Below are positions 1 through 64,000 of a stretch of DNA of 64,000 nucleotides, in pieces; the stretch's first letter is position 1; every line of letters starts with the position of its first letter. The notes under the pieces are model-generated. The model had not been told where the DNA came from and did no database searches. It worked only from the letters and a program-made list of their open reading frames with translations. Location of the stretch: positions 3,596,001 through 3,660,000 of the forward strand of contig NZ_JAHQRJ010000001.1 of NCBI RefSeq assembly GCF_019052805.1. The letters run 5' to 3'. This stretch comes from Noviherbaspirillum sp. L7-7A. GTDB lineage: Bacteria; Pseudomonadota; Gammaproteobacteria; Burkholderiales; Burkholderiaceae_D. A program made the translations under genes and the position numbers.

Positions 1-2
1 AC

Positions 3-647
3 AGCCACGGCGTAGCGGTCGGCCTGGCGGACCGGGTGGAGTTGTCGCTGGCGCGCCAGACTTTCCGCGGCACCGACGGCGCGCTCGACGGCCTGCGCAT
101 CGGGCAGGATATCGCCGGCGTGAAGGTCAGGCTGGCCGGTGACGCGGTCTACGAACAGGACAGCTGGCTGCCGCAGATCGCCGTTGGCGCCATGGCCAAG
201 CGCAATACCGGCGTGTCGGGCCTAGCCGGGGTCGACAATGTGAAGCAGCTGGGCGCGGCCAGCGACCATGGCGTGGACGTCTACCTGTCAGCCACCCGCA
301 TCCTGCTGGACACGAGCCTGCTGATCAACGGCACGCTGCGCGCCACCCGCGCCAACCAGATGGGCCTGCTGGGTTTTGGCGGCGAGCGCGGCAACCATTA
401 CCAGCCCATGCTGGAAGGCTCGGTCGCCTACCTGTTCGGCCGCACGCTGGTGGGCGGCATCGAATACCGGATGAAGCCGCGCAACCTGGCGGTGGACAGG
501 GAAAAGGATTACTACGATGTCTTCTTGGCCTGGTTTCCGTCCAAGCACCTGTCGCTGACTGCCGCCTGGGTGGCGCTGGGCGACATCACCGTCCTCAACC
601 CGACCCGGCAGAAGGGCGTCTACCTGTCGCTGCAGGCCGGTTTCTGA
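3..647 (+). CDS. DUF3034 family outer-membrane-type protein (5' end outside window)
   Basis: The reading frame is open from base 3, so the gene starts upstream of the window and about 214 C-terminal codons are visible; the GTG at 36 is only internal. The visible part alternates short hydrophobic and charged stretches and ends in a terminal Phe (LQAGF), as expected of an outer-membrane beta-barrel. The overall pattern matches DUF3034 proteins as I recall them. Their function is unknown. A secreted truncated haemoglobin gene follows after 26 bases, a pairing I recall from other Burkholderiales, so the two probably share a transcript. The barrel assignment is inferred; the family name is fairly secure. 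Confidence 0.8.
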   Translation, partial: SHGVAVGLADRVELSLARQTFRGTDGALDGLRIGQDIAGVKVRLAGDAVYEQDSWLPQIAVGAMAKRNTGVSGLAGVDNVKQLGAASDHGVDVYLSATRILLDTSLLINGTLRATRANQMGLLGFGGERGNHYQPMLEGSVAYLFGRTLVGGIEYRMKPRNLAVDREKDYYDVFLAWFPSKHLSLTAAWVALGDITVLNPTRQKGVYLSLQAGF

Positions 648-673
648 ATTCCTCCACATAGCGCTTAACGACC

Positions 674-1096
674 ATGCAATCCTTCCGCACCCTGATCGCT
701 GTCCTGCTCACCGTGGGCAGCCTGCATGCCTTCGCCGCCGAGGATGCCCTGTACCAGGACCTGGGCGGCGCCGCCGGCATCCGCCGCATCGTGGCCGACC
801 TGCTGCCGGCGGTGCAGGCCGACGCCCGCATCAGTGCTTCCTTCGACGGCGTCGACCTGGAGCACCTGGCGGAAAAGCTGGAAGAACAGTTCTGCGATGT
901 CGCCGGCGGTCCGTGCAGGTACAGCGGCAAGGACATGCAGGCCATCCATGAAGACCTGAAGCTGAACCATGCGCATTTCAATGCGCTGGTGGAGGATCTG
1001 CAGGCGGCCATGGAGCGGAACCGGGTGCCGTCGCGGGTGCAGAACCGGTTGCTGGCGCGGTTGGCGCCGATGCACAGGGATGTGGTGACGAAGTAA
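674..1096 (+). CDS. Group 1 truncated haemoglobin with signal peptide
   Basis: A 140-residue protein. Residues 1-22 form a signal peptide (hydrophobic LIAVLLTVG core, AFA cleavage site), followed by a 2/2 globin of the group 1 type: an early YQDLGGAAGIRRIV helix, a phenylalanine-containing middle section, and HAHFNALVEDLQ near residue 100, which holds the likely haem-ligating proximal His. Most truncated globins are cytoplasmic, so export to the periplasm is unusual and suggests a role in handling O2, NO or other ligands outside the cytoplasm. Two cysteines (CDVAGGPC) could form a disulfide there. It sits just behind the DUF3034 barrel gene. The globin call is secure; ligand and role are not known. 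Confidence 0.88.
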   Translation: MQSFRTLIAVLLTVGSLHAFAAEDALYQDLGGAAGIRRIVADLLPAVQADARISASFDGVDLEHLAEKLEEQFCDVAGGPCRYSGKDMQAIHEDLKLNHAHFNALVEDLQAAMERNRVPSRVQNRLLARLAPMHRDVVTK

Positions 1097-1163
1097 AGGG
1101 ATTGTCCTTGCTGGAGGCGCAGGGATCGCTGCGGTTGCCTTTGAAGTGGCGGTCCTGGTCCCG

Positions 1164-1210
1164 TTGAGCGCGCCATGATGGCGGTACCTGAAGCGGAAAA
1201 GGTGTGGCGT
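1164..1210 (-). repeat. Remnant of the R repeat family (terminal arm)
   Basis: This stretch (TTGAGCGCGCC, then GGCGGTACCTGAAGCGG, then AAGGTGTGGCGTC) aligns with the start of the inverted R copy at 39620-39667. It leads straight into a GTGCAAT palindrome. It is therefore a short form of the same element with most of the body missing. Confidence 0.6.
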
Positions 1211-1220
1211 CTTTCGTAGG

Positions 1221-1247
1221 GTGCAATACCCCGAAGGGGCATTGCAC
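1221..1247. repeat. GTGCAAT dispersed palindrome, copy 1
   Basis: An inverted repeat: GTGCAAT-A-CCCC, loop GAA, GGGG-C-ATTGCAC, with a single mismatch. The flank TTTCGTAGG is shared with the copies near 8.6 kb. Related copies lie at 8599, 8677, 40469 and 61894. REP-like, but no REP-associated transposase gene is in the window. Confidence 0.8.
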
Positions 1248-1307
1248 GGTTGGTCGATCTGGCCAGGGCTTTGTCTATCGTTCCAAAGCCAAAGCCAAAG
1301 CCAAAGC

Positions 1308-1669
<362 letters not shown>

Positions 1670-1855
1670 TTGGCACCGATTCGTCCCGGGCTCGCAACGC
1701 AAAGGCGTGCGCGACGATGTGATACCCAGGCTGCATCCGATGGACCGGTAAACCGGATCAGCCAGTGCGACGCCGTTGCGCATTGCGCAAATGGCAGCCT
1801 GCAAGCCGCCCGCCGATTCCCCTTGCAATACGATCTATCATCGTCAATAATCCAA

Positions 1856-1872
1856 ATGAGAATAATTCTCAT
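1856..1872. promoter_or_regulatory. Fur box (ferric uptake regulator operator)
   Basis: ATGAGAATAATTCTCAT is a perfect 17-base palindrome (8-1-8) and matches the TGAGAAT-N-ATTCTCA core of proteobacterial Fur boxes. It lies about 130 bases upstream of the small gene at 2002, the only gene it could serve nearby. A TCCGGA/TCCGGA inverted repeat (1875-1880, 1891-1896) and a T-rich run follow it. Confidence 0.85.
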
Positions 1873-2001
1873 CTTCCGGAGTCAGATGGTTCCGGATCTT
1901 TAATTTTTTAGCCGCTTGTCTACTCCCGGCTATCCAGCCCTTAACAGCCAGCCCCCGCAAGTGCGGCAGCCAGCCACCATGTCTTTTGCAAAGGAATGAT
2001 C

Positions 2002-2319
2002 ATGATGCCTACCGCCACCCTGACGTCCGAGTTTCCTGATCCGTCTGCCGTTGCGTCCCAGCCTGAACTGCTGGTGTCAGCCGCCCTGCACCTCATGTCC
2101 CATTACAGTACCCAGGCTCGCGAAGGCGGACCCTGCCTGAAGCTGGCTTCGGTGATCGAGCGCCATCTGAAGGCGCTGGCGTCGTTGCCGCAACTGGCGC
2201 CGGTACTGCAGGGCACCTGCAGCCAGCTGGCCGAACAATGGGCGATGCATATCGAGCAGGCATCGCCGGCGGTGCGGCCGACGCTGCTGACGCGCATGCT
2301 CAACGGCGCGCGCAACTGA
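2002..2319 (+). CDS. Small hypothetical protein, probably iron (Fur) regulated
   Basis: About 105 residues, helical and soluble, with no signal peptide or membrane segment. The middle (HYSTQAREGGPCLKLASVIE) and end (SPAVRPTLLTRMLNG) look like a compact helical bundle; there are two Cys (GGPC and GTC) but no clear metal motif. Start choice: AAAGGA at 1990-1995 is too close to the ATG at 1996, while the ATG at 2002 or 2005 sits 6-9 bases away, so 2002 is used. The Fur box upstream implies induction under iron limitation. I do not recognise the family. It faces the chemoreceptor gene convergently. Confidence 0.75.
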   Translation: MMPTATLTSEFPDPSAVASQPELLVSAALHLMSHYSTQAREGGPCLKLASVIERHLKALASLPQLAPVLQGTCSQLAEQWAMHIEQASPAVRPTLLTRMLNGARN

Positions 2320-2438
2320 CTGCAAGGCTGTCAGGCGAGGAGTGAGCAGAACAGGGCCGCATTGCCTGCCTTGCCTGAATCATGGTGACGAGCCAGCGCT
2401 GCAATGCGCCAGCGCCGAGCCTGCTTGTATGGCGGCGT

Positions 2439-4148
2439 TCAGAACTCTTCCCAATCGCCACCCTGGTCGGCAACCCGGCTTGCCGGCGCTTTCGTCCTGG
2501 CCGGAATGGCCGGCACGGCACGCTGGCTGCGGGCAATCGGCGCCAATGGCATGGCTGGCGCGACTTGCGGCAGCCGGACTGATGGAACGCTGGCAACCGT
2601 GCCCTGCGTGGCCGACAGCTTGAACGTGCCAACCGTCGCCGCCAGCCCCGCAGCCTGCTCCTGCATCGAACCGGCCGCCGCCGCCGCCTGCTCCACCAGC
2701 GCCGCATTCTGCTGGGTCACCTGATCCATCTGGGCGATGGCCTGGTTCACCTGCTCGATGCCGGCGCTCTGCTCGCTGCTGGCCGCCGTGATCTCGGCCA
2801 TGATGTCGGTCACCCGCTGCACGCTGGCCACCACTTCCTGGATCGTGCTGCCGGCCTGCGCCACGAGCTTGCTGCCGGCCTCGACCTTGTCCACCGAATC
2901 GCCGATCAGGCCCTTGATCTCGCGCGCGGCCGCCGCGCTCTTCTGCGCCAGGCTGCGCACTTCGGTCGCCACCACCGCAAAGCCGCGGCCCTGCTCGCCG
3001 GCACGAGCCGCTTCCACGGCCGCATTCAGCGCCAGGATGTTGGTCTGGAAGGCGATGCCGTCGATCACGCCGATGATGTCGACGATCTTCTTCGACGAAC
3101 TGTCGATGGCAGCCATGGTGTCGACCACCTGGGCCACCACTTCGCCGCCCTGGGTGGCCACGCCGGAAGCGGTGAGCGCCAGCTGGTTGGCCTGGCGGGC
3201 ATTGTCGGCATTCTGCTTGACCGTGGAGGTGAGTTCTTCCATCGACGAGGCGGTTTCCTCCAGCGAGGACGCCTGCTGCTCGGTGCGCGAGGACAGGTCC
3301 ATGTTGCCCGAGGCAATCTCGCTGGCCGAGGTGGCGATGTTGTCGGCGCCGTTGCGAACCTGGCTGACCAGCTGGCCGAGATTGTCGTTCATCGTGGCCA
3401 GCGCCTTCATCAGCTGGCCGGTTTCGTCATTGCTGCGCGCCTCGATGCGGCCCGACAGGTCGCCCGCGGCCACCCGGTTCGCCACTTCCACCGCCTGCGC
3501 CAGCGGCCGGGTGATGCCGCGGGTCAGGTAGACCGAGAAGCCCATGCCGGACAGCACCGCCAGCGCGCTGACGATCAGCAGCAGCTCGCGACCCTTGCGG
3601 TATTGCGCGGCGATGTCGTCGGCTTCCTCGTTGATCAGCCGTGTCTGCTGCTCGGCCATGGCGCGGATGGCAGCCAGATACGCGGCCAGCCTGGGCCGGG
3701 TATCGCTGTCGAAATGCGCAATCGCCTGGGCCTGGTTGCCCGCCGCCTTGGCCTCAAGCGCCACCTTGCGCGATGCCGTGTAGGCCTTGCGTGCTTCCAT
3801 CAGGGTGGCCAGCCTTTCCTTCATTACCGGTTGCCTGAGGCTTTCGGTAAAACCGTTCTGCACGATTTCCGCCCTGGCGCTGGAAGCCGTCATCGCGGCG
3901 GCCAGTGCCTTTTCATGCGCCGCATCGGTAGTGCGCAGCGCATCCACGGCCCGCACCGCATTGAGTTCGATGGCAAGCCGCCATTCGCCGAGCAGGCGCT
4001 CGTCGCGCAGGCTGGACTTGACCAGCTCCTCGGTGGCGTCGGCGGCATGCTGCATGCGCCAGATGGCGGTGCCGGACAGCACCAGCAACATGGCCAGCAC
4101 ACAGGTAAAACCAATGGCGAGACGTGATCCGATTTTCAGATTTTTCAT
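2439..4148 (-). CDS. Methyl-accepting chemotaxis protein with CheR-docking tail
   Basis: 569 residues. TM1 is near residues 8-30, followed by a periplasmic four-helix-bundle type ligand domain of about 155 residues, TM2 at about 186-206 ([15 protein letters not shown]), a HAMP linker, and a long cytoplasmic coiled coil whose hairpin tip ([20 protein letters not shown]) is near residues 360-400. It ends in DWEEF, the xWxxF pentapeptide that tethers methyltransferase CheR and methylesterase CheB, so this is probably a high-abundance, autonomous receptor. A longer frame begins at 4199, but [14 protein letters not shown] at 4148 is the family start. The ligand cannot be told. It is divergent from the hybrid kinase gene. 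Confidence 0.93.
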
Positions 4149-4322
4149 AAGAAGCACAGCAGATGGAATTGGGCTCCCGCCGGCGGCGGGACTAACCACG
4201 AGTATCGACCAGCATGCTTGTTTCTGTAAATAAATTAATTGACTCTAGTCAATTTTTTGCAAAATGTGGCGGCCGGACCAACGTCCAACCCGGCTGCCAC
4301 GTGATCGGTTGCAATATTCGCC

Positions 4323-7300
4323 ATGAGCGGACGCGCTATATTCGCTATTCTTCATCGACAGGCAAACCAGATGGCCTTACGCTTTTTATCCGGTGGCGGC
4401 ACGATGGGTCGGATGATGCGCGACCATGACTGGGACAATTCGCCCCTGGGCAGGCCGCAAACCTGGCCGATGCCGCTGCGTACCATCGTCGGCGTGATGC
4501 TGTCGGCGAATCAGCCGATGTTCGCCGTCTGGGGACCGGAACGTTCACTGCTCTACAACGACGGCTATGCCGGGATCCTGGGCAACCATCATCCTGCCGC
4601 GCTCGGGCGGCGCTTCTTCGATGTCTGGCACGAACTGGTCAACGAGGTGGGGCCGATCATGGACCGGGCCTATGCCGGCGAGCCGACTTCCATGAATGAC
4701 CTGATGCTGATCATGCAGCGCCATGGTTATCCGGAAGAAACCCATTTTTCCTTCTTCTACGCGCCGCTGCGCGACGAGACCGGCAATGTGGGCGGCGTAT
4801 TCTGCAGCTGCACCGAGATCACTGCCCAGGTATTCGCCGAGCGCAGCCGGCTGGCCGAGCTGGACCGCTTCCAGGTGCTGTTCAACCTGTCGCCCAGCTT
4901 CGTGGCGGTGCTGCGCGGGCCGGAGCATGTGTATGAACTGGTCAATCCGAGCTACCTGCAGCTGATCGGCCATCGCGATCCGATCGGGCGCACGGTGCGC
5001 GAGGTGCTGCCCGAAATCGGGGCGCAGGGCTATTTCGACCTGCTGGACCATGTCTATCGCAGCGGCCTGCCGTATGCCGCCAGCGCAGTTGATGTTTTCC
5101 TGATGCGCACGCCCGGCGCCGGACCGGAACTGCGGGTGCTGGACCTGCTGTTCCAGCCCATGCGCAATCCTGCCGGCGAAGTGATCGGCATCCTGATCAA
5201 CGGCACCGACGTCACCGAGATGCATCTGGCCCAGGAACAGCTGCGCGAAAGCGAGATGCGCAACCGCCAGATCCTGGATGGCGCCATCGACTACGCCATC
5301 ATCGCCACCGACCTCGAAGGCCGGGTCAGGCGCTGGAACCAGGGCGCTTGCAGGCTGTTTGGCTGGTCCGAGGCCGACATGCTCGGACAGACGCTGGAGC
5401 GCATCCTGGATCCGGAAGACCAGGCCGCCGGGCGGCTGGCGCATGACCGGGAAACGGCGCTTGCCGGCGGTACTGCAAGCGACGAGCGCTGGCACCGGCG
5501 CAGGTCGGACGAGCTGTTCTGGGGCAGCACCGAAACCACTGCTTTGCGCGACGAGTCGGGCGTCGTTACCGGCTTCGTCAAGGTGCTGCGCGACCGGACG
5601 GAGGAACATCTTGCGGCGCGCGCGCTGGCCGTCTCCAACGACCAGCTGCAGCGCGCCCAGACCGCCGGCGGCGTCGGCGTCTTCACCGTGGACCTGGAAA
5701 CCGGGCGCATCAGGGCGACGCCGGAATTCTGCCGCATCTTCGGGCTGGCGCCGGCGGAGTGGCTGCCGGCGGGCAGCATCGAGTCGCTGGCGTTCCCCGA
5801 GGACCAGCATCTGATGTCCAACCGCGCCAGCCGCGAAACCGGCACCGCCGCGGTCCGCACCCAGTACCGGATCCGCCGCGCCGACGACGGCAGCGTGCGC
5901 TGGATCGCCCGCAGCGCCGAATTCCAGTTCGACGCGACCGGCCGGCCGGTCAGCATGGATGGCGTGGTGCAGGATGTCACCGAGCGCCATGCCGCCGAAG
6001 TCCAGCTGCGCAACAGCGAGGAACGCTTCCGCACCTTTGCCCAGGCCTTGCCCAATCATGTCTGGAGCGCCCGTCCCAATGGCGAGCTGGACTGGTTCAA
6101 CGACCAGGTGCTGGCCTATACCGGCTGCAGCCACGACACGCTGGCCGGCGAGGGCTGGCTGTCGGTCATCCATCCCGACGACATCGACGCGGCCGGCGCG
6201 GCCTGGCAGCATGCCTTGCGGACCGAGTCGCTCTACGAGATCGAGTTCCGCATCCGCCGCCGCGACGGCGCCTGGCGCTGGTTCCTGGCGCGGGCCCTGC
6301 CGATGCGCGACGCCGACGGCGTGCTGACCCACTGGCTGGGCACCAACACCGACATGGAAGACCAGCGCGCCGCCAGGGAAATCCTGATGAGCACCAATGC
6401 CGCGCTGGAGCAGCGGGTGCAGGCGCAGACGCTGGAACGGGAACGGATCTGGAATCTATCGCAGGACCTGCTGGTGGTGGTGGGCGCGGATGGCCACTTC
6501 CGCAACGTCAATCCGGCCTGGACCCGCATCCTCGGCTTCCGGCCGGAAGAAGTGATCGGCAAGCATGTCGACGCACTGATCTATCCGCCCGACCGTGACG
6601 CCACGCTGGCCGCGCTGGCAGTGGCTTCCCGGGAAAACCTGAACCAGTTTGAAAACCGCTATCTGCACAAGGACGGCAGCTTCCGCTGGTTTTCCTGGTC
6701 GGCCTCGCATGACGACAATGGCGTGGTGTATGCCACCGGCCGCCACATCACCGCCGAGAAGGAAGCCGCGGCCGCGCTGGCCCGCACCGAGGAGGCGCTG
6801 CGCCATGCGCAGAAGATGGATGCGGTTGGCCAGCTCACCGGCGGCATCGCGCATGACTTCAATAATCTGCTGCAGGGCATCACCGGCTCGCTGGAGATGC
6901 TGAAGCTGCGCATCGACGCCGGGCGCTATGACAGCGTCGACCGCTTCGTCACCGGCGCCATCAATTCGGCCAGCCGCGCCGCGGCGCTGACGCATCGCCT
7001 GCTGGCCTTCTCGCGGCGCCAGCCGCTGGACCCGAAGGCAGTCAAGGTCAATCCGCTGGTGGCGTCGATGGAAGACCTGCTGCGGCGTACCCTGGGCGAG
7101 CGCATCCAGATCGAACTGGTGCTGGCCGGCGGTTTGTGGCCCACGCTGTGCGATCCCAACCAGCTGGAAAACGCCATTCTCAACCTGTGCATCAATGCCC
7201 GCGACGCCATGCCCGACGGCGGCAAGCTGACCGTGGAAACCTGCAATGCCCATCTCGACGACGTGTACGCGGCCGGCGTGCGCGGCCTGGCGCCGGGCCA

Positions 7301-7946
7301 GTATGCCTGCATCTGCGTGACCGACACCGGCACCGGCATGCCGCCCGACGTGGTGGAACGCGCGTTCGAGCCCTTCTTCACTACCAAGCCGCTGGGGCAG
7401 GGCACCGGACTGGGCCTGTCGATGATCTATGGCTTTGCGCAGCAGTCCGAGGGCCATGTGCGCATCTACAGCGAAGTCGGGCGCGGCACCACGGTCAAGC
7501 TCTACCTGCCGCGCTTTCGCGGCACGCTGCCGGGCGAGGATGACGCGCCGCATCTCAACGATGCCCATCTGTCGGCCGAAAGCGAGATCGTGCTGGTGGT
7601 GGAAGATGAAAAGGTGGTGCGCTCGCTGATCGTGGACGTGCTGCATGAACTCGGCTACCGGGCCCTGGAAGCCGAGGACGGTCCCGGCGGCCTGGCGCTG
7701 CTGCAGTCGCGCCGCAAGATCGACCTGCTGGTCACCGACATCGGCCTGCCCGGCCTGAACGGCCGGCAGCTGGCCGACGCCGCCCGCCTGCTGCGCCCGG
7801 ACCTGAAGGTGCTGTTCATGACCGGCTATGCGGAAAACGCCGCCTTCGCCAATGGCTTCCTCGAGCACGGCATGGAAATGATCACCAAGCCGTTCGCGAT
7901 GGAGCGGCTGGCCAGCAAGCTGCGCGAGATGGTGGAGCGGCGCTAG
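4323..7946 (+). CDS. Multi-PAS hybrid sensor histidine kinase / response regulator
   Basis: 1207 residues with no clear membrane segment, so cytoplasmic. About six PAS-type modules in series (roughly 40-150, 180-300, 312-430, 440-560, 565-690, 705-830) lead to a dimerisation/phosphoacceptor domain ([17 protein letters not shown], His844), an ATPase domain with the G box [10 protein letters not shown], and a C-terminal receiver domain with phospho-acceptor Asp1139 ([10 protein letters not shown]). A phosphorelay from His844 to Asp1139 or to a separate partner is expected; no cognate regulator or Hpt gene is adjacent. The start is uncertain: ATG 4323 or ATG 4371 ([13 protein letters not shown]), the latter closer to related proteins I recall. 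No strong ribosome site decides it. Confidence 0.92.
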
Positions 7947-7956
7947 AGTAGGGCTG

Positions 7957-8382
7957 CTAACCCAGCGCCGCCTGGCCCAGGCATATCAGCACCAGCACGG
8001 CATACGGGAAGGCGACGGTAGGCCGCAGCATGTTCTTCCCATACTCGGCGAGCAGGCCGGCCGTGCCGGGGCGGGATGCCAGCCATTCGCTATGCAGCTG
8101 GCAGGACGCGGCAGACGGTGTGGCGTCTTCCCGCAGCAATTGCTCGACACGCAGGATGCGCTCGCCGAGGCGCGCCTGGAAGGTGCGGAAAATGGCTTCC
8201 TGCAGCCAGAGAACCAGCAGCAGCGCAGCGCCGGCGGGCACGCTCAATGACAGCGCCGGGCTGGCGGCCAGCAGGGCGACGCCTGCCAGCTTGATCAGCA
8301 GGCTGTTCCTTTCGTGCTGTTCATGGTTGTGCTGCAGGGCGGTCCATTCCTGGGTCAGGGCGGAGGCTTCGGTCCGATGCAT
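7957..8382 (-). CDS. Hypothetical inner-membrane protein, three predicted TM segments
   Basis: About 141 residues. A charged N-terminus (HRTEASALTQEW) is followed by two adjacent hydrophobic segments (LLIKLAGVALLAASPALSL and AGAALLLVLWLQEAIF), a soluble helical stretch of about 50 residues, and a third segment at the C-terminus (FPYAVLVLICLGQAALG). The start at 8382 is chosen because AAAGGA lies five bases upstream; the longer frame from 8418 has no such site. It is convergent with the hybrid kinase gene, 10 bases away. The family is not recognised. Confidence 0.72.
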   Translation of the reverse strand: MHRTEASALTQEWTALQHNHEQHERNSLLIKLAGVALLAASPALSLSVPAGAALLLVLWLQEAIFRTFQARLGERILRVEQLLREDATPSAASCQLHSEWLASRPGTAGLLAEYGKNMLRPTVAFPYAVLVLICLGQAALG

Positions 8383-8547
8383 CGTTTCCTTTATTGTTTT
8401 ATCCCGGGGGCCGGTCATGCGTGATGCGGCCGCTCCTTGCGTGCAGTTGAAAATAGCACGTCCTTGTAAGATCCGGGCCGTAACGGGTCAATGGCGTTGA
8501 TGGTGTGATGCCTGTCAGGCTTAATGCAGGGCAAGCGTAGGGAAGCG

Positions 8548-8762
8548 GCGAAGCGCATGGCGGCAATGCGTGGAGCGGAAACGGTGCAGCTTCGTAAGGT
8601 GCAATACCCGAAGGGCATTGCACGGTGGTTGCATTCCGGGACCGTCATGTCGGTCGCCTTGGCTGATCGACCCATCGTGCAATGCCCCTGGGGGGTATTG
8701 CACCCTACGAACGCCGTGCCTTGTTCGCTTCGGGCATTGCCCGCACGGCGCACTCAGCGGCA
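8548..8762. repeat. Composite inverted repeat: two GTGCAAT palindromes with R-family arms
   Basis: Two palindromes (8599-8623 and 8677-8703) face each other. The outer arms TTCGTAAGGTGCAATACCC (8591-8609) and the stretch at 8693-8711 are complementary at 18 of 19 bases. Beyond them, 8548-8590 and 8712-8762 resemble the terminal arm of the R element (GCGCATGGCGG... and ...CCCGCACGGCGCACTCAGCGG). The rest of the gap between the genes at 8382 and 9014 holds only a short (CTGCGG) run near 8838-8858; I see no gene in it. Confidence 0.75.
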
Positions 8763-9013
8763 CAAGCTGCCACCATCGCTGCCGTACGGCGCAACAATCG
8801 CTATCGACCGTCGCCGCTGTCCTTCACACGCAGCGCCCGCTGCGGCTGCGGCTGCGGCCCGGCTCCAGGCGTCGACCGCTGCGGCTGAGGCGATGACGGC
8901 CGGACGGCTGCCCTGCCACGAAGTACCTTCTGCGACGGTTCGACCCGGAAGCCGAGCTTCTGCCGTTTCGCCAGTGCCTTGTTCGCCATGCCGTTGCGCT
9001 CTACCGGTTGCCG

Positions 9014-10345
9014 TTACAGCACGTAGCGCGACAGGTCTTCATTGACCGCCAGCTCGCCCAGCCTGGTGTCGACATAGGCGGCATCGATCACCAGCGTCTT
9101 TTCCTGGGTGTCGCTGGCGGAGTAGGACATTTCCTCCAGCAGCTTTTCCATCACCGTGTACAACCGGCGGGCGCCGATGTTCTCGGTCTTTTCATTGACC
9201 GAATACGCGATCTCGGCCAGGCGGCGGATGCCGTCCTCGCGGAACTCGATCGCCACGCCCTCGGTGCCCAGCAGCGCTTCATACTGGCGCGTCAGGCAGG
9301 CATCGGTGCCGGTCAGGATGCGCTGGAAATCCTCGATGGACAGCGAGTCCAGTTCCACCCGGATCGGGAAACGGCCCTGCAGCTCGGGGATCAGGTCCGA
9401 CGGCCGCGACAGATGGAAGGCGCCGGACGCGATGAACAGGATGTGGTCGGTCTTGACCATGCCGTACTTGGTGTTGACGGTGGTGCCTTCGACCAGCGGC
9501 AGCAGGTCGCGCTGCACGCCGGCCCGCGAGACATCGGCGCCGCCGGTTTCCGAGCGCGAGGCGATCTTGTCGATCTCGTCCAGGAACACGATGCCGTTCT
9601 GCTCGACATTGGCAATCGCCTTCTGCTTCAGCTCGTCCTCGTTGACCAGCTTGCCGGCCTCTTCCTCGGTCAGCAGCTTCATCGCGTCGGCGATCTTCAT
9701 CTTGCGCGACTTCTTGCGGTTGCTGCCCAGGCCGGAGAACATCGACTTGATCTGCTCCGTCATTTCCTCCATGCCCGGCGGCGCCATGATTTCCATCTGC
9801 GGCGCCGCCTCGGCCACCTCGACCTCGATTTCACGGTCGTTCAGCGAGCCCTCGCGCAGACGCTTGCGGAAGGTCTGGCGGGTGTTGCTGTCGCTGCTCG
9901 ATTCTGCACCGTTGTTGAAGCCGAAGTCGCGCGCAGGCGGCAGCAGGATGTCCAGCACCCGGTCTTCCGCCGCTTCCTCGGCACGGGTCATCATCTTGCG
10001 CTTCTCGCTCTCGCGGGTCTGCTTGATGCCGATGTCGATCAGGTCTCGGATGATGGTGTCGACATCTCGGCCGACATAGCCCACCTCGGTGAACTTGGTG
10101 GCTTCCACCTTGATGAAGGGCGCGTCGGCCAGCTTGGCCAGGCGGCGGGCGATTTCTGTCTTGCCCACGCCGGTCGGGCCGATCATCAGGATGTTCTTGG
10201 GCGTGATTTCATGGCGCAGCGGATCCGGCACCTGTTGCCGGCGCCAGCGGTTGCGCAGCGCAATGGCGACCGCGCGCTTGGCGCGGCTCTGGCCCACCAC
10301 GTGTTTGTCGAGTTCGGAAACGATTTCCGGCGGAGTCATGTTCAT
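9014..10345 (-). CDS. hslU: ATP-dependent protease ATPase subunit HslU
   Basis: 443 residues, the usual length. HslU is the AAA+ unfoldase ring that feeds substrates to the HslV peptidase in the cytoplasm. Walker A GPTGVGKT is at residues 56-63, and Walker B with sensor features around [12 protein letters not shown] is near 250. The middle carries the variable I-domain (about 110-230), and the C-terminal DLSRYVL tail is the segment that inserts between HslV subunits. Start ATG 10345, with ATG 10339 as an alternative. It lies 52 bases downstream of hslV, so a two-gene heat-shock-type operon is expected, though I did not find a sigma-32 promoter. Confidence 0.98.
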
Positions 10346-10397
10346 TGTTGTATCCCGTTTGCAGTGCTGGTGGCGTGGGGCGGGCGCGGAGGCCGCC

Positions 10398-10934
10398 TTA
10401 TTCCAGGGTTTCGACGATGTGCGAGAGATTGGTGTAGATGCACAGCTCGCCGGCGATGGTCAGCGAGCGCTTGACGATCTCTTCTGGCGACAGGTCGGTG
10501 TTTTCCTGCAGCGCCTTGGCGGCCGACTGCGCATAGACGCCGCCCGAGCCGATCGCGCCGATGCCGTCGGTGGGCTCCAGCACGTCGCCGTTGCCGGTGA
10601 TGATCAGCGTGCTTTCGCGGTCGGCCACCAGCAGCATCGCTTCCAGCCGCCGCAGCATGCGGTCGGTGCGCCAGTCCTTGGCCAGTTCGACCGAGGCGCG
10701 CATCAGGTTGCCCTGGTGCTTGTCGAGCTTGGCTTCGAAGCGCTCCAGCAGCGTGAAGGCGTCGGCGGTGCCGCCGGCGAATCCGGCCAGCACCTTGCCC
10801 TGGTGCAGCCTGCGCACCTTGCGCGCGGTCCCCTTGACGACGACATTGCCCAGCGTGACCTGGCCGTCGCCGCCCAGCGCAACCACGTTGCCGCGGCGCA
10901 CGGAAAGGATGGTGGTGCCGTGAAATTGTTCCAT
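10398..10934 (-). CDS. hslV: ATP-dependent protease peptidase subunit HslV
   Basis: 178 residues of a proteasome-type threonine peptidase. The start at 10934 is supported by AGAGG five bases upstream. The protein begins [15 protein letters not shown], so removal of six residues exposes the catalytic N-terminal Thr (mature TTILSV). The [14 protein letters not shown] stretch and the C-terminal half are typical. A longer frame upstream is non-homologous. It forms the HslVU protease with the following gene. Confidence 0.98.
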
Positions 10935-11046
10935 GCTTGCCTCTGAAATGAATGACCGGGCGCGTTGCAACCCGTGGCGGCGCCCGGTCCGAATCAGAAG
11001 AATGGGGCCGCCGGGAACAATTACAAGGCTGGCACCACCGCCTGCA

Positions 11047-12336
11047 TCAGTGCTTGCGCGGCGACACGCGGACGATGTCGGTCAGGCCGATCATCGAGAA
11101 CAGCGCCAGCACCAGCCGGCTGACATGGTGCATTTCGATGGTGCGGCCATTGCGGGCCAGCGGCGCCAGTCCCATCATCAGCTGCCCCGCGGCGCTGAAA
11201 TCGACCCGGTCCAGGCGCGCGCAGTCGAGCACCAGCGGATCATGCAGGTCGGCATGCTGGGCAATCGCGGCCAGCAGCGGCTCGGTGCGGCCGTCCACTG
11301 CGGCGGGCATCATGAAAGCGCTGCCGCCGGGCTGCTCGGCCGCATCTTCCCGCGCGGCGCTGCTGCCATGCACCGGCGGCACGAACGGCGGCGGCGAGAC
11401 TTCGAAGGTGATGCAGTAGTCGATGCTGGTTTCCTCGAACTCGTGCTCGCGGTTCTGCAGGCGCAGGATTTCCAGCAGCAGCAGCCAGGGCGCCTCGGTT
11501 TCGTCGCGACGGCCGACTTCCAGGATGGCACGGATGCGCGCGGTCAGCTCATTGGCGCCGATCACGGACACATCATGCTGCTGCAGCTTCTTCAGCGTGC
11601 GCAGCAGCAGGCCGCAGCCGACCGGCGCGACTTCGGTCACGCGGCCGAATTCGAGCCGCAACGCCTGATGCTGTTCAGCAATTTTGAGCACCTTTTCCAC
11701 CAGCTTGACGATGCTGGCGTCGAGCTTGCCGGCAAAGGCCACCGATGGCAGCGCCAGGCGGGTGGATGCCGGCGGCAGCGTCTTGCGCCAGGCCGGCGGC
11801 GAGGTCTCGAAGCGGCGGGCATAGTCGATCGACAGATGCTCGAACTCGGTCTGCCGGCCCGTGGCCTGGTACAGGTCGAACAGCATCAGCCAGGCATCGA
11901 CACCGGCCTCGGGCTCGGCCACCGCCATGCGCAGCATCTGCTCGGCGACTTCGTCCTGCTCGTTGGCAAACAGGATCGCCGCTTCCTCCAGGATGGGCGC
12001 GGCTTCGGAGGCATTGACTTCCAGCCCCAGGCCGCGCACTTCCGCACCGAGCAGCATGTCGGTGGAGTTGGCGAGGTCGGGCAGGGTGTTCTGCGAGGCT
12101 TCCGGCGGCGCCGTCTGGCTGTTGGTGGTGAGCAGGTGGGAAGGAACGAACTCGGACGACATCTCGGATTCGATGGCGTCGATCTTTTTGGCGGTATCGG
12201 AAGCGCGATGGCTGCGCTGGCGCTGCTGCTCGGTATCGGGCGGCGCGGGCGCGGCCGGCGTGCGGGAGCGCGGCGCGTCCTTGTCGCCGGGCGCCGGTGG
12301 CGCATCCTTTTTGCCGAATAGACCGAAGAGTCCCAC
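11047..12336 (-). CDS. Two-STAS-domain protein with FimV/TPR-like repeats
   Basis: 429 residues. The N-terminus is a Lys/Pro/Ala-rich linker (about 1-60). There is an internal duplication: a helical block ending in [18 protein letters not shown] (near 160) and again in [18 protein letters not shown] (near 315), each followed by a STAS-like anti-sigma-antagonist fold ([14 protein letters not shown]... and [20 protein letters not shown]...). The GTG start has AGGA five bases ahead. STAS domains usually bind partner proteins or nucleotides; no partner kinase is nearby. I recall an equivalent gene beside hslV in related genomes. The role is unknown. Confidence 0.75.
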
Positions 12337-12490
12337 GTTGTCCTGCCGCCTTTGCTGAACTGTGCCGAAGAGGGAGCGCCGCGGTGAAGGGTGCCGTGGC
12401 AGCCACGGCTTGCCGCACGCAAGTCCGGCAAGGATACCACGCAGCCATGCCGGGCTTGCAAGCGGCCGGGAAGCCTGGCCGCGGCGCCGC

Positions 12491-14476
12491 CTAGAACGCC
12501 GTGCGCACGCCGACGATCAGGTTGCGGCCCGGCAGCGGCGCCTGGTCCTTCAGCACCGAGGTGGACAGGCGGATGTCCTGGTTCAGCAGGTTGCGGGCCA
12601 GCAGGAACCAGGTCACGTCGTAGCGGCCCAGGTTCTGGGTATAGGACAGGTTCGCATCCAGCTGGGTATAGCCGGGCGTGACGCTGGTCTCGAAGCTGGC
12701 CAGGCGGTCCTGGCGCAGCGCCCGCAGCAGCGAGGCGCCGCCGCGCCACGGGCCCTGCCGGTAATTGACATCGATGCCGAAGCGGCTTGCCGGCTGCAGC
12801 GGCAGATTGCCGGCATTTTCCAGCCGGCCGCGGGAGGTGTCGGCAAACAGCCGGCCGGACCAGCCTGCGCCGCGCTGGTTGTAGCCGATCTCCGCTTCGG
12901 CGCCGCGGATCGTCGCATCGCCCTGGCGGAAGATGCGCTCGTTGAGCTCGTCGCCCGGATTGCCGGCGTCATCGAGCTGGCGTCCGGTGATGTCGCCATA
13001 GACGAAGTTCCTGACGCGGTTGTAGAACAGATTGGTTTTCCAGCGCACCAGGCCCTCGGTCTTCTGCAGGCTCAGTTCCAGGTTGCGCGAGGTTTCCTTC
13101 CTGAAGGACGAACTGCCGATGTCATAGGTGCGGGTCGCCTCATGCGGTCCGCTGGAATACAACTCCTCGGTGGACGGCGCGCGCTGCGCCAGCGAGCCGG
13201 TCAGGCCCAGGCCGTAGCCAGGCTGGAATGCCCACAGTCCGCCCAGCGACCAGGAGCCGAGGTCGAAACTGCGTTCGCGCTGGCCGTCAGGCGTGCGCTT
13301 GACCGATTCCAGCCGGCCGCCGACGCTGACCTTCAGCGGCCCGAAGTCGCGTTCCTCGACCAGAAAGCCCGCCATCGAGCGCGACCGGGTGGCCGGCACG
13401 GTCGCGCCGCTGCCATCGGCCGCCAGCGCCGAGAAGCGCTCGTTGTCGGCCTGCAGGCCGAAGGTGCCGCGCCAGCCGGCAATGCGCTGATGGGTCAGTT
13501 CCAGCCGTGTTTCGAATGCCCGGTTCCTGAAATTGGTCTGCGGCACATTGTCGGCATTGAGTTCGTCATGCTGGTAATCGGTGTAGCCCAGGCGCAGCCG
13601 CGCGCTTTCGAAGCCGGCAAACGGGTTTTTGACCAGGCTGTCGATGTCGTAGCGGGTCTGGTCGAGGTCGATGCGCGCGCCTTCCCCGGTCGGTATGCCG
13701 TAGCGCTTGTTGAGGGTGGCCACCGAGGCGCCGACATAGCCCCAGGACTGCACGGTCGACAGGCCGACGCCGAGGCTGTTCTGGCGCGAGAAGGAATTGG
13801 GCAGGCGGCCGGAGGCGGACGAGGGGTCATTGCGCACCTGGTAGTCCGGAATCCGGTAGTCGTCGGCATTGCGCACATTGCCATCCACATGCAGGCCGAT
13901 CGCGCCGGCGGCGCCGTCGAGCGACAGCGACAGGCTTTTCGCCCGGTCGACGCTGCCGTAGCGTACCTCGGCCTCGCCGGTGGGCGCCGGCGCCAGCGTG
14001 GTCGGGATGCGGTCGTTGATCACATTGACCAGGCCGCCGATCGCGCCCGAGCCGTACAGCAGCGAGGCCGGGCCGCGCAGGATCTCGACCTGGCGAGCGG
14101 TGGCGCTGTCGGCGGCGACCGCATGGTCGTTCGACAGCGTGGACACATCCGATATCGACATGCCGTTCTGCAGCATCTTCACCCGGGCGCCTTCCAGCCC
14201 GCGGATGATGGGGCGCGAGGCGCCGGCGCCGAAGGCGGAACTGGACACGCCCAGTTCATGCGACAGGGTCTCGCCCAGCGAGCCGGCCTGGCGGTTGCGC
14301 AGTTCATCGCCCGAGACGACGCGCGCCGGCGTCAGGATCTGGGCGTTTTCATCGCCGGCCAGCGGGCTGGTGGTGACGGTGACTTCGGGCAGCGCATCGG
14401 CGGCATGCAGGGAAGGGGCGTGAGCGGCGCAGGCGAGAAACACGGCGCGCGCCAGCGTGGAGCGTTGGAATGGCAT
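12491..14476 (-). CDS. TonB-dependent outer-membrane receptor, ZnuD-like
   Basis: 661 residues: signal peptide (AVFLACAAHAPSLHAAD), plug domain from about residue 28 (VTVTTSPLAGDENAQ), with SRPIIRGLEGARVKMLQNGM and the VEILRGPASLLYGSGAIGG motif typical of the plug, and a 22-strand-type barrel ending in RNLIVGVRTAF with a terminal Phe. ATG 14476 has AGGA six bases upstream. The plug resembles zinc receptors of the ZnuD type, and the neighbours (a one-Cys DksA, a His/Cys membrane protein, a COG0523 GTPase) also point to zinc. The substrate is inferred; haem or another metal complex is possible. TonB energises such receptors. Confidence 0.85.
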   Translation of the reverse strand: MPFQRSTLARAVFLACAAHAPSLHAADALPEVTVTTSPLAGDENAQILTPARVVSGDELRNRQAGSLGETLSHELGVSSSAFGAGASRPIIRGLEGARVKMLQNGMSISDVSTLSNDHAVAADSATARQVEILRGPASLLYGSGAIGGLVNVINDRIPTTLAPAPTGEAEVRYGSVDRAKSLSLSLDGAAGAIGLHVDGNVRNADDYRIPDYQVRNDPSSASGRLPNSFSRQNSLGVGLSTVQSWGYVGASVATLNKRYGIPTGEGARIDLDQTRYDIDSLVKNPFAGFESARLRLGYTDYQHDELNADNVPQTNFRNRAFETRLELTHQRIAGWRGTFGLQADNERFSALAADGSGATVPATRSRSMAGFLVEERDFGPLKVSVGGRLESVKRTPDGQRERSFDLGSWSLGGLWAFQPGYGLGLTGSLAQRAPSTEELYSSGPHEATRTYDIGSSSFRKETSRNLELSLQKTEGLVRWKTNLFYNRVRNFVYGDITGRQLDDAGNPGDELNERIFRQGDATIRGAEAEIGYNQRGAGWSGRLFADTSRGRLENAGNLPLQPASRFGIDVNYRQGPWRGGASLLRALRQDRLASFETSVTPGYTQLDANLSYTQNLGRYDVTWFLLARNLLNQDIRLSTSVLKDQAPLPGRNLIVGVRTAF

Positions 14477-14572
14477 GGAATTTCCTGAAACGGGATCAAA
14501 CGGGAATGCGGGCCTGTTCGCAGCTAGGGAGAAAGCGGCAGCGGCCCGGCATGGTCAACAGGTTTGGGCAGT

Positions 14573-14938
14573 TCAGGAAAGCGGCGGCGCGCGGGAAGAG
14601 AAATGGCAGTGGAAGGGCTGCTGCCAGGAGGCATAGGCGCTCCACAACGCCAGCACGGCAACGCCGGGCAGCAGCGGCGCCGTGTAGGGCGGCGTCGACA
14701 GCGCGGCGGGCAGCGTGGCATCGTCGAATGCCGCGCAGGAGTGGGTCGGATCGACGGTCGGGCTCTGGCGCCCGCTGTCAGCGAGGCCCGCCTTGACGAC
14801 CTGGGCCGGCCCGGCAAGCTGCCAGCCGGCATGGGCAATGCGGTGTCCCAGTCCCAGCCACTGCGCCGCCAGCAGGCAGCACAGCATCAGCAGCGCCAGG
14901 GCGCTGCGGCTGGTAACGGGGACACGGGCGGGTTTCAA
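14573..14938 (-). CDS. Small membrane protein (DUF2946-like), coupled to dksA
   Basis: About 121 residues. An N-terminal hydrophobic segment (ALALLMLCCLLAAQWLGLGH) and a second one (LLPGVAVLALWSAYASW) flank an external-looking loop with HSCAAFDDATL; the end has FHCHFSSRAPP. The Cys/His pairs could bind a metal, which would fit the ZnuD-type receptor gene downstream. Start choice: the TTG at 14938-14936 overlaps the dksA stop as TTGA, implying translational coupling; a longer frame to 15052 would overlap dksA by over 100 bases and is non-homologous. Family placement is from general resemblance only. Confidence 0.65.
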   Translation of the reverse strand: MKPARVPVTSRSALALLMLCCLLAAQWLGLGHRIAHAGWQLAGPAQVVKAGLADSGRQSPTVDPTHSCAAFDDATLPAALSTPPYTAPLLPGVAVLALWSAYASWQQPFHCHFSSRAPPLS

Positions 14939-15381
14939 TCGCCGTACAGCTTCTGTTTCAGTTCGCGGCGCTGCTGCGCTTCCAGCGACAGCGTGGCGGT
15001 CGGGCGGGCCAGGAGACGCGGGATGCCGATCGGCTCGCCGGTTTCCTCGCACCAGCCGTAGTCGCCGGCGTCGATGGCGGCAATCGACTGCTGCACCTTC
15101 TTCAGCAGCTTGCGCTCGCGGTCGCGGGTGCGCAGTTCCAGCGCATGCTCTTCCTCGATGGTCGCGCGGTCCGCCGGATCGGGCACCAGCACGGTTTCGC
15201 GCAGATGCTCCGTGGTTTCGCCGGCATTCTTGAGCAGGTCCTTTTCAAGCTGTTGCAGACGGGCGCGGAAAAACGCCAGCTGCGCGGCATTCATGTAATC
15301 CTTCTCGCCCATTTTCAGAATTTCTTCTTCGGTGAGGAGAGGCGCGTCAGCGACGGTTGGTTTGGTTGTCTTGGTTGCCAC
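14935..15381 (-). CDS. dksA: RNA polymerase-binding transcription factor DksA
   Basis: 148 residues. DksA enters the RNA polymerase secondary channel and, with ppGpp, adjusts rRNA and amino-acid promoters. The coiled coil spans about 35-110 with the acidic tip (LVPDPADRATIEEEHALELR). The zinc finger region reads DYGWCEETGEPIG then RPTATLSLEAQQRR: only one of the four zinc Cys remains, so it should fold without zinc. I recall this as usual for betaproteobacterial DksA. GTG start at 15381. The stop overlaps the TTG of the next gene. A 13-base palindrome lies 37 bases upstream. Confidence 0.95.
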   Translation of the reverse strand: MATKTTKPTVADAPLLTEEEILKMGEKDYMNAAQLAFFRARLQQLEKDLLKNAGETTEHLRETVLVPDPADRATIEEEHALELRTRDRERKLLKKVQQSIAAIDAGDYGWCEETGEPIGIPRLLARPTATLSLEAQQRRELKQKLYGD

Positions 15382-15417
15382 TTCGGTAACTTTCGAAACT
15401 ACGGTTTAGTCAATGTA

Positions 15418-15430
15418 TCCGTTAAACGGA
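15418..15430. promoter_or_regulatory. 13-base perfect palindrome upstream of dksA
   Basis: TCCGTT-A-AACGGA lies 37 bases before the dksA start codon, in the 240-base gap to the COG0523 gene. It has operator geometry, but I cannot name a regulator; it does not look like a Zur or Fur site. The rest of the gap (15431-15625) shows no gene. Confidence 0.4.
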
Positions 15431-15625
15431 CAAACGTTTTGTTGCTGCTCAGTAGTATGCCGGAATGCGGAATGCTGTCAAAGAGGAAATGCCGGCAGAT
15501 GTCGTTTTGTTGGGCAGTCATCCTGCATGAGTACCGGATTGCAGACTTCACTGTCCACCACGCTGACTGCCCTTATACGCCTTTCTGCGCGGCGCCGTGG
15601 CGGGGTTTAAAAAAACCGCAACAGT

Positions 15626-16675
15626 TTATACCAAACACTGTTCCAGTCCTTGAAGAAAAACATCCTGCGGCAGGTTCACGCCGATGAACACCATCTTGCT
15701 GCCACGCTCCTCGTCATCCAGCCAGGGCGCGCCTATATCCGAGCCCATGGTCTGGTGCACGCCCTGGAACACTACCTTGCGGTCCGCGCCCTGCATGTAA
15801 AGAATGCCCTTGTAGCGCAGCATGCGCGGCCCGAACACCTGGATCAGCCCGCCCAGGAAGTTGTCCAGCCGGGCGGTGTCGAACGGGCGCTGGCTGCGGA
15901 ACACGAAGGCGGCGATGTCGTCGGTGTGGTTGTGATGATCGTGATGGTTGCAGTGTTCGCCATGCTCATGATCGTGGCCGTGTCCATGGTCGTGCCCGCA
16001 GTGCTCGTCATGCACATGCTCCGCCTCGGCCAGGAAGTCGGGATCGATGTCGAGCTTGTCGTTGAGGTTGAAGCCGCGCAGGTCCAGAAGGCCCGAGATC
16101 GGCAGGCCGTCCAGGCTGTTGCTGGTGATCGGGGCGCGCGGGTTGATGCGCTTCAGGCGCGCCGTCAGCTGCGCCACTTCCTCCGGGCTGCACAGGTCGG
16201 TCTTGGACAGCAGGATGCGGTCGGCGAAACCGACCTGGCGCTGCGCCTCCTCGCGGTCGTCGAGCTGCTGCATGCCATGTTTTGCGTCGACGATGGTGAT
16301 CACCGCGTCGAGCATGTAATGCAGGCTGACTTCCTCGTCCATGAAGAAGGTCTGCGCCACCGGGCCGGGATTGGCCAGGCCCGTGGTCTCGATCACCACA
16401 TGGTCGAACTGCAGTTCGCCGGCATTGCGCCTGATGGCCAGCGTGGACAGCGCGCCGATCAGGTCGCCGCGCACCGTGCAGCAGATGCAGCCGTTGTTCA
16501 TCTCCACGATCTGCTCGTTGCTGTCCTGGACCAGGATCTCGTTGTCGATGTTCTCGGCGCCGAACTCGTTCTCGATCACGGCGATGCGGTGCCCGTGCGG
16601 CTCCTTCAGCAGCCGGTTCAGCAGCGTGGTTTTGCCGGCGCCCAGAAAGCCGGTCAGGATGGTGGTCGGAATCAT
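15626..16675 (-). CDS. COG0523 (CobW/ZNG1-type) GTP-dependent metallochaperone
   Basis: 349 residues. A G3E-family GTPase: Walker A GFLGAGKTTLLNR at residues 9-21, the metal-binding CICC motif (NNGCICCTVRGDL) near 62-65, Walker B region VVIETTGLANPGP, the SKTD base-recognition motif, then a long His/Asp-rich linker (about 222-250, over a dozen His) before the CobW C-terminal domain. Such proteins deliver zinc or cobalt to client enzymes; the His-rich loop and the zinc-type neighbours favour zinc. GGAG lies about ten bases before ATG 16675. It is the last gene of the acyltransferase-dapF-xerC run, 18 bases after xerC. Confidence 0.92.
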   Translation of the reverse strand: MIPTTILTGFLGAGKTTLLNRLLKEPHGHRIAVIENEFGAENIDNEILVQDSNEQIVEMNNGCICCTVRGDLIGALSTLAIRRNAGELQFDHVVIETTGLANPGPVAQTFFMDEEVSLHYMLDAVITIVDAKHGMQQLDDREEAQRQVGFADRILLSKTDLCSPEEVAQLTARLKRINPRAPITSNSLDGLPISGLLDLRGFNLNDKLDIDPDFLAEAEHVHDEHCGHDHGHGHDHEHGEHCNHHDHHNHTDDIAAFVFRSQRPFDTARLDNFLGGLIQVFGPRMLRYKGILYMQGADRKVVFQGVHQTMGSDIGAPWLDDEERGSKMVFIGVNLPQDVFLQGLEQCLV

Positions 16676-16693
16676 GGCTTGCGCTCCTTGGTG

Positions 16694-17677
16694 TCAGGCG
16701 TCGCGCTTCTTGGCGCGCGGATGCGCGGCATCATACACCTGCGCCAGGCGCATGAAGTCGAGCGAGGTATAGACCTGGGTCGAGGAAATCGAGGCATGGC
16801 CCAGCATTTCCTGCACCGCCCGCAGGTCGCCCGAGGACTGCAGCAGATGCGAGGCGAAGGAATGGCGCATCACATGCGGGTGGACGTTGGACGGGATGCC
16901 CAGCGCCAGCGCATGCGCGCTGATGCGGCTGTGGACCATGCGCGGCGTCATGCGCTTGCCGCGCACCGACAGGAACAGCGCATGGCGCGCCAGGCCGGAA
17001 TCGGGCCGCAGCAATTCCCCGCGCGCCGGCAGCCAGGCGCGCAGCGCCTCCAGCGCGGCTCGTCCAACGGGCACGGTGCGCTTCTTGCCGCCCTTGCCGG
17101 TGACATGCACCTCGCCGGAGGCATCGTCCACCCAGCCGGCCGACTCGTGGCCTTCCTCGCGCACATAGGCCACGTCCAGCGACACCAGTTCCGACACCCG
17201 CAGGCCGCTGGAATAGAGCAGCTCGAACATGGCGCGGTTGCACAGCTCGTTCGGCGCCTGCGGGTCGCTGCCCGGCCGCGGCTGCGACACCAGTTGCACC
17301 GCATGGTCGGCCGACAGCGCCTTGGGCAGCGCCTTGCCGCGCCGGGGCGGACGAATGCCATCGACCGGGTTCGATGCCAGCGGCAGCTGTTCCGACAGCC
17401 AGTTGTAGAAGCCGCGCCAGGCCGAGAGCCGGCGCGCGATCGAGCGCGGATGCAGACCGCTGCCATGCAGCTGCGAAGCGAATTTGCGGATATGGAAATG
17501 CGACAGCGCTTCCAGCGCCGGCGCCTCGGCCGGCGGCGGAAAGGCGGCCACGATCAGGCGCTCCAGTTCGGCCAGTTCATGGCGGTAGCCGGTGACCGTG
17601 TAGGGCGACAGCCGGCGCTGGGTTTCCAGGTTCTGCAGGTAGCCGGCGTAGTGGGCCTGTCGCTGCTGCGCGCTCAT
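16694..17677 (-). CDS. xerC: Tyrosine recombinase XerC
   Basis: 327 residues. XerC with XerD resolves chromosome dimers at dif. The N-terminal SAM-like DNA-binding domain covers about 1-105, and the catalytic domain follows with Arg in SSGLRVSELVSLD, Lys in GKGGKKRTVP, HVMRHSFASHLL, LGHASISSTQVYT and the nucleophile Tyr in QVYTSLD. ATG 17677 is five bases past the DUF484 stop. The frame extends upstream to 17773 but reads out-of-frame DUF484 sequence there. The order dapF-DUF484-xerC is a well-known proteobacterial arrangement. Confidence 0.97.
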   Translation of the reverse strand: MSAQQRQAHYAGYLQNLETQRRLSPYTVTGYRHELAELERLIVAAFPPPAEAPALEALSHFHIRKFASQLHGSGLHPRSIARRLSAWRGFYNWLSEQLPLASNPVDGIRPPRRGKALPKALSADHAVQLVSQPRPGSDPQAPNELCNRAMFELLYSSGLRVSELVSLDVAYVREEGHESAGWVDDASGEVHVTGKGGKKRTVPVGRAALEALRAWLPARGELLRPDSGLARHALFLSVRGKRMTPRMVHSRISAHALALGIPSNVHPHVMRHSFASHLLQSSGDLRAVQEMLGHASISSTQVYTSLDFMRLAQVYDAAHPRAKKRDA

Positions 17678-17681
17678 GGTC

Positions 17682-18344
17682 TTATCCCAGCAGGCTGCCC
17701 AGCGCGGCGCTGGCGGTGCCGGCGAAGCGGACCAGGAAGTCGGTCGACATGGTTTCGGAAAAACGCTGCGCATCCGGCGAACCTAGCACCAAAAGGCCAA
17801 AGCTCTGCTGCGCACCCGGCGCGCGCAACGGCAGCATGGCGATCGATTTCACGGCTGCTGGCTCGTCCAGCCAGGACGCCGCCTCGAAGTCGTTGTTGGG
17901 GCCGCAGAACGGCGCATCCAGGCCATTGGCGAAGATCCGGATGTCGTCCGACGCCGGCGCGGCAAACCAGGCCTGCGCATGCGGCGCGGCCACGCTCCAC
18001 AGCCGCAGCGTGGCCTGCGGCACATCGAAGCGCTGGCGCAGGCCATCGACCAGGATGCGCGGCAGTTCGGTGTCGTGTCGGCTGGCCAAGAGGCTGCAGG
18101 TCCACTGATGGAATTTCCCGGCGATCTGGTCGTTCTCATGGCCGTTGCGCATCAGCGCGGCCAGCTTCATCTCCAGCGCCTTGTGCTTCTCGCGCAGCAC
18201 TTCCATCTGCCGCTCCTGCAGCGAGATGGCGCGGCCGGAAAAACCGCTGGTCAGTTTGACGGCAGCGAGCAGCTCGCTGTGCTCTTCGAAGAAATCCGGA
18301 TGGCTGGCAAGGTAGGCGGCAACGGCGGTGGATTCGAGGGACAT
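17682..18344 (-). CDS. DUF484 family protein
   Basis: 220 residues. The N-terminus (VAAYLASHPDFFEEHSELL) is the DUF484 signature, followed by a short coiled coil (about 38-75) and a GAF-like domain (about 80-215). The function is unknown; it always sits between dapF and xerC in this kind of operon, which suggests a role near cell division or chromosome segregation, but that is inference. Start ATG 18344 was chosen over a longer frame running into the dapF region, because the homologous sequence begins at MSLESTAV. Confidence 0.92.
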   Translation of the reverse strand: MSLESTAVAAYLASHPDFFEEHSELLAAVKLTSGFSGRAISLQERQMEVLREKHKALEMKLAALMRNGHENDQIAGKFHQWTCSLLASRHDTELPRILVDGLRQRFDVPQATLRLWSVAAPHAQAWFAAPASDDIRIFANGLDAPFCGPNNDFEAASWLDEPAAVKSIAMLPLRAPGAQQSFGLLVLGSPDAQRFSETMSTDFLVRFAGTASAALGSLLG

Positions 18345-18390
18345 GAGTTTCGGTGTCGGTGACGATGGATCGGAAGCGCGATGGAAACGT

Positions 18391-18411
18391 TGATTGCTGA
18401 TTGCTGATTGC
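18391..18411. repeat. Short tandem repeat (TGATTGC)3
   Basis: Three perfect seven-base units followed by a partial one that runs into the dapF stop codon. It fills part of the 70-base spacer between dapF and the DUF484 gene. Confidence 0.85.
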
Positions 18412-18415
18412 TGAT

Positions 18416-19267
18416 TCAGAGTTCGATTTCGCCGTCGAACACGGTCACGGCCGGGCCGGTCAGCAGCACCGGCGCATTGCCGCCGGCCCAGGCGATGGAC
18501 AGGTCGCCGCCGCGGGTCGCGACCTTCACCGGCGTATCCAGCAGGCCGCGCCGGATGCCTGCCACCACCGCCGCGCAGGCGCCGGTGCCGCAGGCCAGCG
18601 TCTCGCCGGCGCCGCGCTCGAACACCCGCAGCCGGATCGCATGGCGGCCAAGAACCTGCATGAAGCCGGCATTGACCCGTTTCGGAAAGCGCGGATGCTG
18701 CTCGATCGCCGGGCCCTGGCTGGCCACCGGCGCGGTCTCGCTGTCTTCCACCACCTGCACCGCATGCGGATTGCCCATCGAGACGGCGGAAACCCATACC
18801 GTGGCGCCATCAATGTCGAGCGGCCACAGCGTGTCGTGGCCCTGCGGCCGGCCTTCCAGGCCTGCGGCATCGAACGGCACCCGGGCAGGGTCCAGGATGG
18901 GCGCGCCCATGTCGACCGTGATGCCGCCATCGGCTTCCAGGCGCGGCTCGATCACGCCCGACAGGGTTTCGACCCGGATGGCGCGCTTGTCGGTCAGGCC
19001 TTTTTCGGTCACATAGCGCACGAAGGCGCGGGCGCCATTGCCGCACTGCTCAACCTCGCCGCCGTCGCTGTTATAGATCCGGTAACGAAAATCCACGCCG
19101 GCAGACTGCGGCCGCTCCACCACCAGCATCTGGTCGGCGCCGACGCCGAAACGGCGGTCGGCCAGGCGGCGCCACTGCGCGGGCGTGAAATCGATCTGCT
19201 GGTGGATGGCGTCGATGACCACGAAGTCATTGCCGGCGCCGTGCATCTTGGTGAATTTGAGTTTCAT
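18416..19267 (-). CDS. dapF: Diaminopimelate epimerase
   Basis: 283 residues. Interconverts LL- and meso-diaminopimelate for lysine and peptidoglycan synthesis. The two catalytic cysteines are present: [10 protein letters not shown] (about residue 75) and ACGTGACAA (near 220). The start [19 protein letters not shown] is typical. ATG 19267 overlaps the stop of the upstream acyltransferase gene (ATGA), so the pair is translationally coupled. Confidence 0.98.
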
Positions 19268-20193
19268 GGCTGTGGTTGTTGGCCGTCGGCCGGTTCGCCT
19301 GCCGCGACAGGCAGCGGGGACGGGGCATCATACACGCCGGCAGCGCCAGGCGGGCGGGTCTTGAAGCGCTTGTGCGCCCAAAAATATTCCTCGGGTGCCT
19401 CGCGCACCCGGTCCTCGATGAAGGCATTCATGCGGCGCGTGGCGGCGGCCAGGTCCTCGCCCGGATAGTCTTCCCAGGCCGGGTAGAAACGCACCCGCCA
19501 GCCGCGGTAGCCGGGCAGGTAGGTCGCCACCACCGGGATGACCCTGGCGCCGGTGGCGGCGGCGATGCGGGCCGGCGCGGTGAGGGTGGCGGCCGGCATG
19601 TCGAAGAAGGGCACGAACAGCGCGTCGCGCTCGCCGAAGTCCATGTCGGGCAGCATGAAGTAGGGAATGCGCCGCTTCATCGCGCGCAGGATGGGCTTGA
19701 TGCCATCCTCGCGGGAAAACAGCTCGGCCGGATGGAAGCGGTTGCGGCCGCGGCGCAGCGCGGCGTCGAACACCGGGTCGCGCTGCTGGGTATACATCGA
19801 GCAGCCCGAGATATCCAGCGCCACCGCCACGCCGGCCACGTCCAGGCAGACGAAATGCGGACACAGCAGGATCACCGGGCCGGCGGCAATGTCGTCCAGC
19901 GGCAGGCCGGGCTCGACCCGTATCAGCCGGCGCAGCCGCGCCTGGCTGCCCCACCACAGCACGCCGCGTTCCAGCACGCTGCGGGCATAGTCCTGGAAAT
20001 GGCGGCGCGCCAGGCGCAGCCGGGCCTCGTCATCCAGCTCGGGCAGGCACAGCCGCAGATTGGTCAGCGTGATGCGGCGACGGTCGCCCATTACCATGAA
20101 CAGCACGCTGCCCACCATCTCGCCGAAGCGGCCCAGCGCCGGCAGCGGCAGCCAGTGCAGCAGCCACATCAATCCAAGCAGCAGCCTCATCAT
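19264..20193 (-). CDS. Lysophospholipid/lipid A acyltransferase (LpxL/HtrB family), second copy
   Basis: 309 residues. An N-terminal membrane anchor ([18 protein letters not shown]) is followed by the acyltransferase domain with the H-x4-D catalytic motif (CPHFVCLD, near residue 108) and KRFKTRPPG near the end. It would add a secondary acyl chain to lipid A or a related lipid at the inner membrane. ATG 20193 overlaps the stop of the preceding acyltransferase (ATGATGA). The C-terminal 25 residues are Pro/Ala/Gln-rich and non-conserved. Which of the two genes is LpxL-like and which LpxM-like cannot be told by eye. Confidence 0.9.
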
Positions 20194-21044
20194 GCGCCAG
20201 CCGCCGCCGGGGTTGGCGCCGCCACGCCGGGCGGCGTCTTGTAGCGGTTGTAGCTCCAGAAGTACTGGTCGGGACAGAGCGCGATCAGCTTTTCCATCGC
20301 GGCATTGATGCTGCGCGCCTGTTCCTCCGGCGTGCCCGCCAGGTCTTCGTCGAAGCGCACGAAGCGCAGTTCGAAGCCGCGGCCATGGTCCAGCCGCTCG
20401 GCATAGGCCAGGATGATGGGCGCGCCGCTCATCTGGCGCAGCTTGGCCGGCAGCGTCATGGTGTAGGCCGGCTTGCCGTAGAAGCCGGCCCAGGCGCCTT
20501 CGCCCTGCTGCGGGACCTGGTCGGGCAGCAGGCCGATCGCCTGGCCGCCCTTCAGCGCCTTCATCAGCATGCGCACGCCCGAGAGATTGGCCGGCGCCAG
20601 CCGCATGGACGGCCGCGCGCGGGCCTGCTCCAGCAGGGGTTTCAGGGCCGCCTTGCGCGGCGGCCGGTACAGCACCGTCAGCGGTATGTGCTCCGACACC
20701 GCCTGCGCCAGGATCTCGAAGCAGCCCAGGTGCGGCGTCAGGAAGATCAGGCCGCGCCCTTCGGCCAGCGCCGCGCGCGGCAGCGCCAGGCTCTCGATAT
20801 GGGCGACCGGCAGCACCCGGCGCGCCGGCGCCAGCCAGACGAAAGGCAGCTCCATCACGCTCTTGCCCGCCGCGGCAATGGCGCGCCGGCGCAGGTGGCC
20901 GTAGCCGGCGCGCGCCAGATTGTCGTTGAGGCGGCGGCGGTAGGAAGGCGAGGCGGCATACACCATCCAGCCCAGCGCCGCGCCCGACAGATGCAGCAGC
21001 GGCAGGGGCAGGTGCGACAGCAGACGAAATAAGTTGACAAGCAT
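20190..21044 (-). CDS. Lysophospholipid/lipid A acyltransferase (LpxL/HtrB family), first copy
   Basis: 284 residues, paralogous to the gene behind it. Membrane anchor at the N-terminus (FRLLSHLPLPLLHLSGAALG), the H-x4-E motif LTPHLGCFE near residue 110, the LPDQVPQQGEG substrate-site motif, and YFWSYNRYKTPPG near the end. Start ATG 21044 (MLVNLFRLL) is the family-like start; a frame extending to a TTG at 21080 lacks support. First gene of the minus-strand operon that continues through dapF, DUF484, xerC and the COG0523 gene; divergent from metK. Confidence 0.9.
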   Translation of the reverse strand: MLVNLFRLLSHLPLPLLHLSGAALGWMVYAASPSYRRRLNDNLARAGYGHLRRRAIAAAGKSVMELPFVWLAPARRVLPVAHIESLALPRAALAEGRGLIFLTPHLGCFEILAQAVSEHIPLTVLYRPPRKAALKPLLEQARARPSMRLAPANLSGVRMLMKALKGGQAIGLLPDQVPQQGEGAWAGFYGKPAYTMTLPAKLRQMSGAPIILAYAERLDHGRGFELRFVRFDEDLAGTPEEQARSINAAMEKLIALCPDQYFWSYNRYKTPPGVAAPTPAAAGA

Positions 21045-21063
21045 TAAAGAAGGCGTCAGGTTT

Positions 21064-21092
21064 TTGCGCGAATTTTTCAAGACGCGTAAAAT
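21064..21092 (+). promoter_or_regulatory. Sigma-70 promoter of metK
   Basis: TTGCGC (21064-21069), 17 bases, TAAAAT (21087-21092). Transcription would start near 21099, giving a leader of about 117 bases before the metK start. Confidence 0.65.
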
Positions 21093-21098
21093 AGCACG

Positions 21099-21215
21099 AA
21101 GTTTTATCCGCCGAGTTAACAGACAACTTGCGAGGCGGCCTACAAATCTCGCTAAAGCGTCGCAGGCTCATCGATAGGCCGCGACTTTACGACTATCACC
21201 ATTCAAGGAGCCTGC
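21099..21215 (+). promoter_or_regulatory. Structured metK leader, candidate riboswitch of unassigned class
   Basis: Four perfect or near-perfect helices can be read: GCGAG/CTCGC (21130-21134 with 21148-21152); its loop GCGGCCTA (21135-21142) with TAGGCCGC (21175-21182), a pseudoknot; GTCGC-A-GGC with GCC-GCGAC (21159-21167 with 21178-21185); and GCAGGCTC (21162-21169) with GAGCCTGC (21208-21215), which contains part of the Shine-Dalgarno and abuts the ATG. The last masks the ribosome site and excludes the third. This is the layout of a translational switch. I do not match it to a known SAM riboswitch sequence. Confidence 0.5.
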
Positions 21216-22370
21216 ATGGCACACGAATACCTCTTCACTTCCGAATCCGTCTCCGAAGGCCATCCCGACAAGGTGGCCGACCAGATTTCCGACGCCATCC
21301 TCGACGCCATCTTCGAGCAGGACCCGAAGGCCCGCGTGGCCGCCGAAACCCTGTGCAACACCGGCCTGGTTGTGCTGGCCGGCGAAATCACTACCCATGC
21401 CAACGTCGACTACATCGGCGTGGCGCGCGACACCATCAAGCGCATCGGCTACGACAATGCCGACTACGGCATCGACTACAAGAGCTGCGCGGTGATGGTC
21501 TGTTACGACAAGCAGTCGCCCGACATCGCCCAGGGCGTGGACCGCGCCGCCGACCTCGACCAGGGCGCCGGCGACCAGGGCCTGATGTTCGGCTACGCCT
21601 GCAATGAAACCCCGGAACTGATGCCGGCCGCGATCCACTATGCCCACCGCATCGTCGAGCGCCAGTCGCAGCTGCGTAAGGACGGCCGCCTGCCATGGCT
21701 GCGCCCGGACGCCAAGTCGCAGGTCACGCTGAAGTACGTGGATGGCCGCCCGGTCGGCATCGACACCATCGTGCTGTCGACCCAGCATGCGCCCGAGATG
21801 GAGCATAAGCAGATCGAGGAAGCGGTGATCGAGATGATCATCAAGCCGGTGGTGCCGGCGGAATGGCTCAACGGCACCCGCTACCTGGTCAACCCGACCG
21901 GCCGCTTCGTCATCGGCGGCCCGCAGGGCGACTGCGGTCTGACCGGCCGCAAGATCATCGTCGACACCTACGGCGGCGCAGCGCCCCACGGCGGCGGCGC
22001 CTTCTCCGGCAAGGACCCGTCCAAGGTCGACCGCTCGGCTGCCTATGCCGGCCGCTACGTGGCCAAGAACATCGTCGCCGCGGGCCTGGCCGAGCGCTGC
22101 CAGATCCAGATCTCCTACGCCATCGGCGTGGCAAGGCCGACCTCGGTGATGGTCACCACCTTCGGCACCGGCAAGATCAGCGATGAAAAAATCGCCGACC
22201 TGGTGCGCGAGCATTTCGACCTGCGCCCGCGCGGCATCGTGCAGATGCTGGACCTGCTGCGCCCGATCTACAGCAAGACCGCCGCCTACGGCCATTTCGG
22301 CCGCGAGGAACCGGAGTTTTCCTGGGAGCGCACCGACAAGGCGGAAGCCTTGCGCGCCAACGCCGGTTAA
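21216..22370 (+). CDS. metK: S-adenosylmethionine synthetase
   Basis: 384 residues, full length. Makes SAM from methionine and ATP. Motifs: [17 protein letters not shown] (residues about 13-29), the [15 protein letters not shown] loop, [19 protein letters not shown] (phosphate and K+/Mg2+ site). AAGGAG sits six bases before the ATG, but its 3' half lies in the anti-SD helix described for the leader. A peptidase gene starts two bases after the stop. It begins the methyl-cycle cluster completed by ahcY and metF downstream. Confidence 0.98.
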
Positions 22371-22372
22371 GC

Positions 22373-23236
22373 GTGCGCGCCGCTGCCGCGCTGTTCCTTG
22401 CAGGTTGGTTCGGTGCCGCAGCAACGGCGGCACAGGCAGCGCCGCCGCCAGCGCCATCTGCGCATTGCGCACAACTGAGCCAGGTGTTGCCTGGCATTAA
22501 GGCGGCAGATTGCCAGGCACAGCAGCTCGTTCCCGGCAGTGGCCGCTCGGTCAGGGGCCTGCCGCTGCTGGTGCGGCGGGTGCCGGCATCCGCCGGCGAC
22601 AAGGTCAGGCCGCCCCGGATCCTGCTCCTGGGCGGCATCCACGGCGACGAGCCGACCTCGTCGGCCATCATCCTGCGCTGGATGCGCCATCTCGGCACGC
22701 CGGCGGCGCGCCAGTTCAGCTGGAGCATTGCGCCGCTGGTGAACCCGGACGGCATGCTGACCAAAAAACAGACCCGCACCAACGCCCGCGGCGTCGACCT
22801 CAACCGCAATTTCCCCACCCATGAATGGCAGCGCGAAACCGAGCGCTACTGGGTCAAGACCACCGGCCGCGACCCGCGCCGCTTCCCCGGCAAGACCCCG
22901 CTGTCCGAGCCCGAGAGCCGCTGGCTGGACGAGGAAATCCGCCGCTTCCAGCCCGACCTGATCGTCTCGGTGCACGCCCCCTTCGGCCTGCTCGACTTCG
23001 ACGGCCCCGCCGCATCCCCGCCCACCCGCTTCGGCCGCCTGCGCTACGACCCGATCGGCGTATATCCAGGATCGCTTGGCAATTACGGCGGAGCACAGCG
23101 CAAGGTGCCCGTCGTGACGATCGAGCTGCCGCATGCGCAGCAGATGCCGAACGACGCCGAGGTGGAGAAGATCTGGCGCGACATGCTGGCCTGGGCGGGA
23201 AGGAACGTGATCAGCGGGAAGCTGGCGGCGAATTGA
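22373..23236 (+). CDS. Secreted M14-type zinc peptidase (MpaA-like)
   Basis: 287 residues. Signal peptide (AAALFLAGWFGAAATAAQAA) then a metallocarboxypeptidase fold: zinc ligands His and Glu in LLGGIHGDEP (near residue 88), third His in VSVHAPFG, NPDGMLTKKQTRTNARGVDLN with the substrate Arg, LNRNFP, and the catalytic Glu in VVTIELPHA. Related enzymes trim murein peptides; here export suggests a periplasmic role. GTG start two bases after the metK stop, no separate ribosome site, so probably coupled to metK. Confidence 0.85.
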   Translation: MRAAAALFLAGWFGAAATAAQAAPPPAPSAHCAQLSQVLPGIKAADCQAQQLVPGSGRSVRGLPLLVRRVPASAGDKVRPPRILLLGGIHGDEPTSSAIILRWMRHLGTPAARQFSWSIAPLVNPDGMLTKKQTRTNARGVDLNRNFPTHEWQRETERYWVKTTGRDPRRFPGKTPLSEPESRWLDEEIRRFQPDLIVSVHAPFGLLDFDGPAASPPTRFGRLRYDPIGVYPGSLGNYGGAQRKVPVVTIELPHAQQMPNDAEVEKIWRDMLAWAGRNVISGKLAAN

Positions 23237-23296
23237 AGGCAACCTTCTGCTGGGTTTCAATTACACATGGATTGTGAGTTCTTGAGGGGATCAACC

Positions 23297-23950
23297 ATGA
23301 ATGCCTTTGTCACAAGCATCAGTAATTTTTTTTCGCGGACCGTGGCGGACACCAAGTTCGAATTAAATGATCTCAAACCGGCAGCAGCGGGAAAGACCGC
23401 AATGCCGCCTGTAGCGCAACGTGCGCAGCAAACCAGATCAGTCGGTTTCTTAATCCGCTCGTTATTTCAACGCAAATGTGGTTCATCCGCGCAGCCACAA
23501 GTGTGCAGATCCTCCAGGACGGCGTCCAATACAGCAAGCAAGTCGAGCGCTTCCCGATCCAGTGGCCTGACGTCACCAGCTGCGAAGAAATCCAGCTTCG
23601 CTACCAGCTCACCCAGGGTGTTGTCCAGTGCGTTGAACAAGGCATTGGACGCCAGCACAAGCCAAAATTCGAAAGAAGTCATCAGGGCCTTGCAGACCTT
23701 GCATCAACTGGACAACGCCTCTCCTGGCGAGTTGGACAAGCTCCTGCGTTCAAAGCTGACAGAAGCGAGTCTTACTAAAGGCAGGCCAAACGCGCTAACA
23801 GCCGGTTTATTCATTGCCAATCTCGTGGAAAGTAGTCCCTCCAAAAATTGGAAGGAAAACGAGTCTACGGATAGCGCGATGTTGCAATACCATGCCGATT
23901 TGGTGAGGCGCTTTGAGGACCAGTTCGGAAAGATCTTCCCGCATCGTTAA
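23297..23950 (+). CDS. Hypothetical Ser-rich protein, foreign-looking
   Basis: 217 residues, family not recognised. The first 35 residues are amphipathic (FVTSISNFFSRTVAD), residues about 65-100 are a Ser/Thr/Arg/Lys-rich low-complexity linker, and the last 115 are helical (KEVIRALQTLHQLDN... HADLVRRFEDQFGKIF). No signal peptide or membrane span. ATG 23297 has GAGGGG about seven bases upstream; an earlier in-frame ATG at 23267 has none. Base composition is lower in GC than its neighbours, and it splits the metK-ahcY-metF cluster, both signs of later arrival. A secreted effector-like layout is possible but unsupported: I saw no type III promoter box or secretion genes. Bases 23951-24119 hold nothing I recognise. 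Confidence 0.55.
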   Translation: MNAFVTSISNFFSRTVADTKFELNDLKPAAAGKTAMPPVAQRAQQTRSVGFLIRSLFQRKCGSSAQPQVCRSSRTASNTASKSSASRSSGLTSPAAKKSSFATSSPRVLSSALNKALDASTSQNSKEVIRALQTLHQLDNASPGELDKLLRSKLTEASLTKGRPNALTAGLFIANLVESSPSKNWKENESTDSAMLQYHADLVRRFEDQFGKIFPHR

Positions 23951-24119
23951 CGGGAGGAGCGCTGGCGCCTGTGCTTCACGCTTGCAAACTTGAGTTCTCG
24001 CGAATGCACTCGGGACGTTGGAATTCGTCAGCGGCTTTCCACGCATGTTACGAGGACTCGCATCAGCTTCTGACGCCACAAAAGCCACGAAGGCCACGAA
24101 GATCTGCATCTGTCCACCG

Positions 24120-24148
24120 CTGACATCCTCCGCCTTTTCCGTTAAAAT
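24120..24148 (+). promoter_or_regulatory. Sigma-70 promoter of ahcY
   Basis: CTGACA (24120-24125), 17 bases, TAAAAT (24143-24148). The predicted transcript starts near 24155, at the first stem of the SAH riboswitch. Confidence 0.7.
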
Positions 24149-24154
24149 CCCCGA

Positions 24155-24240
24155 TTCGTCAAGGAGCGTTGCGACAGAACCCTGCACCAGCCCGTTCTGC
24201 CAGGCTTGGCGAATCAACAATGCAACCGCGCTCACGTGAC
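24155..24240 (+). promoter_or_regulatory. S-adenosylhomocysteine (SAH) riboswitch
   Basis: Matches the SAH riboswitch class by both sequence and structure: outer stem TTCGTCAAG with CTTGGCGAA (24155-24163, 24205-24213), the conserved GGAGCGTTGCGAC (24163-24175), the AATGCAACCGCGCTCACGT stretch near the 3' end, and the pairings GAGCG/CGCTC (24164-24168 with 24229-24233) and TTGC/GCAA (24169-24172 with 24222-24225). This class switches on SAH hydrolase genes when SAH accumulates, and the next gene is exactly that enzyme. Confidence 0.92.
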
Positions 24241-24273
24241 TTTTTTCTCGATTTTCTACAGAAAGGAGGCGTG

Positions 24274-25728
24274 ATGAGCGCCCTGCCACAATCTTCCCAA
24301 GCCCAGGCTGTATCCCAGTCCAATTTCACCGACTACGTCGTTGCCGACCTGTCCCTGGCCGCATGGGGCCACAAGGAAATCCGCATCGCGGAAACCGAGA
24401 TGCCCGGCCTGATGGCCATTCGCGAGGAATACGCCGCTGCCCAGCCACTGAAAGGCGCACGGATCACCGGCTCGATCCACATGACCATCCAGACCGCCGT
24501 GCTGATCCAGACACTCGAAGCGCTGGGCGCCAAGGTCCGCTGGGCATCCTGCAATATCTACTCCACCCAGGACCACGCCGCCGCCGCGATCGCCGACGCC
24601 GGCACCCCGGTGTTCGCCTTCAAGGGCGAGTCGCTGGACGACTACTGGGAATTCACCCACCGCATCTTCGAATGGCCCGACACCGCCGAAGGCGCGCAGT
24701 ATTCCAACATGATCCTGGACGACGGCGGCGACGCCACGCTGCTGCTGCACCTCGGCACCCGCGCGGAAAAGGATGCGTCGGTGCTGGACAACCCGGGCTC
24801 GGAAGAAGAGGTCTGCCTGTTCAACTCCATCAGGAAGCGCCTGGCGTCCCAGCCCGGCTGGTACTCCACCCGCCTGGCCCAGATCAAGGGCGTGACCGAG
24901 GAAACCACCACCGGCGTGCACCGCCTGTACCAGATGCACCGCGACCTGAAGCTGGCTTTCCCGGCGATCAATGTCAATGACTCCGTCACCAAGTCGAAGT
25001 TCGACAACCTGTACGGCTGCCGCGAATCGCTGGTGGACGGCATCAAGCGCGCCACCGACGTGATGATCGCCGGCAAGGTAGCAGTAGTGGCCGGCTACGG
25101 CGACGTGGGCAAGGGCTCGGCGCAGGCGCTGCGCGCGCTGTCGGCCCAGGTTTGGGTGACTGAAGTCGACCCGATCTGCGCCCTGCAGGCCGCGATGGAA
25201 GGCTACCGCGTCGTCACCATGGACTATGCCGCCGAGTATGCCGACATCTTCGTCACAGCCACCGGCAACTACCATGTGATCACCCATGAGCACATGAAGA
25301 AGATGAAAGACCAGGCCATCGTCTGCAACATCGGCCACTTCGACAATGAAATCGAAGTCGCCGCGCTGCGCCAGTACACTTGGGAAAACATCAAGCCGCA
25401 GGTCGACCATGTAATCTTCCCGGACGGCAAGCGCATCATCCTGCTGGCGGAAGGTCGCCTGGTGAACCTGGGTTGCGGCACCGGCCATCCGTCCTACGTG
25501 ATGAGCTCGTCGTTTGCGAACCAGACCATTGCCCAGATCGAACTGTTCGTCAACACCGACAAGTATCCGGTGGGCGTCTATACCCTGCCCAAGCATCTGG
25601 ACGAGAAGGTGGCGCGCCTGCAGCTGAAGAAGCTCAATGCGCAGCTGACCGAACTGACCAAGGAACAGGCCGATTACATCGGCGTTTCCAAGGAAGGCCC
25701 GTTCAAGCCGGAACACTATCGCTACTAA
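24274..25728 (+). CDS. ahcY: S-adenosylhomocysteine hydrolase
   Basis: 484 residues. Splits SAH to adenosine and homocysteine, using bound NAD. The N-terminal domain has [21 protein letters not shown] and [17 protein letters not shown], the Rossmann motif is [17 protein letters not shown] (about 269-285), and the C-terminal KPEHYRY is invariant in the family. The start ATG 24274 is fixed by AAAGGAGG five bases upstream; a frame running back to 24169 would lie inside the riboswitch. An intrinsic terminator follows at 25742. Confidence 0.98.
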
Positions 25729-25741
25729 GCGTTGAACCCGA

Positions 25742-25765
25742 GGGCGGCGCAAGCCGCCCTTTTTT
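25742..25765 (+). terminator. Intrinsic terminator after ahcY
   Basis: GGGCGGC, loop GCAA, GCCGCCC, then six T. Lies 14 bases past the ahcY stop and 37 before the next gene, so the small membrane gene and metF depend on read-through or on a promoter here. Confidence 0.92.
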
Positions 25766-25801
25766 GTCTGTTCAAGCCGATTGACCCACCATGGAGTGAC
25801 C

Positions 25802-26143
25802 ATGCGCCTGCTGCTTGCCTGGCTGATCAACACCGTTTCCCTGTTCGCCGTGCCCTACCTGCTGCGCACGGTGTATGTGCAGGACATCGGCACCGCCCTG
25901 ATCGCCGCCTTGCTGCTGGGCCTGGTCAACACGCTGATCCGTCCCATCCTGGTGCTGCTGACGCTGCCCGTCACGTTGCTGACACTGGGCCTGTTCATCT
26001 TCATCATCAACGGGCTGATGTTCTGGGCGGTGGCCAACCTGGTCAGCGGCTTTGCCGTCGCCGGCTTCTGGTCCGCAGTGGGCGGCGCGCTGATCTACAG
26101 CGTGATTTCATGGGGCCTGTCGGCCTTACTGTTGAGAAAATAA
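25802..26143 (+). CDS. Phage-holin-4 (PF04020-like) family small membrane protein
   Basis: 113 residues with four hydrophobic segments: LLLAWLINTVSLFAVPYLL, TALIAALLLGLVN, the VLLTLPVTLLTLGLFIFIING stretch, and FWSAVGGALIYSVISWGL. Despite the family name, these are chromosomal proteins with no proven lysis role. The gene lies between ahcY and metF in many betaproteobacteria, as I recall it. Start ATG 25802 has GGAG eight bases upstream; its stop overlaps the metF start (TAATG). Confidence 0.88.
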   Translation: MRLLLAWLINTVSLFAVPYLLRTVYVQDIGTALIAALLLGLVNTLIRPILVLLTLPVTLLTLGLFIFIINGLMFWAVANLVSGFAVAGFWSAVGGALIYSVISWGLSALLLRK

Positions 26144-26991
26144 TGTCCGAGAACACTTACAGCATAGAGCTGTTCCCGCCCAAGACGCCGGAAGGCGCGC
26201 AAAAGCTGCGCGCCACCCGTGCCGAGCTGGCGCAACTGAAGCCACGCTACTTTTCCGTGACCTTCGGTGCCGGCGGTTCCACCCAGTCCGGCACCCGCGA
26301 CACCGTGCTGGAAATCGCCAGCGAAGGCCATGAAGCCGCACCGCACCTGTCCTGCATCGGCCGCAACCGCGACGAGCTGCGCGCGATGCTGGCCGAGTAC
26401 CAGGCCAACGGCATCAAACGCGTGGTGGCATTGCGTGGCGACCTGCCCAGCGGCTACGGCATGCTGGACGCCTCATCCGGCGAATTCGCCTATGCCAGCC
26501 AGCTGATCGAGTTCATCCGCAAGGAAACCGGCGACTGGTTTCATATCGAGACCGCTGCCTATCCGGAAGTGCATCCCCAGGCAAGATCGGCCCAGGACGA
26601 CCTGCGCTACTTCGCCGGCAAGATCCAGGCCGGTGCCGACAGCGCGATCACCCAATATTTCTATAACCCCGACGCCTATTTCCGCTTCGTCGAGGATGCC
26701 GCAAAGCTGGGCGTGACCGCGCCCATCGTGCCCGGCATCATGCCGATCATGAATTACACGCAGCTAATGCGCTTCTCCGACATGTGCGGCGCGGAGATTC
26801 CGCGCTGGATACGGCTGAAATTGGCGGGGTTTGGCGACGATACGGTGTCGCTGAAGGCGTTCGGGCTGGATGTGGTGACGCAACTGTGCGAAAAGCTGCT
26901 GGCGGGCGGGGCGCCGGGGTTGCATTTCTATACGCTGAATCAGGCGGGGGCGACTAGGGAGATTTGGGGGAGGTTGGGGTTGAGTGCATGA
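26143..26991 (+). CDS. metF: 5,10-methylenetetrahydrofolate reductase
   Basis: 282 residues. Reduces methylene-THF to methyl-THF with FAD, supplying methyl groups for methionine. Motifs: IELFPPKTPEGAQKL at the N-terminus with the catalytic Glu, FSVTFGAGGSTQ, VALRGDLP, ITQYFYNPDAYFRF and PGIMPIMNYTQL. The ATG overlaps the previous stop (TAATG), so translation is coupled. It completes the metK-ahcY-metF methyl-cycle cluster. From 26992 the sequence turns visibly more AT-rich. Confidence 0.97.
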   Translation: MSENTYSIELFPPKTPEGAQKLRATRAELAQLKPRYFSVTFGAGGSTQSGTRDTVLEIASEGHEAAPHLSCIGRNRDELRAMLAEYQANGIKRVVALRGDLPSGYGMLDASSGEFAYASQLIEFIRKETGDWFHIETAAYPEVHPQARSAQDDLRYFAGKIQAGADSAITQYFYNPDAYFRFVEDAAKLGVTAPIVPGIMPIMNYTQLMRFSDMCGAEIPRWIRLKLAGFGDDTVSLKAFGLDVVTQLCEKLLAGGAPGLHFYTLNQAGATREIWGRLGLSA

Positions 26992-27215
26992 GTGTCGAAC
27001 TACTGCTAACTCAGCAGTTTTCGGGCAACTACGCTGACCCGGGCAGTACCTGCCTATAGGGATAGTGAATGCAATAACGTCAGAGCGATTCAAACAAGGT
27101 ATGCCAAGATTAATGCAAGGCTCTTTGCTATTCGATAGAGGAAGATAGCACTTATGGCATCCAAGACATAAAGCGCGTAGTCCTTACGAACCTTTTTTTT
27201 GAGACTGGTGACTGA

Positions 27216-27242
27216 CCTCGCTGTAAGACCACATCAGCGAGG
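27216..27242 (+). promoter_or_regulatory. Hairpin covering the ribosome site of the orphan gene
   Basis: CCTCGCTG (27216-27223) and CAGCGAGG (27235-27242) are perfect complements with an 11-base loop. The 3' strand contains the Shine-Dalgarno AGGA of the gene at 27248, so folding would limit its translation. The gap 26992-27215 before it shows no gene. Confidence 0.55.
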
Positions 27243-27247
27243 AAATT

Positions 27248-28039
27248 ATGCTCTATGGGCTGCCACCGAATCTGTGCTGCTTTGTTGTGCCGGGATTAGG
27301 AAAGACCCCTAAGGCAGGGTTGAAAAATACAACAGGTGTGTCGGCACAAAAGGAACCCAAAGTTGGGCAGGAAAGCAAAGCAGGCGGATCAGTATTGACG
27401 GGATCAACGCAGCTCCCTTCTGCTGAGCCGCGACTCTGCACTCAGCCATGGTCGGCTATTTGTTCCAAGCTTTTGTTGGAATACGTGATTATTCCAATTG
27501 CAGCCCAAATCTGCCCAAAATTTCTGAAAAAACAGATTAATGATACGGTCCACTCTGCTATTGAAATAATCGATCAGTTGAAATATGGAGAGATGAAGAA
27601 CTCCTCTGGCCATTTAAAGGTGGCTTACCTCCATAATTTGATAGAAGACTTGAATCTTTACACTTCAGATCCCTTGAGAAAAGACACCACTGAGTCTTTT
27701 GTTAAAGAGTTTTTGAATAAAAAATTTGGTGCTGTGCCAAATGAAGAATTCGACGAAGAAAAATTAATAAGCAAAATCCAAGCTATAGACAATTTTAATA
27801 ATGAAATTATTAAAATGAAGGCCGCCGTGGAGTCCCAGGAAAACACAGAAGAAGGGTGGTTCTTTGAGTCCCTGTTTCAGCCTCTTAAGGAGCTGAAAAC
27901 AGAAGCCCAAAATTCTATATATTGCAACGACTCATTGAATCAACCAAAAGACTCTGGGCAGGAAAGAAAAGAACGTCAGAATCAAGCCACGTTTGCGCAG
28001 ATTTTCAGAGGTGAGGTACAGTATTGTGACGATGATTAA
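27248..28039 (+). CDS. Orphan AT-rich hypothetical protein
   Basis: 263 residues, not recognised. Residues 1-65 are Gly/Pro/Lys/Ser/Thr-rich and look disordered; about 70-95 is a hydrophobic helix (LLLEYVIIPIAAQICPKFL); 95-230 is helical and charged; the end is Gln/Lys/Glu-rich. Codon use (many AAA, AAT, TTT, ATT) differs sharply from the GC-rich neighbours, so it was probably acquired by transfer. AGGAAATT gives a good ribosome site at ATG 27248, but it lies in a hairpin. A disordered N-terminus plus a helical body is compatible with an exported toxin or effector, yet nothing proves it. Confidence 0.65.
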   Translation: MLYGLPPNLCCFVVPGLGKTPKAGLKNTTGVSAQKEPKVGQESKAGGSVLTGSTQLPSAEPRLCTQPWSAICSKLLLEYVIIPIAAQICPKFLKKQINDTVHSAIEIIDQLKYGEMKNSSGHLKVAYLHNLIEDLNLYTSDPLRKDTTESFVKEFLNKKFGAVPNEEFDEEKLISKIQAIDNFNNEIIKMKAAVESQENTEEGWFFESLFQPLKELKTEAQNSIYCNDSLNQPKDSGQERKERQNQATFAQIFRGEVQYCDDD

Positions 28040-28097
28040 AGAGCCAGTTATCCACTGCTTTCATAAATCGCCTAACTAACGGCAAATGAGGTCAATT

Positions 28098-28120
28098 CGG
28101 TGTGGCGCAAAGTCACACCG
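28098..28120 (+). other. Hairpin in the AT-rich gap after the orphan gene
   Basis: CGGTGTG (28098-28104) pairs with CACACCG (28114-28120). A run of five T comes 13 bases later, too far for a standard terminator. The rest of 28040-28317 is AT-rich and without a gene I can see. Confidence 0.4.
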
Positions 28121-28317
28121 GCAGTTGCACCGTTTTTCATAAATTTCGATTTATTTGGTGAATGATAGTTGCTTCTAATTATTGAACAACCTAAGTTTGC
28201 CAAGCAAATTTATCTTTTGAAATTTTCTTAAAACCACTCCTATTTTAAATAACAGGATAAAATTCCGAGTATTAAGTCATTTATGAGTAATTCGGTTTTC
28301 AAGAGAATGAGTCGGGC

Positions 28318-28869
28318 TCAAGAAAGGCCTGCGTCGAATTCAGTAAAGACCAACTGCATGGTTATATCGTATTCATCCGAATTGAAGCATTGTTTTCCTG
28401 CGTCATAGGAGATACCAATCGCCCGCACCCCGGGCGTCGCCGCCAGCGTCCGATCGTAATACCCCCCGCCATACCCCAAGCGATAACCCGCTTCATTAAA
28501 CCCAACGCAAGGCAGCAGCAGCAACGCCGGCTCAACCGGGCAATCGCGCCCCACCGGCGCCATCACCCCATGCGCATCCTTCACCAGCGCCTCCCCCGGC
28601 CGCCACGCATAAAACACCAGCGGCGCATCCCGCGCCACGACCACCGGTAACGCCAGCGTCACGCCCCGCGCCACCAACTCCGGGTACACCGGCGTCAGAT
28701 CCGGCTCCCCCGCATGCGGCCAGTACACGCCAATCGACTTCACCGGATGCGCATCCAGCCACTCCAGCAGATGCCTGCGAATCGCCGCATCCCGCCATGC
28801 CTTTTCCTCCGGCGGCATGGCCTTTCTCGCCGCCAGCAATTCCTTCCTCAAGCGTTGCTTTTCGTTCAT
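28318..28869 (-). CDS. 5-formyltetrahydrofolate cyclo-ligase
   Basis: 183 residues. Converts 5-formyl-THF to methenyl-THF with ATP. Motifs: RLRKELLAARKAM at the start, GVYWPHAGEPDLTP, and the ligand-binding LGYGGGYYDRTLA near residue 145. ATG 28869 (MNEKQRLRK) is the family-like start; eight further in-frame codons begin at a TTG. The folate role fits metF nearby, though the AT-rich orphan lies between. Divergent from the transglycosylase gene. Confidence 0.93.
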   Translation of the reverse strand: MNEKQRLRKELLAARKAMPPEEKAWRDAAIRRHLLEWLDAHPVKSIGVYWPHAGEPDLTPVYPELVARGVTLALPVVVARDAPLVFYAWRPGEALVKDAHGVMAPVGRDCPVEPALLLLPCVGFNEAGYRLGYGGGYYDRTLAATPGVRAIGISYDAGKQCFNSDEYDITMQLVFTEFDAGLS

Positions 28870-28970
28870 GTTGTAAGTAGTGTCCAGATGCAATTCCGGC
28901 GGCCAGCCGGGCGGGGGAGCGTGCTATTCTAGCCGCTCCCCAAAACGAGCAAGAATAAGGCAGCAATCTG

Positions 28971-30959
28971 ATGTTTCCGATGAAATGGACCGCCGGGCTG
29001 GTGCTTGCCTGCGCGGTGTTCGGCACCCATGGCGCGCAGGCCCAGCAGCGCCAGCAAGCACAGCAGCAACGCCAGCAGCCACCACAGCCACAGCAGTTCG
29101 CCAGCGACGATGACATGTTCGCCGCGCTGCGCGAGGCGGCGCGGCGGGACGACGGGGCGAAGGCGTTCGAGCTGTCGTCGCGGCTGTCCAATTATGCGAT
29201 TCCTTCCTATATCGAGTATTACCGCCTCAAGCCGCAGGTGAGAAACCTGCCGAATGCGGAAATCCGCGACTTCCTGAAGCGCCATGAAGGCAGCGCCATC
29301 GCCGACCGGCTGCGCAACGACTGGCTGCTGGAACTGGGCCGGGCGCGCGACTGGGCCACCTTCGACGAGCAGTATCCGCAGTTCGTGTTGGATGACGATA
29401 CCCAGGTCAAGTGCTATGCGCTGATGTCGCGCATCGAGCGCGGCCACAATGTGGCGGCGGATGCCCGCGCGCTGCTGGTGTCGCCGCGGGATTATGGCGA
29501 GGCCTGCCCGGCGCTGGTGATGCGGCTGGCGGAAACCCGGCAGTTCAATGACGACGATGTCTGGGACCAGGTGCGGCTGGCGGCGGAATTCAATTTCCCC
29601 AACCTGATGCGCAAGCTCGCGCTGGCCACCGACGCGCCGGAAGGCCTGATCGCGCAGGCCTACGACAAGCCGGCATCCATCATCGCCAGAAGCGCCAGCG
29701 GCAGCCGTGCGCAGCATGAAGCCTTCCTGATCGCGGTCGGCCGGGTGGCGCGCAACAACCTGGAACAGGCCGGCGCCGAAGTGCTGGGCGCCTCGTCCTA
29801 TCTGTCGCCGCGCGAGCTGGCCACCGGCTGGGCAATGGTGGCGATGCAGGCGGCGCAGAAGCTGCAGCCGGATGCGGTGGAATACTGGAAGAAAACCACC
29901 GGCGCGGCAATGTCGCTGGACGGCTACCAGTGGCGGGTGCGCAGTGCGCTGCGGGCAGGGAACTGGGCCATGGTCAGGAGCGGCATCGAAGCCATGCCGG
30001 CGGCGTTGAAGGACGACAGCCCCTGGGTCTACTGGCTGGGCCGCGCCTGCAAGGCGCAGGGGCAGCGGGAACAGGCCGATGCGCTGTTCAAGTCGATTGC
30101 CGCGGTCAATGGTTTCTACGGGCAGCTGGCACTGGAAGAGCTGGGCCAGAAGATCGCCATCCCGCCGCGCGCCGCCGCGCCCAGCGAGGAAGACATGGCG
30201 GCCATGTCGGCCAACCAGGGTTTCCGCCGCGCCTTCCGCTTCTTCGACATGAACATGCGTTTCGAAGGTTATCGCGAATGGAACTGGCAGCTGCGCAAGA
30301 TGACCGAGCGCCAGCTGCTGGCCGCGGCCGAGTTTGCCCGTCGCAACAATGTGCTGGACCGCATGGTCAATACCTCCGACCGCACGAAGACCGAGTTTGA
30401 CTTTACGCAGCGCTTTCCCTCGCCGCACCATGACATCATGCACCCTGCCACCCGCGACCTCGGCCTGGACAAGGCGTGGGTGTATGGCCTGATCCGGCAG
30501 GAATCGCGCTTCATCCAGACCGCGCGCTCGCATGTGGGCGCGTCCGGCCTGATGCAGCTGATGCCGGCCACGGCCAAGGAAGTGGCGCGCAGGATAGGCA
30601 TGGCGGACTTCAGCCAGGCCCGCATCAACGAGATCGGCACCAACATCATGCTGGGCACGAACTACCTGTCCATGGTGCTGCAGTCGCTGGATGGCTCGCA
30701 GCCGCTGGCCACCGCCGCCTACAACGCTGGTCCGGGGCGGCCCAAGGCCTGGCGCTCGACGCTGACGCGGCCGGTGGAAGGCGCCATTTTCGCGGAGACC
30801 ATCCCGTTCGCCGAAACCCGCGGCTATGTGAAGAACGTGATGTCGAACGCCACCTACTACGCGGCGCTGTTCGAGAATGCGCCGCAGTCGCTCAAGGCAC
30901 GCATGGGCACCATTGCGCCGAAAGGCTATTCAGGCAGCGAAAACGGAGAACCCTTCTGA
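28971..30959 (+). CDS. Soluble lytic murein transglycosylase (Slt70-type)
   Basis: 662 residues. Signal peptide (FPMKWTAGLVLACAVFGTHGAQA), a Gln-rich linker (about 23-45), a long alpha-superhelical U/L domain (about 45-490), and a C-terminal SLT domain with the catalytic Glu in GLIRQESRF (near 513), GASGLMQLMPATAKEVA and ATAAYNAGPGRPKAW. Cleaves peptidoglycan glycan strands to 1,6-anhydro products in the periplasm. Its stop overlaps the start of the next gene (TGATG). Confidence 0.96.
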   Translation: MFPMKWTAGLVLACAVFGTHGAQAQQRQQAQQQRQQPPQPQQFASDDDMFAALREAARRDDGAKAFELSSRLSNYAIPSYIEYYRLKPQVRNLPNAEIRDFLKRHEGSAIADRLRNDWLLELGRARDWATFDEQYPQFVLDDDTQVKCYALMSRIERGHNVAADARALLVSPRDYGEACPALVMRLAETRQFNDDDVWDQVRLAAEFNFPNLMRKLALATDAPEGLIAQAYDKPASIIARSASGSRAQHEAFLIAVGRVARNNLEQAGAEVLGASSYLSPRELATGWAMVAMQAAQKLQPDAVEYWKKTTGAAMSLDGYQWRVRSALRAGNWAMVRSGIEAMPAALKDDSPWVYWLGRACKAQGQREQADALFKSIAAVNGFYGQLALEELGQKIAIPPRAAAPSEEDMAAMSANQGFRRAFRFFDMNMRFEGYREWNWQLRKMTERQLLAAAEFARRNNVLDRMVNTSDRTKTEFDFTQRFPSPHHDIMHPATRDLGLDKAWVYGLIRQESRFIQTARSHVGASGLMQLMPATAKEVARRIGMADFSQARINEIGTNIMLGTNYLSMVLQSLDGSQPLATAAYNAGPGRPKAWRSTLTRPVEGAIFAETIPFAETRGYVKNVMSNATYYAALFENAPQSLKARMGTIAPKGYSGSENGEPF

Positions 30960-31927
30960 TGGACATTCTGCGCGGACCCTATTGCAGCAACGTGCTGGTG
31001 CTGGGCGGCACCGGCTTCATCGGCAGCCGGCTGGTGGCGCAACTGGCCGCGCAGGGGCGCTGCGTCACGCTGCCAACCCGGCGGCTGGTGCATGCGCGCG
31101 AACTGATCACGCTGCCCAATGTGGAAGCGGTCGAGGCGGACGTGCATGACGAGGCCACGCTGGCGCGGCTGATGCAGGGCGTGGACGCGGTGATCAACCT
31201 GGTGGGCGTGCTGCATTCCCGGCGCGGGCCGGGCGGCTCAGAATATGGCCCCGACTTCGCCCGCGCCCATGTGGAGTTGCCGCGCAAGGTGGTGGCCGCC
31301 TGCGGCCGCGCCGGCGTGCGCCGCTATCTGCACATGAGCGCGCTGGGTGCGGCGGTCAACGGCCCGTCGATGTATCTGCGCTCCAAGGCGGCCGGCGAGA
31401 CCGCGGCGCTGTCCGACCCGCGCATGGCGGTGACGATCTTCCGGCCATCGGTCGTGTTCGGCGAGGGCGACCAGTTCCTGAACATGTTCGCCCGGCTGCA
31501 GGCCCTGTTGCCGGTGATGGCGCTGGGCGGCGCTGACGCCCGTTTCCAGCCGGTGTATGTGGAAGACGTGGTGCAGGCCTTCGTCAATGCACTGGAAGAC
31601 CGTGGCACCTTCGGCCAGGTGATCGAGCTGGTGGGACCCAAGGTCTACACCTTGCGCCAGCTGGTGCGGCTGGCCGGCCGCTACAGCGGCCATCAGCGGC
31701 CGGTAATCGGTTTGCCGCCGGCGCTGGCGCGGCTGCAGGCCTGGTTTCTGGAGCATGCGCCCGGCGGCCCGATCATGAGCCGCGACAATCTCGATTCGAT
31801 GCGGGTCGACAATGTCGCCTCGCCCGGCACCACGCCGATGGCCACCGCGCCGGAAGACGTGGCGCCGTTCTACCTCGGCCCCCAGCCTTCGCCCACGGGC
31901 TACGACCATGTCCGGCGCCGTGGCTAG
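30959..31927 (+). CDS. Complex I NDUFA9-type NAD(P)-dependent epimerase/reductase
   Basis: 322 residues of the atypical short-chain dehydrogenase group. Dinucleotide motif VLVLGGTGFIGSRLV near residues 12-26, AVINLVGVLHS, and the YLRSKAAGE motif replacing the usual YxxxK. Related proteins are annotated as NDUFA9-like; their substrate is unknown in bacteria. Start ATG 30959 is fixed by overlap with the transglycosylase stop; upstream sequence in this frame is non-homologous. Confidence 0.9.
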   Translation: MDILRGPYCSNVLVLGGTGFIGSRLVAQLAAQGRCVTLPTRRLVHARELITLPNVEAVEADVHDEATLARLMQGVDAVINLVGVLHSRRGPGGSEYGPDFARAHVELPRKVVAACGRAGVRRYLHMSALGAAVNGPSMYLRSKAAGETAALSDPRMAVTIFRPSVVFGEGDQFLNMFARLQALLPVMALGGADARFQPVYVEDVVQAFVNALEDRGTFGQVIELVGPKVYTLRQLVRLAGRYSGHQRPVIGLPPALARLQAWFLEHAPGGPIMSRDNLDSMRVDNVASPGTTPMATAPEDVAPFYLGPQPSPTGYDHVRRRG

Positions 31928-32005
31928 ACGTGAGGGCGGCTGGCGGTAGCGCGGTCGCCTGCCTGCCATTGCGCCTTTCCCTATTCCCTGTTTCCCGGAA
32001 TCCCC

Positions 32006-32734
32006 ATGCAATCCACCATCCTCGACCCCACGCTGTCCGAAACCCTGGCCAGTGCTGAAAGCAACAGCTACAAGCTGGTGATCGCCAACAAGAACTACTC
32101 CTCCTGGTCGATGCGGCCGTGGGTGGTGATGACCGCCTTCGGCATTCCGTTCCAGGAAATCCGCATTCCGCTGGGGCAGCCGGAAACCGGCAACAAGATC
32201 GCGATGTATTCCACCTCCGGCCGCCTGCCGGTGCTGGTGACGCGGGAAACCTCGATCTGGGATTCGCTGGCCATCTGCGAATACCTGGCCGAGCAGTTCC
32301 AGGAAAAGAACATGTGGCCGCAGGACATGGTGGCGCGGGCGCTGGCGCGCAGCATCTGCGCCGAGATGCATTCCGGCTTCACGGGTCTGCGCAGTGCGAT
32401 GCCCATGCATATCCGCGGCCGCTTTCCGGGCCATGGCCGCACGCCGGAAGCGCAGGGCGACATCGGCCGCATCTGCGAAATCTGGGAAACCTGCCTGGCC
32501 AATTTCGGCCATTACCAGTTCCTGTTCGGCGACTTCTCGATCGCCGACGCCTACTATGCGCCGGTGGTGACCCGCCTGCAGACCTATGGCGTCTTCCTCG
32601 CGCCGGCGCTGCAGGCCTATGCCGACCGGGTGCTGGCGCATCCGGCCGTGGCGCAATGGGTGCGCGAAGCCGAAGCCGAGACCGAGGTGATCGAGCGCTA
32701 CGAACCCTGGCCCGACGACGCCGACGATGAATAA
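32006..32734 (+). CDS. Glutathione S-transferase family protein
   Basis: 242 residues. The thioredoxin-like half starts near residue 22 (KLVIANKNYSSWSMRPW, with Ser as the likely glutathione-activating residue), followed by GRLPVLV and the WDSLAICEYLAE glutathione-gamma-Glu motif, then an all-helical C-terminal half with FSIADAYYAPVVTRL. Resembles the YfcF group. The N-terminal 20 residues are extra. The ribosome site is weak. It probably shares a transcript with the CCA gene 12 bases downstream. Confidence 0.92.
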   Translation: MQSTILDPTLSETLASAESNSYKLVIANKNYSSWSMRPWVVMTAFGIPFQEIRIPLGQPETGNKIAMYSTSGRLPVLVTRETSIWDSLAICEYLAEQFQEKNMWPQDMVARALARSICAEMHSGFTGLRSAMPMHIRGRFPGHGRTPEAQGDIGRICEIWETCLANFGHYQFLFGDFSIADAYYAPVVTRLQTYGVFLAPALQAYADRVLAHPAVAQWVREAEAETEVIERYEPWPDDADDE

Positions 32735-32746
32735 CAGGCAGTGTGC

Positions 32747-34003
32747 ATGAAAACCTTTGTCGTTGGCGGCGCGGTGCGCGACCGCCTGCTCGGATTGCCG
32801 GTACAGGACCGTGACCATGTGGTGATCGGCGCCACGCCCGAACAAATGCTGGCCCAGGGCTTTCGCCCGGTCGGCAAGGATTTTCCGGTGTTCCTGCATC
32901 CGCGCACCAGCGAGGAATATGCGCTGGCCCGCACCGAGCGCAAGACCGCGCCGGGCTACAAGGGCTTTCATTTCCATGCCGCGCCCGATGTGACGCTGGA
33001 AGAAGACCTGGTGCGCCGCGACCTGACCATCAATGCGATTGCCCAAACCGAGGACGGCACCCTGATCGATCCGTTCGGCGGCCAGCGCGACCTGGCTGCC
33101 CGCGTGTTTCGCCATGTGTCGGACGCCTTTGCCGAAGACCCGGTGCGCATCCTGCGCCTGGCGCGCTTCGCGGCCCGCTTTGCCGACTTCACGGTCGCGC
33201 CGGAAACCGGGGCGCTGATGCAGTCCATGGTGGCTGCCGGCGAGGTCGATGCGCTGGTGCCGGAACGGGTCTGGCAGGAACTGTCGCGCGGCCTGATGGA
33301 GCAACACCCTTCGCGCATGTTCGAGGTATTGCGGCAGTGCGGCGCGCTGGCCCGCCTGCTGCCCGAGCTGGATAGCCTGTGGAATGTGCCGCAGGTCCAG
33401 GCCACGCACCAGGCACGCGGCAGCGTCGGCATGCATGCGATGCGCGCGCTGGACATGGCGGCGCGGCTGGGGCGGCCGCTGCCGGTACGCTTTGCCGTGC
33501 CGATGCTGGACCTGGGCAGGGGCGCGCAGACGCCATCCGATGGCGCCCGCGAACATGCCGATGCGGCTAGGAGCGTGGCGCTGGCCGACGGCATCTGTCA
33601 CCGGCTGAAGATCCCGAACGACTGCCGCGACCTGGCATTGATGTCCGCACGCGAGCAGGACACGGTGGCACAGGCGCTCGCACTGCGTGCCAATACCGTG
33701 GTCCGGCTGCTGGAGCGCTGCGACGCCTTCCGCAAGCCGCAGCGCTTCATCGACATGCTGGATGTGGCGGAATGCGTGCAGCGCGCCAGGGCTGGCAATG
33801 AAAGCCAGCCTTTCACGGAAAAATCCAGGCTGGAAGCTGCCTTGCATGCAGCGCGGGGAGTGGATGCTGGTGCGATAGCCGCATCAATCAGGGAACGCCA
33901 TCCCGATCAACCGGCACAGATTCCTGGAGCGATACATGCGGCCAGAATTGCTGCAGTTGCAATATGCTTCCAGGAAACAACAGAGCCGCAAGATTTCCTG
34001 TGA
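32747..34003 (+). CDS. cca: CCA-adding tRNA nucleotidyltransferase
   Basis: 418 residues, class II enzyme. Adds or repairs the 3' CCA of tRNA. Nucleotidyltransferase motif GGAVRDRLLG then the catalytic DRDHV at about residues 22-26, the RRDLTINAIA motif near 110, and RILRLARFAARF (template ATP/CTP-binding region). ATG 32747 is the family start. The final 30 residues drift in codon use as the sequence enters a more AT-rich spacer (34004-34179), which holds no gene. Confidence 0.96.
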   Translation: MKTFVVGGAVRDRLLGLPVQDRDHVVIGATPEQMLAQGFRPVGKDFPVFLHPRTSEEYALARTERKTAPGYKGFHFHAAPDVTLEEDLVRRDLTINAIAQTEDGTLIDPFGGQRDLAARVFRHVSDAFAEDPVRILRLARFAARFADFTVAPETGALMQSMVAAGEVDALVPERVWQELSRGLMEQHPSRMFEVLRQCGALARLLPELDSLWNVPQVQATHQARGSVGMHAMRALDMAARLGRPLPVRFAVPMLDLGRGAQTPSDGAREHADAARSVALADGICHRLKIPNDCRDLALMSAREQDTVAQALALRANTVVRLLERCDAFRKPQRFIDMLDVAECVQRARAGNESQPFTEKSRLEAALHAARGVDAGAIAASIRERHPDQPAQIPGAIHAARIAAVAICFQETTEPQDFL

Positions 34004-34179
34004 GTAATTTGGCTTCTGCGTTATTCTTGCTTCCAATCTATTTCTTACCAAGAATCTCCCTCTGTAAGCCTTGAGTACCATCAAGCAAGCGTGTTTTAGA
34101 AACAGGATTCCAGCATTTTTCGCACAGTTGTCCTAAAATTGGTTGTGCGTTGCAGCATGCTGTGACTCCTGGAGCAATC

Positions 34180-34860
34180 ATGAAACTATTAAGCAATGCC
34201 TTGTCCCGTTTGACCGAGCGCGAGCCTGAAGAGGGCCCGGAGAAGTTTCCGGTACGCGTGAAAGCCCTGGCCGAGCGTGACCGCCGTCGTCTGCTGATGC
34301 ATTTCCTCGGTCTCAACGAATCGGATCGCCTGCTGCGCTTTGGCACCGTGCTTCCCGATGAGCTTGTCACCCGCTACGTGCAGATGCTCAATTTTTCGCG
34401 TGACACGGTGTTTGGCGTCTATGACAGCCGTTTCAAGCTGATGGGCGTGGGCCACCTGGCGTTCGCGCCGCGCGAGGCGCTGCCGGCGGTGCGCGACGCC
34501 ACCACCAAGGAGCGGGTCGCCGAATTCGGCGTGTCGGTGTCGGCCGAGGCGCGTGGCATGGGCATCGGCAGCAAGCTGTTCCAGCGCGCCGCGATCCATT
34601 GCCGCAATGCCGATGTCGATACGCTCTACATGCACTGCCTGTCGTCGAACCGGGTGATGATGCACATTGCCAAGAAATCAGGCATGGATATCGAGCGCTC
34701 CTACGGTGAGGCGGATGCCTACCTGAAACTAGCGCCAGCCAGCCCGGCCACCGTGATGCAGGAAGCGGTGGAAGAGCAGGTGGCGATGCTGGATTACACC
34801 CTGAAAGCCAATGCCCGCATGGCCACCAAATGGCTGGCCAATCTGTCGCGGGATCATTGA
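34180..34860 (+). CDS. GNAT-family N-acetyltransferase
   Basis: 226 residues. The GNAT fold occupies about 30-185: acetyl-CoA loop AEFGVSVSAEARGMGIGSKL (Q/RxxGxG/A-type motif as ARGMGIGS) and the late MHCLSSNRVMMHIAKKSGM helix. The last 35 residues form an extra helix. GGAG five bases before ATG 34180 fixes the start. The substrate is unknown; neighbours give no hint. Confidence 0.9.
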   Translation: MKLLSNALSRLTEREPEEGPEKFPVRVKALAERDRRRLLMHFLGLNESDRLLRFGTVLPDELVTRYVQMLNFSRDTVFGVYDSRFKLMGVGHLAFAPREALPAVRDATTKERVAEFGVSVSAEARGMGIGSKLFQRAAIHCRNADVDTLYMHCLSSNRVMMHIAKKSGMDIERSYGEADAYLKLAPASPATVMQEAVEEQVAMLDYTLKANARMATKWLANLSRDH

Positions 34861-34889
34861 AGCGCCGCGATTTCTGATTTTTTCTCCGT

Positions 34890-34926
34890 AACGCCGGCAT
34901 GTCGCTCTAATGCGCTTGCCGGCGTT
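34890..34926. other. Perfect 10-bp inverted repeat after the GNAT gene
   Basis: AACGCCGGCA (34890-34899) and TGCCGGCGTT (34917-34926), 17-base loop. No T run follows on either strand, so it is not a standard intrinsic terminator, though it may stabilise the 3' end of the message. The remaining gap 34927-35209 shows no other gene. Confidence 0.6.
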
Positions 34927-35209
34927 GCTGTATGCAACGCTGGATCATGTGGCGCCGTCCAAATCGTCCTGGGCGCTGCGCCTGCAGCTCGTCGCCATGC
35001 TTTTTGCCCCGACATATCACCGCACCTCTTTGCTCCGGTTTCTCCCTGGCCAGCCAGGCCGGACGCGCTTCAGCCACGACTGACTGTCCCTAACGGCCAG
35101 ATGAACCGATAGGGCGCCGCACACACCCACTTGATGTTGCGTCCGGGCGCTCCTGATATCCAGGCACGCGTCTATCGAACTGCAATATCGGTCAACCATG
35201 GAGAACGAA

Positions 35210-35443
35210 ATGAAGAATGACTTCAAAAGCGACGTCCCGAAAGCGGCGATTGAACTCGGGCCTGATGATTTGCAGGCAATTTCCGGCGGCATTTCAGACG
35301 AGACCAAAAAAATCCTCGACAATCTCAAGAACGAGATGCTGCGCAAGGCGGCCAGAGCCGCTCGTGAAGGGCGCTCGGACGCGGCGGATGCCTACTCCGA
35401 TGCCTTGGAGAGTATCGCCAGACAGGAAGATGGCGAGTCATGA
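35210..35443 (+). CDS. Small peptide with double-glycine leader (bacteriocin-like precursor)
   Basis: 77 residues. Residues 1-27 read as a double-glycine leader: ELGPDDLQAISGG, with Leu16, Leu21, Ile24 and Gly26-Gly27 in the pattern recognised by C39-peptidase ABC exporters. The 50 residues after GG are charged and helical (ILDNLKNEMLRKAARAA...) with no Cys. GGAG six bases before ATG 35210 supports this start over ATG 35198. No peptidase-type exporter, immunity or modification gene is in the window, so it is an orphan. It might instead be a plain small protein that mimics the motif. Confidence 0.6.
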   Translation: MKNDFKSDVPKAAIELGPDDLQAISGGISDETKKILDNLKNEMLRKAARAAREGRSDAADAYSDALESIARQEDGES

Positions 35444-35852
35444 CGTCCTGACGAATGCCTGGCAACCGGTCTCCGGTGGATTTCTCCGACTTGCCTGATG
35501 GGTAGGGCGACGGGGCCGGCGCCAATATCCCCGGCTGACAAATCGCAAACCGCCACTGGCAGGCATCCCTATCATGCCTCCCAGCAGTTCTTTTCAACAC
35601 GCCACGTTGGATTTAATACGCCATCCATGCCAGACTGTCGGGCTTGCCGGCATGGCTGCTCAATGGCTGGCTGCCGCGTACGGAACACGCGCCTGTTGAT
35701 CAAAAACGCCTTGCTGTAGTTCGATTAACGCCCCAAATGGGCGATATGTTAATGTTGCTCTAAAATGGTCGCTCTGATGGTCCGCCCACAAGGTGGGTTG
35801 TCGGCCGCGAGACGTCGCACCCCAAAGACACAATTTTTGGCTTGGAGACAGA
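35444..35852. other. Gap without a recognisable gene
   Basis: About 400 bases between the double-glycine peptide gene and the oxidoreductase gene. I see only short inverted repeats (for example CCCACAAGGTGGG at 35784-35796) and no coding sequence I would defend. The promoter of the oxidoreductase gene is probably in the last 100 bases. Confidence 0.5.
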
Positions 35853-38800
35853 ATGAATGCACCCCTTCCTGCGGATCGGCAATCGCCGGCCGCCGATATT
35901 TCCCTGGATGACAAATACACGCTGGAACGCGGCCGGGCCTTTATCACTGGCACCCAGGCGCTGATCCGGCTGCCGATGCAGCAGCGCATTCGCGATGCGC
36001 GGGCCGGCCTCAACACCGCCGGCTTCATTACCGGCTACCGCGGCTCGCCCCTGGGCAGCGTGGATCAGACCGCGATGAAGGCGAAGAAGTACCTGGAAGC
36101 CCAGCATGTGCGCTTTCATCCCGGCGTGAATGAAGACCTGGCCGCCACCAGCATCTGGGGCACCCAGCAGGTCAACCTGTTCGAGGGCGCCCTGTATGAC
36201 GGGGTGTTCGGCATGTGGTACGGCAAGGGGCCGGGCGTGGACCGCTGCGGCGACGTCTTCAAGCATGCCAACATGGCCGGCACCAGCCGCCACGGCGGCG
36301 TGCTGGTGCTGGTCGGCGACGACCATGCGGCCAAATCCTCCACCACTGCGCACCAGAGCGAGCACATCCTGAAGGCCTGCGGCATACCGGTGCTGTATCC
36401 GTCCTCGGTGCAGGAATACCTGGACTACGGCCTGCATGGCTGGGCGATGAGCCGCTACACCGGGCTGTGGGTGTCGATGAAGTGCGTGACCGACATCGTC
36501 GAGTCGGGCGCCGCGGTGGACCTGGACCCGGACCGGGTGCAGATCGTGCTGCCGGAAGACTTCGACTTGCCGCCCGGCGGCCTGAACATCCGCTGGCCGG
36601 ATGCCGTGCTGGAGCAGGAAGCGCGGATGAACAATTACAAATGGTATGCGGCCCTGGCCTATGCCCGGGTGAACAAGCTTAACCGCATCATCTGGGATAG
36701 CCCGCGGGCGAAGATCGGCATCATCACCGCCGGCAAGTCCTATCTCGACACCCGCCAGGCGCTGGCCGACCTCGGCATCGACGAGCAGGTGGCGCGCGAC
36801 ATCGGCATCCGGCTTTTCAAGGTCGGCATGACCTGGCCGCTGGAAGCCGAAGGCGTACGCGAATTCGCGCAGGGGCTGGAGGAAATCCTGGTGGTCGAGG
36901 AAAAGCGCCAGATCCTGGAATATGCGCTGAAGGAGGAGTTGTACAACTGGCGCGACGATGTGCGTCCGCGGGTGGTCGGCAAGTTCGACGACACCGGCGA
37001 ATGGAGCAGCAACCATCACGAAGGCCACGGCAACTGGCTGCTGCCGGCAACTTACGAATTGAATCCGGCGCAGATTGCCAGGGCGATTGCCAGCCGGGTG
37101 TCGCGCTATTTCGCCGGCCATCCGATCGAGGCCAAGGTCAGGGAACGCATCGCCTTCCTGGAAGCGAAGGAAGCGGTGCTGAAGGTGAGCGCGCCCGATC
37201 CGTCCAAGGACCGCATACCGCATTTCTGCTCGGGCTGTCCGCATAACACTTCGACCAAGGTGCCGGAAGGCAGCCGCGCGCTGGCCGGCATCGGCTGCCA
37301 TTACATGGCGCTGTGGATGGACCGCGAGACCGCCACCTTCACCCACATGGGCGCGGAGGGCGCCACCTGGATCGGCGCGGCGCCCTTCACCAGCGAAAAG
37401 CATGTGTTCGCCAACCTGGGCGACGGCACCTATTTCCACTCGGGCCTCTTGGCGATCCGGGCGGCGGTGGCCGGCAAGGTCAACATCACCTACAAGATCC
37501 TGTACAACGACGCCGTGGCCATGACCGGCGGCCAGAATGTGGACGGCCCGCTCGACCCGGCGATGATCTCGCGCCAGATCGCGGCCGAAGGCGTCTCGCC
37601 CATCATCGTGGTGACCGACGACCCGGAAAAATACCCGGCCGCGATCGACTGGGCGCCGGGCGTGACGATACGGCATCGCAGCGAGCTCGACGCGGTGCAG
37701 CGCGAACTGCGCGACAAGCCGGGCGTGTCGGCGATGATCTATGACCAGACCTGCGCCTCGGAAAAGCGCCGGCGCCGCAAGCGCAACGAGTATCCGGACC
37801 CGGCCAAGCGGGTGGTGATCAACGAGGCGGTCTGCGAGGGCTGCGGCGACTGCAGCGTGCAGTCCAACTGCCTGTCGGTCGAGCCGCTGGAAACCGAGTT
37901 CGGCCGCAAGCGCCAGATCAACCAGTCGTCCTGCAACAAGGATTATTCCTGCGTCAACGGCTTCTGCCCGAGCTTCGTGACGGTGGAAGGCGGCAAGCTG
38001 AAGAAGCCGAAGAAGGCGGTTGCCGAACCGGCCAAGGCGGCAGCACCGGCGCAGGATAGCCTGCCATACCCGACGCTGCCGGAGACGCGCGAGCCTTATG
38101 GCGTCCTGGTGACCGGCATTGGCGGCACCGGCGTGGTGACCGTCGGCCAGATCCTGGCGATGGCCGCGCATGTGGAGGGCAAGGGCTGCTCCGTGCTGGA
38201 CATGAGCGGCCTGGCGCAGAAGGGCGGGCCGGTGCTGTCGCATGTGCGCCTGGCCGATAATCCCGACCAGTTGTTCTCGACCCGGGTGGGTACCGGCGCG
38301 GCGGACCTGGTGATCGGCTGCGATGAAATCGTCACTGCCGGCCGCGACGCGCTGTCGCGCATGGGCGAGGGCAGGACGCATGCGGTGATCAACGCCACCG
38401 GCACGCCGACTGCCGCCTTCGTGCGCAATCCCGACTGGCAGTTCCCGGAGGCAGGCGCGCAGCAGGACATCCAGCGCGCCTGCGGCGCCGGTCGCGCCGA
38501 GTTCGTCGACGCCGGCCGCATCGCCACCGCGCTGATGGGCGACTCGATCGCCACCAACCTGTTCATGCTGGGTTATGCCTGGCAAAAGGGCTGGGTGCCG
38601 CTGGCGGAGGCCTCGATTCTGAAGGCGATCGCGTTGAACGGCGTGTCGGTAGACTTCAATACCCAGGCCTTTGTCTGGGGCCGCACTGCCGCGCATGACC
38701 TGGCGTCGGTGGAAAAGCTGGCGCGTGCCAGCGCCCCGGCGCAGGTGATCGAGTTCAAGCGCTCACCTGCGCTGGACGACGTGATCGCCCGCCGCGTCGC

Positions 38801-39437
38801 CTTCCTGACCGGTTACCAGGATGCCGCCTATGCCCGCCAGTACAGCGACTTCGTTGGGCAGGTGCGGCAGGCCGAGAGCGCGGTGGTGGAAGCCGGCAAA
38901 CCCCTGCGGCTGACCGAGACGGTGGCGCGCTACTACTTCAAGCTGATGGCCTACAAGGACGAGTATGAAGTGGCACGGCTACATGCCGACCCGGCATTCG
39001 CCGCCAAGATCGCCGGCATGTTCGAGGGCGACTACAAGGTGAAATTCCACATGGCGCCGCCGCTGCTGGCCAAGCGCGACCACCAGGGCCACCTGGTCAA
39101 GCGTGAATTCGGCCCGTGGATGATGAGCGCCTTCCGGCTGCTGTCCAGGCTGCGCGGCCTGCGCGGCAGCGCGCTGGACGTGTTCGGCTACACCGCCGAG
39201 CGCCGCACGGAGCGGGCGCTGATTGCGCATTACCGCGACACGCTGGCCTCGCTGTTGCCACGCTTGTCTGCCGCGAACCTGCCGCAGGTGATTGCGCTGG
39301 CGGCGATTCCGGAGGATATCCGGGGTTATGGTCATGTGAAGGAGCGGCATCTGAAGGCGGCGCGGGAGAAGGAAGCGGCGCTGCTGGCTGAGCTGAAGGC
39401 AGCACCGCAGGCGGCTGGGGTGTTGCACGCGGCCTGA
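35853..39437 (+). CDS. Fused indolepyruvate ferredoxin oxidoreductase (alpha/beta plus gamma)
   Basis: 1194 residues, a single-chain IorA-IorB fusion. It oxidatively decarboxylates aryl (or branched) 2-oxo acids to acyl-CoA, passing electrons to ferredoxin. Domains: pyrimidine-binding part from about residue 40 (TGYRGSPLGSVDQ), TPP-binding part (near 440-640, with SGCPHNTS, GDGTYFHSG and YNDAVAMTGGQN), a 4Fe-4S segment (CEGCGDCSVQSNC, then CNKDYSC and CPSF, about 655-715), and a C-terminal gamma domain beginning LVTGIGGTGVVTVG. GGAG six bases before ATG 35853 sets the start. Used in aromatic amino-acid breakdown. Confidence 0.95.
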   Translation: MNAPLPADRQSPAADISLDDKYTLERGRAFITGTQALIRLPMQQRIRDARAGLNTAGFITGYRGSPLGSVDQTAMKAKKYLEAQHVRFHPGVNEDLAATSIWGTQQVNLFEGALYDGVFGMWYGKGPGVDRCGDVFKHANMAGTSRHGGVLVLVGDDHAAKSSTTAHQSEHILKACGIPVLYPSSVQEYLDYGLHGWAMSRYTGLWVSMKCVTDIVESGAAVDLDPDRVQIVLPEDFDLPPGGLNIRWPDAVLEQEARMNNYKWYAALAYARVNKLNRIIWDSPRAKIGIITAGKSYLDTRQALADLGIDEQVARDIGIRLFKVGMTWPLEAEGVREFAQGLEEILVVEEKRQILEYALKEELYNWRDDVRPRVVGKFDDTGEWSSNHHEGHGNWLLPATYELNPAQIARAIASRVSRYFAGHPIEAKVRERIAFLEAKEAVLKVSAPDPSKDRIPHFCSGCPHNTSTKVPEGSRALAGIGCHYMALWMDRETATFTHMGAEGATWIGAAPFTSEKHVFANLGDGTYFHSGLLAIRAAVAGKVNITYKILYNDAVAMTGGQNVDGPLDPAMISRQIAAEGVSPIIVVTDDPEKYPAAIDWAPGVTIRHRSELDAVQRELRDKPGVSAMIYDQTCASEKRRRRKRNEYPDPAKRVVINEAVCEGCGDCSVQSNCLSVEPLETEFGRKRQINQSSCNKDYSCVNGFCPSFVTVEGGKLKKPKKAVAEPAKAAAPAQDSLPYPTLPETREPYGVLVTGIGGTGVVTVGQILAMAAHVEGKGCSVLDMSGLAQKGGPVLSHVRLADNPDQLFSTRVGTGAADLVIGCDEIVTAGRDALSRMGEGRTHAVINATGTPTAAFVRNPDWQFPEAGAQQDIQRACGAGRAEFVDAGRIATALMGDSIATNLFMLGYAWQKGWVPLAEASILKAIALNGVSVDFNTQAFVWGRTAAHDLASVEKLARASAPAQVIEFKRSPALDDVIARRVAFLTGYQDAAYARQYSDFVGQVRQAESAVVEAGKPLRLTETVARYYFKLMAYKDEYEVARLHADPAFAAKIAGMFEGDYKVKFHMAPPLLAKRDHQGHLVKREFGPWMMSAFRLLSRLRGLRGSALDVFGYTAERRTERALIAHYRDTLASLLPRLSAANLPQVIALAAIPEDIRGYGHVKERHLKAAREKEAALLAELKAAPQAAGVLHAA

Positions 39438-39565
39438 CGGGGAAGGCGGTAGGCGTGCGCGGCCTGGGGTGCGATGGCCTGTGTCGGTTCAATGGGGCGG
39501 CGGGTAGTGGGCAGTGTAGTTGCAGTTGCAGTTGCTCGCAGCGCCAGTTGCCGCTGCTTTTGAAG

Positions 39566-39610
39566 TGCCTGTTGCAGTTGCAGTTGCAGTTGTTGTTGTT
39601 GTTGTTGCAG
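39566..39610 (-). repeat. Hexamer array abutting R2 (GTTGCA / GTTGTT units)
   Basis: GTTGCAGTTGCAGTTGCAG then GTTGTT units; on the minus strand these are CAACTG and CAACAA hexamers, as in the array beside R3. Further imperfect GTTGCA units continue to about 39515. It adjoins the same end of the R element as the other arrays. Confidence 0.85.
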
Positions 39611-39885
39611 TGAAATCCCGTTGAGCGCGCCGTGGCAGCGGTGCCCGGAGCGGATAAGGTGCGGCGTCTGTCTGAGCGCAGCGCAGCGAGTTTAGCCGCG
39701 CCCCGCTCCGGGTACCGCTGCCACGGGCACCCCGCGCAGCGGGGCGCGATCGTCGGGGCCATCTTTTTTGCTTACTTTTTTGGCGGAGCAAAAAAAGTGA
39801 CCCGGCCGCCGGGACGGACTCCCGGCTTGTCTCCACGGCAGTGCAACCGCCTTGCGTCACCCGGCAAGGCACGGGCAGCACTGTC
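39611..39885 (-). repeat. R repeat family, copy R2 (inverted)
   Basis: About 275 bases, reverse-oriented match to R1. Stem arms are at 39632-39653 and 39703-39724, pairing at 21 of 22 positions; the poly-T/poly-A hairpin is at 39774-39782 with CAAAAAAAGT at 39789-39798. Relative to R1, a T-A pair in the long stem is replaced by G-C on both sides. It faces R3, with about 95 bases between. Confidence 0.8.
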
Positions 39886-39980
39886 GTCGTTGCTTTTGAC
39901 TTTGGTCGATACACTGCAAACGTCAAAAGCAACTGCTGCTTCGCAGTGACGTCCTTACGCCTGATAAAACAACACGAATA

Positions 39981-40221
39981 CACTGCCGTCATGACCAAGC
40001 CGGGTGTTCGCCCCGGCAGGCGACCTACTTCTTTTGCTTCGCCAAAAGAAGTAGGCAAGAAAAGGCGACCCGGTGATCGCGCCCCGCTGCGCGGGGTTCC
40101 CGTGCCGGCGACGCCTGAAGCGGGGCGCGGCTAAACTCGCTACGCTGCGCTTCGCTCAGACAGACGCCGCACCTTATCCGCTTCAGGCATCGCCGCCACG
40201 GCGCGCTCAACGGGACTTCAC
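39981..40221 (+). repeat. R repeat family, copy R3 (diverged)
   Basis: About 240 bases, same orientation as R1 but more diverged. Its hairpin CCTACTTCTTTTG / CAAAAGAAGTAGG (40024-40036 with 40043-40055, loop CTTCGC) is a perfect 13-bp stem at the position of R1's ACTTTTTTG stem. The long stem (40102-40123 with 40178-40199) keeps 20 of 22 pairs, with three pairs changed on both sides compared with R1. It is followed at once by a long hexamer array. Confidence 0.8.
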
Positions 40222-40389
40222 TGCAACAACAACTGCAACTGCAACAACAACTGCAACTGCAACTGCAACTGCAACTGCAACTGCAACTGCAACTGCAACT
40301 GCAACTGCAACTGCAACTGCAACTGCAACTGCAACTGCAACTGCAACTGCAACTGCAACTGCAACTGCAACTGCAACTGCAACTGCAAC
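40221..40389 (+). repeat. Hexanucleotide tandem array (CAACTG), about 28 units
   Basis: A nearly perfect run of CTGCAA units, 169 bases, with CAACAA variants at its start. It leaves all frames open (Leu-Gln, Ala-Thr, Val-Ala and similar), so long predicted proteins here are artefacts. It abuts R3 at the end where R1 and R2 also carry CAAC arrays. Likely to vary in length between strains. Confidence 0.92.
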
Positions 40390-40468
40390 GTCGCGGAACG
40401 CATTTCCCAAATCGCATTTCACCCGACCATCGATGTCGCAGGCCTCACTCTTGGTTTCCCGGTCCACG

Positions 40469-40493
40469 GTGCAATTCACTTCGGGGATTGCAC
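40469..40493. repeat. GTGCAAT dispersed palindrome, degenerate copy 4
   Basis: GTGCAAT and ATTGCAC arms kept; the inner CCC/GGG part has decayed (TCACTTCGGGG). The flank CCTACGG matches the CCTACGAA flank of the copy at 8677. Confidence 0.65.
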
Positions 40494-40559
40494 CCTACGG
40501 ATCTGTGGATTTTGGTCGCCATGTCGCCTCAGCGCCCCGCAGCCTGCGGTTGCGCCGGC

Positions 40560-40587
40560 AACCCCGCCAACCCCGCCAACCCCGCCA
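40560..40587. repeat. Nine-base tandem repeat (AACCCCGCC)3
   Basis: Three perfect nine-base units just downstream of the tamB stop codon. It ends the 1.15-kb gene-free block that starts at 39438. Confidence 0.85.
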
Positions 40588-40594
40588 GCCCCCG

Positions 40595-43500
40595 CTAGCG
40601 CTGGCTCCTGATCTCGCCGAACTTGTCGAACCGCCTGGTATAGGAGAGATCCAGCCCGGCTACCTGGCCGCCGCGCAGCACCACAGCCCAGCTGCGGCTG
40701 AGCTGGTAGGTCAGCTTCAGCACGCTGGCCGCGCCGGCCAGGCTCTGCTCATAGCCAATGGCCAGCCGCTCGCTGATGTTCTTGCCCAGACTGACCACCT
40801 GCTCGCTCCCCATGCCATAAGCGCTCTTGCCGAAGGACAGTTCATCCAGGCCGATGCGCTTGGCTACCTTGTCTCCGCCCAGCTTGTTGAGCAGGCCGGT
40901 GGCCGCGCTGCGGGCCGCGGTCTGCGCATTGGTGCCGGCGCCGCCGCTGCCGCCGTGGCCAAATACCAGCCAGGACAGCTTTTCCTCGTCCGCCACATTC
41001 GGCTCCGATACCAGCTGCACCCGCGGCTGCTGCACCGTGCCGGTCACCTGCACGCCGGCGGCGACTTCCTGGCGGCGGCGCATGGCCAGGATGTTGATGT
41101 TGGGATTGGTCAGCGGGCCGGTAAAGTTGAGCAGGCCGCGCTCGATGTCCAACACCGCGCCAAAGGCTTCGTACTTGCCCTCGGGGATGCGGATGGTGCC
41201 ATAGGCCGCCAGCGGCTGGCTGGGGCCGGTGCGCACCGACAGCGCGCCGTCCAGCCGCAGGTCGGCGCCGGAACCCTTGAAGCGGAAGTTCTCGCCCAGG
41301 TCCACCTGCACGTCGACCACCGGCGAGAACGGGCTGGACGGCTTTTCCGCCGGGCTGGCGCGGCTGCCTTGGGTGCTGGGTTTGGCGCCGTTGCGGTAGA
41401 CCACCACGTCCTCATCCAGCTTGGGCGCGCTCTTCTCCGGCAGGTTGAACAGCGCGCGATCGACCCTGAACTTGCCGGTGGCCTGGAGCTGCCGGCCGAC
41501 GTTTTCCAGCTTGGCCTGGCCCGACAGCGTGAGCTGCGCCGACGGGTCGGCCAGCAGCTGCAGCTTCTCGGCCACCACGGTGGCGGTGATGTCGGTACTG
41601 GCCTGGTCCAGCGGGATGCGGCCGGTGGCGCGCAGCACGCCGTCGCCGCCGCGAAACACCACTTCGCGCAGTTCGGCGACATTGTTGGCCAGGACAATTT
41701 TCGCCACGCCATCGCGCAGGCGCACGCCCTGGTCGTACAGGGTCAGCGCCAGCTGGCTGCCATTGATTTCGCCCGACAGCACCGGCGCGCCCAGCGTGCC
41801 GCCGGCATTGACGTTGGCCGCCAGCTTGCCGTCCAGCGCGATGCGCGGCCCGGTCAGTGCGCCCAGCGTGGACAGTTGCGGGAAAGCGGCATTGAGGCGC
41901 ATCGACAGCGGCGAGTCCGGACCGACGGTCAGGCGCGCGCCGTCCGGCTGCAGGCCGATCTGGCCCTGCGCGCCGGCATTGCCGAAGCGCCCAGTGTCGA
42001 GCGCGGCATTGATGCGCAGCGCGGCGCCGGCGAAGTCGCCGCGCAGTTTCAGCTGGCGCAGGCCCAGCGCGGTGTTGCGCGCCGCCGCCGGCAGTTGCAG
42101 GTCGCCGCTCCTGCGCTCGACCTGCAGGAAGCCGGAAGCGCTGTCGGCCAGCGTGAAGTTCCAGGCCGCGTCCAGCACCAGGTCGGTCTTGACCGGCGGT
42201 TCGCTGCCTGTCACCTGCTTCCACAGCGTGAGCAGATGGCCCATGTCGAGCGCGCTGATCGTGCCCTGCGAGCGCAGCGGGCCGTCGCTGCGGAAGTCCA
42301 GGCTGTCCAGGCTGACGAGGGCCTTCTCGATGTCGATGCGGGTCGCGCCCAGCGTCACCTGGCCGGGACTGGCGCGCAGCGCCAGCGGCTGCTTCATCGA
42401 GATGCGCGGCACGCCACGGTTTTCCAGGGTGCGTACCGTGCCTTCCCAGCCCAGCCCGGCCTTTTCCTGGCGCAGCGCGCCATTGGCCGCCAGCGTCACG
42501 GCGGCGGCGCTGCCGTTGACGCGGCCGTCGGCCTGCAGGCGGATCGCATGGGTGGCATAGGTGCCGTCGATGTCGCCGTCCAGGCGGTCGAGCTGCACCG
42601 CGCCGGCGCGCACGCCCTGGCCATTCAGCGCCAGCTTGACCCTGGCATCCGGATCCTCGCCGGGCACGCCGCGCATGTCGGCGCGGCCGGTGAGCTGGGC
42701 CAGCCGGTATTGGCCGAAGGCCAGTTGCCTGGCCTGCAGATCGGCCTGCACGGTGGGCCGCTGCAGCGTGCCGGCCAGGGTGCCCTGCGCATTGAGCAGG
42801 CCGGCCAGGCCAAAGCCCAGCCGCTCCAGCGCCGGCGCATCGATCGCGAACGCAAGCTGCTTGCCGGGCGCGCCGAAGCCGCCCTTGGCGCTGACCCGGT
42901 TGCCCGCCACCAGCAGCTGCACGTCGGCCGCCGGCAGCTGCTTGCCGGCCAGCTGCAGGGTGCCGCCGCCGCTCATGGGCAGCTTGTCGTAGCTGCTGTC
43001 TTGGATGTCGAAGCGCAGGTTGGCCAGCAGTTCCGGCTGCAGCCTTCCTTCGGCGGTGAAGCGCATGTTGATGTCGGCCTGCGGGATGCGCGCCGGCTTT
43101 TTCGTCGCGGCGCCCCTGGCCGGCGGCGGCTGCACGGCGGCCAGGAAAGCGGCCGGATCGAACCTGGACAGCGTGCCCTGCACGGCATAGGCGGCGGCTT
43201 CGTCGCGACCCAGGGTGCCGCTGGCTTCCAGCCGCGCCGCGCCGGCGCCGAGACGGGCGCTGCGCAACGCCACCTGTTGCGGCGTGATGCTGGCGTCGGC
43301 ATGGACCAGGAAGGGCGCGCCTTCCAGTTCCAGGTTCACCTGCTGGTTCTCGCCGGCCAAGGCTACCTTCAGCGGGCCGTTGAGCCGGGTCGGCCGCACC
43401 GCGCGGTGCAGCGCATGCAGGTCGAGGTTCTGCGCCTGCAGCGTGAATTCCCCGTTGCCGCCGGCGCGCAGTTCGCCGCCGCCAACCAGACGCGCGCCGC

Positions 43501-44623
43501 CGGGCAGCGCCGCTTCCAGCCCGGTGAGCTGCTGCGCCTCGGCGGTCAGGCTGGCATCGGCCTTCAATGACGCCAGCGGCAGCAGTTGCTGATCAATCGG
43601 GCCGGGCTTCGCATTGGTGATCGTGATCGGGCCGGCGACCCGCAGTTGCGACAGGTCGGGCGTGGCCGCGCCAGCCACGCCTGATGTGGCGACCGGCGCG
43701 ATGTCGGCATCGATGCGCAGGTCGGCCTGCGGCGCGGTCTCGCTGAACAGGCGCAGGTCCAGATGCTCGACCGCGACCCTGGCGCGGCTGAAGGGAATCG
43801 GCGCAAACGGCGTTGCCTCGATGCGTGCCTCGCCGCGCAGCGCGCCGCCGCCGCTGGCCTTCAACGCCACGGCCGGTGCTTGCAGCGTGCCGTCCAGCGT
43901 GGTGTCGAGTCGGTAGTCATGCTTTTGCCAGGCGCCGTCGAGGCTGGCGCTGCCGTTGAGTGGAAACGGCGCGTCGCCGGCCAAGTCCAGCGCCGCCCGC
44001 GCCGCGCCCCAGGGCGTGCCCAGCTTTTCCAGCGTCAGGCTGTGATGCACCCGGTCGGAGCCGGCGCGCAGCAGTAGGTCGGTGAGCGTGGTGGTGGCCT
44101 CGCCCTGGTGGATGGCCACCTCGCCGATGGCAAGCTTTTGCAGATCGATTTCCAGCGGCAGATGGATCCTGGCCGGCAGCCTGGCCGGCTCGGACGGTTC
44201 CTTCGACGGACGGACCGTGACGTCGACCTTGCCCAGCTCCAGCGCGGCGATGGTCAGCTTGCGCGGCGACAGCTGCCAGCGGCCATGCACCCGGTCGACC
44301 GTGACCGTGGTGGTCTGGTTGCCCCAGCGGACATCGCGCAGGTCCAGGCCGTGCGCCAGGCTGCCGCCGACGATCTCGCCCGACAGTGCGCCGGCCAGCG
44401 CGCGCGTTGCCAGCTTCCAGCTGTTGCGCGCGCCCCAGTCGGTAAACACCAGGCTGACCGCGGCGCCGGCCAGCAGCAGGACCAGCAGGAGCAGGCCGAT
44501 TGCCAGCCGCGCCGGCCAGCGGCGCCTGCGTGCCGGCTTGTTGCCCGGCTTGCTGTCCGGGGCCTTGCTGCCCGCTCCTGCGGCGGGCGCGGCCGTCTGG
44601 CCGTCGATCTCGGGCGTCGCCAT
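40595..44623 (-). CDS. tamB: Translocation and assembly module protein TamB
   Basis: 1342 residues. An inner-membrane-anchored, periplasm-spanning beta-taco protein that works with TamA in outer-membrane protein or phospholipid delivery. Pro/Lys/Arg-rich N-terminus, one TM helix at about 39-60 (ARLAIGLLLLVLLLAGAAVSL), then long repetitive beta sequence, and the conserved DUF490 C-terminus (near 1000-1342) with LSWLVFGHGGSGG and ending in LDLSYTRRFDKFGEIR. ATG 44623 overlaps the tamA stop (TGATG). Confidence 0.96.
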   Translation of the reverse strand: MATPEIDGQTAAPAAGAGSKAPDSKPGNKPARRRRWPARLAIGLLLLVLLLAGAAVSLVFTDWGARNSWKLATRALAGALSGEIVGGSLAHGLDLRDVRWGNQTTTVTVDRVHGRWQLSPRKLTIAALELGKVDVTVRPSKEPSEPARLPARIHLPLEIDLQKLAIGEVAIHQGEATTTLTDLLLRAGSDRVHHSLTLEKLGTPWGAARAALDLAGDAPFPLNGSASLDGAWQKHDYRLDTTLDGTLQAPAVALKASGGGALRGEARIEATPFAPIPFSRARVAVEHLDLRLFSETAPQADLRIDADIAPVATSGVAGAATPDLSQLRVAGPITITNAKPGPIDQQLLPLASLKADASLTAEAQQLTGLEAALPGGARLVGGGELRAGGNGEFTLQAQNLDLHALHRAVRPTRLNGPLKVALAGENQQVNLELEGAPFLVHADASITPQQVALRSARLGAGAARLEASGTLGRDEAAAYAVQGTLSRFDPAAFLAAVQPPPARGAATKKPARIPQADINMRFTAEGRLQPELLANLRFDIQDSSYDKLPMSGGGTLQLAGKQLPAADVQLLVAGNRVSAKGGFGAPGKQLAFAIDAPALERLGFGLAGLLNAQGTLAGTLQRPTVQADLQARQLAFGQYRLAQLTGRADMRGVPGEDPDARVKLALNGQGVRAGAVQLDRLDGDIDGTYATHAIRLQADGRVNGSAAAVTLAANGALRQEKAGLGWEGTVRTLENRGVPRISMKQPLALRASPGQVTLGATRIDIEKALVSLDSLDFRSDGPLRSQGTISALDMGHLLTLWKQVTGSEPPVKTDLVLDAAWNFTLADSASGFLQVERRSGDLQLPAAARNTALGLRQLKLRGDFAGAALRINAALDTGRFGNAGAQGQIGLQPDGARLTVGPDSPLSMRLNAAFPQLSTLGALTGPRIALDGKLAANVNAGGTLGAPVLSGEINGSQLALTLYDQGVRLRDGVAKIVLANNVAELREVVFRGGDGVLRATGRIPLDQASTDITATVVAEKLQLLADPSAQLTLSGQAKLENVGRQLQATGKFRVDRALFNLPEKSAPKLDEDVVVYRNGAKPSTQGSRASPAEKPSSPFSPVVDVQVDLGENFRFKGSGADLRLDGALSVRTGPSQPLAAYGTIRIPEGKYEAFGAVLDIERGLLNFTGPLTNPNINILAMRRRQEVAAGVQVTGTVQQPRVQLVSEPNVADEEKLSWLVFGHGGSGGAGTNAQTAARSAATGLLNKLGGDKVAKRIGLDELSFGKSAYGMGSEQVVSLGKNISERLAIGYEQSLAGAASVLKLTYQLSRSWAVVLRGGQVAGLDLSYTRRFDKFGEIRSQR

Positions 44624-46422
44624 CAGAACGCCACGCCCAGGGAGAGATGGGGCTGGAAGCTGCGGTTGCGTATGCCGTAGCCGACATCCACATTCACCGG
44701 GCCGACCGGGCTGCGGTAGCGCGCGCCCACGCCCACGCCCTGGAACAGTTCCCTGTCGCCCCAGCTGTCAGTGGCGCTGCCAACGTCGTAGAACACGGCG
44801 CCGCCCCAGGTGGCATTGAACCAGCGCTGGTATTCCACGCCGGCCACCGCCAGGTAGCGGGTCGGATAGACGGTGCTGCCCTCGACATTGCCGATGCTCT
44901 GGAAGTCATAGCCGCGCACCGACTCGGTGCCGCCGGCGCGAAACAAGAGCGAGGCCGGCACCGCGGCATTGCCGCCCTTGGAAATGACGGCGCCGAGTTC
45001 GCCGCGCACCAGCACCAGGTCGCGCTGGCCAACCGGCCAGTAGCGGCGCAGCTTGCCGTAGGCGCGGAAGAAGGTCTGGTCGGTCAGCAGGCCCTTGAGC
45101 GCCACGCCCAGCTCCACCGAGGCGATATAGCCCTTGCGCGGAAACAGCGGGTCGTCGACCTGGCGGCGGGTGCGCGCAAAGCCCGCCACCAGCGCCTGGT
45201 GGCTGCCTTCGGGCGTGATCACGTTGGCCGGCAGGTCGGCGCCGTCGATCCGGGTCAGCTGGTCGCGGTAGTACTGGACCGTGTAGGCATAGTCGTCGGT
45301 GTCGGTGCTGCGGGCGCGGCGCACGCCGGCGCGGCGGCTGCGCAGGTCCACGCCTTCCAGCGTGGTGCGCTCGATCGAGGCATTGACGCTATTGACCCAG
45401 GCGCCGCCGTCGGGCGGCATGGCAAGGTCGAGCTTGCCGCTCTGGCGTTTCTGTTCCACCCGGGCCTGGCCATCGAATACCCAGGCACGTCCGAACACAT
45501 TGTTGTGGCTGTAGCGGCCCTCGACACGGGCGCCGGTGTCGGTGGCGTAACCCACCCCGGAGCGGATGCGCTGGGTCGGGTATTCGGTGACCTTCACATC
45601 CACCGGCGCCAGCGTGGGGTCGGCGGCGTCGCGCGCCACATCCACCACGATGTTGCTGAAATAGGGCGTGCGCTGCACCGCGCGCTGCAGGGACAGCAGC
45701 CGGCCGGCGTCGTACTCCTCGCCGGGTTTCAGGGGATTGACGTTGCGGATGATGCTTTCCGGATAGCGCTCGGTGCCGCTGATGCGCAGACCGCCCAGCG
45801 TAAACAGCGGGCCGCTCTGGTAGTCGACGGCCAGTTCGGCTTCATTGCGGTCGGCATCGATGGCGGCATTCGAGCTGGCGATGCTGGCGGCCGGGTAGCG
45901 CCGTTCCTGCAACAGCCGCAGGCCGGCTTCCTTGGCATTGGCCCAGTCTTCCTGGCGGAACGGCGCGCCGGCTTTCAGCGGCCACTCGTCCACCACCCGC
46001 GCCACCTGCTGCGGCGCCTGCTGGCTGGCCGGGCCGCTGACCCTTACGTCTGCTTTGGTCACGCTGGTGCGCGGCCCGGCCTCGACATTGATGCGCACCA
46101 CCGGCGGTTCGACGCTGTTATCGATCTTCACGGTCGACACCGGCGAGAAATAGCCTTCGGTAGCGGCCAGCTCGCCCACCTGCTCGGACGCGGTTTCCAC
46201 CATGAACCTGAGCTGGTCGGCATTGATGTCCTCGCGCTCGCGGTAGCGCATCAGGTCCAGGTGCTGGGTCAGCAGTTCGCGCAGGACTTTCGGCGCTTCC
46301 AGTTCGACCTTGTAGGCAGCGCTGGCCGGCGCGGCGGCCAGCAGCAGCGCCAGACAGCCGGACCACAGGACAAGGGGTTTCAAAAACAGGCCATGCCGGT
46401 GCGGCGGGTTGAGCTTCTTCAA
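44623..46422 (-). CDS. tamA: Outer-membrane Omp85-family protein TamA
   Basis: 599 residues. Signal peptide (LVLWSGCLALLLAAAPASA), POTRA domains (about 35-265), then a 16-strand Omp85 barrel with the GGTESVRGYDFQS loop-6 type motif near 470 (VRGY) and a C-terminal Phe (LSLGVAF). The start is a TTG at 46422, fixed by AGAGGACTGA just upstream; no ATG is available nearby in frame. First gene of the tamAB pair. The upstream gap (46423-46742) carries a triple GGTCACA repeat. Confidence 0.95.
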   Translation of the reverse strand: MKKLNPPHRHGLFLKPLVLWSGCLALLLAAAPASAAYKVELEAPKVLRELLTQHLDLMRYREREDINADQLRFMVETASEQVGELAATEGYFSPVSTVKIDNSVEPPVVRINVEAGPRTSVTKADVRVSGPASQQAPQQVARVVDEWPLKAGAPFRQEDWANAKEAGLRLLQERRYPAASIASSNAAIDADRNEAELAVDYQSGPLFTLGGLRISGTERYPESIIRNVNPLKPGEEYDAGRLLSLQRAVQRTPYFSNIVVDVARDAADPTLAPVDVKVTEYPTQRIRSGVGYATDTGARVEGRYSHNNVFGRAWVFDGQARVEQKRQSGKLDLAMPPDGGAWVNSVNASIERTTLEGVDLRSRRAGVRRARSTDTDDYAYTVQYYRDQLTRIDGADLPANVITPEGSHQALVAGFARTRRQVDDPLFPRKGYIASVELGVALKGLLTDQTFFRAYGKLRRYWPVGQRDLVLVRGELGAVISKGGNAAVPASLLFRAGGTESVRGYDFQSIGNVEGSTVYPTRYLAVAGVEYQRWFNATWGGAVFYDVGSATDSWGDRELFQGVGVGARYRSPVGPVNVDVGYGIRNRSFQPHLSLGVAF

Positions 46423-46685
46423 TCAGTCCTCTTGGCGATGCAGTCCGGCCGTGACGGCCTGGGGCGGTGGGATCGCGCGGCGCAAGGCCGGCAAACTATA
46501 TGGTGTCAGGCGGCAGTGGCGGGTTCAATCGGATGCGCACGCAATGCCAGGCGGTAATCATGCCTGATTACAGCAGAGAAGGAGAAGAAGGGTTTTGCTT
46601 GCAATCAGCGGATGGGGCGAAGGCGGTGCCGGCAGGAAATTCCGGTGCTGTAATGACTCGTCCTGCGAGGCGTTTGATGGGACTG

Positions 46686-46714
46686 GGTCACAGCCGGGTC
46701 ACAGCGAGGTCACA
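46686..46714. promoter_or_regulatory. Three GGTCACA direct repeats, 11-base period
   Basis: GGTCACA at 46686-46692, 46697-46703 and 46708-46714, each exactly 11 bases apart, about one helical turn. They lie about 265 bases upstream of tamA and just past the end of the small gene at 46743. The spacing suggests a protein-binding array, but no regulator can be named. Confidence 0.4.
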
Positions 46715-46742
46715 ACCCGGTGAAACTTCATTGCGGCTCAGA

Positions 46743-46943
46743 TCAGTTGTAGAGCAGCGGCAGATGCCTGCCATCGCTTTCCACCACCAGGCCTTCGCGG
46801 GTCTTTGCCACCAGCACGCGGCCGTGGTCGGGCACCTCAACCACCGCCTTGCCGGAATCGGACAGGGCCATCGCAAGATGCAGGTGGCCATGCAGCAAGT
46901 GATAACCAGCGTTGTCCTGAATGATCAGAATGTCGGGCGTCAT
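46743..46943 (-). CDS. Small hypothetical protein (66 residues)
   Basis: A compact soluble protein, MTPDILIIQDNAGYHLLHG at the start, then VVEVPDHGRVLVAKTREGL and HLPLLYN at the end; three His lie close together (HLLHGHLH). The predicted beta-rich pattern has no known domain. ATG 46943 is preceded by AAGGAG at nine bases, which favours it over a frame extending to 47015. It may sit in one transcript with tamA downstream, but the 320-base gap argues against that. Confidence 0.65.
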   Translation of the reverse strand: MTPDILIIQDNAGYHLLHGHLHLAMALSDSGKAVVEVPDHGRVLVAKTREGLVVESDGRHLPLLYN

Positions 46944-47081
46944 GTCGTGGTGCTCCTTGTGGAAGAACGGACTGGGGCGGCAGAGACTGGTGCGGCGAAC
47001 GAACAGCATAGACAATTTTATTGACTTCGCAATGCCAGTTCGACCACGGAACGCCGCCGTTCCCCATGCCGGCGGCGTGCC

Positions 47082-48000
47082 TCATTGCTGCGGTGCCAAG
47101 GCTTGCCCGGGCCGGCGGTGCAGGGCATCCACCGGCAGCAGCAGGAACAGTTCGGCGCAGTGGTAATCGGGGTCCCAGGCCGGTTCGCCGCCTATCCAGG
47201 CACCGCCGCGCAGATAGGCTTCCAGCATCGGCGGCACGCTGGGCGCATGGCCGGGCTCGCATTTGTGCAGCACGAATGGCTGGCGCGGCGCCACCCGGTA
47301 TTCCAGCGGCGCAAGGTGGGTCTGCGCCAGGCGCTGGTACAGGGCGGTGGCGTTGTAGCCGCCGTCGGCCAGGCTGAGCGATACGCTGCCGGCCAGATAC
47401 TGGCAGCCGTCGCGCTTCATCAGAGCGCTTTGGGCCTGACTGGCTTAGGCGAGACCGAGGCAAATTGGCTCCGGAACAAGGCGTGGCGATGAGTCGTAGC
47501 GGGGCTACGGCGAAGAGCCGCAACGCAGTGCCGGGGGCAATTTGGCCGGTATCGACAAGCCAGTCAGGCCCAAAGCGCTCTATTGCCCGCAGGCCGGCCC
47601 ACAGCATCATCAGCACGCCACTGCCGTGATAGTCGGGGTCGACGCAGGCGCGGCCGGCTTCCATCATGCAGCTGCGCAAGTGCTGCAGACGGTCGAGGTC
47701 GAACCGTTGCTCCGCAGGCAGGCTGCCGCAGCGCGCCGCCGCGCGCGGGCCGAGCACGCGGTAGCTGCCCACCACCTTCAGGGTGCGGCGGTCGCGCGCG
47801 ATCAGGTGGTCGCAGTACGGGTCGAGCGCATCCTCGTCCAGGCTGTGCTGCGCGGAAGGCAGGTCCATGCCCATCGCATGCGCCAGCGCCTTGCAGCGCA
47901 GGCGCTGCACTTCGCGGATATCCTCCGGCGTGGAAGCGACCGACAGGGCAATCCGGGAAAAGCGGGCATCGGGACGGGTGGCGGTGGCGGACAAGCGCAT
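47082..48000 (-). pseudogene. OlsB-like ornithine N-acyltransferase gene, broken by a small insertion
   Basis: The N-terminal part (48000 to 47582: RIALSVASTPEDIREVQRLR, CDHLIARDR, GRACVDPDYHGSGVLMMLW) and C-terminal part (47421 to 47082: LAGSVSLSLADGGYNATALY, THLAPLEYRVAPRQPF) are the two halves of one GNAT/haemolysin-like acyltransferase of the OlsB type (first step of ornithine lipid synthesis). Removing exactly 47422-47581 rejoins them in frame as GLRAMMKRDGCQYLAG, matching the spacing expected of the family. As it stands, the first half runs through the insert and continues out of frame, so no normal enzyme can be made. No olsA partner is seen. Confidence 0.85.
47422..47581. mobile_element. 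160-bp MITE-like element with perfect 25-bp terminal inverted repeats
   Basis: Left end 47422-47446 (AGAGCGCTTTGGGCCTGACT then GGCTT) is the exact reverse complement of 47557-47581. The interior has no coding sequence; it includes a CGTAG/CTACG hairpin and GGCAAATTGG / CAATTTGGCC sub-repeats. No target-site duplication is evident: cutting out precisely these 160 bases restores the host reading frame. Probably moved by a transposase encoded elsewhere. Confidence 0.85.
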
Positions 48001-48167
48001 GGCTGGTGATCGGCTGTTTTGACCAGCGCATCCTAGCCAGGGTTTGCTACGCCGGCATGACAGCGCGGCTTCAGCAGGATGACATCCGACGGAAGAAGAT
48101 TCCATGGCCAGTTTTGCCACGGCATGGGCTTCACGGCTGGCAATTGCCCTGCAATGCATCGCCATCT

Positions 48168-48182
48168 TGTAATGAAATGTAA
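48168..48182. promoter_or_regulatory. TGTAA-N5-TGTAA direct repeat
   Basis: TGTAATGAAATGTAA, a 10-base-period direct repeat of the kind bound by OmpR/PhoB-type regulators. It lies between the OlsB-like pseudogene and the ABC exporter gene. The remaining gap (48001-48327) shows no gene. Confidence 0.3.
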
Positions 48183-48327
48183 GTTCCGTACGGCAATTTT
48201 CAGCTGTTCACGGTCTGTCCTTAGGCGCAGCATGGCGCCAAGGCCGTCATGCCTTGTTGCAAGCTGTTACGTCGGCATTTATTTCCCTTGATTAAGATTG
48301 GCGCCGTCTTCCTCCTTTCTGCCTCAC

Positions 48328-50118
48328 ATGCTGCCTTCTCCTGTTTCTTCCGCTCCGGCCGGCGCCGGTCTCTACCGCAATCTCTGGCACTATGCCGCCG
48401 GCGCCCGCCTGAAGGTGGTGCTGGTTGGCCTGATGCTGACCGGCGCGGCGCTGCTCGAACTGGTCTCGCCCTGGCTGGCCGCGCAGGCCATCAATGCATT
48501 GCAACAGAACCAGAGCGGCGCGCTGCTGCATGCCGGCGGCTATGTCGGCGCCATCCTGGCCGCATCGCTGCTGGCCTGGGCGCTGCACGGGCCGGGCCGG
48601 GTTGGCGAGCGCACGGTTGCGCTGCGCATCCGCCAGCAGTTCACCGACGCGCTGTATGCCAAGCTGATGCGCCTGCCGATGTCCTGGCACGACCGCCATC
48701 ATTCGGGCGACGTGCAGCAGCGCATCGGCCAGTCCAGCATGGCGCTGTACAACTTCGCTCAAAGCCAGTTCACCTACCTGAAGAGCGGCGTGCATTTCAT
48801 CGGCGCGGCGGTGGCGCTGGTGCTGTTCTCGCCCTTGCTCGGTTCACTGGCGCTGCTCGGCTATATCGGCGTGGGCTACCTGATGCACCGATTCGACGGC
48901 GCGCTGATGCGCCTGGCGGCGGCCGAGAATGCGGCCGAGCGTCGTTACCAGTCGAAGATGCTGGACTTCCTGGGCAATGTCTCCACCGTGTTTTCGCTGC
49001 GCATGCAGCAGGGTTCGCGCCAGATGGTGAACCAGCGCCTGGCCGACGTGTTCGTGCCGCTGAAGAAGAGCATCGTGCTGGTGGAAGCCAAGTGGTGCGC
49101 GGCAGACCTGCTGTCGCTGGTGCTGACCTGGGGCCTGGTGGTGGCGGCCGCCTGGCCGAGCGAGCACAGCGGCGGCGTGGTGCTGCTGGGTAGCGTGTTC
49201 CTGGTGCACCAGTATGCGCAGCAGGCGCGCGGCGTGGTGCTGTCGGCTGCGGACAAGTTCCAGTCCTTCGCCCGCACCCGCACCGACGTCGCCAGCGCCG
49301 ACGCCATCCTGAACGCGGCCGACATGCCGGCCGCCGGCGAGCCGGTGCATGCCGGCTGGCATAAGCTGGCGGTCAAGGGCCTGTGCTACGAGCATCCGGC
49401 GGTCAACGACAGTGCCGCCCAGGCGCCGGCCGGCCTGCATCATGTATCGCTGACAATAGCCCGCGGCGACCGTGTTGCGCTGATCGGCCACAGCGGTTCC
49501 GGCAAGAGCACGCTGATGCGGGTGCTGGCCGGCCACTATGCGCCGACCCAGCAGCATTTCGATGTCGACGGCCAGGCTTACGGCCGCACCCGCCATCTGT
49601 CCAGCATCGCCACCCTGATACCGCAGGAAGCAGATGTGTTCGAGGCCAGCGTGCGGGAAAACATTTCCCTGTCCGGCGCCCACAGCGACGCCGAAATCGC
49701 CCGGGTAGTGCATGCCAGCGGCTTCGACGCGGTGATGGCCGACATGGCCATGGGCCTGGAGACGCCGATCACCGAGCGCGGCTTCAACCTGTCCGGCGGC
49801 CAGCGCCAGCGGCTGTGCCTGGCGCGCGGCCTGCTCGCCGCCTCCTCGTCCTCGCTGATCATGCTCGACGAGCCGACCAGCGCGCTCGACCCGGTCACCG
49901 AGGAAACCGTGCTGGGCCGGATATCGAAAGCCTTCCCGGACGCCTGCGTGATGGCCTCGGTGCACCGCATGAGCCTCCTGCACCACTTCAACAAGGTAGT
50001 GCTGATGAACGGCGGCAGGGTGCAGGACGTGGGTACGGTGGAGGAGTTGCTGGCGCGGCAGCCGTCGTTCCGGGCCATGCTCAGGCAGCCGGGCGCGGCT
50101 GACCTGCAGGCGGCCTGA
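48328..50118 (+). CDS. ABC exporter, fused permease and ATPase (half-transporter)
   Basis: 596 residues. The N-terminal six-TM exporter domain covers about 20-310 (VVLVGLMLTGAALLELVSPWL first), and the nucleotide-binding domain about 345-590: Walker A GHSGSGKST, Q-loop LIPQEADVFEASVRENIS, signature LSGGQRQRLCLARG, Walker B SLIMLDEPTSALDP. It would act as a homodimer. No C39 peptidase domain precedes the TM part, so it is not a double-glycine peptide exporter. The substrate is unknown; a lipid or drug is typical. ATG 48328 is used rather than an upstream TTG at 48298; neither has a clear ribosome site. Confidence 0.93.
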   Translation: MLPSPVSSAPAGAGLYRNLWHYAAGARLKVVLVGLMLTGAALLELVSPWLAAQAINALQQNQSGALLHAGGYVGAILAASLLAWALHGPGRVGERTVALRIRQQFTDALYAKLMRLPMSWHDRHHSGDVQQRIGQSSMALYNFAQSQFTYLKSGVHFIGAAVALVLFSPLLGSLALLGYIGVGYLMHRFDGALMRLAAAENAAERRYQSKMLDFLGNVSTVFSLRMQQGSRQMVNQRLADVFVPLKKSIVLVEAKWCAADLLSLVLTWGLVVAAAWPSEHSGGVVLLGSVFLVHQYAQQARGVVLSAADKFQSFARTRTDVASADAILNAADMPAAGEPVHAGWHKLAVKGLCYEHPAVNDSAAQAPAGLHHVSLTIARGDRVALIGHSGSGKSTLMRVLAGHYAPTQQHFDVDGQAYGRTRHLSSIATLIPQEADVFEASVRENISLSGAHSDAEIARVVHASGFDAVMADMAMGLETPITERGFNLSGGQRQRLCLARGLLAASSSSLIMLDEPTSALDPVTEETVLGRISKAFPDACVMASVHRMSLLHHFNKVVLMNGGRVQDVGTVEELLARQPSFRAMLRQPGAADLQAA

Positions 50119-50140
50119 TCAGGCCGGGCCGGAATGGGAT

Positions 50141-50488
50141 TTAATCGAGATTGATGCGCAGGAACAGCATCACGCTGCGGTCGGAGCCCAGGCCGTCGCG
50201 CGCCCGTGGCAGGTAGGTCATCAGCAGCTTGGGCCCGTTGTCGCCGCCGAACGAGGCCAGCGGCAGCGCAACCCGGTAAGGTCCGGTGCGGCTCAGCGCG
50301 CCCGATTTTTCCAGGTCCTGCCGCCAGCTCGATTTCAGATTCAGCGACAGGCCGCCGGTGGACGCCGCCTCCCGTTGCTCGCGGCGTGCCAGTTCCCAGT
50401 TTTCCCCGAGCAGCCTTTCATTCCACGCATGGGCAACCGGCAGCAGGGAGAGCAGGAAGAAAGCAATTGCGAACTGGACTTTGAGCAT
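50141..50488 (-). CDS. Small periplasmic hypothetical protein
   Basis: 115 residues. Signal peptide (KVQFAIAFFLLSLLPVAHAW), then a mature part of about 95 residues with KLLMTYLPRARDGLGSDRSV and an end FLRINLD, probably beta-rich. GGAG about nine bases before ATG 50488 supports this start. It lies 110 bases downstream of the phosphoethanolamine transferase on the same strand and is convergent with the ABC gene. The family is not recognised. Confidence 0.7.
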   Translation of the reverse strand: MLKVQFAIAFFLLSLLPVAHAWNERLLGENWELARREQREAASTGGLSLNLKSSWRQDLEKSGALSRTGPYRVALPLASFGGDNGPKLLMTYLPRARDGLGSDRSVMLFLRINLD

Positions 50489-50598
50489 GACAATCTCTCC
50501 CTGTGCGACATTCGAATGCTTGGAAAAGTATTGTAAAAATCTTATTGGAATTTGCTTAGCGTTTCGACAAGAGTTTTGCCGATTTCTTGTGCACCGCA

Positions 50599-52272
50599 TC
50601 AGTTGCTGACACGGCAGCCAGCCAGCAGGTCCATATCGGTGCGGTAATGCCGGTCGCTTGTGGCCATCATGCCCAGCAGGGTGTGGTACACGTTGTCATG
50701 GCTGAACGGCTGGTCCAGCTGGCGCGTCAGGCAGCGCCCGTCCATGCCCATGCGCCGCTGGTAGCCGTCCGACATCCACAGCAGCAGGGGAATGCGCTTT
50801 TGCTCCTGCGGCGCTGCCGCATACGGCGCGCCGTGCAGGAAGACGCCCTGTTCGCCCAGCGACTCGCCGTGGTCGGACAGATACAGCAGCGCGCTGTCTA
50901 AGCGGTCCGAGCGGCTTTCCAGCAGCGCGATCTGGGCCGCCAGGAAGCGGTCGGTATAGACAATGGTGTTGTCGTAGGCATTGCGGATTTCCTCGACGCT
51001 GCAGTCGGTCAGCTCCTGGCGCCGGCAGGCCGGGCTGAAGCGCTGCGCCGCGGCCGGATAGCGCCGGAAGTAATCCGGCCCGTGGCTGCCCATCTGGTGG
51101 AAGCCGAAGAGGCTGTCGCGGTCGACCTGCGCCAGCGCCTGTTCCAGGCCCGCCAGCATGGCTTCGTCCAGGCAGGATGCGGCATCGCACAGTGCAGGTG
51201 GGGCGCCAGGTCCAGGCCGCTGCGCGGGATAGGTGACCGTCGGCAGCCGGGCGCTGATGACAGAGCTGCCCGCATTATTGGCGCGCCAGGCAACCCGCAC
51301 GCCGGCCGCGGCCAGCTGCTCCAGCGCGTTCGGCACGGCGCGCGCACCGGCCACGGTGAAGCGGTCCCGGCCCAGCGGCGAAAACATGCAGGGCAGCGAC
51401 ACCGCGGTGGTCGTGCCGCATGAGGTGACATTGGAAAAGTAATACACGCCCGGCATGGCCGAGAGCAGCGGATTGGTTGGCCGCGCATAGCCGCCGAGCT
51501 GGAAGCTGGCATGGCGCGCGGTTTCGCCCACCACAAGCAACACCACCAGCGGGCGGCTGCCGCGGGAAGAAGGCAGGCGCTGCGGCGCGTCGGCCGGCGC
51601 CGCCTGCCTGGCCTGCCCGTCCGGACGCCACGATGCCAGGTCGGAAGCGACATAGCGCGCCGCGCCCTGCAGCGCCGCCGCCGGCACCAGAAGATACGGC
51701 GCATGGGAGCGCAGCAGCACATTAAAGCGCGCGGCGAATGCCGACATCAGCAAGGCCGCCAGCGCCAGGGCGGCGCCGCAGAACAGCAGCCGGTGCCGCA
51801 GATGCTGGCGCAGCGGCAGCGGCGCGATCCGGCTGGAACCCACCACGAACATCGGCAGCACGCCCAGCAGCAGCGCATACAGCAGCAGGCGCGGTCCCAG
51901 CAGCGCGCCGGCCTCGCCGCGGGTGGCATGCGCCAGGCTGCGCACCATGTCGGCGTCCACGGCCAGGCCGTAGCTGTCGGCGGTGTAGGCCGCCATGGCG
52001 CCCAGCGGGAACAGCACACCGCTTGCCACATGCATCAGCCGCCGGCCCGGCAGCAGCAGCAAGGCCAGCGAAAAGCCCGACAGCAGCAGCAGGAACAGGG
52101 CGACCAGAAACGGCAGGTCGCCGGCATTGCCGCGCCAGCACAGGGCTACCGCCTCGCGCCAGAAGCGCTGGTTCAACAGCGCCAGGTACATCGCCGACAC
52201 CAGCAGCGCGTACCAGACCGGCGAGGCGAAATGCAGCCGGCACGGCGCCCTGGCGACCCGCACCGGCTTCAT
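50599..52272 (-). CDS. Lipid A phosphoethanolamine transferase (EptA family)
   Basis: 557 residues. Five TM helices in the first 200 residues, then a periplasmic alkaline-phosphatase-type domain: metal-binding Glu in VVGETARHASFQLGGY, nucleophile Thr in SCGTTTAVSLPCMFS, HQMGSHGPDY, and LSDHGESLG. It transfers phosphoethanolamine from phosphatidylethanolamine to lipid A, lowering surface charge and polymyxin binding. ATG 52272 is preferred to a TTG two codons earlier. Together with the two acyltransferases at 19-21 kb it shows active lipid A tailoring. Confidence 0.95.
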   Translation of the reverse strand: MKPVRVARAPCRLHFASPVWYALLVSAMYLALLNQRFWREAVALCWRGNAGDLPFLVALFLLLLSGFSLALLLLPGRRLMHVASGVLFPLGAMAAYTADSYGLAVDADMVRSLAHATRGEAGALLGPRLLLYALLLGVLPMFVVGSSRIAPLPLRQHLRHRLLFCGAALALAALLMSAFAARFNVLLRSHAPYLLVPAAALQGAARYVASDLASWRPDGQARQAAPADAPQRLPSSRGSRPLVVLLVVGETARHASFQLGGYARPTNPLLSAMPGVYYFSNVTSCGTTTAVSLPCMFSPLGRDRFTVAGARAVPNALEQLAAAGVRVAWRANNAGSSVISARLPTVTYPAQRPGPGAPPALCDAASCLDEAMLAGLEQALAQVDRDSLFGFHQMGSHGPDYFRRYPAAAQRFSPACRRQELTDCSVEEIRNAYDNTIVYTDRFLAAQIALLESRSDRLDSALLYLSDHGESLGEQGVFLHGAPYAAAPQEQKRIPLLLWMSDGYQRRMGMDGRCLTRQLDQPFSHDNVYHTLLGMMATSDRHYRTDMDLLAGCRVSN

Positions 52273-52318
52273 CGGCAAGGCGCCTCATGCGCGGGCCGGA
52301 CTGGCGCGCTGCAAGGCC

Positions 52319-53536
52319 TCACGCCGGGCAGCTCCCGTAGGCGTAATAGCCGGCCGAGGTGCGGCGCACGCTGGTATAGGCGGCGGTGGAGTAATAGCCG
52401 AGGTACTGGTTGGAGTTGGTCGCATACACGTTGCCGTTGTAGGCATAGGCGCGGCCGTAGTAGACATGCCAGTAGTTGCTGTCGTACCAGGAGGCGCAGG
52501 CATAGGGTGCGGCGGCGTTGCCGCTGACGACGCGGTCGATCATGGTCTTGACCGCCACCATCTGGCCGCCGCTCTTGGCCGGAAAGTTCACATCGTCATA
52601 GCCCCACCAGTCCCAGCAGCCGTTCGGATTGGCATAGGTGGCGGCCGCCTGCGGATACAGCACGATCATGTTGTTGCTGTCGGCCCAGCGGTTGTAGCCG
52701 GCGTTGCCATAGAACTGCGAGCCGACGGTGGCGGCATTCTGCTTGCAGCCATGGAAGGCCACATGCAGCTTGCAGGGCTGACCTGTGGCGCAGCTGGCCG
52801 GCACATAGGCCCAGCCGTCATTGGCCATGCCGTGGCTGGTCGGGTCGCCGTTGCCCCAGTAGGCGCGCTGGTCGAAGTTGACGAAGCTGCCGGACAGCGT
52901 GCCGGTATTTTTGGCGTTGAGGCTGCCGTGTATCCATTTCAGGATCTCGCCGGCGGCGTCGAAATTGCAGTTGTTCACATAGGGCGTGCCGTTGTAGCTG
53001 CAGGCATTGCCGCTGCTGTCGGTCGGCACCGCATGCTCGGCCGCCAGCGTGTTCTTGTAGGTGATGCTGGCGCTGCCGACATAGTTGCCATACATCGAGC
53101 GCAGGTCGTTCATCACCGGCTGGCGCACGGTGGAATCGATGGTGCCGGAGAACAGGTAGACCCTGGACGCGGCCAGATTGGCGGTCGGGTCGATGTAGCC
53201 ATTGCCCGACCAGGTGTTGATGGTCGAGATCAGGTAAGGCAGGTTGCGCGAGCCGGTATCGGCCATGCAGGGGCCGGTGGCGATATTGACATTGCCCTGC
53301 GAGCAGTAGACCGGCCCGCCGGCGATCACGCCCGCGCCCTTCCTGATCGTCTTCGAATACGCCACATGCATCTGGGCCGCCATGTAGCCGCCCGAGGACA
53401 GCCCCGAGACCGACACATTGTCGAAGCTGACGTTGTACCTGGGAAGCGTGACGACCACGGCAAGGGCGTGGCTGCAAAGGACAAGGCCGCCGGCGGCCAG
53501 AACGGCGCCGACGGCGTGATTGCGCATGAAGGGCAT
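52319..53536 (-). CDS. Poly(3-hydroxybutyrate) depolymerase, secreted type
   Basis: 405 residues. Signal peptide (VGAVLAAGGLVLCSHALA) then an alpha/beta-hydrolase with the lipase box SGLSSGGYMAAQMH (nucleophile Ser near residue 48), the FHGCKQNAATVG oxyanion-hole motif and CWDWWGYDDVNFPAKSG near the catalytic His region. The Tyr/Asn-rich C-terminal 75 residues (SWYDSNYWHVYYGRAYAY, two repeats) look like a polymer-binding or cell-wall segment. GGAG five bases before ATG 53536 fixes the start. Splits PHB, the usual storage polymer of this group, to oligomers. Confidence 0.92.
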   Translation of the reverse strand: MPFMRNHAVGAVLAAGGLVLCSHALAVVVTLPRYNVSFDNVSVSGLSSGGYMAAQMHVAYSKTIRKGAGVIAGGPVYCSQGNVNIATGPCMADTGSRNLPYLISTINTWSGNGYIDPTANLAASRVYLFSGTIDSTVRQPVMNDLRSMYGNYVGSASITYKNTLAAEHAVPTDSSGNACSYNGTPYVNNCNFDAAGEILKWIHGSLNAKNTGTLSGSFVNFDQRAYWGNGDPTSHGMANDGWAYVPASCATGQPCKLHVAFHGCKQNAATVGSQFYGNAGYNRWADSNNMIVLYPQAAATYANPNGCWDWWGYDDVNFPAKSGGQMVAVKTMIDRVVSGNAAAPYACASWYDSNYWHVYYGRAYAYNGNVYATNSNQYLGYYSTAAYTSVRRTSAGYYAYGSCPA

Positions 53537-53714
53537 GGTGTCTCCGGTATCGTTGTTATTGCATGGCGGGCCGCCATGTCCGGCCGAAGATAAACCGGAA
53601 ACGCCGCCGCGGCGATGGCATCCTTGCTGTTTCTTGAATATCCGCAAATCCGCGCCTGCCGGACGTTAGAATGACGAACGCCCAACCATCCTGCCTCCAG
53701 GGGAGCATGCCTTC

Positions 53715-54293
53715 ATGACCATACTGCTGATCGGCCTCGTCATTTTCCTGGGTGTGCATTCCACCCGCATCGTCGCCGACGGCTGGCGCGGCGCGCAGAT
53801 TGCGCGCATCGGCCCCGGCCCGTGGAAGCTGGGCTATACGGTGCTGTCCCTGATCGGCTTCTATCTGCTGCTATGGGGTTATGGCGTGGCCCGGCAGACG
53901 CCGGTCGTGCTGTGGAATCCGCCGGTCGCCATGCGCCATATCGCCGGCCTGCTGATGCTGCTCGCCTTCGTGCTGCTGGCGGCGACCTACGTGCCGCGCA
54001 ATGGCATCAAGGCCAGGCTGCATCATCCGATGGTGCTGTCCGTCAAGCTCTGGGCCCTTGCCCATCTGCTGGCCAACGGCACGCTGGCCGATGTGCTGCT
54101 GTTCGGCAGCTTCCTGGCCTGGGCCGTATTGTCCTTCCGCGCCGCGCGCCAGCGCGACCGCGCAGCCGGCACCCGCTATCCCGCCGGCAGCCTTGCGGCC
54201 ACGCTGGCCACGATAGCAGTGGGCGGCGTGGCCTGGGCGGCGTTTGCCTTCCGGCTGCACGAGTGGCTGATCGGCGTGCGGCCGTTTTCCTAG
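53715..54293 (+). CDS. NnrU family membrane protein
   Basis: 192 residues, five or six TM segments (ILLIGLVIFLGVHSTRIVAD, GYTVLSLIGFYLLLWGYG, AGLLMLLAFVLLAATY and further). HPMVLSVKLWALAHLLANG is the NnrU signature. Family members were first seen near nitrite and nitric oxide reductase genes, but no denitrification gene is nearby; the function is unclear, with haem-related roles suggested for relatives. GGAG lies about 11 bases before the ATG. Convergent with the small acidic gene. Confidence 0.92.
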   Translation: MTILLIGLVIFLGVHSTRIVADGWRGAQIARIGPGPWKLGYTVLSLIGFYLLLWGYGVARQTPVVLWNPPVAMRHIAGLLMLLAFVLLAATYVPRNGIKARLHHPMVLSVKLWALAHLLANGTLADVLLFGSFLAWAVLSFRAARQRDRAAGTRYPAGSLAATLATIAVGGVAWAAFAFRLHEWLIGVRPFS

Positions 54294-54299
54294 CTTTTC

Positions 54300-54488
54300 C
54301 TAGCCTCCCTGCTGGCCGCCCTTCGAGCCGGGTTTGGACTTGCCATCTTCCGGCAGGTCGGCGAGAAAGGAATTGTCATTGGCGTCCGACTGTATCGCGT
54401 CAGGCGGCAGGTCGCCGATCAGTTCATCCGGCGTCTGCGCCGGCTGGCCGGCGTCCTGGCCCTGCTGCTGTTTCTGCGTATCGTTCAT
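54300..54488 (-). CDS. Small acidic hypothetical protein (62 residues)
   Basis: Hydrophilic, probably disordered: Gln-rich start (NDTQKQQQGQDAGQ), a central LPPDAIQSDANDNSFLADLP, and a Lys/Gly tail. No domain recognised. GGAG stands six bases before ATG 54488, which decides it over ATG 54491 and an upstream TTG. Similar short hydrophilic proteins occur in stress-induced gene sets, but that is only a guess. Confidence 0.55.
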   Translation of the reverse strand: MNDTQKQQQGQDAGQPAQTPDELIGDLPPDAIQSDANDNSFLADLPEDGKSKPGSKGGQQGG

Positions 54489-54663
54489 CATGGTCTCCAA
54501 GAGATAGTCTGTTCGATGAGGATTTTGCTGCAGGGATTAGACAGGGTTGATCAGAGCGGGTTCTGACGCGGGCCGGTTGGCGTCGCCGAAGTGGGACATG
54601 TCTGACACCGTCTTCAGGCTTTGGCCGACTGGATGCCTGGAGCGATTCCGCTAAGATGAATGC

Positions 54664-54728
54664 GTCTCCTCCATTCTTAACGGTATGGATTTACGCCCCG
54701 CCACGGCATTGCCCGGCGGGGCTTTTTT
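54664..54728 (+). ncRNA. Candidate small RNA with anti-Shine-Dalgarno motif
   Basis: A stand-alone intrinsic terminator (below) lies 400 bases from any plus-strand gene end, so it probably ends a short transcript. About 65 bases from 54664 would include CTCCTCC (anti-ribosome-site sequence), a CCAT/ATGG mini-stem and the terminator. A possible -10 box TAAGAT is at 54652-54657; no clear -35. The gap 54501-54651 shows nothing else. Confidence 0.4.
54695..54728 (+). terminator. Strong intrinsic terminator
   Basis: GCCCCGCC (54695-54702) pairs with GGCGGGGC (54715-54722), followed by six T. It lies 95 bases before the histidine kinase start, in the same orientation. Confidence 0.9.
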
Positions 54729-54822
54729 CATTCCGGCATTGCCGAAGGGAAGGCTTTGAGTATGGCCAAGACTGACGCATGCCGCACCCGGTTCTTCTAC
54801 GGCTGCCCAATACAATCGAACC

Positions 54823-56001
54823 ATGACTACAGCGGTTTTCAAAGCCATCATGACGCTTGCCAGCGACAAGAACCTGAATGACAAGGGCCTGTCCTCGACG
54901 GCGCAGCGCATGCTGGCGCTACGCGACGTGGTGCTGGCGGAATGGGAAAAGCGTTTGCGCGCCACGGTCAGGGAAGCAGCCAGCCTGCCGCATCCCATCG
55001 TCATCAATACCTTTCCCACGCTCTACGACAATATCGCCGAAGCCATCAGTCCCGGCTATCCCAGGGACAATGCCGTCACCAGCAACACGGTGGCGTCCGA
55101 GCATGGGGGCGAGCGGGCGCGCCTGACCGACTACAGCCACCAGGCCGTGATCGCGGAATACCAGTTGCTCAGGTGGACCATACTCGACGTGCTGAACCAG
55201 CACGGCGTGCCGCTCGACGGCCGCGAATTCCATGACATCAATGCCTCGATCGATGCCTGCATGCAGGAGTCGGTCAATGCCTTTGCCCTGGCGCAGTCGG
55301 CGCTGCGCGAGCGCTTCATCATTACCGTCACGCATGACCTGAGAAATCCGCTGCAGGTGATCAGCTCTGCGGCCGAACTGCTGACGCATAGCCAGGATCC
55401 GGCCCGCATCGGCGTGCTGGCCAAGCGCATCGTCGACAACAGCCAGCGCATGGACCGCATGATCCAGGACCTGCTGGATGCGGCCGTGTTCCAGAGCGGC
55501 GAGCGCCTGAGGCTGCATCTTGACGGCTGCGACATTCTCGCCATCGTCAGGGAAGTCTGCGATCCGCTGGTGGAAGTGTATGGTCCGCGCTTCGATATCC
55601 TGGGCGGGCCGGTGGAGGGCTGGTGGGACCGGGATGCGATGAGGCGGGTGGTGGAAAACCTGGTTGGCAATGCATTGAAGTATGGCAGGCCCGACGCCCC
55701 GATCCGCATCGCCATCGACAGCCAGCATGAACGCATGCTGCTGACGGTGCATAACGAGGGCGAGCCGATCCCGGCTGAGCAGCTCGAAACGGTGTTCCAG
55801 GTGTTTCGCCGCGCAGAGGCGGCCAAGGACGGTGAAAAGCGCGGCTGGGGCATCGGCCTGCCGTATGTGCGCAGCGTGGCCGAGAGCCATGGCGGCAGCG
55901 TGCAGCTCGACAGCGGCACTGGCCGGGGCACGACGCTGGCGATCGATATCCCCATCGATGCGCGGCCCTACCAGAATGCGCCCACCCTGGGGGGCGGCTG
56001 A
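54823..56001 (+). CDS. Soluble sensor histidine kinase with RsbRD-like N-terminus
   Basis: 392 residues, no membrane segment. The N-terminal helical part (about 25-160) resembles RsbRD-type sensory domains; the dimerisation domain holds the phospho-acceptor His in FIITVTHDLRNPLQVISS (near 174); the ATPase domain has the N box NLVGNALKYGRPDAP and G boxes (GWGIGLPYVRSVAES and GTGRGTTLAIDIP). No response-regulator gene is adjacent. ATG 54823 used; ATG 54850 is an alternative. A terminator and possible small RNA lie just upstream, so it must have its own promoter between 54729 and 54822. Confidence 0.9.
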   Translation: MTTAVFKAIMTLASDKNLNDKGLSSTAQRMLALRDVVLAEWEKRLRATVREAASLPHPIVINTFPTLYDNIAEAISPGYPRDNAVTSNTVASEHGGERARLTDYSHQAVIAEYQLLRWTILDVLNQHGVPLDGREFHDINASIDACMQESVNAFALAQSALRERFIITVTHDLRNPLQVISSAAELLTHSQDPARIGVLAKRIVDNSQRMDRMIQDLLDAAVFQSGERLRLHLDGCDILAIVREVCDPLVEVYGPRFDILGGPVEGWWDRDAMRRVVENLVGNALKYGRPDAPIRIAIDSQHERMLLTVHNEGEPIPAEQLETVFQVFRRAEAAKDGEKRGWGIGLPYVRSVAESHGGSVQLDSGTGRGTTLAIDIPIDARPYQNAPTLGGG

Positions 56002-56164
56002 AAACAGCGTTGACGCAGTACAAGCCGGCACGGCAGCGCAATAGGCCACCTGCTGCTATGTCGTCAAGCTGACAGATCGCCATGAAGAGACGCTATATAG
56101 TTGCTTGTCCTGCCCTGGCCATGCAGATCTGCGGCCCGGGTTCACGACCATCCATGGAGCATGC

Positions 56165-56500
56165 ATGCCGAATGGAGCGCCCGATCAGACCATGCCCGGC
56201 CTGCTGATGACGGATATTGCCGGCCTGGCCGAGCGAATCACTGCGCTGAGGGAGCGCATCGTCACGATGGTGCATGAGGGACTGCAGACCAGGGATCAGT
56301 CGGAACTGCTGTTCTCCCTGCTCAGGGCATTGAAAGCCGCCAAGGCGTCCGGCCCTTGCGACATGGAACGCCTGCCCTTGGCCGACGCCATGCACGGGCC
56401 AGTCCTGGTCATGGCAGGGGCCTGCCGCCGGTACGGCGCCGCCGGCGCCGATGGCGCATCGACAGCAACCGGCCCGCATGCCAGCAACGATGGACGATAG
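56165..56500 (+). CDS. Hypothetical protein (111 residues)
   Basis: A helical central part (AGLAERITALRERIVTMVHE then LLFSLLRALKAAKA) resembles a coiled coil; the last 40 residues are Gly/Ala-rich and poorly ordered. ATG 56165 is used; upstream extension to 56105 lacks support, and no clear ribosome site is seen. The stop overlaps the ATG of the next small gene by 11 bases, which suggests a pair. No family recognised. It could be a chance frame in GC-rich DNA. Confidence 0.45.
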   Translation: MPNGAPDQTMPGLLMTDIAGLAERITALRERIVTMVHEGLQTRDQSELLFSLLRALKAAKASGPCDMERLPLADAMHGPVLVMAGACRRYGAAGADGASTATGPHASNDGR

Positions 56501-56741
56501 CGACCCGGACCGTCGCAGGGCCGGGGGCGGCGCTGCCAGACGCGGCACTGCCCAGCGCCGGCAATATGCCGCGCAGCGGGCCGTTCTTGCGCTTGACAGG
56601 GTAAGCCGCATCGCGTCGCAGGGCGACCCGGAACAGTGGGAGCGGGCACTGCGCTGGATGCGGCTGTGGATCGCATTCGCGGCGTCGCGCCAGGTCACGG
56701 CGACGGCGCATGCAGGCACGGGCAGCGTCCGGGCCGCCTGA
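56490..56741 (+). CDS. Hypothetical basic protein (83 residues)
   Basis: Very Arg-rich N-terminal third (DDSDPDRRRAGGGAARRG) followed by a helix-forming stretch (VLALDRVSRIASQGDPEQWE, then LRWMRLWIAFAAS). Overlaps the end of the previous small gene. No family recognised. Evidence for translation is only the overlap and the amphipathic helix; a long frame on the other strand covers the same bases and is judged a shadow. Confidence 0.35.
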   Translation: MDDSDPDRRRAGGGAARRGTAQRRQYAAQRAVLALDRVSRIASQGDPEQWERALRWMRLWIAFAASRQVTATAHAGTGSVRAA

Positions 56742-57013
56742 GGCTGGCGCGTTCGATGTCGTCAGCTTCATCGCCGTGCCAGCCGTGCCCCGCGTGGCAA
56801 TGCCGGGGTTCATGAGGCGAGCGGCCTGCAACGCTGGATAAACTGGCAACAGCCGCACTTCCTACATCTGCTCCGGCGTTCATCCGACTTCGCTTTCATG
56901 CCATCTGGATTAACGTAGGCATACCGCCTGCAGGACAGGTCCATCGTCAGAGCCCTCTGCGCCACTGATGAGCGGTCATGGCAGGCTTCACGTTCAACAT
57001 GCAAGAGGCAGCG

Positions 57014-57217
57014 ATGATGACCGTTCGCGTATCTCCGGTGGAAGTCCAGGTGGACGTCCTGGTCTACACATTCAATGACGTAACAGTGGCCGATGGTTTC
57101 GAGGCCTCGGCCCAGGCGGAGACCCGGACCGCCGCCACGCCGGAATTTCTCCGGCATAAATGCCTGGCCGTCGGATGCAGGCCTGTGGACTGCGATCATG
57201 AAGTCGGCAGGTTCTGA
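57014..57217 (+). CDS. Doubtful small gene (67 residues)
   Basis: Begins with a plausible beta-strand stretch (VRVSPVEVQVDVLVYTFNDV) and ends with CLAVGCRPVDCDHEVGRF, three Cys and a His. An AGAGGCAGCG precedes ATG 57014, giving a fair ribosome site. No relatives recognised. Lies between two small-gene groups; 56742-57013 before it holds nothing clear. Confidence 0.35.
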   Translation: MMTVRVSPVEVQVDVLVYTFNDVTVADGFEASAQAETRTAATPEFLRHKCLAVGCRPVDCDHEVGRF

Positions 57218-57379
57218 ATGCCTGGCCCAGCGGTGCACGCCGGCCCGGGTGCACATCGGGGCATGCCTCGTCTGATGAAGCGGGAAGAACAGTACCGATG
57301 AAAATGATGGCCGCCGCGTATGGCGCGGCGGCCGCCGGCAGGGATCGGTTCAGATCCATGCCAGACCGACTGCCTTGGC

Positions 57380-57691
57380 TCAGCGGGAACCCGCTCCGCC
57401 GGAGCTGCCGCCCGAGCCTGCGCCACCCGAGCCGGAGCCGCCACCCGCCATGCCGGATGCGCCGCTGCTGCCGCCCGAGCCTCCTGAACCGCCTGCTCCC
57501 GACGCGCCGCCCGAACCGCTGCCGCCCGACGAGCCGCCGCTGCCCGAAGAACCGCTCATGCCGGATGCGCTGCTGCCGCCGCTGCTGCCGCCGGCGCTGT
57601 TCGCGCCCGATGCGCCCGTGCCGGACTGCGCAAAGGACGCGCCTGCCAGCATTGCCGCTGATGCCAGTACCGCCAGAGCGAGCTTTCTCAT
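57380..57691 (-). CDS. Secreted Gly/Ser-rich low-complexity protein
   Basis: 103 residues. Signal peptide KLALAVLASAAMLAGASFAQ, then about 80 residues made almost only of Gly, Ser and Ala (SGGSSGGSGSGGASGAGG type). No Cys or charge apart from the last Arg. AAGG about nine bases before ATG 57691 and the clear signal peptide make this strand the real one; the opposite strand gives Pro/Glu/Ala repeats. May form a flexible surface or matrix protein. Length is likely to vary by slippage. Confidence 0.7.
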   Translation of the reverse strand: MRKLALAVLASAAMLAGASFAQSGTGASGANSAGGSSGGSSASGMSGSSGSGGSSGGSGSGGASGAGGSGGSGGSSGASGMAGGGSGSGGAGSGGSSGGAGSR

Positions 57692-57713
57692 GATGTCTCG
57701 CCTTGAAGAATGA

Positions 57714-58615
57714 ATCAGTCGTTAAACCATTCGTGCTCGACAAGCGCTCAGTGTAGTCGTTCCTTCGGCAATGAAAAGCAGGAGAGTGGCCGAATCCGGC
57801 GTAGGAAATCCATGGTGGACTTCCGGAACGACCGGATGCCATGGCGATACTGTCCAGCCTCATGGCACGGCTGCGGCATGCCACGGAATCTGTTTTCAGC
57901 CCTGTACGGCAAGGCGAAAACGCGGTTGCATGGTGTCGATGCGACAGGCTGCGGGAATGGCTGCAGCAGGCATGCCGCGCGGGCGCTGCAAATCGCAGCG
58001 TCCGAGGCGCATGCCCGGTGCGCCGCCCGCCATCTGCACTTCCTACAAGGGCTTGGGCATTGCGCCGACTAACGCGTGCCCGCCGTCTTCAGTAGATTGT
58101 CATCATCAGCGATCAGGTGGCAGGCTGTACCAGGTCATGGGTCAAGCGCGGCGAATCGCACCCGCGCTCCCAACCGCATGCAGCGCATGAACAAGCATCA
58201 CATCCCTTGCTTCCGATTGAGAGCCCAGCGATACAAAGCGGGCTCGAAAGCGTCAACCGGATGCACGGCGATGAGTTCTGGCCAATGGAAAGGCATGGCC
58301 GGCGCAAGCGCAGTGACGAGCAGGGGTGCATTGCCTCCGCCAGGAACGGCACGGTATCGCCGCCGCAGCGGCCACGCTGGTTTAGCCTTGACCCGACACT
58401 GAAGAGATCAGCGGAACAGCAGCAATGAAGTACACCGGCTCATCCGCATCGTTCCACGGCATGCGGGCCATGCGCCTGGGCAGGTTGCCGCGCCATCCCG
58501 TTTGTGTCGCCCCGCCCGTGCTGGCGAGCAGCAGGCTTTCCACGCCGGCGTCGGTCGCAACGAAAGCCGGTCGCGCCCGGCGCCTTGCAATCTTCCGAAG
58601 AGAGGCTTGAAGCGC
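57714..58615. other. 900-base gap with no confident gene
   Basis: Several open frames of 60-140 codons exist on both strands, but none has a good ribosome site, domain, or protein-like composition. It may hold decayed genes. No strong repeat or hairpin was seen. Confidence 0.5.
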
Positions 58616-59587
58616 ATGAATGCAAGACAGGAACATCAGCTCTTTCCTCCCATTGAGCCTTACCGCACCGGCATGCTGCCGGTCGATGAACTGCACTCGC
58701 TGTACTGGGAGGAAAGCGGCAACCCCGACGGTCTGCCGGTGATCTATCTGCACGGCGGGCCGGGCAGCGGCGCCTCGCCGCAGAAGCGGCAGTGGTTCAA
58801 TCCGGCCCATTACCGCATCGTGCTGGTCGATCAGCGCGGCGCATTCCGCTCGACGCCGCTGGGAGAGTGCCGCGCCAACACCACCCAGCTATTGGTGCAG
58901 GACCTGGAAACGGTGCGCCGCATGCTCGGCATAGAGCGCTGGCTGGTCACCGGCGGTTCCTGGGGCTCGCTGCTGGCGCTGGCCTACGGGCAGGCCCATC
59001 CCGAGGCCTGCCTGGGCTTCGTGCTGCGCGGCGTGCTGCTGGGCAGCGTGGAGGAAATCGACTGGTACCTGCATGGCATGCGGCTGTTCTATCCACAAGC
59101 CCACGAACGGTTCAGCAACTGGATACCGGAAGCGGAACGCGGCGACCTGCTCGCCGCCTATGGAAAGCGGCTGTTCGCCGACGCGCCGGCGCTGCGCATG
59201 GAAATCGCCCGGCGCTGGTACCGCTACAGCGAGGACTGCGCGCTGTTGCGGCATGATCCGGTCGTCGTCGAGGAGGCATTGAAGCAGCACGGCGCGGTCT
59301 ACAGCACCGCCCGGCTGCATGTGCATTACTTCCGGCATCGCATGTTCCTGGAGCAGGACCAGCTGATCGGCAACATGGAGCGCATCGCCCACCTGCCAGC
59401 CATGCTGGTGCAGGGCGGCCATGACGTGATCACGCCGCCGCAGGCGGCTTACCGGCTGCATCGGGCCTGGGCGGGTTCCGTGCTGCATGTCGTGCCGGAC
59501 GCCGGCCATGCGCCATCCGAGGCCGGCATCCGGGTGCGGCTGGTACAGGCGCTGGAGCAATTCAGGCAGGAAGGAAAATTCAGCTGA
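58616..59587 (+). CDS. pip: Proline iminopeptidase (S33 family)
   Basis: 323 residues. Removes N-terminal proline from peptides in the cytoplasm. Alpha/beta-hydrolase: oxyanion motif LHGGPGSGASP, VLVDQRGAFRSTP (usual form DQRGAGRS; here Ala-Phe-Arg), nucleophile Ser115 in VTGGSWGSLLAL, catalytic Asp region GGHDVITPP and His in PDAGHAPSE. ATG 58616 (MNARQEHQLFPPIEPY) is the family start with AGAGG upstream; a frame back to 58502 is non-homologous. Confidence 0.95.
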   Translation: MNARQEHQLFPPIEPYRTGMLPVDELHSLYWEESGNPDGLPVIYLHGGPGSGASPQKRQWFNPAHYRIVLVDQRGAFRSTPLGECRANTTQLLVQDLETVRRMLGIERWLVTGGSWGSLLALAYGQAHPEACLGFVLRGVLLGSVEEIDWYLHGMRLFYPQAHERFSNWIPEAERGDLLAAYGKRLFADAPALRMEIARRWYRYSEDCALLRHDPVVVEEALKQHGAVYSTARLHVHYFRHRMFLEQDQLIGNMERIAHLPAMLVQGGHDVITPPQAAYRLHRAWAGSVLHVVPDAGHAPSEAGIRVRLVQALEQFRQEGKFS

Positions 59588-59679
59588 AGTTTGCCGTGTC
59601 GAAAACAGGTTTTGAGTTTCGACAAGACGCAAAAGCGGCGCACCGGAAACTATAGTCCGGATATCCCGGACGAACAGGC

Positions 59680-61722
59680 ATGAAGCCCGACCACCCCTTT
59701 TCCGCCGCCAGGCCGGCCAGCCCGAAAGGCATGCCAGGCAAGCCCGGCCAGCCCGGCCAGCCCGGACAGGGCAAGCTGCCGCCGCGCCGGGCCTGGCTGC
59801 TGTTTCTGATCGTCCTGTTCGGCAATTACTTGGTGATGCGGGTGTTCTTCCCCGACGCCGACGCGCCGGTGACGGTGCCCTACACGGTGTTCAAGGAAGA
59901 GGCCGCCAGGGGCAACGTCAAGTCCATCTACAGCCAGGGCGCCAGCATCGAGGGCCGTTTCGGCGCGCCCGTCACCTGGCCGCCGCAGGCCGGCGACGAG
60001 GCGGACAAGCGGCCGGACGCGCTGGTCGAGCCCAAGCCGCGCACCGCGTCGACCTTCACCACCACGCTGCCGGCCTTCGTCGATCCGGGCCTGGAGCAGT
60101 TCCTGATCAATAACAAGGTGGAGATCAGCGCGGTGCCGATCCAGAGCGGCAGCGCGCTGGGCACGCTGCTGTTCGGCTTCGGCCCGGCGCTGCTCCTGAT
60201 CGGCTTCTATGTCTGGCTCTACCGGCGCGCCGCGCAGCAGGGCGGCGGCATCGGCGGCGGCCTGTTCGGCATCGGCAAGAGCAAGGCGCGCCGCTACGAC
60301 CAGGAACAGGACGACCGGGTGACCTTCAATGATGTGGCCGGCATCGACGAAGCCGAAAACGAGCTGGTGGAAGTGGTCGACTTCCTGAAGGCGCCGGAGA
60401 AGTACACCCGGCTGGGCGGCGCCGCGCCCAAGGGCGTGCTGCTGGTGGGCGCGCCCGGCACCGGCAAGACCCTGCTGGCGCGGGCCGTCGCCGGCGAGGC
60501 CGGCGTGCCGTTCTTTTCGATGAGCGCGGCCGAGTTCGTGGAAATGATTGTCGGCGTCGGGGCGGCCAGGGTGCGCGACCTGTTCAAGCAGGCGCGCGAG
60601 CATGCGCCGGCCATCATCTTCATCGACGAGCTCGACTCGATCGGGCGCGCCCGCGGCCAGGTCGCCCTTGGCGGCTCCAGCGAGCAGGAACAGACGCTGA
60701 ACCAGATCCTGACCGAAATGGACGGCTTTTCCAGCCGCGAGGGCATCATCGTGCTGGCCGCCACCAACCAGCCCGACGTGCTGGACAAGGCACTGCTGCG
60801 GCCCGGCCGCTTCGACCGCCGGGTGGTGGTCAACCTGCCCGACAAGCGCGGCCGCGAGGCGATCCTGTCGGTGCACACCCGCAAGGTGCCGCTGGCCGCG
60901 GACGTGGCGCTGCAGGAATTGGCCGCCGCCACGCCCGGCCTGTCGGGCGCGGACCTGCGCAACCTGGTCAACGAGGCGGCGCTCCTGGCCGCGCGGCGCG
61001 AGCAGAACGAGGTGCGGCACAAGGACTTCATCGATGCGCTGGAAAAGATCGTGCTGGGACCGGAGCGGCCCATCCTGCTGAGCCAGGCCGACCGCGAGCG
61101 CATCGCCTATCACGAGAGCGGCCATGCGATCCTGGGCCTGGTGGTGCCGGGCGCCGACCCGGTGCACCGGGTCACCATCGTGCCGCGCGGGCAGGCGCTG
61201 GGCGTGACCTACCAGCGGCCGCAGACCGACCGCTACAACTATCCCGAAGCCTATCTGCGCGCCCGCATCGTCGGCATGCTGGGCGGGCGGGTGGCCGAGG
61301 AAATCATCTACGCCAGCCGCACCACCGGCGCGGAAAACGATATCGAGCAGGCTACCGGGCTGGCGCGCAGCATGGTCACCCGCTGGGGCATGAGCGACAG
61401 GCTGGGCATGGTGCAGCTGGCGCCACGCCAGAATCCCTATCTCGGCGGCAGCGTCGGCTTCGGCGGCGAGAAGCCGTTCAGCGACGAGACCGCGCGCATC
61501 ATCGACCTGGAAGTGCAGCGCATCATCGATGAAAGCCATGCGGAGGCGACGCGCCTGCTGATCCGGCATCGCAAGTCGCTGGATGCGCTGGTGCGCGCCC
61601 TGCTGGAACGCGAAACCCTGGACGAGATGGAAATCCTGGCGGTGACCGGGCTGGAACCGGCGCCGCCGCTGGAAGGCGCGCCGGTGCCGCATGCGGTCAG
61701 CCAGCATTCATCGCATGTTTAG
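59680..61722 (+). CDS. FtsH-family ATP-dependent zinc metalloprotease, paralogue
   Basis: 680 residues. Membrane protease: TM1 about 38-55, a long periplasmic segment, TM2 about 167-185, AAA domain with Walker A GAPGTGKT (257-264) and the [15 protein letters not shown] Walker B region, second region of homology [20 protein letters not shown], and peptidase site HESGH (478-482; HEAGH in canonical FtsH). Unlike the housekeeping enzyme it has a Gly/Pro collagen-like N-terminus ([15 protein letters not shown]) and a larger periplasmic insert. It is not next to rrmJ or folP, so this is probably a second FtsH. Confidence 0.92.
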
Positions 61723-61893
61723 CGATAGTTCAGGATCTCAAGAAGGGCGGTGCCGCAAGCCGCTATCGATCACATGCCAACTGCGGCGTTGCGGCTCGTC
61801 GTCGTCATTGCTGGGTGACTGTCTGGTAGTCGCCCCTTGAGCCCGGAAGGGGCACTCCCGGACCCTCCCGAAGATCCGCGACACCGGCGTGGG

Positions 61894-61920
61894 GTGCAAT
61901 ACCCCGCAGGGGCATTGCAC
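61894..61920. repeat. GTGCAAT dispersed palindrome, copy 5
   Basis: GTGCAAT-A-CCCC, loop GCA, GGGG-C-ATTGCAC. Same structure as copy 1. It sits in the 339-base gap between the FtsH paralogue and glmS (61723-62061), which has no other feature I can identify. Confidence 0.8.
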
Positions 61921-62061
61921 CGTGGTTCGATGAGGGAGGATGACCGGCGTGGCGCTGCCGGCTTGCGACCAGCCGCACTGGTGCCCTGCAGGTATCGCAG
62001 CCTACGGAAGGTCAACTTTTGCTTGAAGCGCTGGCCCGCGCCAGGCGCATGCCAGCGCGCC

Positions 62062-63888
<1,827 letters not shown>

Positions 63889-63898
63889 GGTGTTTTTC

Positions 63899-64000
63899 CT
63901 ATTTGGGTTGTTTGACGGGGCGTTTCCAGCCCTCAATCGTGGTCTGGCGGCTGCGCGAGACGGTCAGGCTGTTGGCCGGCGCATCCTTGGTCAGCGTGGT
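63899..64000 (-). CDS. glmU: GlmU C-terminus (5' part outside window)
   Basis: The last 33 codons and stop of a gene entering from the right edge: [20 protein letters not shown] then [11 protein letters not shown]. This matches the C-terminus of the bifunctional N-acetylglucosamine-1-phosphate uridyltransferase / glucosamine-1-phosphate acetyltransferase (left-handed beta-helix end and tail). It works two steps after GlmS in the same pathway, and the glmU-glmS order is common. Confidence 0.88.

Follow-up and report, generated by a model that had tools for sequence, protein, structure and literature searches.

The SAM-II riboswitch (RF00521) was first known mainly from alpha-proteobacteria and a few other bacteria including Bordetella bronchiseptica, and the SAM-II metA RNA gave a value of about 1 uM for SAM and showed no change at 1 mM SAH (PMC1273637, accessible sections). 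The fully conserved nucleotides of its pocket are U10-U12, U20, U21, G22, C23, G42, C43, U44, A45, A46 and A47; U11 and U21 recognise the charged sulfur, U44 bonds the adenine and A47 bonds the methionine end of SAM, according to the accessible text of PMC3764141. SAM-V (RF01826) has the same binding core, which superimposes on that of SAM-II, and is translational. The SAM-V U8, the equivalent of U10, hydrogen-bonds the U that pairs with the SAM adenine, and in at least 86% of SAM-V cases the short P2a helix includes the probable ribosome site (PMC6061858, in the part available). The available part of PMC9481103 counts 44 cases of SAM-II riboswitches in tandem. In some of them a terminator comes first and control of the ribosome site follows, apparently exerted by the second aptamer; the metK leader described here has a single aptamer.

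For methionine genes in beta-proteobacteria a separate pseudoknot leader, the metXZ element, has been proposed. It was described for metX and metZ with terminators, and the metK leader of the group discussed here is not among the cases in the accessible part of PMC4239095. In the same portion of that paper, a survey with Rfam profiles found SAM_alpha in Rhizobiales and Rhodobacterales only, and SAM/SAH, SAM-III and SAM-Chlorobi riboswitches are described as controlling metK. Suspected regulatory elements in the 5'UTRs of B. thailandensis metK, metX and metZ (Leyn et al., 2014) are reported as confirmed, from unpublished data, in a footnote within the accessible text of PMC8814607. Beyond this footnote, no description of the structure or class of a metK element was found in the literature covered, from which subscription papers were mostly absent.

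Pseudoknot fold of the metK leader

The window analysed is a stretch of 64,000 nucleotides from Noviherbaspirillum sp. L7-7A, and all the leader features given below lie on its forward strand. The open reading frame at 21216-22370 encodes 384 amino acids and is taken, from the protein sequence, to be metK (SAM synthetase); relatives have MetK proteins with 77-92% identity across 80 loci. The leader is bounded by the metK start at 21216 and, on its other side, by a divergent gene that looks by eye like a lipid A acyltransferase. A -10-like box, TAAAAT, at 21087-21092 would place the transcript start near 21099. A strict sigma-70 promoter scan of 20950-21300 gave no promoter; a -10-like hexamer is found within 30 nt 5' of the first helix, P1, in 64 of 74 leaders, with a shuffled expectation of 9.9. 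Transcription attenuation was set aside for the metK leader because the strict promoter/terminator scan gave no terminator-like site.

The fold energy of the whole leader is ordinary (z -0.64; 51 of 200 shuffles were equally good) and no better than that of shuffles, so folding of a single sequence cannot settle the structure. Comparison of the leaders reveals a P1/P2 pseudoknot that had not been drawn in the first-pass annotation. P1 is formed by CCGCC at 21108-21112 and GGCGG at 21134-21138, and P2 by 21122-21133 and 21149-21161, where the loop of the P1 hairpin pairs with the 3' tail. This is the H-type arrangement of SAM-II. Within P2, the GAC strand at 21122-21124 pairs with GUC at 21159-21161 (P2b), C21127 with G21157, UU at 21128-21129 with AA at 21154-21155, and GCGA at 21130-21133 with UCGC at 21149-21152 (P2a). 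In P2b, GAC goes with GUC and GAAC with GUUC. The coordinates were mapped onto SAM-II and SAM-V numbering by us. With this mapping the third strand, GAGUUA at 21113-21118, corresponds to G8 A9 G(10) U11 U12 A13, where position 10 is mostly G in metK loci. CUUGCGA at 21127-21133 corresponds to C19 U20 U21 G22 C23 plus two more bases; CUUGC is required by the pattern with which leaders were selected (matched by 73 of 80 metK loci), and the following two bases, which are unconstrained, covary with 21149-21150. The joining segment AAAU at 21144-21147 takes the place of the SAM-II A-minor strand, and its equivalent in the related locus L032 is in register with SAM_alpha. The P2a/P2 3' strand, UCGCUAAAG at 21149-21157, supplies G42 C43 U44 A45 A46 A47 G48. 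The GUC at 21159-21161 is both the P2b 3' strand and the 5' end of a second hairpin, and it changes in step with both partners.

All four complementarities in the first-pass annotation are found where it had placed them, and the hairpin, anti-SD and P1/P2 pairs were re-verified by script. Three of the four recur among relatives, the exception being its proposed pseudoknot. It had read GCGAG (21130-21134) and CTCGC (21148-21152) as a hairpin. The pairing is present in the sequence, where it makes up P2a of the SAM-II-type pseudoknot and one further base, and is not a separate hairpin.

Covariation among relatives, which had been suggested as a check on the structure, is seen for P1/P2 in two alignments and on a MetK tree. 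The first alignment (A1) holds 47 of 74 leaders, 27 being excluded as duplicates or for an insert of more than 13 bases before P2a. Its leaders were chosen by a strict pattern that demands core bases, including G at position 10, and leaves P1 and the outer P2a pairs free. The invariant core columns of its 47 rows are thus due to the pattern, and constant core pairs carry no weight. In A1 the pseudoknot pairs are paired in 97.0% of cells, compared with 37-40% when the partner is slid by 1-3 columns; 7 of 17 pairs are changed on both sides (shuffle mean 4.9, with 14 of 500 reaching 7) and the covariation score of 0.300 is above all 500 shuffles (mean 0.156). Further pair types number 13, fewer than the shuffle mean of 15.9. 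For the P1 helix of this alignment, 92.6% of cells are paired and four of six pairs are changed on both sides. The wider alignment (A2) was drawn from 37 chosen sources, of which 14 are shared with A1 and 23 are not, has 36 distinct rows and was fitted to P1 only. Its cells are paired in 93.7%, against 36-46% when slid, nine of 17 pairs have double changes (reached by 0 of 500 shuffles) and the covariation score is 0.217 vs 0.113. On the MetK tree (70 rows), supported independent pairs gave about 14 co-changes in the same way over six base pairs and none contrary (same way 5, 1, 2, 1.7, 3.2 and 1 per base pair; no difference 0, 0, 2, 0.3, 2.8 and 1). No single base pair reaches 0.05 on the tree.

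The metK leader is genuinely a structured RNA. It could instead be conserved as DNA, for a promoter or operator located between metK and the divergent lipid A acyltransferase-like gene, and the conserved block does lie shortly 3' of the -10-like box. The block, however, lies downstream of the inferred start, its base pairs covary, and its two halves stay together even though the insert between them reaches 96 bases (L079), so that we give conservation at the DNA level next to no chance of being the explanation. Inserts of up to 96 bases between P1 and P2a are found in L026, L034, L039, L051, L079 and others, and some are hairpin-like by eye.

Relationship to SAM-II

The SAM-II core is present in the window as GAGUUA, CUUGC, AAAU and GCUAAAG, and 12 of the 13 pocket nucleotides are kept (U11, U12, U20, U21, G22, C23, G42, C43, U44, A45, A46 and A47). 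A pattern demanding the 12 pocket bases is matched by 73 of the 80 metK loci. When the pocket is not demanded in selection, GCTAAAGCG is found exactly in 77 of the 80 metK loci that were chosen by protein. Judged by sequence, the metK leader represents a divergent aptamer of the SAM-II type and not a new class, and is a widespread variant that Rfam misses here. It resembles SAM-II in its H-type P1/P2 pseudoknot, its pocket nucleotides, its AAAU strand and its association with methionine/SAM genes. It differs in having G for U10 and GAGUUA where GAUUUG is found in the Rfam SAM-II loci of the order that were read, in its P2b (GAC/GUC or GAAC/GUUC), in its anti-SD/anti-anti-SD platform, and in the scores of the scanned metK-type loci, which stay below the Rfam cut-off.

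The one missing pocket nucleotide is U10, which is G at 21115 in the window. Of the 80 protein-chosen metK loci, 74 have G at position 10 and one (L063) has U; five were unread, of which L013 and L020 are without the element, L067 is cut and L035 and L074, misplaced in the count, have GAGTTA. A second set of 84 leaders has G in 79 and U in four, the ordinary SAM-II of L166 being unread. All 28 of the Rfam SAM-II loci of the order with printed sequences have GATTTG (GAUUUG). The metK leader of L063, which has U at position 10, carries GCCAAAG instead of GCUAAAG, a change that would turn the adenine-reading U44 into C.

In Rfam scans, RF00521 did not match the window leader even at E 10, and scans of the window at the gathering cut-off and of 20900-21400 at E up to 5 gave no relevant match. 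A scan with Rfam had also been suggested in the first-pass annotation, and that it gave no match at the leader is in the annotation's favour. The annotation had also reported no SAM-II signature. This part is not supported, for the core is present and RF00521 is found below threshold at the leader in two of 16 related metK loci, L032 (24.2 bits) and L024 (21.5 bits), where the cut-off is 36. In L032 the model aligns end to end (E 0.00084 in a 176-base search); in the other 14 loci SAM-II was not matched at E up to 10. The best metK-type leader, at 24.2 bits, is below the Rfam gathering score of 36 bits. Since neither U10 nor this score is found, the leader is a variant and not a plain member of SAM-II. 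A scan of 12 more loci at E up to 1 gave SAH as the sole SAM-related family. RF01826 (SAM-V) is absent from the Rfam scans of the window and of related metK loci, and SAM/SAH, SAM-III, SAM-VI and SAM-Chlorobi have no Rfam match in the window. The folds of these last four differ from that of the metK leader; SAM-VI is a further class that controls metK.

The relationship can also be approached from the other side. R1, a model built from metK leaders alone, finds RF00521 loci with per-genome E values of about 1e-6 to 1e-7, as expected from common descent, and where examples were compared (G239:C7:164074/164065 and G421:C24:13195/13184, among others) its matches share the register of the Rfam SAM-II loci. 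In L166, from another family of the order, metK follows an ordinary SAM-II that is over the Rfam cut-off (41.7 bits), and in L195, from another genome of the order, metK follows a weaker R1 match (38.1 bits).

What the change at position 10 does may be considered in two ways. The metK leaders may be a distinct SAM-II sub-class in which U10-to-G re-tunes the reading of the ligand, in affinity range or selectivity, a suggestion that we regard as tentative and rather doubtful. A SAM-II-like fold that serves another ligand or selectivity, such as SAH, or SAM bound with a very different affinity, is unlikely. This second proposal rests on U10, which contacts the adenine-reading U44, now being G in the 74 of 80 and 79 of 84 leaders given above, vs the uniform GATTTG of the Rfam SAM-II loci, and on the contact made by U8 in SAM-V (PMC6061858, in the part available). 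It is weakened by the retention of the sulfonium-facing U11 and U21 and of A47, by a G-U pair that could in our estimation replace U-U, by the metK leaders that retain U, by metK being a natural target of SAM feedback, and by the separate riboswitch that SAH has near ahcY. Control of metK translation by a protein or small RNA bound to the leader, with a SAM-II likeness that is only ancestral, is very unlikely. The P2b pair is indeed broken in a few leaders (one group, L218, L221 and L229), but the leader is most constant at its pocket positions, the homology is to a ligand-binding RNA, and the switch geometry requires no partner.

Distribution of the element

The leader DNA was matched in 180 of 195 family genomes, and a MetK match was found in all 30 family loci that were fetched, one of which is the window's own. 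The 80 loci used above are from named genomes and were chosen by the MetK protein alone; 46 of them also trained R1, which locates the element before metK in 78. Among the 78, L067 is cut by a contig end and L063 has GCCAAAG. In L025, L026, L034, L038 and L047 the model matches the first 34-36 positions only, and all five show GCTAAAGCG further on. L013 and L020 have no element before metK.

Across the order, 212 of 300 genomes were matched by R1 with an E limit of 0.01, ordinary SAM-II elements included. The best 30 of its loci contain 26 with metK, and 60 weaker places, chosen by us, contain 30 with a MetK match. In L213 and L214 this match is just 53% identical, and the sequence directly upstream is without the aptamer. 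By our tally the metK-linked form occurs in 12 family codes. Beyond the order, matches are fewer and mostly weak, with 81 of 229 genomes in the class and 15 of 249 in the phylum at E up to 0.001, counts that include genomes of the order and take metK-type and ordinary SAM-II together.

Among 30 R1 loci without metK, 17 cluster by their longest downstream open reading frame, which starts 191-576 bases past the match (L198, L202, L205, L206, L207, L215, L217, L219, L224, L225, L226, L231, L232, L241, L242, L247 and L256). The frame resembles a MATE transporter; one 60-amino-acid fragment matched Pfam MatE at E 1.9e-5, just under the cut-off. Those read by eye have a small open reading frame starting MYDC or MFDC between the aptamer and the MATE-like frame, and most of those read have tandem aptamers, the first of GAUUUGA type with a terminator-like end and the second before the small frame. 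Tandem aptamers were seen by eye among the R1 loci of the order. Strong R1 matches also lie before MoxR-type AAA ATPase-like genes in L139, L140, L142 and L188 (a fragment from L140 is AAA_5 at E 2.3e-7). Such genes are not known to us as methionine targets.

Expression platform

The first-pass annotation had noted that GCAGGCTC at 21162-21169 is complementary to GAGCCTGC at 21208-21215, and that GTCGC-A-GGC at 21159-21167 pairs with GCC-GCGAC ending at 21185. Both are present in the sequence, and together the anti-SD helix and the 21159-21185 hairpin are the expression platform. The 21208-21215 segment overlaps part of AAGGAG (21205-21210) and abuts the ATG at 21216. The switch hairpin, an anti-anti-SD, pairs 21159-21163 and 21165-21167 with 21178-21185 (-11.6 kcal/mol). 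The anti-SD, GCAGGCUC at 21162-21169, pairs with GAGCCUGC at 21208-21215, within a ribosome site region that spans 21205-21215 (helix -13.8 kcal/mol). In isolation the two energies are therefore similar. The position of the ribosome site sets the leader apart from SAM-V. AAGGAG begins 43 bases past P2b and is reached via a separate anti-SD, and it does not lie in the 3' short helix of the aptamer.

The anti-SD pairing of the window was equalled by 0 of 200 shuffles, and that of the 21159-21185 hairpin by 3.5% of 200. The anti-SD helix also recurs in relatives. The platform was compared in 153 distinct leaders out of 167, a set in which at least one leader (L166) is an ordinary SAM-II. The mean energy of the own anti-SD/SD duplex is -14.89 kcal/mol vs -11.14 for permuted partners (sd 0.23; minimum of 5000, -11.92), a difference that is inflated by relatedness among the leaders. 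On average 23.8% of the ribosome sites of other leaders pair better than the own site; for 30 of the 153 leaders the own site ranks among the best 5%. The anti-SD reaches a shuffle p of 0.05 or better in 89 of 153 leaders and the switch hairpin in 77 (30 of 53 of the window type, 36 of 56 of the GUUC type and 11 of the remaining 44). The anti-SD/SD solutions vary by group: GCAGGCUC/GAGCCUGC in the window, GCAAGC/GCUUGC in L010, AAAGCUCC/GGAGCUUU in L019 and GCCUGCUCC/GGAGCAGGC in L239.

The GUC at 21159-21161 is used by two mutually exclusive partners, P2b and the foot of the switch hairpin. In leaders of the GUC type the loop strand pairs at 3/3 positions in 92 of 92, and in the GUUC type at 4/4 in 52 of 56, whereas pairing with the wrong partner is found in 14 of 92 and 6 of 56, respectively; five further leaders have neither form. 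The far strand of the hairpin follows the same division: RRCGC occurs in 55 of 56 leaders of the GUUC type vs 18 of 92 of the GUC type, and for GCGRY the counts are seven of 56 and 57 of 92, respectively. The 5' strand of the hairpin shares GUC with P2b and much of its remainder with the anti-SD, and this gives two self-consistent states.

The metK leader is probably a translational OFF riboswitch with a SAM-II-type aptamer, in which the SAM-bound pseudoknot leads to a freed anti-SD that masks the ribosome site; we put the probability of this reading at roughly 0.85. SAM as the ligand, the direction of switching and the effect on translation are inferred from SAM-II biology and from the geometry. 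At low SAM, the hairpin at 21159-21185 would close and sequester the anti-SD at 21162-21169, AAGGAG would be accessible and MetK would be made. When SAM is abundant it would bind the H-type pseudoknot (P1 and P2), P2b would capture the GUC at 21159-21161, and the hairpin would lose its foot. The released anti-SD would then pair with 21208-21215, so that the ribosome site is hidden and MetK synthesis stops. The first-pass annotation had proposed a methyl-cycle-responsive translational switch before metK, which is probable, and a class that could not be named, which the presence of the SAM-II core contradicts.

That annotation had also paired GCGGCCTA (21135-21142) with TAGGCCGC (21175-21182) as the pseudoknot of an unassigned SAM switch. 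The two are an exact 8-base complement in the window, and the anti-SD helix, the 21159-21185 hairpin and this pseudoknot cannot, as it had stated, all be present at once. The outer half of the pairing scores 2.11 of 4 with its own partner vs 1.89 when swapped, above any of 2000 swaps, which relatedness could cause. All eight pairs are found in only two of 53 leaders of the window type, so the pairing is not conserved and was rejected, and its strands are needed for P1 and the switch hairpin. A switch built on this pseudoknot is extremely improbable, and the SAM-II-type OFF switch is the reading kept here.

Other putative switches of the methyl cycle

The first-pass annotation had placed an SAH riboswitch near ahcY. 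RF01057 was found at 24155-24240 (59.3 bits), its sole match in the window, with none at the metK leader. It precedes ahcY, and a metF-like gene lies further downstream, the genes being named by eye. In this genome metK would thus be under a SAM-type switch and ahcY under an SAH switch.

In the same genome a metX-like query located metX at G000:C1:3150606 (minus strand), and its leader contains GCGCCGAUUUGA...CAGCUUGCGGGCGC...AUAAAUACGGCUAAAGCG followed by a terminator-like GGGCUUUUUU. Read by eye, this leader (G000:C1, about 3151050-3151250; L115 and L257) is SAM-II-like, with U10 and long loop insertions. It was not reported in an Rfam scan at E up to 5. The sequences suggest that the metXZ element of beta-proteobacteria may be SAM-II itself.

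Implications

If the doubtful proposal of a U10-to-G sub-class is true, SAM synthesis would have its own set point, separate from that of the U10 SAM-II-like metX switch in the same cell. The systematic U10-to-G change beside a U10 SAM-II-like metX leader in the same genome makes the role of this pocket base testable. The GUC/GUUC segment, which covaries with two competing partners, is a clean natural record of the two states of a riboswitch. With the switch proposed here, metK of a large bacterial order gains a concrete feedback mechanism that goes unrecognised in the Rfam scans of this analysis, and the element may account for the absence of a riboswitch there from a survey made with Rfam profiles.
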